Source of the DNA: Burkholderia sp. USMB20
Lineage (GTDB): Bacteria; Pseudomonadota; Gammaproteobacteria; Burkholderiales; Burkholderiaceae
Length of the DNA stretch: 64,000 bases
Assembly: GCF_000949135.2 (NCBI RefSeq)
Contig: NZ_JTAN02000002.1
Span: 124,001-188,000 of the forward strand
Direction: 5' to 3'
A program made the position numbers and the translations under genes. This document shows, in pieces, positions 1 through 64,000 of the stretch (position 1 is its first letter; every line of letters starts with the position of its first letter). The notes under the pieces were generated by a model that saw only the letters and a program-made list of their open reading frames with translations, was not told the DNA's origin and searched no databases.

Positions 1-1
1 C

Positions 2-979
2 GCGGTGCTGCGCGACGCGATCGCCGGCTATCTGCGCGCGTCGCGCGGTGTGCGCTGCGACGCCGCGCAGGTGATCGTCACCGACGGCACGCAGGGCGCG
101 CTCGACCTGTGCGCCCGCGCGCTGGCCGACGCGGGCGATGTCGCATGGATCGAGAATCCCGGCTACCACGGTGCGCGCAATGCGTTTCTCGCGGCCGACC
201 TGCGCGTCGAGCCGATCGGCGTCGATGCGCAGGGGCTCGCGCCGCATCCGGACGACTGGCGCGCTCGTCCGCCCAAGCTCGTCTACATCACGCCGTCGCA
301 CCAATATCCGCTCGGCGCGGTGATGAGCCTCGAACGGCGGCTCGCGCTCGTCGCGCAGGCGCGCGCGGCCGGCGCATGGATCGTCGAGGACGACTACGAC
401 AGCGAGTTCCGCCACCACGGCACGCCGCACGCGGCCGTGCAGGGGCTCGCCGACGACGCGCCGGTGATCTACCTCGGTACCTTCAGCAAGGTGATGTTTC
501 CGGCGTTGCGGCTCGGCTTCATGGTCGTGCCGGCCGCGCTTGCGCAGCCGCTGCGCGACGCGGCGGGCGCGCTGATGCTGCAGGGCCGCGCCGTCGAGCA
601 GCGCGCGCTCGCGGATTTCATCGACGCCGGGCATTTCACGCGGCATCTGCGGCGCATGCGCCGCGTGTATGCCGAGCGGCGCGACGCGCTGCACGACGCG
701 CTGGCGCGGCGGCTGCATACGCGGCTGACGGTGTCGGGCGGCGCGGGCGGCATGCATCTGTCCGCACGGCTCGACGTGCCGGTGGCCGACACGGAACTGA
801 GCCGCGTCGCGCAGGCGCACGGGCTGATCCTGCGGCCGCTGTCGTCGTTCTGCCTGCCGGGCACCGCGGCGGGTTACAACGGGCTCGTGCTCGGCTACGG
901 TGGCGTGCCGGCCGAGCGGATGGACGGGCTCGCGCGGCGGATCGGCGAGATGATCGACCGCGTGCTGGCCGCGCGGTGA
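2..979 (+). CDS. MocR-type GntR/aminotransferase fusion regulator, 3' part
   Basis: The reading frame is open from the left edge, so the N-terminus, including the expected GntR winged-helix domain, lies outside the window. What remains is a fold-type I aminotransferase domain. The PLP-binding lysine is in the segment TFSKVMFPALRLGF (Lys codon 488-490), and the PLP-contact motifs ENPGYHG and EDDYDSEFR are present. In MocR/PdxR proteins this domain binds PLP as an effector and does not usually catalyse transamination. The regulated gene is probably to the left of the window. It could only be a plain aminotransferase if the unseen N-terminus lacks the DNA-binding domain. Confidence 0.85.
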   Translation, partial: AVLRDAIAGYLRASRGVRCDAAQVIVTDGTQGALDLCARALADAGDVAWIENPGYHGARNAFLAADLRVEPIGVDAQGLAPHPDDWRARPPKLVYITPSHQYPLGAVMSLERRLALVAQARAAGAWIVEDDYDSEFRHHGTPHAAVQGLADDAPVIYLGTFSKVMFPALRLGFMVVPAALAQPLRDAAGALMLQGRAVEQRALADFIDAGHFTRHLRRMRRVYAERRDALHDALARRLHTRLTVSGGAGGMHLSARLDVPVADTELSRVAQAHGLILRPLSSFCLPGTAAGYNGLVLGYGGVPAERMDGLARRIGEMIDRVLAAR

Positions 980-999
980 CGGTCGTTGTGCCGTGTCGT

Positions 1000-1176
1000 C
1001 GCTACGTTGCTACGTTGCTACGTTGTTACGTCGTTACGACGCTACGCCGTTATGCCGTTATGCCGTTACGCCGCTATGTCGCTAGGCCGTTACGCCGTTA
1101 CGCCGTTACGACGCTACGTCGCTACGTCGCTACGTCGCTACGTCGCTACGTCGCTACGTCGTCGCGTCGTCGCGTC
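1000..1176. repeat. Octanucleotide tandem repeat (CGYTACGN)n
   Basis: About twenty imperfect copies of an 8-bp unit, CGCTACGT or CGTTACGC, run head to tail between the MocR gene and the convergent aldo/keto reductase gene. The last copies (1123-1160) are nearly identical, the first ones diverged, and the array ends in two GTCGCGTC units. No gene is supported across it; open frames through it are low-complexity. Confidence 0.9.
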
Positions 1177-1209
1177 ACTGCATCGGTGTGCGACGGTCCG
1201 CTGCTCCGC

Positions 1210-2247
1210 CTACCCACACATCGGCGGATTGAGCCGTGCGAATGCGTCCTGCCGGCGATACGGGAAGTGCGGATACGGCGCTTCGATCGCACTCGCCGCA
1301 TCGAGTTTCGCGACCTGCGCATCGGTCAGCGACCAGCCGAGCGCACCGAGGTTCTGGCGCAACTGTTCCTCGTTGCGCGCGCCGATGATCACCGACGACA
1401 CGGTCGGGCGCTGCAGCAGCCAGTTCAGCGCGATCTGCGGCACGGTCCTGCCGGTTTCCTCGGCGATCGCGTCGAGTGCATCGACCACGTCGTACAGCCG
1501 TTCGTCGTCGACCGGCGGCCCGAAGCCGGCCGTATCGTGCAGGCGGCTGCGTTCGGGCAGCGGCGCGTGGCGGCGGATCTTGCCGGTGAGCCGGCCCCAG
1601 CCGAGCGGGCTCCACACCAGCGCGCCGAGGCCCTGGTCCGCGCCGAGCGGCATCAGGTCCCACTCGTAGTCGCGGCCGACGAGCGAATAGTAGACCTGGT
1701 TCGCGACGTAGCGCGACCAGCCGTGCCGGTCGGCAACCGCGAGCGATTTCATGATCTGCCAGCCCGCGAAATTCGACACGCCGATGTAGCGCAGCTTGCC
1801 CGCGCGCACCAGGTCGTCCAGCGTCGACATCACTTCCTCGACCGGCGTGGCCGCGTCGAACGCATGGAGCTGCAGCAGATCGATGTAGTCGGTATCGAGG
1901 CGGCGCAGCGCGTCGTCGACCGCGCGGATCAGCCGTGCGCGCGACGTGCCGGCGTCGTTCGGGCCATCGCCGGTCGGCAGGCCCGTCTTGGTCGAGATCA
2001 GCACCTGATCGCGCCGGCCGTGGATCGCGGCGCCGAGCACGCGCTCGGATGCGCCGTCCGAGTACACGTCGGCGGTGTCGAACAGGTTGACGCCGGCTTC
2101 GAGGCAGATGTCGACCAGGCGGCGCGCTTCATCGACGTCCGTGTTGCCCCAGGCGCCGAACAACGGGCCGGTGCCGCCGAACGTGCCTGCGCCGAAGCTC
2201 AGCGCGGGAACCTTGAGGCCGGAGCGGCCGAGCGTGCGGTATTCCAT
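1210..2247 (-). CDS. Aldo/keto reductase
   Basis: A 345-residue NAD(P)H-dependent oxidoreductase of the aldo/keto reductase superfamily (TIM barrel, cytoplasmic). The start MEYRTLGRSGLKVPALSFG is typical of the family and is preceded by GAGAGGA; an upstream in-frame start would add 16 unconvincing residues. The catalytic tetrad is visible as Asp and Tyr in DTADVYSDG, Lys in LISTKTG and His in LLQLHAFD. The length and the YIGVSNF segment fit the voltage-gated K-channel beta-subunit/YajO-like branch. It is divergent from a LysR gene, which probably controls it. The physiological substrate cannot be told. Confidence 0.9.
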   Translation of the reverse strand: MEYRTLGRSGLKVPALSFGAGTFGGTGPLFGAWGNTDVDEARRLVDICLEAGVNLFDTADVYSDGASERVLGAAIHGRRDQVLISTKTGLPTGDGPNDAGTSRARLIRAVDDALRRLDTDYIDLLQLHAFDAATPVEEVMSTLDDLVRAGKLRYIGVSNFAGWQIMKSLAVADRHGWSRYVANQVYYSLVGRDYEWDLMPLGADQGLGALVWSPLGWGRLTGKIRRHAPLPERSRLHDTAGFGPPVDDERLYDVVDALDAIAEETGRTVPQIALNWLLQRPTVSSVIIGARNEEQLRQNLGALGWSLTDAQVAKLDAASAIEAPYPHFPYRRQDAFARLNPPMCG

Positions 2248-2375
2248 GGCGGGTGTCCTCTCGTCGTCGAGGCCGGCGCGAGCGGGCGTCGGCAAGGTGA
2301 GCGTTCACTCTAGCGCTTGCGGTTCATCCGGATAATTGGGCAGACTTCGAAAATATCCTTCGGAGGAAGCGAAGA

Positions 2376-3275
2376 ATGCTGCTCGATAACCTCGCGCTGT
2401 TCCTGCGCATCGTGGAGAAGGGCGGGCTGGCCGCGGCCGGCCGCGAGGTCGGCCTGTCGCCGGCCACGGTTTCCGAGCGGCTGACGGCGCTCGAGCGCCA
2501 CTACGGCGCGACGCTGCTCACGCGCACGACCCGCGCGATCAGCCTGACCGACGAGGGCCGCACGCTGGTCGCGGGCGCGCGGCGCCTGCTCGCCGAGGCC
2601 GACGAACTCGAAAGCCGCGTGCGGCTCGGCGCGCAGACGCTGTCGGGGCCCGTGCGGCTGAGCGCGCCGGCCGATCTCGGGCAGGCGCGCGTCGTGCCGG
2701 TGGTCGACGCGTTCCTGGCCGAACACCCGGGCGTCACGGTCGACCTGCATCTCGGCGACGGCTACGTCGATCTCGTCGGGCAGGGGCTCGACTTCGCGAT
2801 CCGTCGCGGCCAGCTCGCGGACAGCGCGCTGCGCAGCCGCTCGCTCGGCCGCTCGCTCGGCCGCTCGCGCCGCGTGGTGTGCGCCGCGCCTGCGTATCTC
2901 GCCGCCCACGGCACGCCGCGGCATCCGGCCGAGCTTGCCGCGCACGACTGCATCGTGATGCGCTTCGGCCAGGAGCTGTATGCCGAGTGGCCGTTCCGTA
3001 TCGACGACGAACCGAAGCGCGTGACGGTGCGCGGCCGGCGCGTCGCCAACGACGGCGCGCTCGTGCGCGCGTGGTGCGTCGCGGGGCACGGGATCGCGCT
3101 GAAGTCGCTGCTCGACGTCGACCAGGATCTGGCGTCCGGCGCGCTGGTCGAGATCCTTCGCGAGTTCTCGCCGGGCGAAGTCGACCTGCAGATCGTCTAT
3201 CCGGGCGGCGCGGTGCAGCCGCGGCGCGTGCGGGCGCTGATCGAACGGCTGGCGCAGGCGTTGGTTGTGGGGTGA
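2376..3275 (+). CDS. LysR-family transcriptional regulator
   Basis: 299 residues: an N-terminal winged helix-turn-helix (about 1-60, GREVGLSPATVSERLTALE) and a periplasmic-binding-like effector domain (about 90-290). The start is supported by GGAGG at 2363. The gene is divergent from the aldo/keto reductase with 128 bp between the starts, the classical arrangement for a LysR regulator controlling its neighbour. The effector domain carries a local duplication, RSLGRSLGRSR, encoded by a short repeat near 2840-2870. Confidence 0.9.
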   Translation: MLLDNLALFLRIVEKGGLAAAGREVGLSPATVSERLTALERHYGATLLTRTTRAISLTDEGRTLVAGARRLLAEADELESRVRLGAQTLSGPVRLSAPADLGQARVVPVVDAFLAEHPGVTVDLHLGDGYVDLVGQGLDFAIRRGQLADSALRSRSLGRSLGRSRRVVCAAPAYLAAHGTPRHPAELAAHDCIVMRFGQELYAEWPFRIDDEPKRVTVRGRRVANDGALVRAWCVAGHGIALKSLLDVDQDLASGALVEILREFSPGEVDLQIVYPGGAVQPRRVRALIERLAQALVVG

Positions 3276-3462
3276 GCGCAACCGGATCGCGCCGCGGCCG
3301 ATGCGTTTGCGCGTCAGCGTCCGACGCGATGATGCCCAATGTGGTGCATCAGCGGAACGGGGCCGCTTCCCGCACGCCAGTGAACGCAAAATCGCCCGCG
3401 AAGCGGGTTGTCCACGTTTCGTCATTTAGCTAATATTCAAAACGTCAAGCGAGACCGGAACC

Positions 3463-3762
3463 ATGGACGACGTCACCCGCATCAGCGCACTGGCCAACGA
3501 AAGCCGTCTGGCCGTGATGCGCTGGCTCAAGCAGCCGCGCAAGCATTTCCCGCCGCAGCCGCACGGCGACTTCGACGAGCTCGGCGTGTGCTGCACGTAC
3601 ATTACCGAGAAGCTCGGCATCGCGCCGGCGACGACCACGCGCCACATGCGGATCCTCGCGGATGCCGGGCTCGTGCGGGCGACGCGCGTCGGCAAGTTCA
3701 CGTACTACAAGCGGATCGACGATGCGCTGCATCGGTTGGGCCGCGACCTCCTGCAACTCTGA
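3463..3762 (+). CDS. ArsR-like winged-helix regulator
   Basis: 99 residues with one winged helix-turn-helix domain: LANESRLAVMRWLKQP at the N-terminus, recognition-helix region APATTTRHMRILADAGLVRA, and wing RVGKFTYYKR. This is the ArsR/SmtB layout. A Cys pair (GVCCTYI) lies before the recognition helix, but nothing shows that it binds metal. The next gene starts 20 bp downstream on the same strand, so the two are probably co-transcribed and the regulator may act on its own operon. Confidence 0.8.
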   Translation: MDDVTRISALANESRLAVMRWLKQPRKHFPPQPHGDFDELGVCCTYITEKLGIAPATTTRHMRILADAGLVRATRVGKFTYYKRIDDALHRLGRDLLQL

Positions 3763-3782
3763 TCTTCACAGAGGCAATCGAC

Positions 3783-5135
3783 ATGGATGAACTCGCCCTG
3801 CTGGCCGATGCCGACCGGCGCGCGCAAGCGTATCTCGCCGCGACCGACGAACGGCGCGCCTATCCCGAAGGGGCGGCGCTCGCGGGTCTTGCGGCCTTCG
3901 ACGAGCCGCTGCCCGATGCGGGGCGCCCGGCCGACGACGTGCTGCGCCTGCTCGACGACAAGGGCACGCCCGCGACCGTCGCATCGAACGGCCCGAACTA
4001 CTTCGGCTTCGTGATCGGCGCGACGCTGCCGGCCGCAGCCGCCGCCGAGCGGCTGATGCTCGCGTGGGACCAGTGCGCGTCGTCGTTCGCGAATTCGCCG
4101 GTGGCCGCGACGATCGAGCGGCAGGCCGCGCGCTGGGTCGTCGACGTGCTCGGGCTGCCGGAAGGCAGCGCGGTCGGCTTCGGCACGAGCGCGACGGCCT
4201 GCACGCTGGTCGCGCTGGTGGCCGCGCGGCGGGCGCTGCTCGCGCGCAAGGGCTGGGACGTCGACGCGGACGGCCTGATCGGCGCACCCGAGGTGAAGGT
4301 CGTGCTCTCCGAGCTCGCGCACATCACGGTGAAGAAGGCGCTGCGCGTGCTCGGCTTCGGGATGAAGCGCCTGATCGTCGCGCCGGTCGACGCGCACGGC
4401 CGCATCGACCCCGCGCAATTGCCGCCGCTCGACGACATGACGATCCTCTGCGTGCAGGCCGGCGAAGTGAACACCGGCGAATTCGATCCGTTCGCGGCGC
4501 TGATTCCGCGCGCGAAGGCCGCCGGCGCGTGGGTGCACGTGGACGGCGCGTTCGGGCTGTGGGCGCGCGCGTCGTCGAAGCGCGCGCTGACCGACGGCAT
4601 CGACGGCGCGGACAGCTGGACCACCGACGGCCACAAGTGGCTCAACACGCCGTACGACGGCGCGATGGTGATCTGCCGCGACGCGGCCGCGCTCGCGACC
4701 GCGATGAACAGCGATGCCGTCTACCTGAGCGGCGCGCAGGATGCGCAGAAGAACCTGAACCTCGAATTCTCGCGGCGTGCGCGCGGCATTCCGGTGTGGG
4801 CCGCGCTGCGTGCGCTCGGCCGCGCCGGCGTGGCGACGATGGTCGAGCGGCATTGCGCACAGGCCCAGCGCGTCGCGGACGGCCTGCGCGCGGCGGGCTA
4901 CGACGTGCTGAACCGTGTCGTGCTGAACCAGGTGCTCGTGCGCGCCGGCACCGACGACGAGACGATCGCGATCCTTCAGGCCGCGCAGGACTCGGGCGAC
5001 GTATGGTTCGGCCAGACCGTATGGCAGGGGCGGCCGGCGTTCCGGATCAGCGTGTCGTCGTGGCGCACGGAGGACGAGCACGTCGACCGTCTCGTCGCAT
5101 TGCTGACGACGCTGCGCGGCGTGCACGTCGGTTGA
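3783..5135 (+). CDS. PLP-dependent decarboxylase-family protein
   Basis: 450 residues of the group II (glutamate/aromatic amino acid) decarboxylase family, fold type I. The Schiff-base lysine is Lys285 in TTDGHKWLN, and the PLP Asp-Ala-like region WVHVDGAFGLWAR precedes it. The ATG at 3783 is chosen; the open frame continues upstream through the ArsR gene in another frame and is not credible. Homologues are often named aspartate aminotransferase family or pyridoxal-dependent decarboxylase. The substrate is unknown. It sits directly behind an ArsR-type regulator as a two-gene unit. Confidence 0.85.
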   Translation: MDELALLADADRRAQAYLAATDERRAYPEGAALAGLAAFDEPLPDAGRPADDVLRLLDDKGTPATVASNGPNYFGFVIGATLPAAAAAERLMLAWDQCASSFANSPVAATIERQAARWVVDVLGLPEGSAVGFGTSATACTLVALVAARRALLARKGWDVDADGLIGAPEVKVVLSELAHITVKKALRVLGFGMKRLIVAPVDAHGRIDPAQLPPLDDMTILCVQAGEVNTGEFDPFAALIPRAKAAGAWVHVDGAFGLWARASSKRALTDGIDGADSWTTDGHKWLNTPYDGAMVICRDAAALATAMNSDAVYLSGAQDAQKNLNLEFSRRARGIPVWAALRALGRAGVATMVERHCAQAQRVADGLRAAGYDVLNRVVLNQVLVRAGTDDETIAILQAAQDSGDVWFGQTVWQGRPAFRISVSSWRTEDEHVDRLVALLTTLRGVHVG

Positions 5136-5136
5136 G

Positions 5137-5175
5137 CGGCGGCGGCGAATGCGTCGCGCGCGTGCCGCCGCCGCC
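5137..5175. terminator. Strong GC hairpin after the decarboxylase gene
   Basis: GGCGGCGGC at 5138-5146 can pair with GCCGCCGCC at 5164-5172 just behind the stop codon. There is no T-run, so a true intrinsic terminator is uncertain; a 3'-end stabilising stem is equally possible. Confidence 0.35.
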
Positions 5176-5298
5176 GGCTATCCGTATCTGGAGATGTGCG
5201 GCTCGTCTGCGTGAAAATGTCGGACAATAGTGCGGCATGCGCGCCGTGCCCGCCCGGGCGGCGCGCCCAACCGCAGCATTCACGCCGACGAGATCCCC

Positions 5299-5766
5299 AT
5301 GTCCACGACACCTCCCCGGGAGCTGCTGAAAGCCGCCGACATCGCGAAGATGGAACCGACGCGCGCGGTGCATTCGCTCAATCCCAATGCCGTTCGCCTC
5401 AAACGACAGCTCAGCGACCTGACCGGCCTCACGCAGATCGGCGCGCACCTGCTCACGCTGATGCCCGGGCACGAATCGGCCGAGTATCACCGCCACCTGT
5501 ACGAGGAAGAATGCGTGTACGTGCTGTCCGGCACCGGCTCGGTCACGATCGGCGAACGCACGTGCGAAATCGGGCCGGGCGATTTCCTCGGTTTTCCGCG
5601 CGGCGGCGACGCACACACGTTGCAGAACACCGGCGAGGTGCCGCTGGAACTGTTCATCCTCGGCCAGCGCCTCGAACACGACGTCTGCGAATACCCGAGA
5701 ATCGGCAAGCGGCTTTACATCGCCGGCGAGCTCGAGGATTTTGTCGACCTGCCGAAACGGCCGTAG
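5299..5766 (+). CDS. Cupin-domain protein
   Basis: 155 residues with a single cupin barrel. The first cupin motif is seen as EYHRHLYEEECVYVLSG and the second as GPGDFLGFPRGGDAHTLQN, giving the usual His/His/Glu/His metal site. The ATG at 5299 (STTPPRELL) is preferred to a start 23 residues earlier that has no homology-like sequence. Such small cupins bind sugars, aromatic acids or act as isomerases; the role here is unknown. An SDR gene follows on the same strand 69 bp downstream. Confidence 0.85.
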   Translation: MSTTPPRELLKAADIAKMEPTRAVHSLNPNAVRLKRQLSDLTGLTQIGAHLLTLMPGHESAEYHRHLYEEECVYVLSGTGSVTIGERTCEIGPGDFLGFPRGGDAHTLQNTGEVPLELFILGQRLEHDVCEYPRIGKRLYIAGELEDFVDLPKRP

Positions 5767-5835
5767 ACGGCACGCATCCGCATCGGCCGTCGTCATGCTT
5801 ATGATGCGGGAACGCCACTGACAGGATTCCACGCC

Positions 5836-6657
5836 ATGGACGCGCCGCATCCGCCGATGAATGCCCCGATTTCCGAAACGGAACCTGAAACCGAAACCGT
5901 CGCCGAGCCCCGCGCGTCGCGCGTGCATCGGCCTGTCGCGCTCGTCACCGGATCGACGTCGGGAATCGGCGCGGCCATCGCGCGACGCCTGGCGGCCGAC
6001 GGCTACGCGGTGATCCTCCATTCGCGCAGTTCCGCCGACACCGGTTGCGCGATGGCGCGCGAACTCGGCGCGACCTACGTGCAGGCCGATCTCGCCGACG
6101 ACGCGGAACGCGTGCGGTTGATTCGCGACGCGCTGGCGGTGCATGGCCGCCTCGACGTGCTGGTCAACAATGCGGGCGTCAGCCGCGTGATTCCGCACGA
6201 CGATCTCGCCGCCGCGACGCCCGACGTGTGGCGCGAGATGCACGAGATCAACGTGATCGCGCCGTTCCGGCTCGTCGCCGAAGCGCAGCCCGCGCTGCTC
6301 GAAGCGGCGTCGGGCGGGCGTGCCGGGTGCGTCGTCAACGTCAGCTCGCACGCCGGCGTACGGCCGAAGGGGGCGTCGATTCCCTATGCGGCGGCGAAGG
6401 CCGCGCTCAATCACACGACGCGCTTGCTGGCGCGTACGCTCGCGCCGGCGATTCGCGTCAATGCGGTGGCGCCGGGGCTCGTCGATACGCCGCTGACCGC
6501 GGACTGGACCGACGCGCAGCAGCTCTGGCGCGAGCGCGCGCCGATGCGCCGTGCGGCGACGCCGGACGACGTCGCGCAGACGGTTGCGATGCTCGTTGCG
6601 TCCGATTATGTGACGGGCGAGATCGTGATGCTCGACGGGGGAATGAACCTGACGTGA
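5836..6657 (+). CDS. SDR-family oxidoreductase
   Basis: 273 residues of the classical short-chain dehydrogenase/reductase family. The Rossmann motif TGSTSGIG starts near residue 38, NNAG follows, and the catalytic Tyr-x3-Lys is YAAAK. The C-terminus ends EIVMLDGGMNLT, as in FabG-like 3-ketoacyl reductases. The first 30 residues are an unusual Glu/Thr/Pro-rich tail; an internal start at MNAP would shorten it only slightly. It is convergent with surE, 19 bp away. Confidence 0.9.
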   Translation: MDAPHPPMNAPISETEPETETVAEPRASRVHRPVALVTGSTSGIGAAIARRLAADGYAVILHSRSSADTGCAMARELGATYVQADLADDAERVRLIRDALAVHGRLDVLVNNAGVSRVIPHDDLAAATPDVWREMHEINVIAPFRLVAEAQPALLEAASGGRAGCVVNVSSHAGVRPKGASIPYAAAKAALNHTTRLLARTLAPAIRVNAVAPGLVDTPLTADWTDAQQLWRERAPMRRAATPDDVAQTVAMLVASDYVTGEIVMLDGGMNLT

Positions 6658-6676
6658 CCGGTAACCGTTCTCGAGG

Positions 6677-7456
6677 TCAGCCGAGGTTCGACCGCAGCCG
6701 CGCGAGCGCCTGGTCGTGCGTGCGTTCGAACTTCAGCGGCGTGACCGCGATATAGCCTTCGCCGAGCGCGACCGTTTCCGAGCCCGCATCGTCGTCGCGC
6801 GGTGCGCGCGCCAGTTTCAGCCAGTGGTATTCGATGTCGCGCGGATCGCGCCCCGACACGATGTCGACGCCTTGCAGCGTGCCGGCGCCCTGGTTCGTCA
6901 CCTTCAGGCCGCGCACGTCGTCGGCCGGCCGCGCCGGGAAATTCACGTTGAGGCACGCGTCGCTGTCCCAGCCGGCCGCGACGAGCCGGCGAATCACGTC
7001 CGGCGCGTGCGTGAGCGCCGTATTCCACGGCACCGCGTTGCGGTCGACGAACGCCTGGCTCAGCGCGATCGCCGGCACGCCGACCAGCATGCTCGTCATC
7101 GCGGCGCCGACCGTGCCGGAGAACACCGTTTCGGTGCCGAGGTTCGCGCCGCGATTGACGCCGGACAGCACGAAGTCGGGCCGCGCGTCCTTCATCAGGT
7201 GGCTGACCGCGATCGCGACGCAATCGCCCGGCGTGCCGCGCACCGCAAAACGGCGCTCGCCCTTGCGATGCACGCGCAGCGGTTCGTGCAGGCTCAGCGA
7301 ATGCGACGTGCCGCTCTGGTCCTCGGCCGGCGCGACGATCCAGACTTCGCGCGCCAGTTGCGTGGCGACCTGTTCGAGCACTTCAAGGCCGGGGGCGTCG
7401 AATCCATCGTCGTTGGTGAGCAGGACGCGGTCGAACAGCGGGCGGGTTTCTTGCAT
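6677..7456 (-). CDS. surE: 5'/3'-nucleotidase SurE
   Basis: 259 residues of the SurE family, metal-dependent nucleoside 5'/3'-monophosphatases. The metal-binding Asp pair is in VLLTNDDGFDAPGL near the N-terminus, and SGVNRGANLG carries the conserved Asn. The start at 7456 gives the expected N-terminus; 48 residues further upstream in the open frame are low-complexity. The usual pcm/nlpD/rpoS neighbours are absent, so this is probably a second, accessory copy. Confidence 0.9.
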   Translation of the reverse strand: MQETRPLFDRVLLTNDDGFDAPGLEVLEQVATQLAREVWIVAPAEDQSGTSHSLSLHEPLRVHRKGERRFAVRGTPGDCVAIAVSHLMKDARPDFVLSGVNRGANLGTETVFSGTVGAAMTSMLVGVPAIALSQAFVDRNAVPWNTALTHAPDVIRRLVAAGWDSDACLNVNFPARPADDVRGLKVTNQGAGTLQGVDIVSGRDPRDIEYHWLKLARAPRDDDAGSETVALGEGYIAVTPLKFERTHDQALARLRSNLG

Positions 7457-7567
7457 CGGGACGATCCTCGCAGGTAGGCAATGAGAGGGGAAAGGCATCG
7501 CAGGTACACCCGCAAGGCTAGCATCCCGTCGCGGCGCATGTTGTGTCGTGTCATGCCGCATCTCATT

Positions 7568-7712
7568 GCACCTCACCTTAGCGCACCTCACCTCAGCCAC
7601 CTCAGCGCACCTCAGCGCACCTCAGCGCACCTCAGCGCACCGCACCGCACCGCACCGCACCGCGCCGCGCCGCGCCGCGCCGCGCCCGGCGCCCGGCGCC
7701 CGGCGCCCGGCG
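7568..7712. repeat. Stepwise low-complexity tandem repeats
   Basis: Between surE and azlD the sequence passes through several tandem arrays in a row: four copies of the 10-mer CACCTCAGCG (about 7600-7640), then the 5-mer CACCG, then the 5-mer CGCCG, then three copies of a 7-mer GCGCCCG. Each unit looks like a point-mutated or shortened form of the one before. No gene is supported here. Confidence 0.8.
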
Positions 7713-7813
7713 CGCTGCGCGTGGATACGCGGATACGAAAACAGGCGCATGGCGCGCCCGTTTTTCCGGTTCGATGTGCCGCCCGGGCGGCGGGTGGGAC
7801 CCGCGAGATCCGA

Positions 7814-8116
7814 TTACCCGAGCAGATGCCGCAGCAGGCCGGCCGACGCGACGCCGACGATCACGGTCGGCAGGATCGACAGGCGCGTCGCCGCGATCAG
7901 CGTGACGGCGAGCGCGAGCAGGTCGGCCGGGCGCGTCGACACGAAGGCCGGCGCGATCACCGAGATCAGCACGCAGCCGGGCACGTTCTCCATCACCGAC
8001 GCCATCCGCGGGCTCAGCGTGCGGTTGCGCAGCAGCACGTAGCCGAGCGCGCGCGACAGGTAGGTCGTCGACGCCATCAGCACGATGGTCGCCACCGTCG
8101 CGAAATCAGGCAGCAT
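7814..8116 (-). CDS. azlD: AzlD-type branched-chain amino acid exporter subunit
   Basis: 100 residues, four hydrophobic segments, matching the small AzlD subunit that works with AzlC in export of branched-chain amino acids and analogues. It follows azlC on the minus strand and overlaps its end by 11 bp (8106-8116), which suggests coupled translation. Typical family features seen are the N-terminal membrane helix with TYLSRALGYVLL and the Pro-containing ENVPGCVLISV segment. Confidence 0.85.
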   Translation of the reverse strand: MLPDFATVATIVLMASTTYLSRALGYVLLRNRTLSPRMASVMENVPGCVLISVIAPAFVSTRPADLLALAVTLIAATRLSILPTVIVGVASAGLLRHLLG

Positions 8117-8843
8117 CGCGCGGCTCCCACAGCAGCGCGGCGATCAGACCCGCGCATGCGCCGGCCGCGACGTACCACGCGCCGGGCACGGCGAGGTGCG
8201 TGGCGGCCGCGACGACGAGGCTCACGAACCACGGACGGCTCGCGCGCATGCCTTTCCACATGCCGCGCAGCAGCACCAGAAACACGGCGGTGAACGCCAT
8301 GTCGAAGCCGTATTGCTCGACGTCGCCGATCGTCGGGCCGAGTGCCGCGCCGAGCGTCGTCATCGAGATCCACGTCAGGTAGAGCCCGGAACACACGCCC
8401 GCGTAATAGGGGACGCTGATGTGCGTGGCCGAGCGCGAGCGTGCGTCGGCAAGCGACATCGCCCAGCTTTCGTCGCACATGAAGAACAGCGCGGCGAACG
8501 CGCGGCGGCGCGGCAGGCGCCGGATGTACGGCGCGAACGCCGCCCCCATCAGGATGTGGCGCGAATTCACGAGGAACGACATCGCGACGATCAGCGCGAT
8601 GTGCGGCGGCGACGTCCACAGATGGATCGCCGCGAATTCCGAGCCGCCGCCGAAGTTCAGGCCCGTCATCATCGGCACCTCGAACAGGCTCAGCCCTTTT
8701 TGCGCGGCCTGCGCGCCGAGCACCAGCGCGAACGGCACGAAACCCAGCATGACGGGCAGCGCCGCGCGCAAGCCGCGACCCATCTCGGCGACATAGGCGG
8801 GCTTGTCGCGAAGCCCGGTCGACGTTGAAACGCTACTGCTCAT
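8106..8843 (-). CDS. azlC: AzlC-type branched-chain amino acid exporter subunit
   Basis: 245 residues, the large inner-membrane subunit of the AzlCD exporter. The family signature region FGGGSEFAAIHLW is present, followed by NSRHILMGAAF and FFMCDESWAM. The start at 8843 is fixed by GGAGGAG seven bases from the ATG; an upstream in-frame start would add 29 polar residues. The divergent Lrp-type gene mirrors azlB-azlCD in Bacillus subtilis, where the Lrp-like AzlB represses azlCD. Confidence 0.9.
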   Translation of the reverse strand: MSSSVSTSTGLRDKPAYVAEMGRGLRAALPVMLGFVPFALVLGAQAAQKGLSLFEVPMMTGLNFGGGSEFAAIHLWTSPPHIALIVAMSFLVNSRHILMGAAFAPYIRRLPRRRAFAALFFMCDESWAMSLADARSRSATHISVPYYAGVCSGLYLTWISMTTLGAALGPTIGDVEQYGFDMAFTAVFLVLLRGMWKGMRASRPWFVSLVVAAATHLAVPGAWYVAAGACAGLIAALLWEPRDAA

Positions 8844-8845
8844 TA

Positions 8846-8865
8846 CTCCTCCTTCGGGGGAGGAG
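8846..8865 (-). promoter_or_regulatory. Hairpin covering the azlC ribosome binding site
   Basis: In the azlC mRNA, CTCCTCC (from 8865 to 8859) can pair perfectly with GGAGGAG (8852-8846), with a 6-base loop. The second arm is the Shine-Dalgarno sequence itself, placed just ahead of the ATG at 8843. If it forms, ribosome access to azlC would be blocked. Confidence 0.5.
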
Positions 8866-8969
8866 GATTGTCTGCTTTTTTGACTCGAATCGGGTTGCGT
8901 TGCGGACCAATTTTTATGAGAATTTGGCATTCAACGAGTGATTTGCGATTTTTTTGGAATTCGATGCCA

Positions 8970-9428
8970 ATGAAGCTTGACGCGATCGACCGCCGGATCC
9001 TGAGTGCGCTGCAGCGCGACGGCCGCATGCAGAACGTGGAACTCGCGCACGAGGTCGGGCTGTCGCCGTCGCCGTGCCTGCGGCGCGTGCGGCTGCTCGA
9101 GGAAGCGGGCGTGATCGAAAAATACGTGGCCGTGCTGAACCCGGCGAAGGTCGGCAAGGGGCTGACGATCTTCACGCGCGTGTGGCTGAAGGGGCAGGAC
9201 GCGGAATCGGTGAACCGCTTCGCCGAGGCCGTCCAGCAGATGCCGGAAGTCGTCGAATGCCACCTGATGGCCGGCGACTGCGATTTCCTGCTGCGCGTCG
9301 TCGCGGCCGATATCGACGACTATCGGCGTTTCCAGATGGAATACCTCACGCGCATTCCCGGCGTGCTCAGCGTGAAGACCGACATTCCGATGCAGAAGGT
9401 CAAGCTCACGTCGGCACTGCCGACGTAA
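8970..9428 (+). CDS. Lrp/AsnC-family regulator, probable regulator of azlCD
   Basis: 152 residues: an N-terminal helix-turn-helix (LDAIDRRILSALQRDGRMQN, recognition region LSPSPCLRRVRLLEEAG) and a C-terminal RAM ligand-binding domain (HLMAGDCDFLLRVVAADI). The ATG at 8970 gives the standard family N-terminus; the ATG at 8964 adds two residues. It is divergent from azlCD with an AT-rich 126-bp interval that can hold Lrp-type sites. It probably senses an amino acid and controls azlCD. Confidence 0.9.
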   Translation: MKLDAIDRRILSALQRDGRMQNVELAHEVGLSPSPCLRRVRLLEEAGVIEKYVAVLNPAKVGKGLTIFTRVWLKGQDAESVNRFAEAVQQMPEVVECHLMAGDCDFLLRVVAADIDDYRRFQMEYLTRIPGVLSVKTDIPMQKVKLTSALPT

Positions 9429-9647
9429 CGTGCCGCGAGCGCGCGACGGCGATGCGGCGAATCGTCACCAGCCGGTGACGATCGGCCGATACACTGTCGG
9501 GACAAGCCGCTTCGCCGCGCACTGGCTGCATCGCAGTGCGACTTCGATGCGCAAGCAACTAACGGTCAACCGCGACGCGATCGACGAACACGCGCGCCGC
9601 GCGCGACGTGACCGGCCGATCGATGCGTTTTTCTTGTCGAGCCATTC

Positions 9648-10217
9648 ATGCAGCCATTCAACGATCCGTGGAATTCGCTGGAAATCGTCAAGCTCGTGCT
9701 CGGTGTGCTGACGCCGTTGTCGGTCGCGTGCCTGGGCTGGCTCGTCGCGCGCCGGCTGAAGCGGCTCGAGCTCGTGCAGTGGACCAACCAGCGGCTGATC
9801 GAGAAGCGGCTCACGCTGTACGACACGGTCGCGCCGCAACTCAATGCGCTGCTGTGCTTCTATACGTGGATCGGCTACTGGAAGGACATCTCGCCGGACG
9901 ACGTGATCCGCGCGAAGCGCGAACTCGACCGCACGTTTCACATCTACCGCTACCTGTTCGACGACGACGTGTACGACGCGTATCACACGTTCATCCACGC
10001 GTTGTTCGAGATGCACACGGGGCCGGGTCGCGATGCGCGGATCCGTTCGCTGATCCTGTCGCCGGACGGTGACCGCAGCGTGCACGGCACGTATGAATGG
10101 AAGGCGGCGTGGTCCGAGCGGTTCTCGACCTCGAACGTGACGGACAAGGCCGACGTGATGCAGTACTACACGCGGCTGATGGAGCGGCTGCGCGTGGCGC
10201 TGGGCGCGAATCGCTGA
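9648..10217 (+). CDS. Hypothetical protein with one N-terminal membrane helix
   Basis: 189 residues of unknown function. A probable membrane segment (residues 12-34, IVKLVLGVLTPLSVACLGWL) is followed by a basic RRLKRLE stretch and a soluble, aromatic-rich, largely helical domain with FYTWIGYWKDISPDD and FHIYRYLFDDDVYDAYHTF. No signal cleavage site is obvious, so it is likely an inner-membrane protein with the domain in the cytoplasm. It stands alone between an Lrp gene and a toxin-antitoxin locus. Confidence 0.7.
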   Translation: MQPFNDPWNSLEIVKLVLGVLTPLSVACLGWLVARRLKRLELVQWTNQRLIEKRLTLYDTVAPQLNALLCFYTWIGYWKDISPDDVIRAKRELDRTFHIYRYLFDDDVYDAYHTFIHALFEMHTGPGRDARIRSLILSPDGDRSVHGTYEWKAAWSERFSTSNVTDKADVMQYYTRLMERLRVALGANR

Positions 10218-10355
10218 CGATTGCGCACGCGTGCTGCGCGCTGGTACCGGAATTCGCTACCCGGCGGCGCGGATTGATTCCCTCACGCACGGCGCGGATG
10301 CGCGACGCGGCCGCGGCTGACATGCTCGCGCCATGTCCATTCGCGGGAGGTTCGC

Positions 10356-10647
10356 ATGCACATCGACACGGGTTCCCGGCCGCTCGTGGCTCGTCGGCCG
10401 GGTGCGTACGCTCGGCGACGTCGAGACCCTCGATACGCTGCTGCGCCGCAATCCCGATCATCCGCTCGGGTTCTGGAAGATCTGGTATTTCGGCCGGATT
10501 CCGTGGCAGCGCCGCACGGTGACGCCGGCGAGCGTGTTCGAGAGCCGTGAGTTGCGTGTGGTGGTGGATACGCGTGGACGCGATCCCGGGGCGCGGGAAC
10601 TGCGTGGCTCGGAAGAGGCGGAAACCGGTGGCGCATCTGATTGCTGA
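10356..10647 (+). pseudogene. Possible small gene with a frameshift
   Basis: An ATG at 10356 has a good GGGAGG site, but its frame soon becomes Arg-rich. The overlapping +1 frame continues with protein-like sequence (VRTLGDVETLDTLLRRNPDH then FWKIWYFGRIPWQRR) to the stop at 10645. The best explanation is one small gene with a single-base shift near 10390, or a sequencing error. No function is recognised. Confidence 0.3.
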
Positions 10648-10722
10648 TGCGGCATCGTCCGGGGTTTGAACAACCGTGGCGACGCGCCGGCCGCTCGACC
10701 GGCCGGTGGTCGGAACGAGGAA

Positions 10723-11010
10723 TCAAGCGAACGAGATCACGAGTTTCTTGCCACAAGCTGCCGCGTACTTGCGCAGTGTATCGATGGACGGTGAATGCTG
10801 GCCCGTTGCGAGTGCGCGCTCGAGTCGCGTCACTGCCGGTGCTTTGGTGCCCATGCGCTGGGCTACATCGGCTTGCGACAGGCCGGCGTCTCGCCGAGCA
10901 GCCAGCATCACGTCGAGCAGTGCGAGTTCTTCGCGGTTCAGTCGTTCGTATTCGGCGCGCACCTCGGGGTCGGACAATGCCCGCGCGCGCAGTTCCTTAT
11001 ACGTTGCCAT
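10723..11010 (-). CDS. Xre-type antitoxin of a HigBA-like pair
   Basis: 95 residues with a C-terminal helix-turn-helix (AGLSQADVAQRMGTKAPAVT followed by RLERALATG) and an N-terminal helix (ELRARALSDPEVRAEYERL) of the kind that wraps the toxin. It follows the toxin gene on the minus strand with a 14-bp overlap, so translation is coupled. In such systems the antitoxin neutralises the toxin and represses the promoter with it. Confidence 0.85.
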   Translation of the reverse strand: MATYKELRARALSDPEVRAEYERLNREELALLDVMLAARRDAGLSQADVAQRMGTKAPAVTRLERALATGQHSPSIDTLRKYAAACGKKLVISFA

Positions 11011-11338
11011 CTTGAACCTCCTTGAGTCGGTAGCGCGCGATCTCCAGTTCTTTCCGGGGCGTCTTTTGCGTCTTCTTCACGAAACAATGAAGCATGACGA
11101 TACGCCGATCGACGATCGCGCAATAGAACACTCTGGCGATACCTTCGGCGCCCTTCAGTCGCATTTCGTACAGCCCGTTTCCCATTGACTGGGTATGCGG
11201 CTCGCCAAGATTCGGGCCGTACTGCTCCATGCGATCAGCGAGCGCAAAAAAACGGGCAAGCAGCGTCGTCGGTAACGTGACGACCCCCGTCTCTACGCGC
11301 GCATTGAAGAATTGAATTTCGTACGCGTTAGCTGGCAT
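10997..11338 (-). CDS. RelE/HigB-superfamily toxin (Gp49-like)
   Basis: 113 residues with the fold signature of phage-derived Gp49-like/HigB toxins: FFALADRMEQYGPNLGEPHTQ, then GLYEMRLKGAEGIARVFYC, then the basic strand VMLHCFVKKTQKTPRKEL. These act as ribosome-dependent mRNA interferases. The start at 11338 is preferred; nine residues further upstream would place the start inside the operator palindrome. Toxin-first order and the 14-bp overlap with the Xre antitoxin are typical of higBA-type loci. Confidence 0.85.
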   Translation of the reverse strand: MPANAYEIQFFNARVETGVVTLPTTLLARFFALADRMEQYGPNLGEPHTQSMGNGLYEMRLKGAEGIARVFYCAIVDRRIVMLHCFVKKTQKTPRKELEIARYRLKEVQDGNV

Positions 11339-11339
11339 G

Positions 11340-11355
11340 ATAACAAATATGTTAT
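11340..11355. promoter_or_regulatory. Palindromic operator of the HigBA-type locus
   Basis: ATAACA-AATA-TGTTAT, a perfect 6-bp inverted repeat immediately upstream of the toxin start. It is AT-rich against a GC-rich background and is placed where an antitoxin-toxin complex would block transcription or translation initiation. Confidence 0.6.
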
Positions 11356-11764
11356 GTTCGTGCAAGTGCGGAGTTCGCCCGCGACTGTGGACGCGGGCGG
11401 GCGTTCGGTGCGTTCGAAGCGTCGTTACGTCGCGTGGGGATTTCGGTCAGGAAGGGGGCGTTCGACGAGATTCGGATGGCCTGAATCGGGCAACGCGTGC
11501 GATTCGGTATCGGCGCGGGTGGCGCACGTTGGAAGCTTCGGCGTGGAGAGGTCGATCATGGAAGTCCCTTTATGCCGGACACGCGTGAACGCGCGTGAAA
11601 GGGAGGTCAGTTTGGGAGCGAGCGTGGAGCGGGTCAATTGACCGGACGGCCGATGATTCGATGCGCCGGTACAGTCGATCGCCAATGGATTCGCTGCTTT
11701 TCGGCGCGACGACGAACGCATGTCATGCGATCGCGCACGAATCACGCGCACGCCACCGCGCCGA
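11356..11764. other. Intergenic stretch without supported gene
   Basis: Between the toxin-antitoxin promoter and the end of the next minus-strand gene. Several short open frames exist in all directions but none has a convincing ribosome binding site or protein-like composition. Nothing further is seen. Confidence 0.5.
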
Positions 11765-12625
11765 TCACTGCTTCCGGCAAGCCACCTGATAATCGATCAC
11801 GGTATTCGCCGACGGCGTGTCCGGCTCGCCGCCGGCCGTCGTCACGCCGAGCACGCCGGACACACTCCGATACCGCAGCGCGCAATAGCCCATGCCGGTG
11901 CCCGAGCACGCTTCGGCTTCGATGATCCCGTGCTTCGCGAGCGTCGCCGCGCCGTCCATCGGATCCGGCTTCTCGTGCGGACGCAGCGGCTGCCAGCCAT
12001 GCGAGATCAGAATCTTGCGCGCCACGTCGAGCGGCTTGCCGTACACGTTGGGCACGACCGCACGGCCGCGACAGTACGTGCGTTCCGCCGCGACCGCGGT
12101 CAGGCGCAAGCCGCCATTTTCTTCGCGCAGCTCGGCGACGGGCGCCGACGGGCCGTCACCGCCCCAGACCAGCAACGCGCCGCTTTCCAGCTGCTCGACC
12201 GAGCCGAGCTGCCAGCCGGCCGAGCGTGCCGTATAGCCGAGCGCGACGAGCGTCGTGCCGTCGAAGACGCCGATGTTCGCGTTGCGCGCAAAACAGATCG
12301 CGCTCGTCCCCGGCTTGAACCCGCTCGCGAACGTGACGACGGTGTAGCGGCCGAGCGGCGCTTCAGAAGTCACGATCCAGCCGAGCCTCGCGACGTCGCG
12401 GCCAGCCGCAGTGGCGGTCTTCGCGCGATATTGCGCGCAGAACGCGTCGAGTGTGCCGTGTTCCGGCGAGCGCGGCAGCGCGCCGAGCGGAACCAGGGAC
12501 GCGCCGGCGATATCGGAGGCCGCACGCAGCGTCTCGGCCGACGCTGCACCGCCGGGTGCGACGCACGCGAGTACCGCGATCGATGCGATGCGGCGGGCAA
12601 ACAGCGGGACAGTCATGCGATGCAC
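11765..12625 (-). CDS. Secreted hypothetical protein with PASTA-like C-terminal segment
   Basis: 286 residues with an N-terminal signal peptide (basic start, hydrophobic IASIAVLACVA, cleavage near AASAE). The rest is periplasmic or surface-exposed and contains at least six Cys. Around residues 195-215 VVPNVYGKPLDVARKILISH resembles the start of a PASTA repeat, which in other proteins binds cell-wall fragments. The GTG start is favoured by GGAG nine bases ahead; an ATG four codons later is the alternative. No function can be assigned. Confidence 0.75.
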   Translation of the reverse strand: MHRMTVPLFARRIASIAVLACVAPGGAASAETLRAASDIAGASLVPLGALPRSPEHGTLDAFCAQYRAKTATAAGRDVARLGWIVTSEAPLGRYTVVTFASGFKPGTSAICFARNANIGVFDGTTLVALGYTARSAGWQLGSVEQLESGALLVWGGDGPSAPVAELREENGGLRLTAVAAERTYCRGRAVVPNVYGKPLDVARKILISHGWQPLRPHEKPDPMDGAATLAKHGIIEAEACSGTGMGYCALRYRSVSGVLGVTTAGGEPDTPSANTVIDYQVACRKQ

Positions 12626-12718
12626 GTGGATGGTCTCCGGGGAAAGAACGGGGAGTCGCGATGGTCGCGGTTTTCCGCGCAGGTGTCACGACGGCAAGCG
12701 GTGCACGAGGTGGCGGCG

Positions 12719-12859
12719 TCAGTGCGCCGCTCCGTCCTGATGCAGCACCTTCTCGAACAGCGCCTGCGCGCGTTCGGCGGACATCCCGTTGTGGAATACG
12801 CTCGGCTCGCCTGCGTGCCATTCGTCGCATTGCGCGCATGGAAACCGGAATGTGGCCAT
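12719..12859 (-). CDS. Small Cys-pair protein, hypothetical
   Basis: 46 residues, with a good GAGG site six bases before the ATG. The N-terminus FRFPCAQCDEWHAGEPSVFH has a CxxC-x3-H arrangement that could bind zinc, as in the N-terminus of some small DUF2199-like proteins, but the protein is much shorter. It may be a genuine small protein or the remains of a longer one. It lies between two minus-strand genes. Confidence 0.4.
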   Translation of the reverse strand: MATFRFPCAQCDEWHAGEPSVFHNGMSAERAQALFEKVLHQDGAAH

Positions 12860-12975
12860 GCGTGACCTCGTCGGAACCGTGACGTGTGGCAGTGACGGAC
12901 GCACGGTGAAGCGCGCGACGGGCGCGAGCCGCTGCGGCGCATCGGCCCGCAGCGTACCCGCCCGTCGCCCGGCGC

Positions 12976-13308
12976 TCAGCCCTTCGCGACCACGTCGATC
13001 CGCAGCGCTTCGCCGCCGTCGACGATCGCGAGCAGACGATCGACGTTCGGGTGCGCGCCCGGGCGGTTGCGCGCGTCGGCGGTGTGCTCCGCGAACACGG
13101 CGAGGCCGTGCTCGGCGGCCTTCGCGTCAAGCGCACCGAACGCCTGCTTCAGGTAGTTGTACACCGCGAGCGAGCCCTGCTTGCCCGGCTGGTTCTCGAT
13201 GCTCGCGACCACGTCGCCGTTCGCGCCGACGAGATCGATGCGCGCGACGCCGTCGATGGCCGGCAGTTGAGCGAGGTTGTCCTTGAATACTGGGGTCGGT
13301 TGAATCAC
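12976..13308 (-). CDS. DUF2322-like conserved hypothetical protein
   Basis: 110 residues, soluble, no signal peptide. The sequence (IQPTPVFKDNLAQLPAIDGV, later NQPGKQGSLAVYNYLKQAFG and ADARNRPGAHPNVDRL) fits my memory of the DUF2322 family found in beta- and gammaproteobacteria; function unknown. The GTG at 13308 has GGAG eight bases upstream and is preferred to the GTG at 13317, where the same GGAG would be too close. Confidence 0.65.
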   Translation of the reverse strand: MIQPTPVFKDNLAQLPAIDGVARIDLVGANGDVVASIENQPGKQGSLAVYNYLKQAFGALDAKAAEHGLAVFAEHTADARNRPGAHPNVDRLLAIVDGGEALRIDVVAKG

Positions 13309-13581
13309 TGAAAACACTCCGTCGGTTCGATAAGGGGCGAGGCGGCCCGTATCTTAGCCGATCGGGCGTTGGGTTTCGCGCGGCCCGTGCGCGAGACGAT
13401 GCAGGGCGCGCGCGGTGGGTGCGACCGTGCAGGACGAAGCACGATTTGGAGAGGCGGTCATCGGTGTTCTCCAGGTTATCCGCCGCACCGACGCGCGGCG
13501 GCAATGAAGCGGATTCAGGGAAGTGCGGCACGCCGTGACGAACGATCTCGACGCGGTTCGCGTCACGCGGGCCGCCGCGCG

Positions 13582-14286
13582 TTATCGCCGGGCAACGTCC
13601 ATCGACATGCCGGCCTCACGCGAGCGCTCGATGTCCGGGCTGCGATACGCGCGCTCGGGAATCTCGGCGAGCCGCGACGTATGCACCTGATGCGGCGCCA
13701 GGCCGTAGAACTTCTGGAAGCTCATGATCAGCGGCGACCATTTGTCGGGAACGATGTGGTCAGGATCGCCGTCAGCCAGCAGATCCGGATGCACGTGCAC
13801 ACGCTGGATGCGCAGCTCGAATACGGTGATCTTTCCGCGCAGGTCGGGCGTGTCGTCGCCGATCCCGTGCGAGGCCGCGACGACGGCCTCCATGTGCACC
13901 GGGCATTCGAGCGCGCGCGGCGGCGCGACGGTCTGCGACGCCGCCTCGGTGAGCCCGGCCGTGCCGAACTTGTCGGGTTCGAACACGTAACCTTTTGCCC
14001 GCTTCCCGTCGGGCACCGGATACGTGCCCGTCGTGCGCGCGATCCGGTCGACCGCGTGCGCCTGTGCCGACGACGGCAGGTTCAGCACGCATTCGCCCGC
14101 GCGCAGCAGGTTGCGCGTGGTCTGCGAACTGGCGGCGATGCCGATCACGCCGCGCCAGCCGAGCCAGAACGCGGACGAGATCGGTGCGAGATTGGCCGTG
14201 CCGTTTTCGTTCAGCGTGCTGACCAGCACGACGGGCGTGCCGAAATAGAGGATGTTCGGTTCGGTGACGCGATGCGGAGCATTCAT
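13582..14286 (-). CDS. Flavin reductase-like (FMN-binding split barrel) protein
   Basis: 234 residues of the flavin reductase-like/flavoredoxin family. The split-barrel core is seen as PVVLVSTLNENGTANLAPIS and WRGVIGIAASSQTTRNLLRAGECVLNLP; the C-terminal half has ALECPVHMEAVV and ITVFELRIQRVHVHPDLL. Such proteins use FMN and either reduce flavin for a partner monooxygenase or act on small substrates. No monooxygenase gene is adjacent. The start at 14286 has GAAGG eight bases upstream; an in-frame ATG at 14319 is an alternative. Confidence 0.8.
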   Translation of the reverse strand: MNAPHRVTEPNILYFGTPVVLVSTLNENGTANLAPISSAFWLGWRGVIGIAASSQTTRNLLRAGECVLNLPSSAQAHAVDRIARTTGTYPVPDGKRAKGYVFEPDKFGTAGLTEAASQTVAPPRALECPVHMEAVVAASHGIGDDTPDLRGKITVFELRIQRVHVHPDLLADGDPDHIVPDKWSPLIMSFQKFYGLAPHQVHTSRLAEIPERAYRSPDIERSREAGMSMDVARR

Positions 14287-14514
14287 GGTCGGCGCCTTCG
14301 TTGATGGATCGGTCCTCATGCTGATCCTGTCGCGGCGGCGCGGCGCTCCGGATCTTGTCATGTCATTCCGCCGCCGCGCGCAGGTGGTGTACGCGTCTGC
14401 CGGAGTCCGCCGACATCGCGCGCGCTTTTCCGCTACAGTAGGAAATCGCAGGCCGAGCCCGCCGCATCACGCAGGCGCGCGCGGCCATGTTCCGCCAACG
14501 CTCACGAGGGCCTG

Positions 14515-14841
14515 ATGGATACCGAGCAACGCTACACCGCCAATGCGCCGACGCGCGCGGAAGTCGACGCACTGGGCGGCGCAACCGTCATCGAATTCGG
14601 TGCGAACTGGTGCGGGATCTGCGCGAGTGCGCAGCCCGCGATCGCCGCGTCGTTTTCCGCGCATCCCGCCGTGCGTCACCTGAAGATCGAGGATGGCCCG
14701 GGCCGCCCGCTCGGCCGCTCGTTCGGTGTGAAGCTGTGGCCGACGCTGGTGTTCCTGCGCGACGGCGTCGAGGTCGCGCGCGTCGTGCGCCCCGCCGACG
14801 CGAAGCAGATCGAAGCCGACGGCTTCGCCGCATTCGCCTGA
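14515..14841 (+). CDS. Thioredoxin-family protein
   Basis: 108 residues, a single thioredoxin fold without signal peptide. The active site is ANWCGICASAQP (CxxC, with Ile-Gly order reversed from the usual CGPC), and the cis-proline strand is GVKLWPTLVFLRDG. It is probably a cytoplasmic disulfide reductase or peroxide-related helper. Ten bases separate it from the next plus-strand gene, so the two are likely co-transcribed. Confidence 0.9.
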   Translation: MDTEQRYTANAPTRAEVDALGGATVIEFGANWCGICASAQPAIAASFSAHPAVRHLKIEDGPGRPLGRSFGVKLWPTLVFLRDGVEVARVVRPADAKQIEADGFAAFA

Positions 14842-14851
14842 GGTCGACATC

Positions 14852-15271
14852 ATGCAACAGGCCATCACGCACATCGGCGTCGACGCGCGCGGGAGCGGCC
14901 TCGTCGAGTTCACGCCGCAGGTGCGCGCATTCGTCGACCAGCAGGCGATCCGCACCGGGCTGCTGACCGTGTTCTGCCGCCATACGTCCGCGTCGCTGCT
15001 GATCCAGGAGAACGCGGATCCGTCGATGCAGCGCGATCTCGAACGCTATTTCGCGACGCTCGCACCCGAGGACGACACGCGCTACGAGCACGACACCGAA
15101 GGGCCCGACGACATGCCCGCGCATCTGCGCACGGCGCTGACGCAGGTGCAGCTGTCGATTCCGGTCGAGCACGGGCGCATGGTGCTCGGCACGTGGCAGG
15201 GCATCTACCTGTTCGAGCATCGCCGTGCCGCGCACCGGCGCGACATCGTGCTGCATCTGATCGGCGAATGA
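14852..15271 (+). CDS. YjbQ-family protein
   Basis: 139 residues of the YjbQ/UPF0047 family (secondary thiamine-phosphate synthase-type enzyme). The three conserved blocks are present: VFCRHTSASLLIQENADP, EGPDDMPAHLRTALT and LGTWQGIYLFEHR; the His and Glu residues in them form the family's metal/phosphate site. Weak thiamine-phosphate synthase activity is known for some members; the real role is unclear. It follows the thioredoxin gene by 10 bp. Confidence 0.9.
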   Translation: MQQAITHIGVDARGSGLVEFTPQVRAFVDQQAIRTGLLTVFCRHTSASLLIQENADPSMQRDLERYFATLAPEDDTRYEHDTEGPDDMPAHLRTALTQVQLSIPVEHGRMVLGTWQGIYLFEHRRAAHRRDIVLHLIGE

Positions 15272-15339
15272 GTATCGACGGGTGACGCGGCGCAGCGCGC
15301 GATGCGATGCCGTGCGCAGGCGCGCACGCTATCGCGGGC

Positions 15340-17160
15340 TTACGCGAGCAGCTTCTCGACGAGCGCGCCGAGTTCGCGCAGGTGGACAGGCTTCGGCAGG
15401 AATTCGTCGAATACCTGCTTGTTTTCGCGCAGCGCCGCCGACTCATACGCGCTGACGCCGAGGATCGCCGGATGGCGGCCGTCGTCGTCGGGTTGCGCCA
15501 CTGCCCGAATGCGCCGCGCGACTTCGAAGCCGCTCAGGTCCGGCAGCTCGAGATCGAGCACGACGATGTCGTAGCGGCCGGTGCCGAAGCGTGCGACGCC
15601 TTCCTGTCCGGTGCCGCACAGATCGGCCTCGATGCCGAGCGCCGACAGCATCGCGCCGAGCGTTTCGCGTGCGTTGTCGTTGTCGTCGACCACCAGCGCG
15701 CGCCGGTCCCGGTGCTCGGTCGCGGGCGGCAGTGCGGAGGCATCCCCGGCCGCGTGGCCGGCCGTGTCGATGCCCGGCACTTCGGCCGGCAGCGTCACGA
15801 CGAACTCGCTGCCTTCGCCCACCGTGCTGCGCACGTCCACATGCCCGCGCAGTGTCGTCACGATCTCGCGCACGACGGCGAGCCCCATGCCGATTCCGTC
15901 CACGTGCAGCCCCACCGCGTCGTTCGCGCGATAGAACGGCTCGAAGATCTTCGACAGGTGTTGTTTCGCGATGCCGGCGCCCGTGTCGCGCACGGCGATT
16001 TTCAATTGCTGGCCGGCCGGCGCGTCGGTGAGCGTGATCGACACGTCGATCGATCCGCCGGCCGTGTACTTGACCGAATTCTCGATCAGGTTCGACAGCA
16101 CCTGACGCAACAGCTTGCGATCGGAGCGGATCGCGAGATCGCCAGGCTCGACCTGCTGCGCGACCGCGATCCGTTTGGCCGCGATCTTCGCGCGCAGCGG
16201 ATCGAGCACTTCGGCGAGCAGCGATGCGATGCCGACCGTTTCGGTTTCGGCGAGGCGCTTGGTCGAGCGCAGCTTGATGTAATCGGTCAGGTCCTTGACC
16301 AGCGCTTCGAGCGACGATGCGGAATTCTGCAGTCGCCGGATCGTCTTCAGGTTCGCGTCGGATTGCGGCCGCGCGAGCAGGATCTCGATCGAACCGCAGA
16401 TCGCCTGCAGCGGCGTGCGCAGTTCATGGCTGACCATTCCGAGGAACGCGTTCTTCGCCTCGATCATCTCGAACGCGCGATCGGATGCCTTGCGCTCCGC
16501 ATCGAGCGCCGCGTTCTGTCGTTCGAGCAGATCGTCGCGCGTGCGCATCGTATAGAACAGCAGCAGGAACAGCGCGCACAGGATCACGCCGAGGATAATG
16601 CCGAGCGATACGATCGCCTGCTGCTTTTCTCTCAGCTGATGGAACGTGAAGTCGCGCTGCGCCATCTCGATCGCACGGAAGTCGTTCGCGAGGCCGTTGA
16701 CCTTCGGCCAGTACGTACTGACCTCGTCGATCACGCGCTGTGCGCCGCCCGGCGCGCTGCGCAGCAACGGCACTTCCTGCCTCAGGCGCGTCATGAATTC
16801 GCCGAGCGCCGCGATCTGGGCGCGGGCACGCGGGATGCGCAGCCAGTATTCGGACACCTCGGACGGCCGCTGCAGGAACCCGAACGACACCGACAGGCTG
16901 TCGAGCTGCATCTGCACGTGGTCGAAGTCGTCGTCCACGTGCGTCGCGTAGAGGATCAGCTGGCGGTCGAAGCGCGTGTAGACGTTGCGGTATTGCGCGG
17001 CGGTCCAGAACACGCCTTCACGCGGTCCTTCGAGCACGCCCTCGTTGACCGACGTCGCGAGCAGGTCCCACAGCAGGAACGCCCATGCGGCGAATCCCAG
17101 GATCCACAGCGATCCCAGGACCAGGATGATTTTTCTGTTCTTCCACCGCCCGCGCTTCAT
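15340..17160 (-). CDS. Hybrid sensor histidine kinase with C-terminal receiver
   Basis: 606 residues. Two membrane helices (about 10-32 and 183-204) enclose a mainly helical periplasmic sensor domain. Then come a linker coiled coil, HisKA with phospho-acceptor His245 in GMVSHELRTPLQ, HATPase_c with SNLIENSVKY, DTGAGIA and GIGMGLAVV, and a receiver with LVVDDNDNA and the acceptor Asp in VVLDLELPD. It is the last gene of a minus-strand unit whose first gene encodes a receiver-containing DNA-binding protein and whose middle gene encodes a periplasmic protein 9 bp upstream. The periplasmic protein may therefore be part of the sensing step. Confidence 0.92.
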   Translation of the reverse strand: MKRGRWKNRKIILVLGSLWILGFAAWAFLLWDLLATSVNEGVLEGPREGVFWTAAQYRNVYTRFDRQLILYATHVDDDFDHVQMQLDSLSVSFGFLQRPSEVSEYWLRIPRARAQIAALGEFMTRLRQEVPLLRSAPGGAQRVIDEVSTYWPKVNGLANDFRAIEMAQRDFTFHQLREKQQAIVSLGIILGVILCALFLLLFYTMRTRDDLLERQNAALDAERKASDRAFEMIEAKNAFLGMVSHELRTPLQAICGSIEILLARPQSDANLKTIRRLQNSASSLEALVKDLTDYIKLRSTKRLAETETVGIASLLAEVLDPLRAKIAAKRIAVAQQVEPGDLAIRSDRKLLRQVLSNLIENSVKYTAGGSIDVSITLTDAPAGQQLKIAVRDTGAGIAKQHLSKIFEPFYRANDAVGLHVDGIGMGLAVVREIVTTLRGHVDVRSTVGEGSEFVVTLPAEVPGIDTAGHAAGDASALPPATEHRDRRALVVDDNDNARETLGAMLSALGIEADLCGTGQEGVARFGTGRYDIVVLDLELPDLSGFEVARRIRAVAQPDDDGRHPAILGVSAYESAALRENKQVFDEFLPKPVHLRELGALVEKLLA

Positions 17161-17169
17161 GTCGCGCGC

Positions 17170-17670
17170 TTACTTCACGGTCAGGCCGATGATCTGCCAC
17201 GCGAACTTGGCTTCGCCGAGCGGCGTCTTGAGCTCGTCGGGATACTGGTCGCGCGGATACATGATCCACAGCGGGCCGTAGTTGTCGTTGCCGAGCACCT
17301 TGCCGTTCATCGTGCGCGCGAGGATCACGCCGTACTTGTCGGCATCCGACACGGGGATCGTGAACGTGTATTCGTCGATGCAGCGGAACTCGATCTGCGT
17401 GCCGTGCGCGTCGACGGCCTTCAGCACGTCGGACAGGCGCGGGCCGGTGAAGGTCGCCCTCGGCGTCCAGCTCGTCGACGTGACGATCGTGTACTGCGGC
17501 AGTGCCATCAGCGCCTGCTCGGTAAAGACGAACATGGTCTTGCCGGGCTGGTTGCTGCGGCCGATCTTGCCGTCGACGGTGAACGTGAACGACGCGGCCC
17601 AGCTCGCGGCAGCGATGCCGAGCAGGCCGGCCGTGACCAGGCTTTTGATCCAGATGGTCGAAACGCGCAT
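17170..17670 (-). CDS. Periplasmic oxidoreductase-fold protein (molybdopterin-domain-like)
   Basis: 166 residues with a signal peptide (LVTAGLLGIAAASWA, cleavage near WAASF). The mature part resembles small stand-alone sulfite-oxidase-type molybdopterin-binding folds: LPQYTIVTSTSWTP, FTGPRLSDVLKAV, PLWIMYPRD and a closing FAWQIIGLTV. I see no clear cofactor Cys in the usual place (one Cys, in FRCIDEYTF), so it may bind a ligand and not catalyse. It lies between a regulator gene and a kinase gene of the same operon. Confidence 0.7.
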   Translation of the reverse strand: MRVSTIWIKSLVTAGLLGIAAASWAASFTFTVDGKIGRSNQPGKTMFVFTEQALMALPQYTIVTSTSWTPRATFTGPRLSDVLKAVDAHGTQIEFRCIDEYTFTIPVSDADKYGVILARTMNGKVLGNDNYGPLWIMYPRDQYPDELKTPLGEAKFAWQIIGLTVK

Positions 17671-17718
17671 GTTTTTCCTTCGGTCGTGTGCGTGTGGTGG
17701 TGGGTTTTCGCCGTGGTC

Positions 17719-18597
17719 TCAGCTCGCGGCGGCGGCCGTGGCGGACGGCAGCGTGATCTTCAGTTCGCGCGCGACTTCGGCGAACAGGATCGGCAGGCGC
17801 ACCGGCTTTTCCTCGCAGCGCGCGTTGTAATGCGACACGATGTGCGCGATTTCGTCCTCGCTCGCCTCGCCGGTGGAGATCTTGCCGGTCAGCAGGAAGA
17901 TCGGCGCGTCGCCGTTCTCGCTCGAGCGGATGCCGCGCACGAGCTCGGCGGCCGTCTGGTCGCCCAGCATCCAGTCGAGGATGTAGCCGTCGAAATCCTC
18001 GACTTCCAGCGCCTTGCGGAACGATGCGCCGTCATAGTAAGGAATCGCGTTCACGCCTTTTTCGATGAAATATTCGCATACGGTTTCGGCGACGTCCTGC
18101 GAATCGTCGACCACCGCGATCCGCGCCGCGTAGACGGTCGGCTGGCTCGAGCGCAGTTCGATCACGTCGACCGGATAGAGGCGGCCTTCGCGTGCGTGCT
18201 GGCGTTCGGTGACGATCCATTCGCCCTGCCACTGCAGCGCGACGAAATCCGTTTCGATCTGGCTGCTGGCCTTCGCCGAGATCGCCGCGCGGCAGCGAAA
18301 GCGGCGCGACTCGATCACGAGCGTCGCGTCGATCATCTCGGCGGCGGCCGGCTGCGTGCCCTTGTCGTCGAGCAGGATCGCGGGCGGCACGCCGAAGTGC
18401 GTCGCGATGTCCTGCAACTGCGACAGGTTCCACGGGATCAGGCCTTTCATCTTGCGCGTGACGACCGAGAAACTGAGGCCCAGCACGTTCGCGATCGTGG
18501 TGTTGTGGCTGCGCGGCGGAATGCCGTTGCGCGTCAGCAGATCGTGCACCTTGGTGGCGGTGATGAGATCGACGTTGGCCTGCTCGCTATTGGGCAT
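17719..18597 (-). CDS. BetR-like DNA-binding protein fused to a receiver domain
   Basis: 292 residues. The N-terminal 75 residues hold a helix-turn-helix resembling the BetR domain (IPPRSHNTTIANVLGLSFSV then VTRKMKGLIPWNLSQLQDIA). A middle region of about 85 residues has no clear domain. The C-terminal receiver (about 165-285) has IAVVDDSQDVAE, the acceptor Asp in YILDWMLGDQ and Thr/Lys landmarks FLLTGK and EEKPVRL. The DNA-binding domain is at the N-terminus, the reverse of most response regulators. It is the first gene of the operon with the periplasmic protein and the hybrid kinase, its likely partner. Confidence 0.85.
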   Translation of the reverse strand: MPNSEQANVDLITATKVHDLLTRNGIPPRSHNTTIANVLGLSFSVVTRKMKGLIPWNLSQLQDIATHFGVPPAILLDDKGTQPAAAEMIDATLVIESRRFRCRAAISAKASSQIETDFVALQWQGEWIVTERQHAREGRLYPVDVIELRSSQPTVYAARIAVVDDSQDVAETVCEYFIEKGVNAIPYYDGASFRKALEVEDFDGYILDWMLGDQTAAELVRGIRSSENGDAPIFLLTGKISTGEASEDEIAHIVSHYNARCEEKPVRLPILFAEVARELKITLPSATAAAAS

Positions 18598-18965
18598 CTC
18601 GATGGGGTCTCCTGAGGTTGAGCGACGAAGAGCATATTCAAAAGTGACGCAATACGCAAACTTTGAAAATGCGAATCACCTTGACATGCCATTTTTCTCC
18701 ATTATTATTGCTCACCACGTCACTATTGTTTGTCGCGTCATGTTTGGAGGCCGGTGTCGACACATTCGGCCCGGCGAAAAGCGGCAGCCAGCGCGTGACT
18801 GAACGATTCGAAGAGAGCCAAAGAGAGCCTGAGAGAGCCTTGGACTGCGTGTCGGCGTGGGTGAATTGTATTCGCCTCGCCGCGCGCAAGCCGGGTACGC
18901 GCTCGCGGGGGCGGGATCGTGCGAAGCAATACGGCGCGAATAAGACGTGGGGAAAAAAGCGCGAA
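18598..18965. other. AT-richer intergenic stretch
   Basis: The region upstream of the BetR/receiver operon is clearly richer in A+T (18630-18730) than its surroundings and presumably carries the operon promoter. No intact gene is supported; open frames on both strands lack ribosome binding sites and domain-like sequence. Confidence 0.5.
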
Positions 18966-19196
18966 ATGGTTCGCCGGTTACTCGCACCGGAGTTGCTGTT
19001 GACCGCGTGTGCGCGGGATCCGTCCGTCACCGGCAATACCGTGCGGATCTGCGATGACATAGGGTGTTTCGATCGCCCTGAAGTTTAGGTTTCCTATCAA
19101 AAGAAGGGCGATCCGGATGGCCGCGAGGATCCGCTCATCGTGTCGCTGAAGCAGGCCGCGAAGACTCAGCCGAAGCCTGCCTATGACCTCGAGTGA
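18966..19196 (+). pseudogene. Degraded lipoprotein gene (Sel1-type lipoprotein remnant)
   Basis: One frame encodes a lipobox-like LLLTACARDPSV, then GNTVRICDDIGCFDRP, then an in-frame TAG at 19086, and continues in the same frame with VSYQKKGDPDGREDPLIVSL and PAYDLE before a TGA at 19194. The two halves read as one N-terminal region of a Sel1-repeat-type lipoprotein known to me from Burkholderia, interrupted by a nonsense codon and cut off before the repeats. The Sel1 assignment is from memory; the in-frame continuation is directly visible. Confidence 0.55.
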
Positions 19197-19475
19197 TTTC
19201 CGCGGCGACGGCGTGTGCCAGGCCGCCGCGCGTCGGGTGTGTCGGCACGCGGCCGGGACGCACCCCGCCGCGGCCTTGCGCGGCTTCGAATCTAGGTCAA
19301 GTTCTAAATGACGCTTCAATCGTAATTGACAAGTACGAAACGGTTCGGCCGGGGTGGACGCTCCCGCACGCGTTTGGCATTGTCGGAACTCATTTCACCT
19401 TTCCACTGGTGAGTTCCCGCAACATCGTGCGATCCGGATCGGCATCGTTCGGCGCCGCGGTGCTCGTCGCTCGTC

Positions 19476-22400
19476 ATGCCGCAGAGTCCGCTCCAATCCC
19501 TGCGCCGCTATCTGAGCATTTCGGTGTTCGGTGGCGGCATCGTCGTTACGATCCTGGTCCTGATTGCATGCGGTCTCGGGATGGTGGCGATCATCTCGGG
19601 CCATGTCGAGGGCGAACGGCGCAATTACCTGAACGGGCTGGAGCAGACGCTCAACGAGATCCAGGTGAGCGAGACGTCGTTCCGCAACGGCGTCACGAAC
19701 GCGCAGCTGATCTGGCGCGAAGCCGATAGCGCGCCCGCGTCGGACGTCGACGCGTTCTTTCGCGACGGCCAGCGCGTCGCGATCCGGCCGCATCCGTCGC
19801 TCGTGCTCGGCGTGCCCGGGCGAACCGGCGATCGCGCCGAGGTGGCGCGCTACCTGTCGCTGTCGGTGCTGCTGTCGCGCATCTGCGCGGCGAGTTCGAT
19901 CAATCGCGGGCGCACGCTGGAGGGTTACCACTACAGCACGCGCACGGGCATGTTCGGGCTGGTGCCGAACCGGAATCCCGACGATCCCGCGCTGGCATCG
20001 CCCGACGCGCGCGCCCGCGTGCTCGATGCGCTGCACATCGATTTCGAGCGCGCGTATCCGCCGATCGTCGATGCCCGGCCGCACGTGCGCTGGCTGCCGC
20101 CGTTCACCGATCCCGTGTCCGGGCAGCCGCGCATCCGGATCGCGGCCGAAGCGCGCGACAACGGCAGGACGTTCGCCGTGCTCGTGACCGAATATTCCCC
20201 CGATTACCTGCTGTCGTGGCTGGCCGATTACCGCCCCGGCGGCGCGTTCTACATCACGACGGCCGATGGCCGGCTCGTCGCGATGGATCCCACCGCGGGC
20301 GATGCGGGCAGCACCGCGCGCCTGCTGGAACTGGCGCCGTGGCGCGGTCGCGCGTCGTCGGGGGCGCCCGTGTTCCGCGACGGCTTCCTGCTGTTTCACG
20401 GCCGGCTCGAATCGACCGGCTGGACGTTCACGTATGCGCTGTCGTGGGCCGACGTCGCGGCTGGTGTCGCGCGTTCGGCCGGCACGCTGCTGGCGGCAAC
20501 GCTGCTGACGCTCACCGTCATGTGGGGATTGCTGCTGCGTTTTCACCGACGCGAGTTCGCGCCGCTCTATGCGCGTTCGCAGCGCGTGTTCGACAGCGAG
20601 GCGCTGTGCCGCAGCGTGATCGAGATGGCGCCGATCGGGCTAGGGCTGATCGCGCGCGACGACGGACATTTCCTGCTCGCGAGCCCCGCGCTGAGGGAGA
20701 TGGTCGCGCGGTTCGGCGGCGACTTTCACGCGCTGTCGAACCAGGTGGCCGCCGCGTGGCAGGCGCACGTCGCCAGCGGCGGCGACGGCGTGCTGCACGA
20801 CGATCTCGTGCTGGGCGGCGGCGAGGACGCGCATCTGCACCTCGAATTCATCGCATGCGGCGCGCGCTATCAGGGGACGGACGTGCTGATTGCCGCGGTC
20901 GCGGACACGACCGCGAAGCATCAACTGATGCAGAAGCTCGAGGAGGCCGTGCGCGCGGCCGACTCGGCGAACGCCGCGAAATCGTCGTTTCTCGCGGCGA
21001 CGAGTCATGAAATCCGCACGCCGCTGAACGTGATCCTCGGCAACCTCGAACTGCTCGAGCGCTCGGCGCTCGACGCGGTACAACATGGCCGGGTCGGCAC
21101 GCTGCGCACGTCGGCGACGAGCCTGCTCGCGCTCGTCAACGACATTCTCGATTTTTCGAAGATCGAGGCCGGCGCGATGCAGGTCGAGTCGATCGAGTTC
21201 GACGCGATCGCGGCGGTCGCACGCGAGTTGAGCGCGTTCGCGCCGATCGCGAAGGCGAAGGGGCTGCAACTCTTCTGCGAAGTCGACGCAGCCGACACGC
21301 AACCGATGCGCGGCGATCCGACGCGGTTCGCGCAGGTACTCGGCAACCTGCTGAACAATGCGATCAAGTTCACGAGCGCGGGCCGCGTGACCGTGCGCGT
21401 GGCGGTCGTCGAGGAAGGCAAAGGCGCGCCGGGGTTGTCGGTCGCGATCGAGGACACGGGAATTGGCATCGCGGCCGAGCATCGGCACAAGCTGTTCAGC
21501 GCGTTCTCGCAGGTCGATTCGTCGATCACGCGGCGCTATGGCGGCACGGGGCTCGGGCTCGCGCTGTGCCAACGGCTCGTCGCGGCGATGGGCGGCCGCA
21601 TCGAGGTGGCGAGCGAGCCGGGCGTCGGCAGTTGCTTCACGGTTCTTCTGCCGCTCGGCGTGGATGTCGCCGCGTCCGGCAGGCCGGCTCGCGCGCGTGC
21701 GCTGACGTTCGTCGCCGCCGATCCCGAGTGGCGTGCGTTCGCGTTGCCGCATCTGCGTGCATGGGGATTCGACATCGACGTGTACGACAGTCCGTCGAGC
21801 CTGCCGGCCGGCGTGGCCGGGCCGGTCGTGCTGTTCGGCGATCCCGATGCCTGGTCGCATGCGGAACTGGATCGCTTGCGCGACTGCGCGCCGCTGATTC
21901 TTGCGACACGCGACGGCCCGCTCGAACCGTACCGGACGGGCGGCACGGTGCGCGTGTCGAGCTATTCGCTCGGCGGTCTGCGTGCGGCGCTGGCCGATGA
22001 CGAGTCGTCGGGCGACGCTTCGCCGGGTGATGCTTCGTCGGGCGACGCTTCGCCGCCGAACGACCACGCGATGCCGCGCGGCGGCGGCCGTGCATTGCGC
22101 GTGCTGGTCGCCGACGACGTCGCCGTCAACGGCTCGATTTTCCGCGAGCAGCTGCAGGCGCTCGGCTGCGCGGCGGCCGAGGTCGAGTCGGGGCGTGCCG
22201 CGCTCGAATCGCTGGCCGGCGGCGGCTGGGACGTGCTGCTGATCGGTGCAGACCTGCCCGACATGTGCGCCCACGTGCTCGCCGAGGCTGCGCGCAGCGC
22301 GGCCGGTTGCGACGTGCTGGTCGTGACGTCGCACCTGACGCCGGACGGCATGCGCCGCTGCGCGGCGGCCGGCGTGCGGCGCGTCCTGACGAAGCCCGTG

Positions 22401-22499
22401 ACGCTCGCGCATCTGCGCGCCGCGCTCGCGCAGCACGACAGCGGCATGCCGTGGCTTAGGCGGCCTGCCGAGCGCGCGACGGCGCTGCGTGACGAGTAA
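19476..22499 (+). CDS. Hybrid sensor histidine kinase with degenerate receiver
   Basis: 1007 residues. TM1 (about 15-40) and TM2 (about 335-355) flank a large periplasmic sensor domain of about 290 residues. A PAS-like segment follows, then HisKA with His511 in [13 protein letters not shown], HATPase_c with NLLNNAIKF, DTGIGIA and GGTGLGLALC, a low-complexity SGDAS linker, and a receiver (about 870-990). The receiver has the acidic pair LVADDV and the Lys in LTKPV, but where the phospho-acceptor Asp should be the sequence is VLLIGADLPD, with Gly924. It cannot take phosphate in the normal way. There is no HPt domain. It is 660 bp upstream of a response regulator gene. Confidence 0.92.
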   Translation: MPQSPLQSLRRYLSISVFGGGIVVTILVLIACGLGMVAIISGHVEGERRNYLNGLEQTLNEIQVSETSFRNGVTNAQLIWREADSAPASDVDAFFRDGQRVAIRPHPSLVLGVPGRTGDRAEVARYLSLSVLLSRICAASSINRGRTLEGYHYSTRTGMFGLVPNRNPDDPALASPDARARVLDALHIDFERAYPPIVDARPHVRWLPPFTDPVSGQPRIRIAAEARDNGRTFAVLVTEYSPDYLLSWLADYRPGGAFYITTADGRLVAMDPTAGDAGSTARLLELAPWRGRASSGAPVFRDGFLLFHGRLESTGWTFTYALSWADVAAGVARSAGTLLAATLLTLTVMWGLLLRFHRREFAPLYARSQRVFDSEALCRSVIEMAPIGLGLIARDDGHFLLASPALREMVARFGGDFHALSNQVAAAWQAHVASGGDGVLHDDLVLGGGEDAHLHLEFIACGARYQGTDVLIAAVADTTAKHQLMQKLEEAVRAADSANAAKSSFLAATSHEIRTPLNVILGNLELLERSALDAVQHGRVGTLRTSATSLLALVNDILDFSKIEAGAMQVESIEFDAIAAVARELSAFAPIAKAKGLQLFCEVDAADTQPMRGDPTRFAQVLGNLLNNAIKFTSAGRVTVRVAVVEEGKGAPGLSVAIEDTGIGIAAEHRHKLFSAFSQVDSSITRRYGGTGLGLALCQRLVAAMGGRIEVASEPGVGSCFTVLLPLGVDVAASGRPARARALTFVAADPEWRAFALPHLRAWGFDIDVYDSPSSLPAGVAGPVVLFGDPDAWSHAELDRLRDCAPLILATRDGPLEPYRTGGTVRVSSYSLGGLRAALADDESSGDASPGDASSGDASPPNDHAMPRGGGRALRVLVADDVAVNGSIFREQLQALGCAAAEVESGRAALESLAGGGWDVLLIGADLPDMCAHVLAEAARSAAGCDVLVVTSHLTPDGMRRCAAAGVRRVLTKPVTLAHLRAALAQHDSGMPWLRRPAERATALRDE

Positions 22500-22526
22500 G
22501 CGGTTGTCGAGCGATCGACCGCCGTG

Positions 22527-22652
22527 AATGCGGCGAATGCAGCGAATGCAGCGAATGCAGCAAATGCAGCACATGCAGCAAATGCACCAAACGCGGCAAA
22601 CGCGGCAAACGCGGCAAACGCGGCAAACGCGGCAAACGCGGCAAACGCGCGG
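22527..22652. repeat. 9-bp tandem repeat, AATGCAGCG/AACGCGGCA units
   Basis: About fourteen head-to-tail 9-bp units behind the kinase gene. The first half is AATGCAGCR, the second half AACGCGGCA, so two sequence variants are each locally homogenised. Read as protein it would give Ala-Ala-Asn repeats, but the open frame (22524-22967) has no ribosome binding site and its remainder is not protein-like, so I treat it as non-coding. Confidence 0.85.
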
Positions 22653-22740
22653 AGCGCTTTGTCGCGGCCGGAAATGAAACAGGCAGGATGCCGGCGGACG
22701 CCGCACGGCACATTTCACATCAACCTGGGAGGGGAACGCC

Positions 22741-22938
22741 GTGCGTCACGCATGGAAGATATTCGCACTGCTGCTCGAGTTCGCCGCGCTTTCCGAGAAG
22801 GGCCGCCGGGAATTCCTGACGCTGATGAACGAGTTTCTACTGATGTCGCCGGCGCAGAAACGACGCGCGATCAACGAATGGAAGAGCAGGACGGATGGCG
22901 ACTCGCCCGATCTGCCGGGCGATTCGGGCCGGCCGTAG
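22741..22938 (+). CDS. Small hypothetical protein between kinase and regulator genes
   Basis: 65 residues, GTG start with an excellent GGGAGGGGA site. The N-terminal two-thirds (KIFALLLEFAALSEKGRREF, NEFLLMSPAQKRRAINEW) is strongly helical and amphipathic; the last 18 residues are Gly/Pro/Asp-rich and likely disordered. No signal peptide. It is not recognised, but its position inside a two-component cluster makes a connector or modulator role possible. Confidence 0.6.
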   Translation: MRHAWKIFALLLEFAALSEKGRREFLTLMNEFLLMSPAQKRRAINEWKSRTDGDSPDLPGDSGRP

Positions 22939-23162
22939 CGCGTCCTCCTGCGGGTTGCGCGCCGTGACCTTGCCGCCGCGTCGCGCGCAACGGACCGACG
23001 TGCGTTCGACCCGGACGGAAGCGCTTCGGGAATTATCTTAAAATCGAGTCACTTTTTATCCGGCGAGCCGATCACGGCCAATCGTCGACGCGATGGTGCG
23101 AGCATGCTTGCCGTCGCGGCGGGAAACCGGATGCATGACTGCAAGCCTCGGGATACAAGAAC

Positions 23163-23846
23163 ATGGACGAATTCTTTGTGCGCGTGATGGTGGCCGATGA
23201 TCATCCGGCGTCCGCGCTCGGCATGTCGCAGGCGCTTCAGGGCAACAGCACGATCCGGCTCGTCGGCACCGTATCGAATTCGACGGATCTGGTCGCCGCG
23301 CTCGACGCGCAGCAGAGCGACGTGCTGGTGCTGGATTACGTGATGCCGGGCGGCAAGTACGGCGACGGCCTCGGGCTGCTGTCGTTCCTGCAGCGCCGCT
23401 TTCCCGCGCTGCATATCGTGACGATCACGATGATCGACAATCCGAGCGTGCTGTATGCGATTCACCGGCAGGGCGTGAGCTGCATCCTCAGCAAGTCCGA
23501 CGCGATCTCGCACCTGATCGGCGCCGTGCATGCGGCCTATGTCGGCGCGAACTACATGTCGCCGCACGTCAAGCAGCTGCTGCAGGACATCGATACGACG
23601 CCGATCGCCCGTGCGCTGACGACGCGCGAGATCGAGGTCGTGCGGTTGTTCTGCGCCGGCTACACGGTCGGCGAGATCGCCGCGCAGCTCCATCGCAGCA
23701 AGCAGACCATCAGCTCGCAGAAGTCGAGTGCGATGAAGAAGCTCGGCATCGTCCGCGATGCCGATCTGATTCGCTATGCCGACGAGGGGAAGCTCCCCGA
23801 CGCGTCGGCGTCGCCCGCGCCGGGCACACCGGGCGCACCCGAATAG
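23163..23846 (+). CDS. LuxR/NarL-family response regulator
   Basis: 227 residues: a receiver with the acidic pair VADDHPAS near the N-terminus and acceptor Asp58 in [11 protein letters not shown], and a C-terminal LuxR-type helix-turn-helix ([20 protein letters not shown] then [20 protein letters not shown]). The TREIEVV and [11 protein letters not shown] motifs recall RcsB/BvgA/EvgA. A hybrid kinase with HPt starts 61 bp downstream on the same strand, its natural phosphodonor; the upstream kinase with the degenerate receiver may be a second input. Confidence 0.93.
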
Positions 23847-23907
23847 CGTGGCCGGCCGGTCGCGCCGGCCACGCGCGGCACGCCAGTCATCCTCATCACC
23901 CGAACGC

Positions 23908-26970
<3,063 letters not shown>

Positions 26971-26989
26971 GGTTGCGGCGCGCCGCGGC

Positions 26990-27012
26990 GGCGCGCGCCC
27001 GCCGCGCGCGCC
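26990..27012. terminator. GC-rich hairpin between convergent genes
   Basis: GGCGCGCG at 26990-26997 can pair with CGCGCGCC at 27005-27012, between the convergent kinase and acdS genes. No T-run, so termination activity is only possible. Confidence 0.35.
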
Positions 27013-27018
27013 GGTTCG

Positions 27019-28035
27019 TCATCCGTTGCGAAAGATCTCCGCATACGCACTCAACGCCGGCACGCCGCCGAGATGCGCATACAGCACCTTCGACCCCGGT
27101 TCGAATTCGCCGAGGCGCACCTTGTCGATCATCCCGTGCATCGATTTTCCTTCGTAGACGGGATCGGTCAGCATGCCTTCCAGTCGCGCGCACAGACGAA
27201 TCGCCTCGAGCGTGCCGTCGCTCGGCAAACCGTATTCGGGCCCGCCGTAACGCGTGTCGAGCACGACGTCCCGTTCGCCGATGTCGCGCCCCAGGCCGAC
27301 CAGTTCGGCCGTATGCCGTGCGATGCGCGTGATCTGTTCGCGCGTCTGCTCCGGCTTCGCCGACGCATCGATGCCGATCACCCGATCCGCGCGCCCGTCG
27401 GCCGCGAAGCCGACGACCATCCCCGCCTGCGTGCTGCCCGTGACCGAGCAGACCACGACGTAATCGAACTTGAATCCGAGCTGCGCTTCCTGCTCGCGCA
27501 CTTCTTCCGCGAAGCCGACGAAGCCGAGCCCGCCGAGCGGATGCTCGGAACAGCCGGCCGGAATCGGATACGGCTTGCCGCCCGCCTGCCGCACGCTCTC
27601 CATCGCTTCTTCCCAGCTGCGGCGAATGCCGATGTCGAAGCCGTCGGCGACGAGCCGCACGTCGGCGCCCATCATCCGGGACAGCTGGATGTTGCCGACG
27701 CGGTCGTACACGGGATCCTCGTAGTTCACCCAATGTTCCTGCACGAGCACGCATTTCATCCCGAGATGCGCGGCGACGGCCGCGACCTGGCGCGTCTGGT
27801 TCGACTGCACGCCGCCGATCGACACGAGCGTGTCGGCACCTTGCGCGAGCGCGTCGGGCACGAGGTATTCGAGCTTGCGCGTCTTGTTGCCGCCGAACGC
27901 GAGGCCGCTGTTGCAGTCCTCGCGCTTCGCGTACAGCTCGACCTTGCCGCCGAGATGCGCGCTCAGGCGCTTGAGCGGCTGGATCGGCGTCGGGCCGAAC
28001 GTGAGCGGATAACGGGGGAAACGTTGCAGGTTCAT
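27019..28035 (-). CDS. acdS: 1-aminocyclopropane-1-carboxylate deaminase
   Basis: 338 residues, PLP-dependent, fold type II. The PLP lysine is in [13 protein letters not shown], and [15 protein letters not shown] follows. The two residues used to separate true ACC deaminase from D-cysteine desulfhydrase are the expected ones: Glu in DPVYEGKSM (position 295) and Leu in LYAHLGG (position 322). It converts the plant ethylene precursor ACC to 2-oxobutyrate and ammonia, a trait of plant-associated Burkholderia. The start has GGAGACT upstream. The divergent Lrp-type gene is the usual acdR partner. Confidence 0.96.
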
Positions 28036-28226
28036 CGACAGTCTCCGAAAGACGGTGGGCAGGAAATCGGATCGGTCGCGTGCGGCCGGTGCGCCGTGTC
28101 CCGATACAAAGATGATAGGCAGGACGCCGGGAAATGAGCTTGCGAAATAAATGTCGAACGCCTACGTTATCGATGTAGAAAAGCAGAAGCAGATAATTTT
28201 GGTTCGCAGAATTCATCGGAGACGCA

Positions 28227-28727
28227 ATGAAATTAGATCGCAGCAGCGCCGCCCCCGCCGATGCCGCGCCGGCGCTCGATCGCATCGACCGCGCGATCCT
28301 GCGGCAGCTGCAGCAGGACGCGTCGATCTCGAACGTGAGCCTCGCCGCGAAGGTGAAGCTGAGCGCGCCGGCATGCCTGCGGCGCGTCGAGCGGCTGAAG
28401 GAGATGGGGTTGATCCGCGGCATCGTCGCGTTGCTCGATCCGAAGCCGCTCGGTGCCGGGATGCTGGTCGTGATCGGCTTCGTGCTCGATCGCTCGACGC
28501 CGGAGGCGTTCGCCGATTTCGAGAAGGCTGCGCAGAAGGTGTCGGGATGCGTCGAGTGCCACGTGGTGACCGGCGAATTCGACTACTTCATGCTGGTCCG
28601 CACGCGCGACAACGAGAGCTTCAATCGCTTGCACGCCGAACAGCTGCTGTACCTGCCCGGCGTGCGGCAGGTGCGCTCGTTCATGGTGCTCAAGGAGATT
28701 TTGTCGACGCATGCGCTGCCGGTTTAG
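28227..28727 (+). CDS. acdR: Lrp-family regulator of acdS (AcdR-like)
   Basis: 166 residues: helix-turn-helix LDRIDRAILRQLQQDASISN with recognition region LSAPACLRRVERLKEMG, and a RAM domain with HVVTGEFDYFMLVRTRD. The start has GGAGACGCA directly before the ATG. It is divergent from acdS with 191 bp between starts. In Pseudomonas and Burkholderia the Lrp-like AcdR in this position activates acdS in response to ACC; the same role is inferred here from position. Confidence 0.88.
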   Translation: MKLDRSSAAPADAAPALDRIDRAILRQLQQDASISNVSLAAKVKLSAPACLRRVERLKEMGLIRGIVALLDPKPLGAGMLVVIGFVLDRSTPEAFADFEKAAQKVSGCVECHVVTGEFDYFMLVRTRDNESFNRLHAEQLLYLPGVRQVRSFMVLKEILSTHALPV

Positions 28728-28776
28728 TGCGGAGCGCCGTCGATTGCCCCTGGTTACGGATATGCCGTTTGGTCGA

Positions 28777-28805
28777 TTGAAAATTCCCGATTGAGTGTAT
28801 ACAAT
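28777..28805 (+). promoter_or_regulatory. Probable sigma-70 promoter of the Xre/RES locus
   Basis: TTGAAA at 28777-28782 and TACAAT at 28800-28805 are separated by exactly 17 bp. The -10 element overlaps the palindrome TGTATACA. The placement, 33 bp before the antitoxin start, fits an autorepressed toxin-antitoxin promoter. Confidence 0.6.
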
Positions 28806-28837
28806 GAGAATTCCAATTAATCCATTTGGGAGTTTCC

Positions 28838-29341
28838 ATGGCAGCAACCACACCGGCGGCTCGTCAGCCGGCCAAGCGGGCTGCCGCGCCCCGCGCCGCG
28901 CCTCAGGCGAGTAGCTCGAACGGCCTGGGCGCCGCCAAGGGCGATTTCGATACCTTTGCCCGGATGGCGCCGATGTCGCAGCGGCGCGCGATTGCGGAGG
29001 GTTTCGACGCGGTCATCATCGAGCGCGTCGCGCGCGAGTTGCTCGGCGTGCCGGTTCAGACCCTCTTGAGCGCGCTGAGCCTGCCCAGCTCGACCATTCT
29101 GCGGAAAATTGCCAAACACGACCGGTTGTCGCAAGGCGAATCCGATCGCGTTGCGCGCGTGCTCTATGTACGGGGTCTCGCCACCGAACTGTTTGAGGAC
29201 GGCGAACGCGCAGCGGCGTGGATGAACCGGGCGAACGCGGAGCTCGACGGTTTGAAGCCGCTCGAAGTGCTCGACGTACAGCCCGGCTACGACCGGGTGC
29301 GCGACATTCTGAACCGCGCCCAGTTCGGGGTCGGCGCGTGA
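28838..29341 (+). CDS. Xre/MbcA/ParS-family antitoxin (DUF2384)
   Basis: 167 residues. The N-terminal 40 residues are Ala/Pro-rich and disordered; the middle has a helix-turn-helix-like part (VARELLGVPVQTLLSALSLP then SSTILRKIAKHDRLSQGESD), and the C-terminus is the toxin-binding segment AAWMNRANAELDGLKPLEVL. This is the DUF2384 antitoxin architecture. The ATG at 28838 has GGGAG upstream. Its stop codon overlaps the toxin's GTG start (GTGA), so translation is coupled. Confidence 0.9.
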   Translation: MAATTPAARQPAKRAAAPRAAPQASSSNGLGAAKGDFDTFARMAPMSQRRAIAEGFDAVIIERVARELLGVPVQTLLSALSLPSSTILRKIAKHDRLSQGESDRVARVLYVRGLATELFEDGERAAAWMNRANAELDGLKPLEVLDVQPGYDRVRDILNRAQFGVGA

Positions 29342-29811
29342 GGTTGTATCGTCTCGCGAAAGAACGAAAGGGGCACTACCTGGCCGACGACCTGAGCGGG
29401 AACGGCGCGGCGATCGCAGGCGGCCGCTGGAATCCTCGCGGCATGCGGGTGCTGTATACCTGCTGCCATGCGTCGACGTCGTTGCTCGAGGCGCTCGTCC
29501 ATATGTCCGGGTTGCTTCCGGCAGGCGGATTTTATTTGGTGACGCTGGAGGTGCCCGACACCGTGCATGACCACGCGTACCAGCCGGACCTGCCGGACGA
29601 CTGGGCAGTACTGTCGCAGGACCCGGAGTCGACCGCCCGAATCGGGCAGGCCTGGCTCGAAGCGGGCGAGCAGTTGGCGATGCGCGTACCGTCCGTCGTC
29701 TGCCCGACCGACTTCAACTTGCTGCTGAACCCGCTGCATGCGGATTTTGCTTCAAGTGTGAAAGTGATCGGCAAGGAAGCGTTCGCGCTGGATCCTCGCC
29801 TGTTCGGCTAG
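29338..29811 (+). CDS. RES-domain toxin
   Basis: 157 residues, a complete RES domain. Conserved residues are visible: Arg in MRLYRLAKERKGHY, the GGRWNPRGMRVLYTC block with Arg and Tyr, Glu in SLLEALVHM, and Asn near the end in LLLNPLHADF. RES toxins degrade NAD+ and are neutralised by Xre/DUF2384 antitoxins such as the one encoded just upstream. The GTG start overlaps the antitoxin stop by 4 bases; the upstream extension of the open frame lies inside the antitoxin gene. Confidence 0.92.
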   Translation: MRLYRLAKERKGHYLADDLSGNGAAIAGGRWNPRGMRVLYTCCHASTSLLEALVHMSGLLPAGGFYLVTLEVPDTVHDHAYQPDLPDDWAVLSQDPESTARIGQAWLEAGEQLAMRVPSVVCPTDFNLLLNPLHADFASSVKVIGKEAFALDPRLFG

Positions 29812-29871
29812 CCGGCCGTATTGTTTCGGTCGACGAATTGTTGTCGGCTGCCGCTCGATCGCGTCGCCCGA

Positions 29872-32598
29872 TCAGCGCTGCCATGGCGCGACGCCCGGAT
29901 ACGAGGTCTTGCCGAGACGCTCCCGCGCGTCGCGCACGATAGTCGCATCGAGTTCCCCGTCATCAGCCAGCGCCTTCAGCGCGGCGAGCACGATGCTCGC
30001 GCGATCGACTTCGAAGAACGCGCGCAGCGCGTCGCGCGTGTCGCTGCGGCCGAACCCGTCGGTGCCGAGCGTCACGTAGCGGCGCGGCACGTACGCGCGG
30101 ATCAGTTCGGGCACCGCACGCACGTAATCGGTCGCGGCGATTACCGGGCCCTGCGTTCCTTCAAGCATCCGCGTGACATACGACGATGCCGATCCGTCGC
30201 CGAGCCGAGACAGCCGTTCGGCTTCCATCCCGTCGCGCTGCAACTCGCTGAAACTCGTGACGCTCCAGACGGCTGCATCGATCCCCCAGTCGTCCTGCAG
30301 CATCCGCTGCGCGGCGAGCACCTCGCCGAGAATCGCGCCCGCGCCGAACAACTGCACGCGTGCGGTCGCGTTCACTGCGGACGGCAGCCGATGCATGCCC
30401 TTCAGGATGCCTTCGCGTCGGGCGGCCGGATCGTCGTCGGGCATCGACGGCTGCGCATAGTTCTCGTTCATCACGGTCACGTAATAGAACACGTCGCGCT
30501 GCTGTTCGACCATCTCGCGCATGCCGGCATCGACGATCGTCGCGACTTCGTACGCGAACGCCGGGTCGTAAGCGCGGCAGTTCGGAATCGTCGACGCCGT
30601 GAGATGGCTGCTGCCGTCCTGGTGCTGCAGGCCCTCGCCGCCGAGCGTCGTGCGGCCCGACGTCGCGCCGACGAGGAAGCCGCGCGAACGCTGGTCGGCG
30701 GCAGCCCAGATCAGGTCGCCGATCCGCTGGAAGCCGAACATCGAGTAGTAGATGTAGAACGGCAGCATCGGCAGGTCGTGCACGCTGTACGCGGTCGCGG
30801 CGGCGATCCACGACGACACCGCGCCGGCTTCCGAAATCCCTTCTTCGAGGATCTGGCCGCGCGTGTCCTCGCGGTAGTAGAGCATCGAGCCGAGATCCTC
30901 CGGTTCGTAGCGCTGTCCGAGCGGCGAGTAGATGCCGACCTGCCGGAACAGGCTCGCCATGCCGAACGTGCGCGCCTCGTCGGCGACGATCGGCACGACG
31001 CGCGGACCGATGTCGCGATCCTTGATCAACGCGGCGAGCATCCGCACGAGCGCCATCGTCGTCGACATCTCGCGACCGGCCGCCTCCAGCGCGAACGCAC
31101 CCCAGGCCGGCATCGAAGGGACGGTCAGCCCCTTCGATGCCGCCATCCGCCTTCTGGGCAGATAGCCTCCCAGGGCAGCCCGGCGGGCATGCAGGTAACG
31201 CATTTCCGGGCTGTCTTCCGCTGGTTTGTAAAACTTCAACTGCTCGACGTCGTGGTCCGACAGCGGCAACCGGAAACGGTCGCGGAACGCCTTCAGGTCG
31301 TCGACGTCGAGCTTCTTCTGCTGGTGAGTGGTCATCCGCCCCTGGCCGGCCGTGCCCATTCCATAACCCTTCATCGTCTTCGCGAGGATCACGGTTGGCT
31401 GGCCGCGATGGGCGAGCGCGCGCGCATACGCGGCGTGCAGCTTGCGCGCATCGTGGCCGCCGCGGCGCAGGCGGTCGATTTCCGCGTCGGTGAGCTGCGC
31501 GGCCAGCGCTTCGAGCGCGGGGTCGCCGCTGAAGAAGCGCGCGCGGTTGTACGCGCCGTCGTTCGCGGAGAAGGTCTGGAACTGGCCGTCGACGGTGTCG
31601 GCGAACGCGCGCGCGAGGGCGCCCGCGTGATCGCGCGCGAACAGCGGATCCCAGTCGGAGCCCCACAGCACCTTGATCGTGTTCCAGCCGGCGCCGGCGA
31701 ACAGCGCTTCGAGCTCGTCGATCACGCGGCCGTTGCCGCGCACCGGGCCGTCGAGCCGCTGCAGGTTGCAGTTGATCACGAACACGAGGTTGTCGAGCCC
31801 TTCGCGCGCGGCGAGCGACAGCGCGCCGAGCGATTCGGGCTCGTCCATCTCGCCGTCGCCGAAGAAGCCCCACACGGTGCGGCCGGCGGTGTTCGCGAGC
31901 GCGCGATGCTGCAGGTAGCGCATGAAGCGCGCCTGGTAGATCGCGTTGATCGGGCCGATGCCCATCGAGCCGGTCGGGAACTGCCAGAAATCCGGCATCA
32001 GCCACGGATGCGGATACGAACACAGCCCGGGCCCGGCGATTTCACGACGGTAGTGCTTCAGGTGATCTTCAGTGAGGTAGCCTTCGAGATACGCGCGCGC
32101 ATACACGCCCGGCGACGAATGCGGTTGGAAGTACACGAGGTCGCCGTTCGGGCCGCTTTCATGGCCTGCGTCGGCCGGCGCCGCACGGAAGAAATGGTTG
32201 AAGCCGACTTCGAACAGGTCCGACGCCGACGCGTAGCTCGCGATGTGGCCGCCGAGTTCGCCGTATGCCCGGTTCGCGCGCACGACCATCGCGAGCGCGT
32301 TCCAGCGCAGCGCGGCGGACAGCCGTTCCTCGAGCTCGGCGTCGCCCGGATACGGCGGCTGTTCGTGCGCGGCGATCGTGTTCAGGTACGGCGTGACGGG
32401 GCCGCGCGGCGCCGCGAGCCCGCGGGTGTGCGCATGCGCGGCGAGCCGGCCGAGCAGGTACTGCGCGCGTTCCTTGCCGACGTGCGCGACGACGGCGTCG
32501 AGCGCTTCCAGCCATTCGGCGGTTTCTTCCGGGTCGGCGTCGGCGTGAGCCGCGCCCGCGCGCCGTGTGGCGTCGATTCCGTTCGACAGGTCCGTCAT
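29872..32598 (-). CDS. Stand-alone 2-oxoacid dehydrogenase E1 (AceE/MdeB-type)
   Basis: 908 residues of the homodimeric pyruvate dehydrogenase E1 family, thiamine diphosphate-dependent. The ThDP motif is visible as GFFGDGEMDEPESLGALSLA with the closing Asn in FVINCNLQRLDGP, and GISEAGAVSSWIAAATAYSV lies in the second half. The start at 32598 has GGGGAGA upstream. No E2 or E3 gene is adjacent, so it must borrow them or work elsewhere. In Pseudomonas putida the homologous MdeB oxidises 2-oxobutyrate and is encoded next to an Lrp-type regulator, MdeR. The divergent Lrp gene here and acdS nearby suggest the same substrate. Plain pyruvate is the alternative. Confidence 0.88.
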   Translation of the reverse strand: MTDLSNGIDATRRAGAAHADADPEETAEWLEALDAVVAHVGKERAQYLLGRLAAHAHTRGLAAPRGPVTPYLNTIAAHEQPPYPGDAELEERLSAALRWNALAMVVRANRAYGELGGHIASYASASDLFEVGFNHFFRAAPADAGHESGPNGDLVYFQPHSSPGVYARAYLEGYLTEDHLKHYRREIAGPGLCSYPHPWLMPDFWQFPTGSMGIGPINAIYQARFMRYLQHRALANTAGRTVWGFFGDGEMDEPESLGALSLAAREGLDNLVFVINCNLQRLDGPVRGNGRVIDELEALFAGAGWNTIKVLWGSDWDPLFARDHAGALARAFADTVDGQFQTFSANDGAYNRARFFSGDPALEALAAQLTDAEIDRLRRGGHDARKLHAAYARALAHRGQPTVILAKTMKGYGMGTAGQGRMTTHQQKKLDVDDLKAFRDRFRLPLSDHDVEQLKFYKPAEDSPEMRYLHARRAALGGYLPRRRMAASKGLTVPSMPAWGAFALEAAGREMSTTMALVRMLAALIKDRDIGPRVVPIVADEARTFGMASLFRQVGIYSPLGQRYEPEDLGSMLYYREDTRGQILEEGISEAGAVSSWIAAATAYSVHDLPMLPFYIYYSMFGFQRIGDLIWAAADQRSRGFLVGATSGRTTLGGEGLQHQDGSSHLTASTIPNCRAYDPAFAYEVATIVDAGMREMVEQQRDVFYYVTVMNENYAQPSMPDDDPAARREGILKGMHRLPSAVNATARVQLFGAGAILGEVLAAQRMLQDDWGIDAAVWSVTSFSELQRDGMEAERLSRLGDGSASSYVTRMLEGTQGPVIAATDYVRAVPELIRAYVPRRYVTLGTDGFGRSDTRDALRAFFEVDRASIVLAALKALADDGELDATIVRDARERLGKTSYPGVAPWQR

Positions 32599-32722
32599 CG
32601 CAGGTCTCCCCGCGCGCCGGTTCGGAGCGGCGCGCAATCAGTGGCAATCGGTCGGATCATGCTACCCGTCGATCCGCAAAATATGCGTCTGATTTCATTG
32701 GGATTTCGCTCGCGGATAGTGT

Positions 32723-32758
32723 AAATATTCCGGATGTAGCCACTCTTCCGGAATATTT
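32723..32758. promoter_or_regulatory. 11-bp perfect inverted repeat in the E1/Lrp divergent region
   Basis: AAATATTCCGG (32723-32733) and CCGGAATATTT (32748-32758) form a perfect inverted repeat with a 14-base spacer, ending five bases before the Lrp-type gene's ATG. The 25-bp centre-to-centre spacing places both arms on one DNA face within about two and a half turns. It is a strong candidate operator for the adjacent regulator. Confidence 0.65.
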
Positions 32759-32763
32759 CGACC

Positions 32764-33291
32764 ATGAGCGCAAACCCGCGTCGGCTCGACCGCATCGACA
32801 TCGGCATCTTGAACCAGCTGCAGCATAACGCGCGCATCACGAACGCGGAGCTCGCGCGCGCGGTGAACCTGTCCGCCACGCCGTGCTTCAACCGCGTGCG
32901 CGCGCTGGAGAAGCTCGGGTTGTTCCGCCAGCAGGTCACGCTGCTCGATCCCGAGCCGCTCGGGCTGCGGATCAACGTGTTCATCCAGGTCAGCCTCGAG
33001 AAGCAGGTCGAGGATGCGCTGCAGCGTTTCGAGGAGGCGATCTCGCAGCGGCCCGAGGTGATGGAGTGTTACCTGATGTCGGGCGACGCCGACTATCTGC
33101 TGCGCGTCGTGATGCCCGACATGCGCACGCTCGAGCGCTTCATCATCGAGCGGCTGACGACGATTCCCGGCGTGTCGAACATCCGGTCGAGCTTCGCGCT
33201 GAAGCAGGTGCGCTACAAGACCGCGCTGCCGCTGCCGGCGGCCGGGCTGACGCTCGTCGATCCGGACGAGTCGGCGTCCGACTGGGGCTGA
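32764..33291 (+). CDS. Lrp/AsnC-family regulator (MdeR-like position)
   Basis: 175 residues: helix-turn-helix [20 protein letters not shown] with recognition region [17 protein letters not shown], and RAM domain [17 protein letters not shown]. It is divergent from the E1 gene with 165 bp between the starts and an inverted repeat in front of its own start. By position it resembles MdeR of Pseudomonas putida, which controls mdeAB; mdeA is not present here. It probably senses an amino acid linked to 2-oxobutyrate formation. Confidence 0.88.
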
Positions 33292-33294
33292 GCG

Positions 33295-33312
33295 CGGGGC
33301 GCCGGCGCCCCG
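33295..33312. terminator. Palindromic GC hairpin after the Lrp gene
   Basis: CGGGGCGCCGGCGCCCCG is an 18-bp perfect palindrome four bases behind the stop codon. The following bases have only short T-runs, so it is a possible, not certain, terminator. Confidence 0.4.
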
Positions 33313-33534
33313 TCCGGTTTCAGGTTTCAGACGAAACGGCGACAACGCGCCGACGATTGCCCGACGCCGTCGAAAGGGGCGGACTGCCGCGGTCCGGCCG
33401 CTGCGCGTCGTTGCGCGGGGCGCCCGCATCTTCACGACGCCGCGCGGCACGATCGCGTATGCTCGTTCGGTCAGCGGCGAAGGCGGCTGCCGGAGTCGAT
33501 TCAATCGTGTGACGACCGATCAACGAGCGAGGGC

Positions 33535-35259
33535 ATGATGGCTAGACAGACGATGGCGGAATACCTGGCGAAGACGCTGGCGGCAGCGGGCGTCGAGCGC
33601 ATCTGGGGCGTGACGGGAGACAGCCTGAACGGCCTGTCGTTCAGCCTGGGCCAGATCGGCTCGATCCGCTGGATGCATACGCGGCACGAGGAAAGCGCGG
33701 CGTTCGCCGCGGGCGCGGATGCCGCGTCGACCGGACGGCTCGCGGTGTGCGCGGGCAGCTGCGGCCCCGGCAACCTGCACCTGATCAACGGGCTGTACGA
33801 CTGCCACCGCAATCACCAGCCGGTGCTCGCGATCGCCGCGCACATTCCGTCGACCGAGATCGGCCTCGGCTACTTCCAGGAAACCCATCCGCAGGACCTG
33901 TTCCGCGAATGCAGCCATTTCGCGGAACTTGTGACGAACGCGTCGCAGTTCCCGCGCGTGCTCGCGCGCGCGATGCGCACCGCGATCGAGGAGCGCGGCG
34001 TCGCGGTGATCGTGCTGCCGGGCGACATCGCGCTCGGCGACGGCCCGGAGGAAGCGCCCGCGTGGAGCGAATCGGCGCCGCCGTCGATCCTGCCGGCGGA
34101 CGCCGATCTCGACCGGCTCGCGGCGCTGCTCAATGGGTCGGACGCGGTCACGCTGCTGTGCGGCAGCGGCACGCAGGGCGCGCACGACGAAGTGGTCGCG
34201 CTGGCCGACACGCTCGGCGCGCCGGTCGTGCATGCGCTGCGCGGCAAGCCGTTCGTCGAATGGGACAACCCGTTCGACGTCGGGATGACCGGCCTGATCG
34301 GCTTCAGCTCCGGCTATCACGCGATGGAATCGTGCGACACGCTGTTGATGCTCGGCACGGACTTCCCGTACCGGCCGTTCTATCCGACGAATGCGAAGGT
34401 CGCGCAGATCGACTGGAAGGGCTCGCAGCTCGGCCATCGCGCGCCGCTCGCGCTCGGGCTCGTCGGCACCGTGAAGGAAACGATCGCCGCGCTGCTGCCG
34501 CGCCTCACGCGCAAGACGCAGCGGCGCTTCCTCGAGAACGCATTGAAGCATTACGCGGCCGCGCGCAAGGGCCTCGACGATCTCGCGGTGGCCGAGCCGC
34601 CGGGCCGCGCGATCCATCCGCAATACCTGACGAAGATTGTCGACGAAGTCGCGGCCGACGACGCGATCTTCACGGCCGACGTCGGCACGCCGACGCTGTG
34701 GGCCGCGCGTTACCTGACGATGAACGGCAAGCGCCAGCTGCACGGTTCGTTCAATCACGGCTCGATGGCGAACGCGATGCCGCAGGCGCTCGGCGCGCAG
34801 GGCGCGCACCCTGGGCGGCAGGTCGTGTCGCTGTCGGGCGACGGCGGGCTGTCGATGCTGCTCGGCGATCTGCTGACCGCGCGCCAGCTCGACCTGCCGA
34901 TCAAGATCGTCGTCTACAACAACAGCCTGCTCGGCTTCGTGTCGATGGAGCTGAAGGCGGCCGGCTATCTCGACACGAACGTCGACCTGAGCCCGACCGA
35001 CTTCGCGGCGATCGCGAAGGGCGCGGGGATCTTCAGCGTGCGCGTCGAGCATTCGGAGAACGTCGAGCACGCGCTGCGCACCGCATTCGCGCACGACGGG
35101 CCGGCGGTCGTCGACGTCGTGACGTCGAAGTACGAACTGGCGATGCCGCCGAAGATCGAGTTCGCGCATGCGAAGGGCTTCAGCCTGTTCATGCTGCGCG
35201 CGATCCTCAGCGGGCGCGGCGACGAGATCGTCGAGCTGGCGCGGACCAATCTGCGGTGA
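33535..35259 (+). CDS. poxB: Pyruvate dehydrogenase (quinone), pyruvate oxidase
   Basis: 574 residues, thiamine diphosphate- and FAD-dependent, very like E. coli Pox[51 protein letters not shown] and [18 protein letters not shown]. The ThDP motif is [17 protein letters not shown] with YNNSLLGF. It oxidises pyruvate to acetate and CO2 at the membrane and passes electrons to ubiquinone. Two adjacent ATG codons (33535 and 33538) can both serve as start. It stands as a single transcription unit. Confidence 0.94.
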
Positions 35260-35511
35260 GGCGGTGAGGCGGCGCGAACCGTCGAGCGTCGAACCGTCGG
35301 CAATCGGGACGGCCCTGCGGCAGGTCACGATCGTTGGCGCGCGGTACCCCGCGCAGCTTCGGCGGCGCGTCGACCGCCGAGCGGGAAGCCGTCGATTGCA
35401 CGGCCGGCAGTGGCGGCGCAATCAGGGACAATCTTCACGTCGCCTTAAGTTTGCATTTCCTAGAATCGATGGAGCGCCGCGCGTGCGTGGCGGACGGATT
35501 TGTTCAGGAGG

Positions 35512-35607
35512 ATGCACGTGAAAGAGCCCCGTGGCGTCGTAGCCCTGTTACAGGCAGTCATTGGCACGCCGAAGCTGATGGCGCAACCGCGCAAGGTTGG
35601 CCGATGA
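35512..35607 (+). CDS. 29-31-codon leader ORF overlapping the methyltransferase start
   Basis: A perfect AGGAGG at 35506-35511 precedes a GTG at 35518 with six bases of spacing; an in-frame ATG at 35512 is too close to it. The peptide (VVALLQAVIGTPKLMAQPRK in the middle) ends in a TGA that overlaps the ATG of the methyltransferase gene as ATGA. The arrangement implies that ribosomes that finish this short frame restart on the next gene. The peptide itself is not recognised. Confidence 0.5.
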   Translation: MHVKEPRGVVALLQAVIGTPKLMAQPRKVGR

Positions 35608-36194
35608 TCTGGCCGAATGCGTTGCGTGTCTCGGCACTGTTCGTGCGCGAGTGGGTCGGCCGCCCGGCCGCGGTGGGCGCGTTGTGCCCGAGTTCGCGGC
35701 ATCTGGCGCGCGAGATGGCCGATGCGGTGCCGGACGGCGACGGGCTCGTCGTCGAGCTCGGCGGCGGCACCGGTGCGATCACCGCCGCGTTGCTCGAACG
35801 CGGCGTCGCGCCGGGGCGCCTCGTCGTGGTCGAGCGGGCGCCGGCGTTCGTGCAGCACCTGCGGCGGCGCTTTCCCGGGATTTCGATCGTATCGGGCGAC
35901 GCGCGGCAGCTCGAGCGGTTGCTGCCGCCCGATGCGCGTGTCGACGCGATCGTGTCCTGCCTGCCGCTGCGCACGTTGCCGCGCGAGGACGTGACGGCGA
36001 TCGTCGGGCAGTGCGAGCGTGTGCTGTCGGTCGACGGCGTGATGATCCAGTTCACCTACGACCTGCGCGTGCCCGAGCGTCACCCGCTGCGCGATCCGGC
36101 ATTCGTTGCCGATGCCAGCCGAATCGTGTGGGCAAATATTCCGCCCGCGCGCATCGTCACGATGCGCAGGGCCGCCATCGGACAGGTGGCGTGA
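35604..36194 (+). CDS. SAM-dependent methyltransferase (phospholipid N-methyltransferase-like)
   Basis: 196 residues, class I Rossmann methyltransferase. Motif I is LVVELGGGTGAITAALLERG, the acidic motif II VVVERAPAFVQHLRRRFPG, and motif IV DAIVSCLPLRTLPRE. The N-terminal FVREWVGRPAAVGALCPSSR is what I expect of the PmtA/Ksg-like small methyltransferases that methylate phosphatidylethanolamine, but lipid specificity is not proven. The ATG at 35604 has no ribosome binding site of its own and overlaps the stop of the leader ORF. The frame stays open upstream for 90 codons without homology. Confidence 0.82.
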   Translation: MIWPNALRVSALFVREWVGRPAAVGALCPSSRHLAREMADAVPDGDGLVVELGGGTGAITAALLERGVAPGRLVVVERAPAFVQHLRRRFPGISIVSGDARQLERLLPPDARVDAIVSCLPLRTLPREDVTAIVGQCERVLSVDGVMIQFTYDLRVPERHPLRDPAFVADASRIVWANIPPARIVTMRRAAIGQVA

Positions 36195-36334
36195 TGCCCG
36201 CATCCTGACACGCTTCCTTTCATCGACCCTGCGGAGGCCGTCGGTCGCGGCTCATGTTGCGGCGTCCGGCACGCGCGCCGCAGGCCGCGACGCGGCCTGC
36301 CGGATGAAGCGGTCGAGCGGCGTCGCGTAGCCGC

Positions 36335-36478
36335 TTCATCACGCACGATCTCGACGACGCATCGCGGATCGGCGACCGGATCGCGATCCTGCGCGACGGC
36401 ACGCCGGACGACATCCTGCCGCGTCCGGCGGACGATGATGTGCGGCGGTTCGTCGAGAAGCAGAGGAGTGCGAACCGA
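36335..36478 (+). pseudogene. Remnant of a proV-type ABC ATPase 3' end (copy 1)
   Basis: The sequence matches the 3' end of the intact proV gene (47369-47529) almost base for base: [20 protein letters not shown], then [20 protein letters not shown]. An 18-bp segment of proV between two GGCACG direct repeats is missing. No ribosome binding site or upstream ATPase sequence exists, so it cannot encode a working ATPase. Confidence 0.85.
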
Positions 36479-36985
36479 TCTGGCGGGAGCGTGCTAGCGA
36501 AGCACGGGGCGTTTCGCCTGCGTTTTGAGCGGCAGCCTGCCGGTACCCGCACGCGGTTGCACCGCAGGCAGCCCGTGGGTCACGTGCGGAGCACCTCGGC
36601 GGGATTTGCGTCGCCATTCCACGGCGCTTGCCGGCAGGAATCCTCGTTCCGGCCGATAACCGGACTCGCGCGCGCCCGCGCTCGCCGCGGACAGGATCCG
36701 AGGAAAAAGCGCCGAATCATAGTCGAAACATTTCTAAATGGCACTCCATGCGGGATTTTGATGCCTCATCGGAATGAATTCGGCGGGCGTCCTTGCCTGG
36801 CCTGCGTTTGCGATTGGGATTGGATATCCGGTGCTACGGGCATACCCGTATGGGCCGGCCGCGGCCGTTCAAAAGTGAAACATTCCGCGCTTGCAGGGAC
36901 CTTCTTCGGAAGATCGGACAAGCGTTTGAATACATAGAGAAATCCATCCGCGGGTCGAGGGTGTCCCGGCCCCGTGCCGATCGAC
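36479..36985. other. Intergenic region upstream of the Fap-like locus
   Basis: About 500 bp without a supported gene. The second half (36720-37000) is less GC-rich. A partial match to the palindrome at 36988 is seen at 36867-36882, where GTTCA and TGAAAC half-sites flank AAAG. Nothing else is recognised. Confidence 0.4.
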
Positions 36986-36987
36986 AC

Positions 36988-37003
36988 GTTTCAGACCTGA
37001 AAC
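36988..37003. promoter_or_regulatory. Palindromic upstream activator-like site
   Basis: GTTTCAGACCTGAAAC, two 7-bp perfect arms with a 2-bp centre. It lies about 100 bp ahead of the -24/-12 promoter, the usual distance for an enhancer-binding protein acting with sigma-54. Confidence 0.5.
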
Positions 37004-37089
37004 ATAAGTCGCATGCCGTAATCGGGCGAGGCGGGTTATGTCGCGCAAAGCATCCAACCGGCTCCCTGTCGTCAGGCAGCTGGCGGGAT

Positions 37090-37105
37090 TGGCATCGCCG
37101 ATGCG
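37090..37105 (+). promoter_or_regulatory. Sigma-54-like -24/-12 promoter
   Basis: TGGCATCGCCGATGCG fits the sigma-54 consensus TGGCAC-N5-TTGC: GG at 37091-37092 and GC at 37103-37104 with exactly ten bases between. Transcription would start near 37116, fifty bases before the ATG of the Gly-rich gene. Confidence 0.55.
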
Positions 37106-37165
37106 TGTTGTCCTCCGGATTGGTGCAGTTGGCCAAGCCGTTCCTCGTTACTTCAGGAGGATTTC

Positions 37166-38404
37166 ATGCGCAAAACTCTATTGGCGTCTGCTGCGCTTCT
37201 CGCCTTGGGATGCAGCGGCTACGCAATGGCGAATCCATGCAGCAGCGATACCAGTTCGACATGCAGTCAGAAAGCCGATGACGGATCGAACACTCTCAGC
37301 AACGCAGTCAGCTCAACCCAGACCAGCTCCACCGGGTCCAATGCGAATGAAGTTTCGCCTGGCGCGAGTGTCTACCAGGATTCGTACAACAGCACCAAGA
37401 TCGTCGCGATCAGCAAACTCGACGGGTACGTGAGCAATGTCCAGGTCTGGGGCATCGGCAACAACGCGACCAACTCGGGCAGCGCGGCCGGCGGAAGCGG
37501 CGGCAAGGGCGGCAACGGGTATGGCTACGGCGGCATCGGCGGTAATGGCGGAAGCGGCGGTGCAGGCGGCGCCGGCGGCAAAGGCGGCAGCGCGCATAAC
37601 GGCAGCGCCACGGCGGGCAACGCCAGCAATGGCAGCGCGACGGCCGGCACCGGCAACGGCGGCGGCGGCGGAGCCGGCGGCTCACCTGACGCCAGCGGCG
37701 GGGGCGGCGGCAATGCCACTGCGAGCGGCGGCTCCGGCTCCGGCACGGGCGGCGGCGCGATCGCGGCCTCGGTCGGTGTAGGCGGTTCCGGCAAGGGCAG
37801 CGGCACAGGCTGGGGCGGCGGCACCGGCACAGCCAATCCCGGCTCCGCGTGGGCCAGGAATCATGGCAGCGGAAGCGCGTCGGCATCGGCCGGCAGCGGC
37901 ACCGGCACCGGCACGGGTACCGGCACCGGCTCGGGCAGTGGCTCAGGCGGCGCAGGGTCGGCGGGTACGTCGACCGCTTCGGGCGGATCGGGCGCAGGCA
38001 TCGGCGGCGCGGGTGCGGCCGCGGCGGCACCGGCGCGCGCGGCGGCCACGGCGGGCAACGGCGGTGCCGGCGGCGCGGGCACGGCGGCGGCGCGACGAAC
38101 GGCGGCGCGACGACGACGGCCAGCAACGGCGGCGCAACCGCGGGTAGCGGCGCGGTGGGCGCGATGGCGGCGCGGCGGCGCAGGCGGCACCGGCAACGGC
38201 GGTGTCGGTAACGGCGCGGTCGGCGGCGCGGGTGGCGCAGGCGGAGCCAATGCGGTCAACGCGGGGACGTTCAACATGTCCAACGCGATGGCGAGTGTCG
38301 GCCAGACCGCCGCGGGCATCATGGTCGCCAACCAGAACAGCGGCATGGCGTCGTTCGTTCAGCAGGCCGTGACCGTGCAGGCGAACCTGTCCGTAGGACG
38401 TTAG
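37166..38404 (+). CDS. Exported Gly-rich repeat protein, probable fibre subunit of a Fap-like system
   Basis: 412 residues. A signal peptide (LLASAALLALGCSGYAMA, cleavage near AMANP) is followed by a Ser/Thr/Asn-rich region to about residue 108, a very long Gly/Ala/Ser/Thr-rich region (109-363), and a C-terminal domain NMSNAMASVGQTAAGIMVAN then QNSGMASFVQQAVTVQANLS. The Asn/Gln-containing hydrophobic end resembles amyloid-repeat segments of Fap subunits. AGGAGGATTTC gives an ideal ribosome binding site. Residues 307-336 are abruptly Arg-rich and look read in the wrong frame; the frame is correct again afterwards. Surface fibre function is inferred from the neighbours. Confidence 0.75.
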   Translation: MRKTLLASAALLALGCSGYAMANPCSSDTSSTCSQKADDGSNTLSNAVSSTQTSSTGSNANEVSPGASVYQDSYNSTKIVAISKLDGYVSNVQVWGIGNNATNSGSAAGGSGGKGGNGYGYGGIGGNGGSGGAGGAGGKGGSAHNGSATAGNASNGSATAGTGNGGGGGAGGSPDASGGGGGNATASGGSGSGTGGGAIAASVGVGGSGKGSGTGWGGGTGTANPGSAWARNHGSGSASASAGSGTGTGTGTGTGSGSGSGGAGSAGTSTASGGSGAGIGGAGAAAAAPARAAATAGNGGAGGAGTAAARRTAARRRRPATAAQPRVAARWARWRRGGAGGTGNGGVGNGAVGGAGGAGGANAVNAGTFNMSNAMASVGQTAAGIMVANQNSGMASFVQQAVTVQANLSVGR

Positions 38405-38634
38405 CCGGCCGGCCGGTCCTGGCGAGCCGGATGCATTGACGCGGGCGCAGGCGAGCCCGCGACTTGCGTTCCATCGCCGATGGACAGGACCGCCGGCGAG
38501 GGCGGGATGGCCGAACGGCCGTCTCGCTCTCGTTGGCGCAGGCCGGGCTGATTTCCGTCGATCGACGGTCACGCGGATTCCGCTCCCTGTGCGCCGGTTT
38601 CGAGCCGGCTCGCGCAGGGACCAAGGAGACAGCC

Positions 38635-39123
38635 ATGCGAATCCGAACGGCACTTTTGCTGGTGATATTGCCTGCGGCGCTGCTGCCGGGCCTGACGGCC
38701 CATGCCACGGCTGACGGGTCGCGAACCGTTGCGGCGGAGGCCACCGCCGATGTTGCGCCGGCAGCCGCAGCTTCCCCACCCGCCGCGCGCGCGGATTACG
38801 CCGATCCGGCCGCGGCCGTCGCGCCCCCTGCGGCAGCCATACCCGCTGCGACCGACACCGCGACCGCTCAAGCGGGCAGCTTCGGTGTCGCGATGACGCC
38901 TGACCAGCTCGACGAGCATCGGGGCGGCGATGCGCTGATCGGCCAAAACTATCTGACCGGCGCGGTGACCGACAACGTGGCGAACCGCGTGTCGACCGGC
39001 TCGAATTCGATCGCCGACGGCTCGTTCGCCAATGCGAGCGGCCTGCCTACGGTCATCCAGAATACCGGCGCCAACGTGCTGATTCAGAACGCGACGGTGC
39101 TCAACGTGCGCTTCGGGAACTGA
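38635..39123 (+). CDS. Small exported protein with double-glycine-like motif, Fap-like locus
   Basis: 162 residues. A signal peptide (TALLLVILPAALLPGLTAHA) is followed by an Ala/Pro-rich segment, then FGVAMTPDQLDEHRGGDALI at about residue 85-104, then a C-terminal domain ending in ASGLPTVIQNTGANVLIQNA and NVRFGN. The Asn-rich hydrophobic C-terminus is like minor subunits of functional amyloid systems. The motif TPDQLDEHRGG resembles the leader signal cut by C39 peptidases, and the C39 peptidase gene starts 3 bp downstream. GGAGA precedes the ATG. No exact family is recognised. Confidence 0.75.
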   Translation: MRIRTALLLVILPAALLPGLTAHATADGSRTVAAEATADVAPAAAASPPAARADYADPAAAVAPPAAAIPAATDTATAQAGSFGVAMTPDQLDEHRGGDALIGQNYLTGAVTDNVANRVSTGSNSIADGSFANASGLPTVIQNTGANVLIQNATVLNVRFGN

Positions 39124-39126
39124 GCG

Positions 39127-39819
39127 ATGAGACAGGTTGCCGCAGCATGCATCGCGGCGCTCGCTTACGCGCTGTCCGTCCCGATTGCATGGGCGGACGA
39201 GATGACGGTCGTCGATCCGGCGGGCGCAGGCTATGCGATGCACGTCACGAGTCTCAAGGAGGCCCGCTTCAAGCGCACCGTCAAGCAGCAATTCGATTTC
39301 AGTTGCGGGTCGGCTGCCGTCGCGACGCTGCTGACTTATCAGTATGACTATCCGATGACCGAGCAGACCGCCTTCGCCCAGATGTGGGAGAACGGCAATC
39401 AGGAGAAGATTCGCCAGCAGGGCTTCTCGCTGCTCGACATCCGGCGGTTTCTCGACGCGCACGGCTTCGTCGCGGACGGCTTCGAGCTGCCGTTGCAGAC
39501 GCTCGCCAGGACGCACACGCCGGCGATCGTGTTGATCACCGAGCACGGCTATCACCATTTCGTGGTCGTGAAGGGGCTGCGTGACGGGCGTGTGCTCGTC
39601 GGCGATCCTGCTACCGGCACGCGCCCGATGTCGCTGGCGAGCTTCGAGCAGAAGTGGGAAGACCATGTGATTTTCGTGATTCACAACCGGCCCGAGCTGG
39701 CGGTGTTCAACGACCCGCGTGACTGGCGCGTCGCGCCCAGCGCGCCGCTCTACACCGGTATCGCGCGCGACGGCCTGTACAACGTCGTGATGCCGAAGCA
39801 CGGCCCGAACGACTTTTGA
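39127..39819 (+). CDS. Periplasmic C39-family cysteine peptidase (FapD-like)
   Basis: 230 residues with a signal peptide (AACIAALAYALSVPIAWA). The C39 catalytic set is complete: the Gln and Cys in KQQFDFSCGSAAVATLL, His in HGYHHFVVVKG and Asp in VLVGDPATG. Unlike the bacteriocin-exporter C39 domains, it is not fused to an ABC transporter and is exported. This is the architecture of FapD, which is required for fibre formation in Pseudomonas. It lies between genes for two exported proteins, its likely substrates. Confidence 0.9.
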   Translation: MRQVAAACIAALAYALSVPIAWADEMTVVDPAGAGYAMHVTSLKEARFKRTVKQQFDFSCGSAAVATLLTYQYDYPMTEQTAFAQMWENGNQEKIRQQGFSLLDIRRFLDAHGFVADGFELPLQTLARTHTPAIVLITEHGYHHFVVVKGLRDGRVLVGDPATGTRPMSLASFEQKWEDHVIFVIHNRPELAVFNDPRDWRVAPSAPLYTGIARDGLYNVVMPKHGPNDF

Positions 39820-39827
39820 GGACCGTC

Positions 39828-40538
39828 ATGAGATCCCAGACCAGGTACATCGCCGGCATCGCCGTGATGGTGTGCGGCGGGGTGACGTCCGTGAGTGCGG
39901 CGGCGATGCAGGACGACGCGCTGGCCGCGGCCGACGCGCCGGTCGCGCAGGCGAGCGGCATCGTCGAGGCATCCGCCGCGAACGCGGGCGCCGATATGGC
40001 GCCTGTGGAGTCGCGGGCCGGCGAGGTGCCGATCCTGCGTGCCGCGCCGCTCGCGATGGCGGAGTGTGCGGCAGGGCCGCCGGCCGTGGAGCCGGGCGGC
40101 GCGCAGGAACGGAACTGGCCGGCAGCCGGCGCGATCGCGCTCAGCGACGCGCGCCTCGATGCGATGCGCGGCGGCTTCGATATGCCGAGCGGTCTGAAGG
40201 TTTCGTTCGGCGTGTCGCGTGTCGCGTTCGTGAACGGCAATCTGGTCACGACGACCAGCTTCAACATCCCGGACATCAGTCATATCACCGCGCAACAGGC
40301 GCAGGCGCTGGCGGCCGCGAACGCGGGCGCGCTGATCCAGGTCGGCGCCGGCAACGCCGCGCAGCCCGCCGCGCTGCCGGCGCTGACCGGCGCGGTAATC
40401 CAGAACACGTTGAACAACCAGCAAATCCAGGCGGTGACGACGATCAACACGACCGTCAACACACTGTCGACGTTCAAGAACCTGAACGTGATGTCGACGC
40501 TGAACAATGCGTTGATCGGCGTGTTGCCGGGGCGATGA
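39828..40538 (+). CDS. Exported protein with double-glycine-like motif, Fap-like locus
   Basis: 236 residues. The N-terminus has a signal peptide (YIAGIAVMVCGGVTSVSA). A long Ala-rich stretch leads to IALSDARLDAMRGGFDMPSG at about residue 105-124, a close match to the LSxxELxxIxGG double-glycine leader signal. The C-terminal domain is hydrophobic and rich in Asn/Gln/Thr (VIQNTLNNQQIQAVTTINTT). The ATG at 39828 has GAGGA upstream; a TTG four codons earlier would overlap the peptidase gene. It is the last gene of the plus-strand unit. Confidence 0.75.
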   Translation: MRSQTRYIAGIAVMVCGGVTSVSAAAMQDDALAAADAPVAQASGIVEASAANAGADMAPVESRAGEVPILRAAPLAMAECAAGPPAVEPGGAQERNWPAAGAIALSDARLDAMRGGFDMPSGLKVSFGVSRVAFVNGNLVTTTSFNIPDISHITAQQAQALAAANAGALIQVGAGNAAQPAALPALTGAVIQNTLNNQQIQAVTTINTTVNTLSTFKNLNVMSTLNNALIGVLPGR

Positions 40539-40589
40539 AGGCTCGGTGAGCGACCGATGAATGGCAGATGAGCGCGTAGTGGCGCGCCG

Positions 40590-40614
40590 GGGCCCGCGTG
40601 CGGCGCGCGGGCCC
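40590..40614. terminator. Bidirectional hairpin between convergent Fap-like genes
   Basis: GGGCCCGCG (40590-40598) and CGCGGGCCC (40606-40614) form a perfect 9-bp stem with a 7-base loop in the 97-bp gap between the two converging genes. No T-run follows on either side. Confidence 0.5.
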
Positions 40615-40635
40615 GCCGCACGCGCACGCGGACAA

Positions 40636-42012
40636 TCAGAATGCAATCGGCACGCGCAGCGTCATGACCACGTCCGGCGTGTCGCGTGTGAGGCCGGCGC
40701 CGATCGAGAGATTCAGCGTGGTCTTCGGCGACAACCGGTACGAGTAACCGAGGAGCAGTGAGCCGAGGATCACGCGCACCGAACTGGGTACCGTCTGGCC
40801 GTTCTGTTTCGTCGGCAGTACGATGCTCTGGTCGTAGCCGAGGCTCACCGACGCTTTCTCGTTCAGCGCGAGGCCCATGCCGATATTGAAACCCCAGATG
40901 TCGCCGGGCTGCACCTTGCCGATGAAGTCCTTCTGTCCATCGCGAATCGTGAGGCTGAGATTGTCGCGGCTGAAGCTGTGCAGATAGCTCAGGTTGCCGA
41001 AGAACACCACCGGGTCGGACGGAAAGAGCCACGTGAGGCCAGGCTGGATCGCGTAGAAACCGGAGCCCGTCGGCTGCTCGAGCGGCAGGCCGGTGCCGGT
41101 GGCATTGCCGACGCAGCGCGTGACGCAGTCGGTGACGACGTCGAACGGGCTCTTGCCGGTGGCGCTCTTGAAGCGCAGCCAGCCGATGTAATAGAACTTG
41201 TCGGGGCCGCCGGTATTGAACTGGTAGCGCAGCGTCATTTCGACGTCGCCGAGGCCTTTGCCGTGGCTGTTGAACGCGTTGTCCTGGGCGGTACCGGTGA
41301 AGATCTCGCGGCTGATCGTGTCGTTCGTCGAGTACACATAGGGGACGCGGACTTCGACTTCCATCCGGTTGGTGATCCCGTAGCGCACCGCGACCGCGCC
41401 CGTCAGCGTGGTCGTCTTGACTTCCCGCACGTCGACCAGGCCGATCAGCAGCGCCGGGATGATCGTGTAGCCGACGAGTGCGACGCGGTTCGACGACGAA
41501 TAGCTGAACTGGAACGACGGCTCGACGACGAACTTGTTCTTCGGTGTCAGCACGCCGGGCTGATCGAAGATCGGCGCGACAGGCGGCGGTGCGGTTTCCG
41601 CCACCGGCGCCTGGCCGACCGGCCGGCTCGGCGGCGCGGCGGACCCGGCCGAAGATTGCACGTTGCCGGGGGCGTTGCCGGCCGCGCCGGGCGCGCTGCC
41701 CGGGGAGCCGGTATCGGCCTGCGTCGCCGCGTCGCCGGAGCCGCCGGCATCGCCGGTGCCCGCGCCACGCCGGGCCGCGAGTTCGCGGTTGTCCAGCGCC
41801 CGGCTCAGGCGCGAGAGATTGGCTTCCTCGTCGGCCAGTTTGCGCTTGAGTGCACTCAGTTCCTGCAGATGGCGATCGACTTCGTGGCGCAGCGCGGAAA
41901 TGTTCTCCTGCGTCGACTGGGCGTCCAGCGACTGCGCTTGCGCCTGGGCCTGAAAGAGCAGCACGCTTGCATAGCTGATGGCATGGATGCAGCGAAATGG
42001 CATGCGCTTCAC
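40636..42012 (-). CDS. Outer-membrane transporter with coiled-coil and beta-barrel (FapF-like)
   Basis: 458 residues. The GTG at 42012 has GGAGA six bases ahead and gives a signal peptide (RCIHAISYASVLLFQAQAQA). Residues 28-80 form a coiled coil with heptad Leu/Ile (ISALRHEVDRHLQELSALKR then KLADEEANLSRLSRALDN). A Gly/Ala/Pro linker (about 85-155) follows, then a C-terminal domain of alternating strands ending in phenylalanine (MTLRVPIAF), typical of an outer-membrane barrel. Coiled coil, linker and barrel in this order are the plan of FapF, the fibre-subunit exporter. It converges on the subunit/peptidase genes and has its own promoter region. Confidence 0.8.
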   Translation of the reverse strand: MKRMPFRCIHAISYASVLLFQAQAQAQSLDAQSTQENISALRHEVDRHLQELSALKRKLADEEANLSRLSRALDNRELAARRGAGTGDAGGSGDAATQADTGSPGSAPGAAGNAPGNVQSSAGSAAPPSRPVGQAPVAETAPPPVAPIFDQPGVLTPKNKFVVEPSFQFSYSSSNRVALVGYTIIPALLIGLVDVREVKTTTLTGAVAVRYGITNRMEVEVRVPYVYSTNDTISREIFTGTAQDNAFNSHGKGLGDVEMTLRYQFNTGGPDKFYYIGWLRFKSATGKSPFDVVTDCVTRCVGNATGTGLPLEQPTGSGFYAIQPGLTWLFPSDPVVFFGNLSYLHSFSRDNLSLTIRDGQKDFIGKVQPGDIWGFNIGMGLALNEKASVSLGYDQSIVLPTKQNGQTVPSSVRVILGSLLLGYSYRLSPKTTLNLSIGAGLTRDTPDVVMTLRVPIAF

Positions 42013-42548
42013 GGTGCGTCTCCACGATCGGGCCTGCGGTTCCCCGGTGCACACCGACGGCTGGCCGGCGCGCGTGTTGCCCCGGATCGCCTCGCGTCAC
42101 ATCGCACGCGAGCCAGAGGATGTTTCTCCGGCGGCAACGACATGCGTGATCGAACGCAATGAAACGTCGGCAGCGAGGCCGCGCGCCGATACTCGATTGT
42201 CAATGTGCACGACGTCATGTCCCGCCGGCCGAACGACGCGGGGGCAGACCTCACGAGGCTAGTGCAGGCGGGCATCGAAAACCAACCAGACAAACCCTTG
42301 CCCACGTACGGTGGACAACGGACGTCACGGTTCTCCCTGTTTCACGGGGCCTTGCGTCAAAACCGAATGCACGTTTCGAGCCCGTGCGCGCAGGCTGCGC
42401 GGCGGGTTCATGGCAGTGTTTTCCCGTGTGCCGGCGGGCGTTGTTCCGACCAGGCGATGCAGGGGGCCGACCGTCGTTGCCGGAGAGGCGATCGCGCGGA
42501 AGTCGCGCGTTCCCTTCCATCCGTGGGGCGCGTCGGTTGCGCGGGAAA
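42013..42548. other. Intergenic region upstream of the FapF-like gene
   Basis: No supported gene. It should contain the promoter of the FapF-like gene on the minus strand; a TTGACA near 42206 is present, but no convincing -10 element was found at the right distance. Confidence 0.4.
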
Positions 42549-42648
42549 CGATTCGACGCGAGCGCGATCGTGCCGCGGCTCGTCGGCCCGCACGGGTTGA
42601 ACGCGATCAGGTATCGGGAATACGGCTCGGGCTTGATGCCCGCGCGAT
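42549..42648 (-). pseudogene. Remnant of the GMC oxidoreductase gene
   Basis: About 100 bp match the intact GMC oxidoreductase gene at 50819-50918 in the same orientation, with roughly four bases in five identical. Read on the minus strand it gives IKPEPYSRYLIAFNPCGPTS and RGTIALASNR, against IKPEPYSGFLIAFNPCRPTS and RGTIEIASNR in the working gene. Both sides are unrelated sequence, so it is an isolated internal fragment. Confidence 0.85.
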
Positions 42649-42796
42649 ACGTCGCGCTCATCGTGCGGCATGGGCGGTGCCCGACGTCGAGGTGGCACGC
42701 AGCGTACCGGCTCGTGGGCGATTGTCCTGTCAGCGTTGACCGGGCACACGCACGACCTGCGCCGAATCACGTTGCCTCGCGTCGTCGCGGCGCGAA

Positions 42797-42834
42797 ACAA
42801 AAAACCCGCCGGCAGGCTGGCGCTTGCGGGCGGG
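42797..42834 (-). terminator. Rho-independent terminator of the porin gene
   Basis: On the minus strand a stem formed by CCCGCC (42834-42829) and GGCGGG (42810-42805) is followed directly by TTTTTTG. It lies about 60 bp behind the porin stop codon. Confidence 0.8.
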
Positions 42835-42894
42835 CGAAGACACCTCGGGCCGAGCGGCGCGGGTGTCGCGTGAAGAACGGAGAACCGGGTTGCG

Positions 42895-44046
42895 TCAGAA
42901 CTTGTGGCGCAGCGCGAGACGCACGGCCACCTGGTTCGACGTCGACGACGGCGCGTCGGTGCCGGGGATGAACGCGTTGTCGAGGATCGAGTTCGTCTTG
43001 TCGCCGGCGATGTGCTGGTACGCGGCCTGTACGTACACGTCGGTGCGCTTCGACAGGTTGTAGTCGGCCATCAGCCCGACCGAGTGGATCTTCGGCTTCG
43101 CGTCGCCGGTCGATGCGTCGTACTTCTCGAGCGACAACACGTACTGCGCGCCGACCATGAACGCCGGCGTGATCTGGTACGAACCGTTCACCTCGAAGTT
43201 CTGGTACTTGATCGCGCTGACGGTCGCACCCGGTGCGATGATCGCGCCCGGCGCGCCGAGGTAGCCGTTGCCGGTCGGGTTCTTGTAGTTCGAGTTCGTG
43301 TACGCGAAGCCGACCGTCGCGGGTCCGAACGTGTAGTTGATGCCCGCGCCGAACACGCGCATGCGCTCGGCGATGTAGCTCGCGTCGTTCGCGGTGATCG
43401 CGCCGGCCGAGCCGTCGCCCGGACGGTTCGCCTGCAGGTAGGCGGCGCCGATCAGCAGGCCGTTGTTCTGGTATTGCGCGCCGAAGCTGTACGCGCGGTT
43501 GTCCGAGAAGTTCGTGCTGTTGCTGAAGCTGTATGCACCGCCGAACTGGAAGCCGCCGAAGTTCGGGCTCGCGTACTTCACCGTGTTGTCGAGGCGGAAC
43601 GAGTTGTCGGTGTTGTCGTTGTCGAACGGGTGCGCGAGCAGGTAGCCGCCCCAGTTGCCGTTGGCCGTGGTCGGCGCGAGATAGTCGACGACGGAGTCGT
43701 ACTGGCGGCCGAACGTCAGCGTGCCGTACTGCGTCTGGCTCAGGCCGACGTACGCCTGGCGGCCGAACATGCGGCCGCCCTGGTTGAGCCGGCCGGTGTT
43801 CACGTCGAAGCCGTTCTCGAGCTGGAAGATCGCCTTCATGCCGCCGCCGAGATCCTCGCTGCCCTTCAGGCCCCAGCGGCTGCCTTGCGCGTAGCCGCTC
43901 GCCATCTCGTAGACGTGGCCGGTGCCGACGTTGTTCGTGTAGTTCAGGCCTTCGTCGATCACGCCGTACAGCGTGACGCTGCTTTGCGCGAACGCGGGGG
44001 CTGCGAAGGTTGCCGTTACGGCGAGCGCCGTCAGGGTCTTTTTCAT
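42895..44046 (-). CDS. Gram-negative porin (OmpC-like, Burkholderia type)
   Basis: 383 residues. A signal peptide (ALAVTATFAAPAFA, cleavage at FAQSS) is followed by the standard trimeric porin N-terminus SVTLYGVIDEGLNYTNNVG, the loop-3 type region GRQYDSVVDYL and a C-terminal strand ending VRLALRHKF with the terminal Phe needed for outer-membrane assembly. It forms a diffusion pore. GGAGATC precedes the ATG. It is divergent from the glycine betaine transporter operon, with 573 bp between the starts. Confidence 0.95.
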   Translation of the reverse strand: MKKTLTALAVTATFAAPAFAQSSVTLYGVIDEGLNYTNNVGTGHVYEMASGYAQGSRWGLKGSEDLGGGMKAIFQLENGFDVNTGRLNQGGRMFGRQAYVGLSQTQYGTLTFGRQYDSVVDYLAPTTANGNWGGYLLAHPFDNDNTDNSFRLDNTVKYASPNFGGFQFGGAYSFSNSTNFSDNRAYSFGAQYQNNGLLIGAAYLQANRPGDGSAGAITANDASYIAERMRVFGAGINYTFGPATVGFAYTNSNYKNPTGNGYLGAPGAIIAPGATVSAIKYQNFEVNGSYQITPAFMVGAQYVLSLEKYDASTGDAKPKIHSVGLMADYNLSKRTDVYVQAAYQHIAGDKTNSILDNAFIPGTDAPSSTSNQVAVRLALRHKF

Positions 44047-44619
44047 TGAGAGATCTCCGGGATATCCAGCTTCTTGTATCGGTTGTCGTGAGCGCGTCCG
44101 GCGAGGCGCGCCCCGTCATCCGGGGCGACCTGGCGCAGCGCGCGCGGCGCCGGAAACGCGCGATGCGCGGCGGCGCGGCGACCGGCTGGGTCGGGTCGTG
44201 TCTCCTCCGATGACACCGCGCATTCTTCCCAAGCCGAAACGGATTCGAAAGCGAGTAATTTCGATGGATGGGATCGGGTTCGCCAATGGGGCGCGGCGGG
44301 TCGTTTCGACGGTCGAAACGGTGTGCGCGGCGCCGCGCTTCAATGTGGGTCGAGCGGTGCCCGAACAAGGCTCGACGCAGCCCGTTCCGGGCCGTGCGCG
44401 GGCCCGGTGAATCGGCTGAGGGGCCCGTCCGGCGGGCCTCGCGAGGCACCCGACGATCGATTGGCGCTGCCGATTGCAATGATCGGAATTACTCGTTTCC
44501 CTAAACATATTGGTGGCTCGACCATGCAGCCTGACCGGACGTGGCTGGCTTCGCGATTTGCCGGTCGCCGCGCATGCCGCGACGCACAAACAACAGATTC
44601 GATTTGGAGACGACCCACC
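44047..44619. other. Divergent regulatory region of porin and proX
   Basis: 573 bp without a gene. It holds a 19-bp palindrome (44302-44320) and a 9-bp motif present once in each orientation: CGAGTAATT at 44252-44260 and AATTACTCG at 44487-44495. The two copies face the two divergent genes. Confidence 0.5.
44302..44320. promoter_or_regulatory. 19-bp palindrome between porin and proX
   Basis: CGTTTCGACGGTCGAAACG: two perfect 9-bp arms around one central base, about 255 bp upstream of the porin start and 300 bp upstream of proX. This is the shape of a TetR- or LacI-type operator; no such regulator gene is nearby. Confidence 0.5.
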
Positions 44620-45657
44620 ATGCAGATTCGACGACTGAAAACGGTCCTTCTCGCCGCCGCGGCGATCCTGTCCGCGCCCGCGGCCCATGCGGCCGGCGGC
44701 GCGTGCGCCGACGGCAAGACGGTCCATTTCGCGGGCATCACGTGGGAGAGCGGATCGTTTGCGACCGAAGTGCTGCGGCAGATCATGGAGAAGGGCTACG
44801 GCTGCAAGACGGACGTCGTGCCGGGCAGCACGGCCGCCACCGAAACGGCGCTCGCGCGCAACGACCTGCAGATCTGGGCCGAGCAGTGGACGGGCCGCAG
44901 CGAGATCACCGCGAAGGCCGTTTCGTCGGGCGCCGTGAAGCTGATCGGCGACACGCTGCCGGGCGGCACGACCGAAGGCTGGTTCGTGCCCGACTACGTG
45001 GTGAAGGGCGATCCGGCGCGCAACATCAAGCCGGTCGCGCCCGGGCTCGTGTCGGTCGACGATCTGCCGAAGTTCAAGCAGGTGTTCGCCGACGAGGAGG
45101 AACCGGACAAGGGCCGCTTCCTGAACTGCCCGACGGGCTGGGACTGCGAGCGCGTGAACACGCGCCTGCTGAAGGTGCTGAAGCTCGACCAGTCGTACAC
45201 GAACTTCCACCCGGGCACCGGTGCGGCGCTCGACGCGGCGATCGCGTCCGCGTACCAGCGCGGCGCGCCGATCGTGTTCTATTACTGGGGCCCGGCCGCG
45301 CTGATGGCGAAATACAAGTTCACGGCGCTGAAGATGCCGGCCTATAACGAAGCATGCTGGAAGACGTTGCGCGACGAGAGCAGCACGCACCAGTGCGCGT
45401 CGTCGTACATGGTGTCGCGGCTGACGGTCGGCGTGTCGAAGCCGTTCGCCGATGCGAATCCCGATCTCGTCGGCGTATTCGGCAAGGTGCGATTCCCGAT
45501 GGACTTCCTGAACCAGACGATCCTCGAGATGACGACGAAGAAGATCGACGGCGCGGCGATGGCCACGCAGTTCCTGAAGACCCGTCAGGACATGTGGAAG
45601 CAGTGGGTGCCGGCCGACGTCGCGCAGAAGATTGCCGGCAGCCTGAAGGGCGCGTAA
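44620..45657 (+). CDS. proX: Glycine betaine/proline-type ABC transporter substrate-binding protein
   Basis: 345 residues. A signal peptide (VLLAAAAILSAPAAHA) is followed by a type II periplasmic binding protein of the OpuAC/ProX family: TVHFAGITWESGSFATEVLR, DLQIWAEQWTG, GWFVPDYVVKG, PIVFYYWGPAALMAKYK. Several Trp and Tyr residues are placed as in the aromatic box that binds quaternary ammonium compounds. GGAGA precedes the ATG. Permease and ATPase genes follow. Ligand could be glycine betaine, choline or carnitine. Confidence 0.92.
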   Translation: MQIRRLKTVLLAAAAILSAPAAHAAGGACADGKTVHFAGITWESGSFATEVLRQIMEKGYGCKTDVVPGSTAATETALARNDLQIWAEQWTGRSEITAKAVSSGAVKLIGDTLPGGTTEGWFVPDYVVKGDPARNIKPVAPGLVSVDDLPKFKQVFADEEEPDKGRFLNCPTGWDCERVNTRLLKVLKLDQSYTNFHPGTGAALDAAIASAYQRGAPIVFYYWGPAALMAKYKFTALKMPAYNEACWKTLRDESSTHQCASSYMVSRLTVGVSKPFADANPDLVGVFGKVRFPMDFLNQTILEMTTKKIDGAAMATQFLKTRQDMWKQWVPADVAQKIAGSLKGA

Positions 45658-45666
45658 CCTGCGCGC

Positions 45667-45690
45667 GGCGGCGGGCCCGCGCCCGCCGCC
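45667..45690 (+). promoter_or_regulatory. 10-bp stem-loop between proX and proW
   Basis: GGCGGCGGGC (45667-45676) and GCCCGCCGCC (45681-45690) form a perfect 10-bp stem with a 4-base loop in the 70-bp gap. Such stems behind binding-protein genes protect the upstream mRNA and keep the binding protein in excess over the permease. Confidence 0.6.
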
Positions 45691-45727
45691 GCCGTCACGC
45701 GCCTTCGCGGCGCGACGGAGAATCAAC

Positions 45728-46693
45728 ATGAACGGCTTCTTTCTGCACCTGTCGATCGCCGACTGGGTGAACAGCGCGCTCGAGACGTTCGTCGCGCAAT
45801 ACGGCGACAGCTTCCATCACTTCAGCGCGCTCGTGTTGCGCTACCTGCTCGTGCCGCTCGAAGGCGCGCTGCGCGTCGCGCCGCCGTGGCTCGTGCTGCT
45901 GGTCGTCGGCGCGATCGCGTGGAACGCGACGCGCCGCATCGGCCTCGGCGCGCTCTTCATGCTGCTGCTCTACGCGATCGGCTGCTTCGGCCTGTGGGAC
46001 AAGCTGATGCAGACGCTCGCGCTGATGCTCGTCGCGACGGTGCTGTCGGTTGCGATCGGCGTGCCGGCCGGCATCCTCGCGTCGCGCAGCGCATGGCTGC
46101 GCCGGATGCTGCTGCCCGTGCTCGACGTGATGCAGACGCTGCCGAGCTTCGTGTACCTGATCCCGGTGCTGATGCTGTTCGGCCTCGGCAAGGTGCCCGC
46201 GATCCTCGCGACGATCATCTATGCGCTGCCGCCGCTGATCCGCCTGACCGATCTCGGCATCCGCCAGGTCGATCCGGACGTGACGGAAGCCGCGCGTGCG
46301 TTCGGCACGACGCGCTGGCAATTGCTCGTCAACGTGCAGTTGCCGCTCGCGCGGCCGAGCATCATGGCCGGCATCAACCAGACGACGATGATGGCGCTGT
46401 CGATGGTCGTGATCGCGTCGATGATCGGCTCGCGCGGGCTCGGCGAGGACGTGCTCGCGGGCATCCAGACGCTCGACGTCGGCAAGGGCACGCAGGCCGG
46501 CCTCGCGATCGTGATCCTCGCGATCGTGATCGACCGGATCAGCCAGGGCTTCGGCCAGGAGCGGCGCGCGCGCCGCCGGCTCGCACAGCAGCGCCGACAG
46601 AAGGGCGCGTCGCGCGTGCCGTACCGGCTGCCGCGCAAGGCGGAGTCGGCGGGCGTCGATTCGAATCAGGCGACGCAATCGTCGCGCGCATAG
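45728..46693 (+). CDS. proW: Glycine betaine-type ABC transporter permease
   Basis: 321 residues, inner-membrane permease of the ProW/OpuAB family. About six membrane helices are visible; the EAA loop that contacts the ATPase is [20 protein letters not shown]. The N-terminus begins with an amphipathic stretch before the first helix, and the C-terminal 45 residues are polar and basic ([20 protein letters not shown]). It lies between the binding-protein and ATPase genes; proV starts 14 bp behind its stop. Confidence 0.92.
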
Positions 46694-46707
46694 GAACGGA
46701 GGCAGAC

Positions 46708-47529
46708 ATGGCGACCATCGACGTCAAACACGTGTACAAGCTGTTCGGGCCGCAGGCCGCGCATGCGCGCGTGCTCGACCTGCTGCGCTCGGGCAAGCGC
46801 AAGGCCGACGTGCTGGCCGAAACCGGCTGCAACGTCGGGCTCAACGACGTGAGCCTCGGCATCGAGTCGGGCGAGATCTTCGTGATCATGGGGCTGTCGG
46901 GTTCCGGGAAATCGACGCTCGTGCGGCACTTCAACCGGCTGATCGAGCCGACGGCCGGCGAGATCGTGATCGACGGCAGCGACGTGATCAAGCTCGACGC
47001 GCATGGGCTGCGCGAGCTGCGCCGTTTCAAGGTCAGCATGGTGTTCCAGAACTTCGGGCTGCTGCCGCACCAGACCGTGCTCGACAACGCCGCGTATGCG
47101 CTGCGCACGCGCGGCGAGAAGCGCCACGACGCGGCCGAGGCCGCGCGCAACTGGCTGACGAAGGTCGGGCTCGACGGCTACGGCGATCATTATCCGGACG
47201 AGCTGTCGGGCGGGATGCGGCAGCGTGTCGGGCTGGCGCGCGCGCTGGCGGCCGATACCGACGTGCTGCTGATGGACGAGGCGTTCTCCGCGCTCGATCC
47301 GCTGATCCGCACCGAGATGCAGGATCAACTGCTCGAACTGCAGGCGACGCTGTCGAAGACGATCGTGTTCATCACGCACGATCTCGACGAGGCGCTGCGC
47401 ATCGGCGACCGGATCGCGATCCTGCGTGATGGCACGCTCGTGCAGGTCGGCACGCCGGACGACATCCTGTCGCGTCCGGCGGACGATTATGTGCGGCGGT
47501 TCGTCGAGAAGCGCACGAGCGTGAACTGA
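46708..47529 (+). CDS. proV: Glycine betaine-type ABC transporter ATPase
   Basis: 273 residues. Walker A is GLSGSGKST, the Q-loop [10 protein letters not shown], the signature [15 protein letters not shown], Walker [14 protein letters not shown] and the switch His in [10 protein letters not shown]. The extended N-terminal region before Walker A ([20 protein letters not shown]) is typical of ProV/OpuAA. The C-terminal CBS domains of long ProV proteins are absent, so regulation by ionic strength through CBS is not expected. Two remnants of its 3' end occur elsewhere in the window. Confidence 0.94.
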
Positions 47530-47543
47530 CGCGTCGTGCCCGG

Positions 47544-48575
47544 TCAGGCCGCGCGGTGCGCGGCCGTCGTCAGCACGATCTTGCCGACGTGTACACCGGA
47601 GTCGATCAGCACGTGCGCGCCGCGCGCGTCGTCGAGCGGGAAGGTGCGGAACACCTGCGGCCTGACCGTGCCGGCTGCGACGTGCGGCCACAGGTGCCGT
47701 TCGAGTTCGGCGATGAGCGCGCCCTTCTCCTCCGGCGTGCGCGAGCGCAGCGTCGAACCGATGTGCGTGAGGCGCTTGGTCATCATCGGCCACACGTCGA
47801 GTTCCTTCGCCGGCCCGTTCAGCGCGCTGACCTGCAGGATCCGCCCGTTCATCGCCGCGGCCCGGTAATTGCGCGCGACGTAGTCGCCCGCGATGATGTC
47901 GAGGATCACGTCCACGCCCTTGCCGGCGGTGATCCTGTCGACTTCGGCGACGAAGTCTTCTTCCCGGTAATGCACCGCGTGATCCGCGCCGAGCCGCAGG
48001 CTCGCGGCGCGATGCGCTTCCGAGCCGACCGTCGTGATGACGGTCGACGCGCCCATCGCCTTCGCGATCATCGTCGCGGTGGTGCCGATGCCCGACGCGC
48101 CGCCGTGGATCAGCACCGATTCGCCCGCCTGCAGCCGCCCGCGCTGGATCAGGTTCAGCCAGACCGTCAGGAACGTTTCCGGCAGCGCCGCGGCTTCGAT
48201 CATGTCGAGTCCGGGCGGCAGCTTCATCGTCGTGAGGTGATGGGCGACCGCATATTCCGCATAACCACCGCCCGTCACCAGCGCGCTGACCCGGTCGCCC
48301 GGCGCGAAGCCGTGCACGGCTGCGCCGGTCGCGACGACTTCGCCCGCGATTTCCAGGCCCGGGATGTCGGATGCGCCGGGCGGCGGGTTGTAGAGTCCCT
48401 TGCGTTGCAGCACGTCCGGGCCGTTCACGCCGGCGGCGTGAACCCGGATCAGCACTTCGTCGGCCTTCGGCTGCGGCGCGGGGCGACGTGCGGTTGCAAG
48501 GACTTCGGGGCCGCCGGGGCGGGTGATTTCGACTGCCGCCATGTCGGCGGGAACGGGGGAGAGCGTATCGGACAT
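47544..48575 (-). CDS. NADPH:quinone oxidoreductase (PIG3/zinc-free MDR family)
   Basis: 343 residues of the medium-chain dehydrogenase/reductase superfamily, quinone reductase branch without zinc ligands. The N-terminal domain has LIRVHAAGVNGPDVLQRKG and DIPGLEIAGEVV; the cofactor domain has VLIHGGASGIGTTATMIAKA. It probably reduces quinones or reactive alkenals with NADPH. The start at 48575 has GAGG upstream; 29 further upstream residues in the open frame are not family-like. The divergent LysR gene is the likely regulator. Confidence 0.92.
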   Translation of the reverse strand: MSDTLSPVPADMAAVEITRPGGPEVLATARRPAPQPKADEVLIRVHAAGVNGPDVLQRKGLYNPPPGASDIPGLEIAGEVVATGAAVHGFAPGDRVSALVTGGGYAEYAVAHHLTTMKLPPGLDMIEAAALPETFLTVWLNLIQRGRLQAGESVLIHGGASGIGTTATMIAKAMGASTVITTVGSEAHRAASLRLGADHAVHYREEDFVAEVDRITAGKGVDVILDIIAGDYVARNYRAAAMNGRILQVSALNGPAKELDVWPMMTKRLTHIGSTLRSRTPEEKGALIAELERHLWPHVAAGTVRPQVFRTFPLDDARGAHVLIDSGVHVGKIVLTTAAHRAA

Positions 48576-48663
48576 GTTTGCCTCGAAAAGACTGGTGAGT
48601 GGTCGGTGAAAAAAGTATAGGCTTGGGCCTTGATGAATTCGCGCAGCGATTTTCACGACCACA

Positions 48664-48679
48664 GATGCAAATTTGCATC
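48664..48679. promoter_or_regulatory. 16-bp perfect palindrome in the quinone reductase/LysR region
   Basis: GATGCAAATTTGCATC, fully symmetrical, 18 bp before the LysR start and 89 bp from the quinone reductase start. It contains the T-N11-A spacing of LysR sites and stands out as AT-rich. Confidence 0.65.
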
Positions 48680-48696
48680 ACACCGGGAGAAGGCGC

Positions 48697-49590
48697 TTGA
48701 ACTGGGACGACGCACGGATCTTTCTTGCGATCCACCGCGAACGCAGCCTGCGCGGCGCCGCGCGGGCGGTCGGGCTCGACCAGGCGACGGTCGGCCGGCG
48801 GCTCGCGGCGCTCGAGCGCGCGCTCGGCGCGACGCTGTTCCTGCGCACGTCGGCCGGGTACGTGCCGACCGCGGTGGGCGAGGTCGCGCTGCGCAACGTG
48901 GAGAAGATGGAGCAATCGGCGATCGACCTGGTGCGGCAGACCCAGGGCGTCGACCGGCGTCTTGCCGGCGACGTGCGCGTGACGACGACCGATACGATCG
49001 GGCTCGAATTCGTGATGCGCGCGATGCGCGACCTGCACGACGAGCATCCGGACGTGCGCGTGCTGCTCAACACGTCGACGCAGGTGGAGAACCTGGCCAA
49101 GCGCGAGGCGGACATCGCGATCCGCACGATCAAGCCCGACAATCCCGATCTGCTCACGCGCCGGCTCGCCGCGTGGCCGACGGGGTTGTACGCGTCGGAG
49201 GAATACCTGGAGCGGCATGGCGAACCGGTGCCCGGCACCGGCTTCGAAGGGCATGACCTCGTGTGCTTCCTGCCGCACCTGAATGCACGCGGCCCGCTCA
49301 CGGTGGTCGGCGAGCCGGTGCGCGCGGGGCGGATCGTGTCGGGGCTGAATTCGAATCTGATGTTGCGCGCGGCGGCGCGCGCCGGGCTCGGGCTCGCCGA
49401 ACTCCCGGTGCCGATCGCGGAGCGCGACGCGCTGGTGCGCGTGTGGCCGGCGCGTACGTCGGCGCGTCCTTACGAAGTCTGGATGGTGACGCACAAGGAC
49501 TTGCGGCATACCGCGCGGATGAGCGCGATGATCGATCACATCGTGCGGGTGTTTGGCGAGGTGCCGGTGCAGGGCGGGGCGGGGGATTGA
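48697..49590 (+). CDS. LysR-family transcriptional regulator
   Basis: 297 residues: winged helix-turn-helix (NWDDARIFLAIHRERSLRGA, VGLDQATVGRRLAALERALG) and an effector domain. The TTG at 48697 is chosen because GGGAG lies seven bases ahead and the protein then begins like its family; the longer frame would start inside the palindrome. It is divergent from the quinone reductase gene. The gene ends directly before a proV remnant. Confidence 0.9.
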   Translation: MNWDDARIFLAIHRERSLRGAARAVGLDQATVGRRLAALERALGATLFLRTSAGYVPTAVGEVALRNVEKMEQSAIDLVRQTQGVDRRLAGDVRVTTTDTIGLEFVMRAMRDLHDEHPDVRVLLNTSTQVENLAKREADIAIRTIKPDNPDLLTRRLAAWPTGLYASEEYLERHGEPVPGTGFEGHDLVCFLPHLNARGPLTVVGEPVRAGRIVSGLNSNLMLRAAARAGLGLAELPVPIAERDALVRVWPARTSARPYEVWMVTHKDLRHTARMSAMIDHIVRVFGEVPVQGGAGD

Positions 49591-49598
49591 GGCAGGGA

Positions 49599-49712
49599 CG
49601 GCGACCGGATCGCGATCCTGCTCGACGGCACGCCGGACGATATTCCGTCGCGGCCGGCCGACGATGATGCGAGGCGGTTCGTGGAGCGGCGCACGAGTGT
49701 GAACCGTGCTGG
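49599..49712 (+). pseudogene. Remnant of a proV-type ABC ATPase 3' end (copy 2)
   Basis: The frame reads GDRIAILLDGTPDDIPSRPA, then DDDARRFVERRTSVNRAGG, clearly the end of ProV. It lacks the same 18 bp as the copy at 36335-36478, and both copies continue past the proV stop position with a shared Asn-Arg-x-Gly-Gly that the intact gene lacks. It begins eight bases behind the LysR stop codon. Confidence 0.85.
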
Positions 49713-49735
49713 CGGTGATTTGTTGCGAGACGGCA

Positions 49736-50284
49736 CTACTCGCCGGCCGCGGTCGACGTGACGACCGATATGTCGGTCAGCCGCACGCCGTACGGGCCGA
49801 CCAGTTCCTTGACGCGGACGATGCCCGACGCGCTTGCGTCAGGCAGATCCAGATCACGGTTGCACACCGAGACCGGCGCATCGAGGCCGGCGTCCATGAA
49901 TGTGACCTGGCGCCGGCAGCCCTTCGGACCGGACTCGTCCAGCGCGAAGCCGGCCTCGAAAGAGCGGGGCGAATGCGCGGTCATTCTGACCAGCGCCGTG
50001 AGCGAGAATTCGCCGAACATCATGCCCAGGCCGCCGAACATGAAAAGGCAGAAAAGGAGCTCCTTGAGGCCGCCCGCCTTTCGAAGGTCCGACGTGACGA
50101 TGACGGCAAGCAGCGCGAAGGCAATGGCAAATCCGGCGACGACCGCCGAGGAACCGGGCCAGTCGGCGGGATAGCAGCGCTCCGTCGCAAACAGGCCGAC
50201 GAACATGATGATGAGCGGCGCAAGAATCAGCGAGAGAAAGATGATTGCGTGCCATCTCTTCATTTCTTTTTTTTGTGTCGCCAT
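49736..50284 (-). CDS. Hypothetical membrane protein
   Basis: 182 residues. Three hydrophobic segments are visible: AIIFLSLILAPLIIMFVGLF, GSSAVVAGFAIAFALLAVIV and LFCLFMFGGLGMMFGEFSL. The remaining 70 residues form a soluble C-terminal domain with two Cys (GPKGCRRQV, VSVCNRDLD) that may form a disulfide in the periplasm. An internal ATG seven codons later (KRWHAIIF) is an alternative start. The N-terminus is Lys-rich and encoded by an A-run. The family is not recognised. Confidence 0.7.
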   Translation of the reverse strand: MATQKKEMKRWHAIIFLSLILAPLIIMFVGLFATERCYPADWPGSSAVVAGFAIAFALLAVIVTSDLRKAGGLKELLFCLFMFGGLGMMFGEFSLTALVRMTAHSPRSFEAGFALDESGPKGCRRQVTFMDAGLDAPVSVCNRDLDLPDASASGIVRVKELVGPYGVRLTDISVVTSTAAGE

Positions 50285-50361
50285 TGAATCGGGAACCTGT
50301 CGCACGAGGAGGGAGACCTCGTGAATTATGAACGACTTTCGACAGGCCCCCTGGCGACCAC

Positions 50362-52029
50362 TCAGTGCGCGACGGGCTCCCGTTCGCCTGTCCGCGCGCC
50401 AGCCGTCTCGCCGCGCGCCGCATCCGCCAGAACCAGATCCGCGCCTTTCTCCGCGACCATCATCGTCGGCGCGTTGATGTTGCCCGACGTGATGTTCGGG
50501 AACACCGATGCATCGACGATCCGCAGCGCCTGCAGCCCGTGCACGCGCAACGACGCATCGACCACCGACGTCGCGGCGTCCGGCCCCATCGCGCACGAGC
50601 CGCACAGGTGGTAGATCGAACCCGACTGCTCGCGGAAATACTGCAGCATCGCTTCGTCGGAATCGACCTGCGGCCCCGGCGAAATTTCCTCGACGGTCAT
50701 CGACTTCAGCGCCGGCGCGCGCATCAGCGCACGAATCACCTTGCTGCCCTGCACGGCCTCGTCGAGATCCTTCTGCGTGGTCAGCGCATTGATGTGGATC
50801 TTGGCGGCATCTTCCGCGCGGTTCGAGGCGATCTCGATCGTGCCGCGGCTCGTCGGCCGGCACGGGTTGAACGCGATCAGGAATCCGGAGTACGGTTCGG
50901 GCTTGATGCTCGCGCGGTCGCTCTTCGGAATCCGGTACGACAGCGGGTTGAAGTAAAGCTGAATGTTCGGCTCCTGCGCATCGGCCGTGCCGCGGAAGAA
51001 GCCGCCCGCCTGGTTCACGCTCATCGCGAGCGGGCCACGCTTCGTCAGCAGGTAGCGCAAGCCGATCTTCATCTTGCCGAGCAGGGTGCCCATCTCGTCG
51101 TTCAGCGTCGGCCGGTTCGCCTTGAAGTAGAAGCTCACGCACAGGTGGTCCTGCAGGTTGCGGCCGACGGCCGGCAGCGCGTGCACGAGCGGCACGCGCC
51201 AGCGCGCGAGCAGCGCCGGATCGCCGACGCCCGACAGTTGCAGCAGCTTCGGCGTATCGACCGCGCCGGCCGCGAGGATCACCTCGCGCGCGGCGACCAG
51301 CGTTTCGTCGCCATGCCCGCCCGCGACGACCACGCCGGTCGCGCGCGTGCCGTCGAACGTCACGCGCCGCACGAGCACGCCCGAGCGCAGCGTGAGGTTC
51401 GCGCGGCCCAGCGCGGGACGCAGGTACGCGAAGCTGCTGGAGCAGCGTTCGCCGTGCTTCGTGTTCAGGTCGTAGATGCCCGCGCCCTCGAACTGCGCGC
51501 CGTTGAAATCGTCGGTGCGCGGCAGGTTCAGTTCGCCGCAGCCCTTCAGGAACTCGTGGACGATCGGATGCACGTCGGCCTTCATCGACGTGATGTGGAT
51601 CGGCCCCGTCGCGCCGTGATGCTGCGGATCGGTCGCACCGGCCGCGTGGGTTTCGAGCTTGCGGAAGTACGGCAGCACGTCGTCGTACGCCCAGCCCGGA
51701 TTGCCGGCGGCCGCCCAGTCGTCGTAGTCGCTGCGCTGGCCGCGCACGTAGACCATCGCGTTGATCGAGCCCGAGCCGCCGACCACCTTGCCGCGCGGGC
51801 AGTACAGCTTGCGATCGGCGAGCTGCGCCTCGGGCTCGCTGTAGTACATCCAGTTGTAGCGGCGGTTGTAGTAGGTCTTCGTGAAGCCGACGGGCACCTT
51901 GAACCAGAACGACGCGTCGCGTTCGCCCGCTTCGAGCAGCAGCACCGAGTGCCGGCCCGATTCGCTCAGGCGGTTCGCGAGGATGCAGCCGGCCGAGCCC
52001 GCGCCGACGATGATGTAGTCGTAGCTCAT
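50362..52029 (-). CDS. GMC-family FAD-dependent alcohol/choline dehydrogenase-like oxidoreductase
   Basis: 555 residues. The FAD-binding motif is at the very N-terminus (YIIVGAGSAGCILANRLSES); GMC signature 1 is RGKVVGGSGSINAMVYVRG and the second lies in ILAAGAVDTPKLLQLSGVG. The catalytic region near the end is IYHLCGSCAMG, then NITSGNINAPTMM. It oxidises an alcohol to an aldehyde with electrons going to FAD. It is the last gene of a minus-strand operon with an enolase-superfamily enzyme, an MFS transporter and an aldehyde dehydrogenase, so the alcohol is probably part of a carbohydrate-acid or polyol pathway and not choline. Confidence 0.9.
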   Translation of the reverse strand: MSYDYIIVGAGSAGCILANRLSESGRHSVLLLEAGERDASFWFKVPVGFTKTYYNRRYNWMYYSEPEAQLADRKLYCPRGKVVGGSGSINAMVYVRGQRSDYDDWAAAGNPGWAYDDVLPYFRKLETHAAGATDPQHHGATGPIHITSMKADVHPIVHEFLKGCGELNLPRTDDFNGAQFEGAGIYDLNTKHGERCSSSFAYLRPALGRANLTLRSGVLVRRVTFDGTRATGVVVAGGHGDETLVAAREVILAAGAVDTPKLLQLSGVGDPALLARWRVPLVHALPAVGRNLQDHLCVSFYFKANRPTLNDEMGTLLGKMKIGLRYLLTKRGPLAMSVNQAGGFFRGTADAQEPNIQLYFNPLSYRIPKSDRASIKPEPYSGFLIAFNPCRPTSRGTIEIASNRAEDAAKIHINALTTQKDLDEAVQGSKVIRALMRAPALKSMTVEEISPGPQVDSDEAMLQYFREQSGSIYHLCGSCAMGPDAATSVVDASLRVHGLQALRIVDASVFPNITSGNINAPTMMVAEKGADLVLADAARGETAGARTGEREPVAH

Positions 52030-52044
52030 GTCTGTCCTTTGCGC

Positions 52045-53262
52045 TCAGCCCTTCGCGGGGGCGAGATCCTTCACGTCGACGGGGTGTTCGCCCATCTGCA
52101 GGTGCAGCCGTTCGCCGGTGTACGGCGTGTGGCGCTTCACGACGTCCATGTCGAGTTCGATGCCGAGGCCCGGTTCGTTCGACGGGACGATGTAGCCGTC
52201 TTCCCAGCGGATCGGCGTCTTCACGACTTCGGCGTGGAAACCGCCCCACGTCATGATGCTTTCCTGGATCAGGAAGTTCGGTGTGCAGGTCGCGAGCTGG
52301 ATGCTCGCGGCCGCGCCCACCGGCCCGTTGTACAGGTGCGGTGCGATCTGCGCGTAGTGCACTTCGGCGAGCGTCGCGATCTTCTTCGCTTCGAGCAGGC
52401 CGCCCACACGCGCGACGTTCAACTGCAGGATCGATGCGCCGCCCGCCTGCAGCAACTTGTGGAATTCGTACTTGGTGGTCAGGCGCTCGCCGGTCGCGAT
52501 CGGAATCGACGTGTGCTTCGCGACTTGCGCGATCGCCTCTTCCTGGCCGGGGGGCACCGGCTCCTCGAACCACAGCGGGTCGTATTTCTCGAGCCGCTTC
52601 GCGAGCCGGATCGCCGACGACGGCACCATCTGCCCGTGCGTGCCGAACAGCAGGTCGGCCTTGCTGCCGACGGCTTCGCGCACCTTGCGGCAGAACGTCT
52701 CGCAGCGGTCGAGCACTTCGAGCGACAGCTGGTGGCCCGAGTAGGCCGTGTACGGACCGGCCGGATCGAACTTGACGGCCGTGAAGCCGAGCTTCACGTT
52801 CTCGGCCGCGCATTCGGCCGCGAGGTCGGGATCGTCGTAGTCGTATTCGCCTTTCGCGTTCTTCGGGTACAGGTACGTGTACGAGCGCAGCCGCTCGTGG
52901 ATCTTTCCGCCGAGCAGTTCGTACACGGGCTTGCCGGCGGCCTTGCCGATGATGTCCCAGCACGCCATTTCGAGGCCGCTGACGACGCCCATCATCGTGA
53001 GATCCGGCCGCTGCGTGAAGCCGCTCGAATAGGCCTGGCGGAACAGCCGTTCGACGTGATGCGGGTCGCGGTTCAGCAGGTGGCGTTCGAACACGTCGTC
53101 GATGATCGGCGCCATCGCCTTCGGGCCGAACGTCGCCGAGTAGATCTCGCCGACGCCTTCGATGCCGTCGTCGGTCTTCAGCTTCACGAAGATCCAGTAC
53201 ATCCCGCCGACATGCGGCGGCGGCACGGCGACGATATGGGTTTCGAGCGAAACGATCTTCAT
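52045..53262 (-). CDS. Mandelate racemase/muconate lactonizing-type enolase-superfamily enzyme
   Basis: 405 residues. The N-terminal capping domain begins KIVSLETHIVAVPPPHVGG and the barrel domain carries the metal and acid/base residues: FTAVKFDPAGPY, LLFGTHGQM, DPLWFEEPVPPGQ, IPIATGERL, ILQLNVARVGG and the final IAPHLYNGP with a likely catalytic His. This set fits sugar-acid dehydratases of the mandelate racemase subgroup; the precise acid cannot be read. Its ATG overlaps the MFS stop codon (ATGA), so the two are translationally coupled. Confidence 0.88.
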   Translation of the reverse strand: MKIVSLETHIVAVPPPHVGGMYWIFVKLKTDDGIEGVGEIYSATFGPKAMAPIIDDVFERHLLNRDPHHVERLFRQAYSSGFTQRPDLTMMGVVSGLEMACWDIIGKAAGKPVYELLGGKIHERLRSYTYLYPKNAKGEYDYDDPDLAAECAAENVKLGFTAVKFDPAGPYTAYSGHQLSLEVLDRCETFCRKVREAVGSKADLLFGTHGQMVPSSAIRLAKRLEKYDPLWFEEPVPPGQEEAIAQVAKHTSIPIATGERLTTKYEFHKLLQAGGASILQLNVARVGGLLEAKKIATLAEVHYAQIAPHLYNGPVGAAASIQLATCTPNFLIQESIMTWGGFHAEVVKTPIRWEDGYIVPSNEPGLGIELDMDVVKRHTPYTGERLHLQMGEHPVDVKDLAPAKG

Positions 53263-54590
53263 GCGGACTCCTGGATACGGGAAAGGCGGTTGAGGCGGTA
53301 TTTGAGGAACGCGGCGGCGCCCGCGCCGCAGAGCGCGATCGCAGCGATGTAGCCGAAATAGAGCTGGTAGCCGTGCGCGCCCGGCCAGGTCTGCGTCACG
53401 TAGCCGTTGATCAGCGGCACGAACACGTCGGGCGAATAGCCGAGCACCGAGATCAGGCCGATCGCGAGTCCGGCGCAATGGGTCGGCACCTTGCAGTCGT
53501 CGAGCAGCGACCAGTAGAGGCCGCGGATCGCATAGGTGAGGATGCCGATGAACAGCACGAGCACGACGAGCATCGCCTGCGGGCTGTGCGCGGGCGCGGC
53601 GATCAGCCCGACGAGCGACAGCGCGGCGAGCACCAGCGCCCAGAACAGCACCGACACCTTCGACACGCGGTCGCCGAGGAAGCCGCCGCCGATGCCGCCG
53701 ACGGGACGCATCCACAGCTTGAGCGTCGTGATGAAGCCGGCCGCCGTCGCGCTGAGCCCGAAATTGCCTTCGTGCAGGTAGGCCGAGAAGCTGTAGGTCG
53801 CCCAGAACACCTGGTAGCCGCAGAACACGATCGCGGCGACGAGCCACAGCTCGGGGATCGCCGCGAGCGTCTTCAGGTCGGTCAGCACGCTGCCTTTTCG
53901 GCGCTCCGTCACGGCCTTGCGTTCGCCCGCGCTCGACGGATCCTTCACCAGCGCAAGCAGCACGCCGAGCGCGATGCAGAAGAACGCGTACAGATGCACG
54001 ACGAGCGTGAAGCCGGCTGCATCGGTGCCGCCGCGCGCCTGCGTCACGTAGGCGAACAGCGTGATCGCGATCGTCGCGAGCAGCGCCTCGACGAGCCCGC
54101 GGCCGCCGTCGAGCAGCCCGAAGAAACGGCCCTGTTCGTCAGGGCCCGCGATCATGTTCACGCGCTTGATCACGGCGGCCCAGAACGTGAGGCCGGTGGT
54201 CAGCCCCCAGCCGCCGAAGATCAGCACGAGCGTGTGGAACGACGGCCCGGTCGCGTAGACGAGCCCGAGCGCGCCCGTCGCGAGCAGCGAGAAGCAGATC
54301 AGCCAGCGCGGCGACAGGCGGTCGGCCAGCCAGCCGCTCGGCAGGTAGCTGACGAGGAAGATCGTGCCGAGCGACGAATACAGGTAACCGAGCTGCACGT
54401 CGTCGATATGGAAAAACTGCAGCATCGTCGGCTGGTACACCTGCCGCAGATACAGCATCGGGTAGATCGCGCCCGCGGCAATCACGAGCAGCAGCAGTTG
54501 CAGGTAGCGTTGCGCGCGGGAATGCTGCGACGCGTGAGCGTCGTCGTGCAGCGCGAGCGACGCGGCGGGCGTCGACGGTTGGGTCGGCAT
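53259..54590 (-). CDS. MFS transporter
   Basis: 443 residues with about twelve membrane helices. The MFS signature between TM2 and TM3 is GWLADRLSPRWLI, and its counterpart in the second half is GGFLGDRVSKVSV. The start at 54590 is preferred because GGAGG lies eight bases ahead; an earlier ATG overlaps that ribosome binding site. Position in an operon with a sugar-acid-type dehydratase, a GMC oxidoreductase and an aldehyde dehydrogenase suggests that it imports the pathway substrate by proton symport. Confidence 0.9.
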   Translation of the reverse strand: MPTQPSTPAASLALHDDAHASQHSRAQRYLQLLLLVIAAGAIYPMLYLRQVYQPTMLQFFHIDDVQLGYLYSSLGTIFLVSYLPSGWLADRLSPRWLICFSLLATGALGLVYATGPSFHTLVLIFGGWGLTTGLTFWAAVIKRVNMIAGPDEQGRFFGLLDGGRGLVEALLATIAITLFAYVTQARGGTDAAGFTLVVHLYAFFCIALGVLLALVKDPSSAGERKAVTERRKGSVLTDLKTLAAIPELWLVAAIVFCGYQVFWATYSFSAYLHEGNFGLSATAAGFITTLKLWMRPVGGIGGGFLGDRVSKVSVLFWALVLAALSLVGLIAAPAHSPQAMLVVLVLFIGILTYAIRGLYWSLLDDCKVPTHCAGLAIGLISVLGYSPDVFVPLINGYVTQTWPGAHGYQLYFGYIAAIALCGAGAAAFLKYRLNRLSRIQESA

Positions 54591-54719
54591 GATGTCTTCC
54601 TCCATCAGGCGTCCTTGAGGCGGACGCCTGCAGGTTTTTTATGTTCTGGTGGGTCAGGGGCGGCGCGCGGCGGGGTGTCGTCGTGCGCGCGCCGGAAACG
54701 GTGCTTGGGTGCGGCGGTG

Positions 54720-56144
54720 TCAGTACTTCATGACGACGAGGCGCGTCTGCGTGAATTCGAGCATCCCGTGCTTGCCGTCGTCGCCGCCGAGGCCCGAGCG
54801 CTTCCAGCCGGCGTGGAAGCCCTGGTACGGATCGGCCGGCGTGCGGTTCACGTACAGCTCGCCGGCCTCGATCGCGTTCGCGACGGTCATCGCGGTGCGG
54901 TAGCGCTCGGTATAGAGCACCGACGACAGGCCGAACTGGTGGTCGTTGGCCTGCGCGATCGCTTCGTCGATCGTCGTGTAGCGCAGCACGGGCATGATCG
55001 GGCCGAAAGTTTCCTCCTGCACGATCTCCATGTCCTGCCGCACGCCGGTGAGCAGCGTGGCCGGGTAGAAGAAGCCGGGGCCGTCGGGAATCGCGCCGCC
55101 GGTTTCGAGCGTCGCACCCGCCGCGATCGCACGTTCGACCATCCCGTGGATGTGCGCGCGCGCCGATGCGCTGACGAGCGGGCCCATCCGCGTGGCGTCC
55201 TGCGCACGGTCGCCGATGCGCACGGCGGCCATCTTCTCCTTCAGCAGCGCGACGAAACGGTCGTGCACGCTGTCGTGCACGTACACGCGCTCGATCGCCG
55301 TGCAGAGCTGGCCGCAATGGGTCGTCTTCGACGCGACGAGCGCGGCGGCCGCGCGTTCGAGATCGGCGTCGGGCTCGATGATCGCGGGCGTCTTGCCGCC
55401 GAGTTCGAGCGACGGCTTCGCGATGTTCGCCTTGCAGTAATCGAGCACCTTGCGGCCCGCGTTCACGCTGCCGGTCAGCGTGATCATCCCGACTGCCGGG
55501 TGCGTGCACAGCGCTTCGGCCGTCGCGTGATCCATCGTCAGGATGTTGACGACGCCCGGCGGGAAGCCCGCTTCGTCGGCCGCCTTCGCGATCTCGAACG
55601 CGGACACCGGCGTGTGGTTGCTCGGCCGCACGACCACGGTATTGCCGGCGATCAGCGCGGGCGCGACCTTGCGCAGCAGCGTGTAGACGGGATAGTTGAA
55701 CGGGATCAGGCATGCGACGACGCCGATCGGCTCGCGCTGCAGGAACAGGTTCTCGTCGGGCGTGTCGCTCGGGATGATCTCGCCCTCGATCCGGCGCGCC
55801 CACTCGGCGTGATAGCGCGTGATCTGGCCCGCGTAGACGGCCTCGTTCGACGCGTCCTCGATGCTCTTGCCGGATTCCTGCGCGAGCGCCGCGCCGATCT
55901 CCGGAGCGCGCGCGGTCAGCGCGTCGGCTAAGCGGTGCAGGTACACGGCGCGCTCGGCGCTCGGCAGCTTGCGCCACGCCTTTTGCGCGGCGGCCGCGGC
56001 GTCGACGGCGGCGAGCGCGTCGGCCGGCGTCGCGGCCGGCACGCGCGCGAACGGCGCTTCGGTGGCGGGATTGTGGACCACGATGAACGCGTCGCTTTCC
56101 GGGGCGACGAAACGGCCGTTCACGTAGTTGCGTTCAGTGCGCAT
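54720..56144 (-). CDS. Aldehyde dehydrogenase (AldA-like)
   Basis: 474 residues, NAD(P)-dependent. The catalytic Glu is in SLELGGKTPAII, the nucleophilic Cys in HCGQLCTAIERVYV, and the proofreading region in EETFGPIMPVLRY. AldA-type lactaldehyde/glycolaldehyde dehydrogenases are the closest I can name. GGAGGAG precedes the ATG. It is the first gene of the catabolic operon, 129 bp before the MFS gene, and could oxidise the aldehyde made by the GMC enzyme. Confidence 0.92.
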   Translation of the reverse strand: MRTERNYVNGRFVAPESDAFIVVHNPATEAPFARVPAATPADALAAVDAAAAAQKAWRKLPSAERAVYLHRLADALTARAPEIGAALAQESGKSIEDASNEAVYAGQITRYHAEWARRIEGEIIPSDTPDENLFLQREPIGVVACLIPFNYPVYTLLRKVAPALIAGNTVVVRPSNHTPVSAFEIAKAADEAGFPPGVVNILTMDHATAEALCTHPAVGMITLTGSVNAGRKVLDYCKANIAKPSLELGGKTPAIIEPDADLERAAAALVASKTTHCGQLCTAIERVYVHDSVHDRFVALLKEKMAAVRIGDRAQDATRMGPLVSASARAHIHGMVERAIAAGATLETGGAIPDGPGFFYPATLLTGVRQDMEIVQEETFGPIMPVLRYTTIDEAIAQANDHQFGLSSVLYTERYRTAMTVANAIEAGELYVNRTPADPYQGFHAGWKRSGLGGDDGKHGMLEFTQTRLVVMKY

Positions 56145-56480
56145 GAAGTGACTCCTCCGATGAATGCGGGCGAATCGCTTCGGGTGGCGACACGCGCGGT
56201 ACGGGACAGAGGCCATTCTCTTCATGCGTTTAGCGCACGACAAACGACTTATTTTAGCGTCGAGCATGAGAAAAACGCACGTTACTCGGCTGATCGGCCG
56301 GAATCGTGCGTCCGGCAAGGCTGCCGTGGTGCGGGCCGCGAGCGGGACGGGCGGCGGCGGGCCCGCATTTTTCGACTGATCCGGATGCGCGCGCGAGCGG
56401 GAGCCGGTAAGGTGTCGGCCGCGGTTGACGCTTCGGCGCGGCGCGGGGCGGTCGGCTACGCTTGGGGCACGGATCGTGTG
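56145..56480. other. Intergenic region between LysR and aldehyde dehydrogenase genes
   Basis: 336 bp without a gene. The promoter of the catabolic operon should lie in the AT-richer part (56210-56280). No clear inverted repeat or promoter element was found. Confidence 0.4.
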
Positions 56481-57419
56481 CTAGGCCAGCGGCACTTGCG
56501 GCAGCGGCGACGACGGTTCGAGATGGCGCTTCGCGAGCCACACTTCCTGCTGCAGCCAGTCGCGGAACTGGACGATGTGCGGCAGGTTCGTCTGCTCGGG
56601 CCGCGTGACGAACCAGTACGACTGGTGGCCGTCGACGTGCACGTTGAGCACCTGCATCAACTGCCCGGTCGCGAGTTCGCGCGCGACCATGTGGCGATCG
56701 GCGATCGTGATCCCAAGGCCGTCGATCGCCGCGCGGATCGCGTGGTCGAGCAGGTCGAATTCGTAGCCGCCGCGCGTGTCGACGTCGGCGATGCCGGCGG
56801 CCTTCAGCCAGTGCTGCCAGGTCAGGTAGCGCTGGTCGTCGGTGGCGAGCACGTGCAGCAGCGTGAAGCGGTTCAGGTCGATCGGCGCGCCGTCCTGTCG
56901 CAGCCGCGCATACAGCGCGGGCGCGCAGACGGCGATATGCTGCTCCTGCATCAGCAGTGCGTTGTCGAAACCGTCCCATTCGCCGTCGCCGAAGCGGATC
57001 GCGCAGTCGAGCACGCGCGATTCGCCGAGACTGTCGTGGATGCGGGTCGTGAGGCTCAGCTCGAATTCGGGATGCGCGTCGCGCAGCCGGCCGAGCCGCG
57101 GCATCAGCCAGCGCGCGGCGAAGGTGGGCGGCACGTTCGCGCGCAGGCGGTTCAGGTGGGTTTTTTCCTGCAGGCTGCGAACGGTCAGCTCGATCTTGTC
57201 GAACGATTGCTGCAGCGCGCGCAGCAGCACGCGCCCGGCCGCCGTCAGTTCGAGCTGGTGATGGCGCCGCTCGAGCAGGGTTTCGCCGAGCTGGCCCTCG
57301 AGCTGGCGAACCTGGCGGCTCACCGCGCTCTGCGTCACGTTGAGCAGCTCGGCCGCGCGCGTGAAGCTGCCGGTGCGGCCGGCCATCTCGAAGGCTTTCA
57401 GCGCATTCAGCGCCGGCAT
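56481..57419 (-). CDS. LysR-family regulator (GcvA-like)
   Basis: 312 residues. The N-terminus PALNALKAFEMAGRTGSFTR and helix-turn-helix ELLNVTQSAVSRQVRQLEGQ match the GcvA/AmpR branch; the effector domain begins near residue 90 (RLRANVPPTFAARWLMPRLG). It is upstream of, and in the same direction as, the aldehyde dehydrogenase operon and is a natural candidate regulator for it. An upstream extension of the open frame (78 residues) is Arg-rich and rejected. Confidence 0.9.
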   Translation of the reverse strand: MPALNALKAFEMAGRTGSFTRAAELLNVTQSAVSRQVRQLEGQLGETLLERRHHQLELTAAGRVLLRALQQSFDKIELTVRSLQEKTHLNRLRANVPPTFAARWLMPRLGRLRDAHPEFELSLTTRIHDSLGESRVLDCAIRFGDGEWDGFDNALLMQEQHIAVCAPALYARLRQDGAPIDLNRFTLLHVLATDDQRYLTWQHWLKAAGIADVDTRGGYEFDLLDHAIRAAIDGLGITIADRHMVARELATGQLMQVLNVHVDGHQSYWFVTRPEQTNLPHIVQFRDWLQQEVWLAKRHLEPSSPLPQVPLA

Positions 57420-57651
57420 CTTGCGTCTCACGGGGCGGTGTCGTGTCTGGTGCGGGATGCTTATTGTAGGCGGGCGGCGCGGGTGCTGGGGGCGATGAAT
57501 GGATGCGACGAAGGGGGCGGGCCCTCGGGGCTTTTTGCGGCGCGGCGGTTGATGCACGTCGTTGCGATGAGACTGCCGGCGGGATGGACGGCGGCACCGG
57601 CCCGCAACAGCTCGAACGATACGAACGATACGAACGAAAGGGACACACATC

Positions 57652-58527
57652 ATGCGACGCCTGCCATCGTTGATCGCGCTGCGATTTTTCGAAGAGACCG
57701 CGCGTCACCTGAGCTTCAACCGTGCGGCGGTTTCGCTGTGCGTGACGCAGGGGGCGGTGAGCCGGCAGATCCGGCTGCTCGAGGAGGCGCTCGGCGCGCG
57801 GCTGTTCGAGCGCGATCACAAGGGCGTGCGCCTGACCGATGCCGGCCAGCGGTTGCTGCCGTTCATCGGGCAGGCGTTCGATACGATCGAACGCGGCGTC
57901 GACGAAGTCGCCGCCACGCGGCCGGGTGCGAAGCGGCGCCTGACGGTGTCGCTGCCGCCGACCTTCGCGACGCAGTGGTTTTCGCCGCGGCTCGGCACGC
58001 TCGCGCAGGCGCTGCCCGACGTCGAGCTGTCGATCCGCACCGAGCCGGCCGACGACTGCCATTGCCACATCCGCTTCGGGCGCGCGGCGCGCGCGGGAAT
58101 GCAGTCGGAGCTGCTGATGATGGAACGGCATGCGCTCGTCGGCGCGCCGCGTTATCGCGGCGATGCGCTCGACGTGCTGCTCGGCCGGCTGCCGTCGCTG
58201 CATGTGCTGCACGAAGGCAAGCGCCTGACGCTATGGGCCGACTGGTGCGAGCAGGCCGGCGTGCCGGTGGCGCGGATCGCCGACGGCATCGAGTTTTCCA
58301 CGCTCGAACAGGCGATCCGCGCGGCGCGCAAGGGCGCGGGGCTCGCGGTGGTCGACCTGAACATGATCGAGGAGGAGATCGCCGAGGGCAGCCTCGTGCG
58401 GCTGTCGCCGGTGCAGCCGATCGGACCGTTCGGCTATTGGCTCGATGTCGAGCCGGAGAGTATCGCGGTCGAGCACGTGGTTGCGTTTGCCGCGTGGTTG
58501 CGGGGGCAGGCGGGGCGGAAGGGTTAG
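57652..58527 (+). CDS. LysR-family regulator (GcvA-like), second copy
   Basis: 291 residues, the same branch as its divergent neighbour: RLPSLIALRFFEETARHLSF, VTQGAVSRQIRLLEEALGAR and LTVSLPPTFATQWFSPRLG. The effector domain has an unusual DDCHCHIRFGRA segment. It is divergent from the other GcvA-like gene with 232 bp between starts. Its target is unclear: either the catabolic operon or a gene elsewhere. Confidence 0.9.
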   Translation: MRRLPSLIALRFFEETARHLSFNRAAVSLCVTQGAVSRQIRLLEEALGARLFERDHKGVRLTDAGQRLLPFIGQAFDTIERGVDEVAATRPGAKRRLTVSLPPTFATQWFSPRLGTLAQALPDVELSIRTEPADDCHCHIRFGRAARAGMQSELLMMERHALVGAPRYRGDALDVLLGRLPSLHVLHEGKRLTLWADWCEQAGVPVARIADGIEFSTLEQAIRAARKGAGLAVVDLNMIEEEIAEGSLVRLSPVQPIGPFGYWLDVEPESIAVEHVVAFAAWLRGQAGRKG

Positions 58528-58582
58528 GCGGCGATTGTGGGACGCGACTGATCGGAATGCGGGAAAAATCGGATCAGGCCGG

Positions 58583-58599
58583 GCACTGTCGGACAGTGC
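58583..58599. other. 17-bp perfect palindrome behind the LysR gene
   Basis: GCACTGTCGGACAGTGC: 8-bp arms around a single central base, 56 bp behind the stop codon. There is no T-run directly after it. Confidence 0.5.
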
Positions 58600-58658
58600 T
58601 TCCGGCATGGTGTCCGTTAAAGACCGTTACCAACGGGAGACGTAAACGGTCGTTGTCG

Positions 58659-58679
58659 AGCCGAACCGGACGGCTTTTT
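58659..58679 (+). terminator. Probable Rho-independent terminator
   Basis: AGCCG (58659-58663) and CGGCT (58671-58675) form a short stem followed by five T. It lies between the LysR gene and the end of the convergent hypothetical operon. Confidence 0.55.
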
Positions 58680-58693
58680 CCCGTCGTTGCCGG

Positions 58694-59047
58694 CTACGCG
58701 TCGGGGTCGTGTCCGAAGTGCATGAGTGTCTCCCGGCGGCCGCTGGCTTCGATTTCCGCGATCGATACGACCGGCAACTGGCATTTCGAGAGATCGATAC
58801 GCCCGACGTTGAAGACGGTGCGTCGCGGCGGGGACGCCGGCATGTCGGCTGGCCGTGTGTCGTGCCCGACGGCGGACTTGCGCATGACGCGCGCCAGGCT
58901 TTGATGGAGTTCGTTTGCGACGAGCATGTCGAGGAGTTGCCTGGCTTCGGAGACGAGTGCGAGGCGATGCCGGTTCGCCGGCCGGCCCCGCTTCGCCGTG
59001 GCGCGCGCGATCCGGAATCCGGCAATCGGCGTGTGCTTTGCGTTCAT
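58694..59047 (-). CDS. Hypothetical protein
   Basis: 117 residues, soluble, basic N-terminal half (IARATAKRGRPANRHRLALV) and a C-terminal half with FNVGRIDLSKCQLPVVSIAE. No signal peptide or membrane segment. The start overlaps the stop of the upstream gene (ATGA), so it is translated together with it. Since that upstream gene carries a nonsense codon, expression of this one may be reduced by polarity. Not recognised. Confidence 0.65.
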   Translation of the reverse strand: MNAKHTPIAGFRIARATAKRGRPANRHRLALVSEARQLLDMLVANELHQSLARVMRKSAVGHDTRPADMPASPPRRTVFNVGRIDLSKCQLPVVSIAEIEASGRRETLMHFGHDPDA

Positions 59048-60306
59048 TCGTAAATCCCCTTTTCGATCAGGTATCGGTGCAACGCGTGCACGGATGTGCC
59101 ATGCGGTGCGACGTCGAATGTCATCCAGCGGTGCGATCCCGCCACGCGCCAGAAATCTCGCCCGAATCGCGTCGCATAGAGCGCACGCAGCGACCGGAGC
59201 GATCCGTCGGCAAGACCGATCGGGTGTCCCTGGAAATACTGGAACAACGCCGCTTCATCGCTGCACTTGTCGGGAATGGGCGCGTCGAAACCGAACCGTG
59301 GCCACGCGTAGTACCCGCATAGCTGGCGCCCGCCCGGTTTGGGCGCTGCTTTCCGGCCCCCCGCTGCAAATGCAATGATTCGGGTGATGCCCAACGTATC
59401 AGACGCCCTGACGATGCGCCACAGCATCGCCGCGCCGAGTCCCGCGATTGCGTTGTCGACGAGATCGATTGTCTTGAGTTCGAGTAGGGATGTGTCCGAT
59501 TCTCGACGCACCGATACGCGGTTCTCGGATCGGATCCACGTGGTGTTCGTGACCGAGAAGGTCAACGAGCCTCTGCTGTCGAGATAGGCTTGAATCTCCG
59601 ATCCCGTAGGCGCTCCGCACAACGAAACGAGCAGTTCGTCAGAGACGTCGCCGCTCACGCCGAGCAACGCGGAAATGTCGAGGTCGTTTCGATCGATCGC
59701 GAGACGATCGTCGAAGTACGTCGCCTCGTACGGCAGAACATGGCAGAGATCGACATGCTGGGCGGGCATGGTTGCGGCCGGAAGAATGGAAAACCCCAGC
59801 ATATCGCCGCGAATCCGCCGCGCCGAGTCCGCCGAACGGCCAACCGCGAGACGGAACGCCCGCCGTCCCGCCGGCCTTACGACCAGTCGAACGTCAGCAG
59901 CGCCGCGCGGCTGACCGGCTCGTATGGCCTGTTGCCCGGTGTAATGCGTGTCCAGTTCCTTGCGAAAGCCTGCGTCGTACGTGTCGGGCGGGTTCTCCGG
60001 ATAGAAGTAGCGCGGGTCGCCGAGCAACGTATAGCGGTTGTTTTCGTCGAGCCGGAACCCGATCCAGTTCGCGCGCAGATAGTCGTTGTGGCACGCGGCC
60101 GTGTCCTGCCCGACGAGCCCGTCATAAGGTTCGACCGGGCTGATCAGGTGGATCCAGCCCTCCCATTACGGATCGACCGCCGACAGGTCGATTGACACGA
60201 GCGGATGCAGATGGCGCGCGAGTGCTGCCTGGTGCGCGGCGAAGACGTCGGTGTCCGACGCATAGACCTTCAGGCCAGGTTGTGGCGTGACGATGTCTTC
60301 GATCAT
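59044..60306 (-). pseudogene. Hypothetical protein gene with a nonsense codon at position 47
   Basis: The frame starts at the ATG at 60306 (IEDIVTPQPGLKVYASDTDV), runs 46 codons, meets TAA at 60166-60168, and continues in the same frame without further stop for 373 codons to 59044 (WEGWIHLISPVEPYDGLVGQ directly after the stop). Both sides are protein-like with no shift of frame, so a single base change broke a gene of about 420 codons. The remaining open frame has only weak internal starts such as the TTG at 60027. Function unknown; soluble, no signal peptide. Confidence 0.7.
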
Positions 60307-60463
60307 GATCGGTGTCCGCATGGTGAGCGTTCGGCAAGGCTTCACGCGTGAAGGCGAAAACCGGATGAATGCCGGCGCCGCAGCAGCCTGTCGGAATCAG
60401 GTTCCGTTCATCCGCCCGATCGGATGTGAAAGCATTCGCGCTGCCCCTCTGGAGATCGTCTTC

Positions 60464-60479
60464 TTGATAATAGTTGATA
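60464..60479. promoter_or_regulatory. Direct repeat upstream of the ParDE pair
   Basis: TTGATA occurs twice with a 10-bp period (60464-60469 and 60474-60479), one helical turn, 49 bp before the antitoxin start. It may be the operator or promoter of the pair. Confidence 0.4.
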
Positions 60480-60527
60480 GCCGGGATACGCTTGATGGAT
60501 CGAATTCAATCCGGTCGGGAGGTCGAC

Positions 60528-60785
60528 ATGATCAGTGCGGAACTGGGCCCGCAACTGGAGGCTTATGTCGCGAAGCTGGTCGAATCGGGGCGTTACGGGT
60601 CCAAGAGCGAAGTGCTGCGCGAAGGCGTGCGCCTGATCCAGGATCGCGAGGCGCAACTGAACGCGCTGGACGCGGTGATCTCGCGCAGCCTGGCCGATGC
60701 GCAAGCAGGGCGCGGCGCCGAGGCGGCGGAAGTCTTCGATCATCTCGAGGCGAAGTATCGGGCGCAGGCGGATCGGCAGGCCTGA
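60528..60785 (+). CDS. ParD-type antitoxin
   Basis: 85 residues. The N-terminal ribbon-helix-helix is seen as ISAELGPQLEAYVAKLVESG then RYGSKSEVLREGVRLIQDRE; the C-terminal part (DAVISRSLADAQAGRGAEAA) is the flexible toxin-binding tail. The ATG at 60528 has GGGAGG with five bases of spacing and is preferred to an ATG 18 codons earlier. The toxin gene starts 2 bp behind its stop. Confidence 0.92.
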   Translation: MISAELGPQLEAYVAKLVESGRYGSKSEVLREGVRLIQDREAQLNALDAVISRSLADAQAGRGAEAAEVFDHLEAKYRAQADRQA

Positions 60786-60787
60786 TC

Positions 60788-61081
60788 GTGCGCCTGTCCG
60801 ATTTTGCGATTGCCGAACTCGAAGCGGTCGCCGATTACATTGCACGCGACAACCCGCAACGCGCCGTGACGTTCGTGCGGGAGATTCGCGACAAGTGCAT
60901 GAGTCTGGCCGCGATGCCGCTGGCGTTTCCGCTGGTGCCGCGCTTCGAGCGTTACGGCGTGCGGCACCGCGTGTACGGCAACTACCAGATCTTCTATCGA
61001 GTCGTCGGCGATCCGCCGACGCGGATCGACATCCTTCACGTCCTGCACGGCGCGCGGGATTACGCGTCGATTCTGTTCTGA
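60788..61081 (+). CDS. ParE/RelE-family toxin
   Basis: 97 residues, GTG start. The fold is clear from AELEAVADYIARDNPQRAVT, LAAMPLAFPLVPRFERYGVR, GNYQIFYRVVGDPP and IDILHVLHGARDY. ParE toxins inhibit DNA gyrase; the last His-Gly-Arg segment is the family signature. It is encoded directly behind its ParD-type antitoxin. The upstream extension of the open frame overlaps the antitoxin gene and is not used. Confidence 0.92.
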   Translation: MRLSDFAIAELEAVADYIARDNPQRAVTFVREIRDKCMSLAAMPLAFPLVPRFERYGVRHRVYGNYQIFYRVVGDPPTRIDILHVLHGARDYASILF

Positions 61082-61238
61082 GCGAACGCGCGCATCTCAT
61101 CGCGCCCGGAATGAGCGAGCCCGCCCACGACCGGGTGCGACAGAATCGCGCTCGGTGTCGCCGGCGCGCATCGGCGGCGAGTCGAGGCAAAAGCCTCGCG
61201 CGCGATGAAGCCGGCGGCCACGCGGCCCGCCACCCTCG

Positions 61239-62612
61239 TCAATGCCCCGACGCTTCCTCCAGCGTCAGATGCTTCGTCTCCGGCGCCCACGCGACGGACA
61301 CGATCATCCCCACCAGCAGCACGCCCGCGAGCGCGAACATCGTCGCGTGAAAGCCGAGCGTCGCGATGCCGGCCGGCAGCAGGAACGTGCCGATCGCCGA
61401 ACCGAGCCGGCTGCACGCGATCGCGAGGCCCACGCCGCTCGCGCGCACTTCGGTCGGGAAGCACTCGGGCGGGAACACGCCGACGAGGTTGCTGAACGCC
61501 GACATCGTCAGCGTGAAGATCGCGAACGCGACGATCATCGCGACGGCCGCCGTCGACGGCAGCACCGCGAGCGCGACGAGCGACGCGCACGTCACCGCGA
61601 ACGAGCCGATCAGGAAGCCGCGTCGCGACAGCCGGATCGTCAGCCAGATGCCGATCAGCGCGCCCAGCACGAGAAACGCGTTCAGCAGCAGGTCCGCACC
61701 GAAGCCTTCGGCGAGGCCGATCGTCTTCAGGATCGTCGGCAGGAACGTGTAGATCGCGAAATACGGAATCACGAGGCACACGAAGAACGCGCAGTTGAAA
61801 AGCGTGCGGCGGATCAGGTCATGCCGGAACAGTCGCGCGAAGCCGGCATTCGCCTGCGGTTCGGCCGAACCGTCGAGCATCACGTGCGGCCCGAAATGTT
61901 TCGCGACGATGGCGCGCGCTTCCTGCACGCGGCCCTTGCCGAGCAGCCAGCGCGGCGATTCGGGCGTGCCGATCCGCAGCACCAGCACGATCAGCGCGGG
62001 CAATGCAGCCGACGCGAGCAGCCAGCGCCATGCGTCGGGCGCGGCGTCGCCGTACGCGAGGCCGAGCACGTTCGCGGCGACATAGCCGATCGTCCAGATC
62101 ACGCTGAACGAGCCGAGCAGCGCACCGCGATGCTTGCGCGGCGAGAATTCGGCGAGGATCGCGTGGCCGACGGTGAAGTCGCCGCCCATCCCGAAGCCGA
62201 TCAGCACGCGCAGCACGCACAGTTCGAGCGGCGACGTGACGAAGAACTGCGCGAACGCGGCCGCCGTGATGATCACGAAGCTCGTCAGGAAGATCTTCTG
62301 CCGGCCCATCCGGTCGGACAGCCAGCCGAACACGAGGCTGCCGAAGAAGATGCCGATCAGCGCCGAGCTGCCGATCATCCCCATCCAGAACGCGTCGATC
62401 GGCATCTGCCCGCCGAGCGCGGCGAGCGCATAACCGATCGTGCCGAGCGTGTAGCCTTCGGTGAAATGCGCGCCGAACGTGAGGCCGGCGATCTTCACGT
62501 GAAAACGGTTGAGCGGCACGTCGTCGAGCGCGACGGGGCGGTGCGGCGCCTCGGCGCCACGCGACAGCGGCAACGCGCGCGCGGTGCCGGATTGAACGTT
62601 GGCTGGGGTCAA
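61239..62612 (-). CDS. MFS transporter, sugar/aromatic-acid porter type
   Basis: 457 residues, twelve predicted membrane helices. The signature motifs are GWLSDRMGRQKIF between TM2 and TM3, LIGFGMGGDFTVGHAILAEF and SPRKHRGALLGSF, as in the AraE/AAHS-type porters. The start is TTG at 62612: AGGAGG lies four bases ahead and no ATG is close. It follows a gabD-type gene by 120 bp on the same strand, so it may import the precursor of the semialdehyde. Confidence 0.88.
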   Translation of the reverse strand: MTPANVQSGTARALPLSRGAEAPHRPVALDDVPLNRFHVKIAGLTFGAHFTEGYTLGTIGYALAALGGQMPIDAFWMGMIGSSALIGIFFGSLVFGWLSDRMGRQKIFLTSFVIITAAAFAQFFVTSPLELCVLRVLIGFGMGGDFTVGHAILAEFSPRKHRGALLGSFSVIWTIGYVAANVLGLAYGDAAPDAWRWLLASAALPALIVLVLRIGTPESPRWLLGKGRVQEARAIVAKHFGPHVMLDGSAEPQANAGFARLFRHDLIRRTLFNCAFFVCLVIPYFAIYTFLPTILKTIGLAEGFGADLLLNAFLVLGALIGIWLTIRLSRRGFLIGSFAVTCASLVALAVLPSTAAVAMIVAFAIFTLTMSAFSNLVGVFPPECFPTEVRASGVGLAIACSRLGSAIGTFLLPAGIATLGFHATMFALAGVLLVGMIVSVAWAPETKHLTLEEASGH

Positions 62613-62683
62613 GCTGCCTCCTGGATTGTCATGCGCGATGCGGCGGCCTGCGCGGGCACGAATGCCCGCGAGCGCCGTGCAAG

Positions 62684-62716
62684 GCGCCGCGCGCCCGGGC
62701 GGCGCGCGGCGCGGAT
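62684..62716. terminator. GC-rich stem between gabD-type and MFS genes
   Basis: GCCGCGCGCC and GGCGCGCGGC flank CGGGC in the 120-bp gap, a very stable stem without T-run. It may attenuate or separate the two transcripts. Confidence 0.4.
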
Positions 62717-62732
62717 CGACCGCGGGGAGCGG

Positions 62733-64000
62733 TCAGCGGCCGAGGCCGGCCATCAGCGTGTACTTCAGTTCCACGTATTCGTCGAGGCCGTACTTCGAGC
62801 CTTCGCGGCCGAGCCCCGATTGCTTGACGCCGCCGAACGGCGCGACTTCGGTCGAGATGATCCCGTCGTTGACGCCGACCATCCCGCTCTCGAGCGCACC
62901 CGACACGCGCCACGCGCGGCCGAGGTCGCGCGTGTAGAAGTACGCGGACAGCCCGAACGGCGTGTCGTTGGCCGCGGCGACGGCCTCTTCCTCGGTCGTG
63001 AAGCGGAAGCAGCCGGCGACGGGGCCGAAGGTTTCCTCTTCGGCGATCAGCATGTCGGGCGTCATGCCGGTCAGCACGGTCGGCTCGTAGAACGTGCCGC
63101 CGAGCGCGTGGCGCTTGCCGCCGGTGAGCGCGTGCGCGCCCTTCGCGGTTGCATCGGCCACGTGCCGCTCGACCTTGCCGAGCGCCGCCTCGTTGATCAG
63201 CGGCCCCTGGTCGACTTCACCGGCGAGCGCGTTGCCGACGCGCAGCGTGCGCACGGCGTCCGCCAGCTTGCGCGTGAACGCGTCGTACACGCCGTCCTGC
63301 ACGAGAAAGCGGTTCACGCATACGCAGGTCTGGCCCGTGTTGCGGAACTTCGACGCGATCGCGCCCGTGACCGCCGCATCGAGATCGGCATCGTCGAACA
63401 CGATGAACGGCGCGTTGCCGCCGAGTTCGAGCGACAGCTTCTTCAGCGTGTCGGCCGACTGCTTCGCGAGCAGCTTGCCGACCCGCGTCGAGCCCGTGAA
63501 CGACAGCTTGCGCACGACGGACGAACTCGTCAGCGTCTCGCCGATCGCGACCGCGTCGCCCGACACGACGTTGAACACGCCGGCCGGCACGCCCGCGCGC
63601 TCGGCCAGCACCGCGAGCGCGAACGCCGACAGCGGCGTTTCCTCGGACGGCTTCAGCACCATCGTGCAGCCGGCCGCGAGCGCGGGGCCGGCCTTGCGCG
63701 TGATCATCGCGAGCGGGAAGTTCCACGGCGTGATCGCCGCGACGACGCCGACCGGCTCGCGCGTGACGACGATCTGCGAATCCGGCTTCGGGCTCGGGAT
63801 CACGTCGCCGTACATGCGCTTCGCTTCTTCCGCGAACCATTCGAGAAAGCTCGCCGCGTACGCGACTTCGCCGCGCGCTTCCGCGAGCGGCTTGCCTTGC
63901 TCGCGCGTCAGCAGCTCGGCGAGCGCATCGCGATGCTCGAGCATCAGCTCGCCCCAGCGCTTCACGCGTGCGCCACGCTCCTTCGCGGTCAGCGCGCGCC
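62733..64000 (-). CDS. gabD: Succinate-semialdehyde dehydrogenase type, 3' part
   Basis: The gene enters from the right edge; about 422 C-terminal codons are present and roughly 60-70 N-terminal residues are missing. Aldehyde dehydrogenase motifs are complete: [20 protein letters not shown], the catalytic Glu in [20 protein letters not shown], and the nucleophilic Cys in [14 protein letters not shown], the Cys-Val-Cys typical of GabD. The closing [20 protein letters not shown] is also GabD-like. It oxidises succinate semialdehyde, or a related semialdehyde, to the acid. Confidence 0.9.

What the first reader, a model, noticed from the sequence alone, without database searches (positions are those of the whole stretch)
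37166..42012. Fap-like functional amyloid locus with a rearranged gene order
Seen: an exported Gly-rich repeat protein, two small exported proteins with Asn-rich hydrophobic C-termini, a signal-peptide-bearing C39 peptidase with complete catalytic residues, and a coiled-coil plus barrel outer-membrane protein, all within 5 kb. Known: Pseudomonas fapABCDEF encodes amyloid subunits, a C39-type protease (FapD) and a coiled-coil barrel exporter (FapF). Inferred: this is a distant Fap-type fibre system. It differs in having the exporter gene convergent with the rest, no evident FapA chaperone, and a Gly/Ala-rich fibre candidate where FapC has spaced amyloid repeats.
Basis: partly seen in the sequence, partly recalled or inferred. 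Interest (0 to 1): 0.82.

Follow-up and report, generated by a model that had tools for sequence, protein, structure and literature searches.

The report
Fap-like fibre system with leader tags
A Burkholderia gene cluster looks like a sister version of the bacterial Fap amyloid-fibre system, and its small exported proteins carry what looks like a cutting signal for the cluster's own protease, which suggests where the protease of the known Fap system may cut.

Summary
Window 37166-42012 encodes a Gly-rich exported protein (GR), two small exported proteins (S1, S2), an exported C39 peptidase and a coiled-coil/barrel outer-membrane protein (OMP). Peptidase and OMP are FapD- and FapF-related (NCBIfam 130 and 143.6 bits, below the cut-offs 330 and 700; the OMP model's best PDB matches are FapF). 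The peptidase tree parts them from canonical Fap with 100/100 support. The pair recurs (OMP near the peptidase in 79 of the 80 best loci). The commonest order, GR-S1-peptidase-S2-OMP, matches fapB/C-D-E-F; in Burkholderia the OMP gene is inverted. New: S1 and S2 carry a double-glycine leader motif (L-x4-GG in 81 of 81 and 79 of 81; 20-21% in shuffles). A strict form occurs in 76 of 81 of each and in 0 of 184 other ORFs. OMP linkers carry a variant in 60 of 79. Canonical FapE has the same motif, ending RGR, RGK or TGK, in 15 of 15 loci, although a 2017 paper says Fap proteins lack canonical C39 sequences. A precise FapD cut site can now be tested. A sigma-54-type site precedes GR in 63 of 74 loci. 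Cleavage and amyloid formation are inferred, not shown.

The parts
37090..37104 (+). sigma-54-type promoter-like site TGGCATCGCCGATGC, 61 nt before the GR start codon
   Evidence: 6 one-mismatch matches in the window, below the chance mean of 12.56, so the site alone proves nothing; same type of site upstream of GR in 63 of 74 loci, base shuffles 1.6%
37166..38404 (+). GR: exported Gly-rich fibre-subunit candidate, 412 aa
   Evidence: a similar C-terminus was found upstream of C39 in 73 of 81 loci, window included; no Pfam or NCBIfam match
38258..38401 (+). C-terminal repeat-like unit of GR (AGIMVANQNSGMASFVQQAVTVQANL), alignable with the C-terminus of S1
   Evidence: hhalign probability 93, E 2.9e-7 (single comparison; both sets were picked with patterns that share a QN-x-G core)
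38017..38180 (+). stretch of GR read out of frame relative to relatives (approximate limits; described only)
38635..39123 (+). S1: small exported protein, leader motif plus one repeat-like unit
   Evidence: 3 of 40 family members weakly match NCBIfam FapB, best E 0.0016, the window's own S1 not among them
38893..38928 (+). double-glycine leader motif of S1 (M-12, L-7, R-3, G-2, G-1; -4 is His)
   Evidence: L-x4-GG in 81 of 81 S1; -12/-7/GG in 77 of 81; shuffles 21% and 5.3%
39127..39819 (+). C39 peptidase with signal peptide (FapD/FilB superfamily); C60, H144, D160
39828..40538 (+). S2: exported FapE-like protein
40140..40175 (+). double-glycine leader motif of S2 (LSDARLDAMRGG; L-12, L-7, M-4, R-3, G-2, G-1)
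   Evidence: L-x4-GG in 79 of 81, -12/-7/GG in 76 of 81; shuffles 20% and 5.7%; predicted helix 107-114 ends just before the GG (low confidence)
40636..42012 (-). OMP: FapF-like outer-membrane pore, coiled coil plus barrel, convergent with the others
41761..41796 (-). motif variant in the OMP linker at the end of the coiled coil (LDNRELAARRGA)
   Evidence: hydrophobic-12, L-7, R-3, [GA]-2, [GAT]-1 in 60 of 79 OMPs (window included; L115 and L136 not counted), shuffles 1.2%

Best explanation
This is a fibre-secretion locus of a sister family of Fap. All five proteins enter the periplasm by Sec. S1, S2 and probably the OMP then carry a second, double-glycine-type leader: a short amphipathic stretch with a hydrophobic residue at -12, Leu at -7, usually Arg at -3, and GG at -2/-1. 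The periplasmic C39 peptidase recognises it and cuts after GG. Cutting S2 (the FapE counterpart) and S1 (a nucleator-like subunit with one repeat unit) licenses them for export through the OMP. Cutting the OMP linker would part the coiled coil from the barrel and close or reset the pore. GR, which ends in a repeat unit like that of S1 but has no strict leader motif, is then exported and polymerises outside as the main fibre, nucleated by S1 and anchored by S2. Transcription starts from a sigma-54 promoter before GR, perhaps under c-di-GMP-type control. Shown here by sequence: homology, co-occurrence, motif, promoter pattern. Inferred: cleavage, export route, polymerisation, regulation.
For: FapD and FapF kinship. 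OMP near C39 in 79 of 80 loci; all 10 of 398 genomes with an S2 match also have C39_FapD and FapF matches, and all 33 genomes with a FapF match have a C39_FapD match. Motif located with models built only from sequence downstream of it: L-x4-GG in S1 81 of 81, S2 79 of 81; strict form 76 of 81 in each against 0 of 74 GR (3 with a relaxed form), 0 of 81 C39 and 0 of 184 other ORFs in the same loci. OMP linker variant 60 of 79, shuffles 1.2%. Canonical FapE has the motif at the same gene position in 15 of 15 canonical-type loci scanned (L043-L045, L167-L178); two of these were checked and are over the NCBIfam FapE cut-off (345 and 337 bits, cut-off 250), with LKDSEMAELRGR and LKDAEMADLRGR ending at precursor residue 40. 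In four Pseudomonas-like loci (L167-L170) FapE is the only plausible exported ORF that a crude signal-peptide-plus-motif scan flags, beside one match inside a C39 ORF and one in an unrelated ORF. On the C39 tree 47 of 47 rows read as GG at the S2 site lie on one side of a 100/100 branch and 21 of 21 read as GR or GK on the other (exceptions below). GR shares its C-terminal unit with S1. The literature reports that the FapD active-site Cys is needed for FapC secretion and that FapE is N-terminally processed (PMC5557850, passages read).
Against: No cleavage product has been seen. The residue at -1 is not strict inside the GG clade: S1 has G-K or G-R in L041, L051, L054 and L179, L180, L182, and S2 of L056, which lies on the GG side of the tree, reads SVGR (the label pattern did not read it); L108 has R-A-G. 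The OMP motif is missing or altered in 19 of 79 (none seen in L091, L117, L135), and L115, L117 and L135 seem to lack the coiled coil. S2 and canonical FapE align over only 27 columns, probability 42, and both sets had been cut at the motif beforehand; no S2 of 32 matches the FapE model. GR does not align with canonical FapB/C repeats. L186, a more distant C39/OMP locus, has no such motif protein. Where the OMP is on the other strand, no sigma-54 site precedes it (0 of 22). The S2 model is poor (pLDDT 60). Many loci are near relatives, so the counts are not independent.
Confidence: 0.7

Rival explanations
1. The motif is a docking tag and not a cut site: the C39 protein (or the OMP coiled coil) holds S1 and S2 by the leader as a chaperone, as in transporters with inactive C39-like domains.
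For: The -1 residue varies between G, R, K and Q across the superfamily, odd for a C39 cut site; the OMP, which is thought to need its coiled coil, bears the motif too.
Against: The catalytic residues are invariant; in Pseudomonas the active-site Cys of FapD is needed for secretion (PMC5557850); the S2 motif has the full spacing -12, -7, -4, GG of known C39 cut sites (consensus recalled).
Confidence: 0.2
2. It is a pilus- or adhesin-type system closer to the Acinetobacter Fil cluster than to Fap, making non-amyloid Gly-rich surface material.
For: The C39 protein scores nearly as well against FilB (119 bits) as FapD (130); GR lacks detectable FapC repeats; FilA has a similar leader, SMDDAALSAATGQ.
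Against: The OMP is far closer to FapF (143.6 bits) than FilC (55.5) and has the coiled coil; S2 has a FapE-like segment and the FapE gene position; S1 proteins weakly match FapB (3 of 40). In 398 genomes the 40 FapF matches at E up to 1e-15 fall into three bands, 343 bits and up (20), 126-175 (15) and 70-74 (5, cut off by the E limit); the window lies in the middle one.
Confidence: 0.15
3. It is simply a divergent canonical fap operon that needs no separate family.
For: Same gene order apart from OMP orientation; loss of fapA and separation of fapF are the commonest deviations in canonical fap (PMC3792158, passages read); the FapE-site motif is shared.
Against: C39 tree split 100/100; cut-offs for FapD and FapF missed by wide margins; G010, G072 and G127 carry both kinds; the three FapC repeats were not found in GR.
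Confidence: 0.1

Closest known systems
Pseudomonas Fap system (fapABCDEF), NCBIfam NF058616 FapD, NF058559 FapE, NF058560 FapF, NF058557 FapB
   Same: Exported C39 peptidase, coiled-coil plus barrel pore, FapE-like exported protein with a leader-like motif, collinear order subunit-subunit-D-E-F.
   Different: Scores far below the FapD and FapF cut-offs; separate C39 clade; mostly GG instead of GR/GK at the S2/FapE site; leader motif also in S1 and in most OMPs; Gly-rich fibre candidate with one repeat-like unit instead of three repeats; no FapA seen; OMP gene inverted in Burkholderia.
Acinetobacter Fil putative pilus system (FilA, FilB, FilC)
   Same: Exported C39 peptidase next to a FapF-related barrel and an exported protein with a related leader motif.
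   Different: The barrel matches FapF better than FilC; none of the five window proteins matches FilA or FilF in NCBIfam.
C39 peptidases of peptidase-containing ABC transporters (bacteriocin and RiPP export)
   Same: C39 family by sequence and double-glycine leader consensus (consensus recalled).
   Different: Exported peptidase, no ABC domain fused to it; candidate substrates bear a signal peptide before the leader.

Membership tests
canonical Fap | FapD equivalog (NF058616, cut-off 330 bits) | tested here: not met
   130 bits, E 7.7e-38
canonical Fap | FapF equivalog (NF058560, cut-off 700 bits) | tested here: not met
   143.6 bits, E 7.5e-42
canonical Fap | FapE equivalog (NF058559, cut-off 250 bits) | tested here: not met
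   window S2 and 31 further S2 proteins: no FapE match up to E 0.1; 27-column profile match to FapE, probability 42
canonical Fap | FapB and FapC with three imperfect repeats | tested here: not met
   GR C-terminus does not align with 35 canonical repeats; S1 aligns over 17 columns, probability 37.5. The published FapBC repeat model was not at hand
Fap-like superfamily (FapD- plus FapF-type pair) | FapF fold: coiled coil plus FapF-type barrel | tested here: met
   top 18 PDB fold matches are FapF, TM (target) 0.72-0.81; PDB sequence match 3e-28; helix 31-83 (model pLDDT 71, pTM 0.58). Strand number and trimer not tested
Fap-like superfamily (FapD- plus FapF-type pair) | exported, catalytically complete C39 peptidase encoded close by | tested here: met
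   signal peptide judged by eye
Fap-like superfamily (FapD- plus FapF-type pair) | extracellular amyloid fibres | not testable with these tools
   needs experiment
C39 double-glycine substrates | hydrophobic -12, L -7, hydrophobic -4, G-2 G-1 | tested here: met
   S2 L-12 L-7 M-4 GG; S1 M-12 L-7 H-4 GG (the -4 residue of S1 is not hydrophobic in the window)
C39 double-glycine substrates | cleavage after GG by the partner peptidase | not testable with these tools
   needs mass spectrometry
Acinetobacter Fil | FilB and FilC models (cut-offs 475, 630) | tested here: not met
   119.4 and 55.5 bits

The most novel reading that the evidence does not exclude
Exported C39 peptidases (FapD, this family, FilB) run a general 'Sec first, leader second' pathway. 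Fibre proteins and even their pore carry a second leader, hydrophobic-12, L-7, G-2 and G/R/K/Q-1, removed in the periplasm to license export or close the pore. In canonical Fap the substrate would be FapE, cut after the RGR or RGK motif near residue 40.
Probability: 0.5. Interest if true: 0.8.

Novelty: new variant of a known kind. Interest (0 to 1): 0.68.

Why it matters
FapD is essential for amyloid secretion, but its cut site is unknown. The 2017 study names FapE as likely target and FapF as possible one, yet says Fap proteins have no canonical C39 sequences (PMC5557850); a 2025 review still says FapD is 'thought to' process FapE and FapF (PMC12822426). The sister family shows the missing sequence plainly, and it leads to a matching site in canonical FapE that one mass-spectrometry experiment can test. 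Reports on the B. cepacia complex disagree: a 2013 survey found no fap genes there (PMC3792158), a 2018 review counts B. cepacia among species encoding Fap (PMC6173800).

Tried and rejected
One search used a motif pattern with the wrong spacing (L-x3-GG); its motif counts are discarded and replaced. One search's tree lacked the window and all but one of the Pseudomonas-like rows because the C39 search pattern was too narrow; replaced. In one search the S2 label was read by a pattern that demands R or T at -3 and G, R or K at -1: for L139 and L161 the printed string lies off the real site, but the real sites have the same class (GR and GG); L056, L108 and L154 were not read, and L056 really has SVGR. 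Rows dropped: L052, L055, L147, L160 (C39 pattern not found) and two exact duplicates; only every third locus of L057-L136 (27 of 80) was put in the tree. A sigma-54 site before the OMP gene: 0 of 22 on the other strand, 1 of 57 in tandem. A sigma-54 activator in the window: none found by pattern. GR C-terminus against canonical FapB/C repeats: no match. Pfam and NCBIfam for S2: no match in Pfam and only incidental ones in NCBIfam. Mobile-island origin: GC of the block is like its surroundings, apart from the Gly-rich gene; not pursued. Idea set aside: a bacteriocin C39 system (the window C39 is a free-standing exported protein). No amyloid predictor was run.
Full report
1. What is there. Five ORFs lie at 37166-42012: GR (412 aa, Gly-rich), S1 (162 aa), a C39 peptidase (230 aa), S2 (236 aa from ATG 39828) and, convergent, an OMP (458 aa); all begin with signal-peptide-like stretches by eye. 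No tRNA is in the window. The window is therefore probably from the Burkholderia cepacia complex; its own assembly is not held.

2. Families. The C39 protein matches Pfam Peptidase_C39 (6.6e-20) and NCBIfam FapD (130 bits, cut-off 330) and FilB (119 bits). The OMP matches FapF (143.6 bits, cut-off 700) and FilC (55.5), PDB FapF by sequence at 3e-28, and its AlphaFold model (pLDDT 71, pTM 0.58, helix 31-83, strands from 161) has FapF chains as its 18 best PDB fold matches. GR has no family match; S1 and S2 have only incidental ones. Of 40 S1 proteins (the window and 39 others) 3 weakly match FapB, best E 0.0016, the window's not among them.

3. Conservation of the block. An OMP relative lies within 5 kb in 79 of 80: downstream on the same strand in 57, downstream and convergent in 17, upstream and divergent in 5 (the match in L115 is weak, 1e-26); L136 has none in 8 kb. 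The convergent arrangement is seen in the Burkholderia, Paraburkholderia and Ralstonia loci, L073 and L117. Cupriavidus metallidurans CH34 has GR-S1-C39-S2-OMP all on one strand, as have Polymorphobacter and Croceicoccus, where the fibre candidates are Asn/Ser-rich instead of Gly-rich. A GR-like C-terminus was found upstream, by composition and a C-terminal pattern, in 73 of 81 loci including the window. In a sample of 398 genomes of the phylum, 38 have a C39_FapD match at 1e-15, 33 a FapF match at 1e-15 and 10 an S2 match at 1e-5; all 33 and all 10 lie in genomes of the 38, and all 10 in genomes of the 33 (overlap read off the lists). The 40 FapF matches fall into bands of 343 bits and more (20), 126-175 (15) and 70-74 (5; this band is cut by the E limit); the window's 143.6 belongs to the middle band. 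Within the genus, S2 is in 11 of 65 genomes; among 25 genus genomes the window-type C39 is in 5, and a canonical-type FapD/FapF pair in 4 (in G015 split over two contigs), G010 having both.

4. The leader motif. Models of S1 and S2 built only from sequence downstream of the motif located a copy of each in all 81 loci (80 and the window). In the 100-residue stretch around the start of the match, L-x4-GG occurs in 81 of 81 S1 and 79 of 81 S2 (L108 has R-A-G; the match in L116 is doubtful); with a hydrophobic residue at -12 as well, in 77 and 76. Residue shuffles of the same stretches give 21% and 20%, and 5.3% and 5.7%. Arg is at -3 in 79 of 79 S2 and 58 of 81 S1; the residue after GG is F or Y in 76 of 79 S2. 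A strict form (hydrophobic-12, L-7, R or S at -3, GG) is in 76 of 81 S1 and 76 of 81 S2, but in 0 of 74 GR (a relaxed form in 3), 0 of 81 C39 and 0 of 184 other ORFs of the same loci. These spacings are those of double-glycine leaders of C39 substrates (consensus recalled). The OMP linker at the end of the coiled coil carries hydrophobic-12, L-7, R-3, [GA]-2, [GAT]-1 in 60 of 79 (window included, L115 and L136 not counted; shuffles 1.2%); most of the other 19 show variants such as RARG or a missing -12 residue, and L091, L117 and L135 show none. L115, L117 and L135 seem to lack the coiled coil, so clipping of the OMP cannot be general.

5. Canonical Fap. In 15 of 15 canonical-type loci scanned (L043-L045, L167-L178) the ORF at the FapE position has the motif, ending RGR, RGK or, in Burkholderia and L178, TGK. 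Two of these FapE proteins were put to NCBIfam and are over the FapE cut-off (345 and 337 bits); they contain LKDSEMAELRGR and LKDAEMADLRGR followed by YVMPG, ending at precursor residue 40. A third, from Burkholderia (L043), matches the FapE model at 40 bits, below the cut-off of 250. Profile comparison of S2 with 14 canonical FapE stretches aligns 27 columns across this motif, probability 42; both sets had been cut just before the motif, so the alignment is not an independent find. On a C39 tree of 71 rows a 100/100 branch parts 49 rows (47 read as GG at the S2 site, 2 unread) from 22 canonical rows (21 read as GR or GK, 1 unread). Of the unread rows on the GG side, L056 has SVGR and L108 RAG. 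This is at best one historical switch, and S1 proteins inside the GG clade also show GK or GR. [quoted passage not shown] it discusses GG/GA motifs in FapE and FapF as possible sites. A cut near residue 40 fits the missing N-terminus but does not by itself explain residues 41-70.

6. Subunits. The GR C-terminus aligns with the S1 C-terminus (probability 93, E 2.9e-7; both sets were collected with patterns sharing a QN-x-G core), not with canonical FapB/C repeats (probability 0.4); S1 aligns with those repeats over 17 columns (probability 37.5). GR and S1 therefore share a unit, as FapC and FapB do; kinship of that unit to the Fap repeat is suggestive only. The S2 model is poor (pLDDT 60) but places a helix at 107-114, just before the GG.

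7. Regulation. A TGGCA-N6-TTGC-type site (at least 8 of 9, with the GG and GC fixed) lies within 220 nt before the GR start in 63 of 74 loci (base shuffles 1.6%); some of the 11 misses have a miscalled start. The window's site is at 37090-37104. No such site precedes the OMP when it is on the other strand (0 of 22). VpsR-domain sigma-54 activators lie beside the system in L041, L042 and L053, and beside canonical fap in L043; 9 of 80 loci have a sigma-54 activator in the fetched stretch, and none was found by pattern in the window. In Pseudomonas fluorescens the c-di-GMP-sensing enhancer-binding protein BrfA controls fap (PMC13101488, passages); B. cenocepacia has a c-di-GMP- and RpoN-dependent activator, BerB (PMC5552954, abstract start and passages). 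A link of BerB to this locus is a guess.

8. Novelty. Ten library searches, of which I saw the capped listings and abstract starts, listed no paper that describes this locus type or a double-glycine site in Fap proteins; the library holds open-licence PMC papers only. PMC6173800 (passages and section 6) mentions fapD-fapF pairs in five further phyla; its supplementary figure was not seen. A 2025 review screens by FapB/C repeats near other fap genes (PMC12822426, passages), which I infer would miss this family. Verdict: a new variant of a known kind, valuable mainly because it points to a FapD recognition site.

Noticed in passing
window 38017-38180 (approximate): Stretch of GR read out of frame compared with other Burkholderia copies (six loci, four distinct genomes), compensated so that the C-terminus is back in frame; sequencing error or lineage mutation.
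   Followed up: partly
L043:3431-3946, L044:11641-12159, L045:12064-12582, L178:9260-9901: Canonical fap loci of Burkholderia and a family member have an extra small exported protein upstream with the same leader motif (such as LDEETLGQQRGR, LDDQVLSRQRGG), a second candidate FapD substrate.
   Followed up: partly
   Followed up: no
L186:5020-7299: A third kind of C39/FapF-like locus with a 119-aa Tyr-rich exported protein upstream, and no leader motif seen.
   Followed up: no
L185:5194-6487 and L055:4523-6500: FilA-type proteins next to FilB-type C39 peptidases have a related leader ending in GQ (MDDSSLSSVTGQ, MDDAALSAATGQ); the L185 protein is called FilA-type by resemblance only.
   Followed up: partly
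L173 (G127): Two canonical fapD-fapE copies in one locus, with small exported motif proteins nearby; the same genome also has a middle-band FapF.
   Followed up: no
L056:3726-5474: Indioceanicola fibre candidate with about nine repeats of the kind GIVTVQQNNGDGN (counted by eye), resembling the single unit of GR and S1.
   Followed up: no
L163 (OMP gene downstream of the C39 gene): OMP linker with two motif-like copies in tandem (SQLDRLRGTG and SLDVLRGTGG).
   Followed up: no
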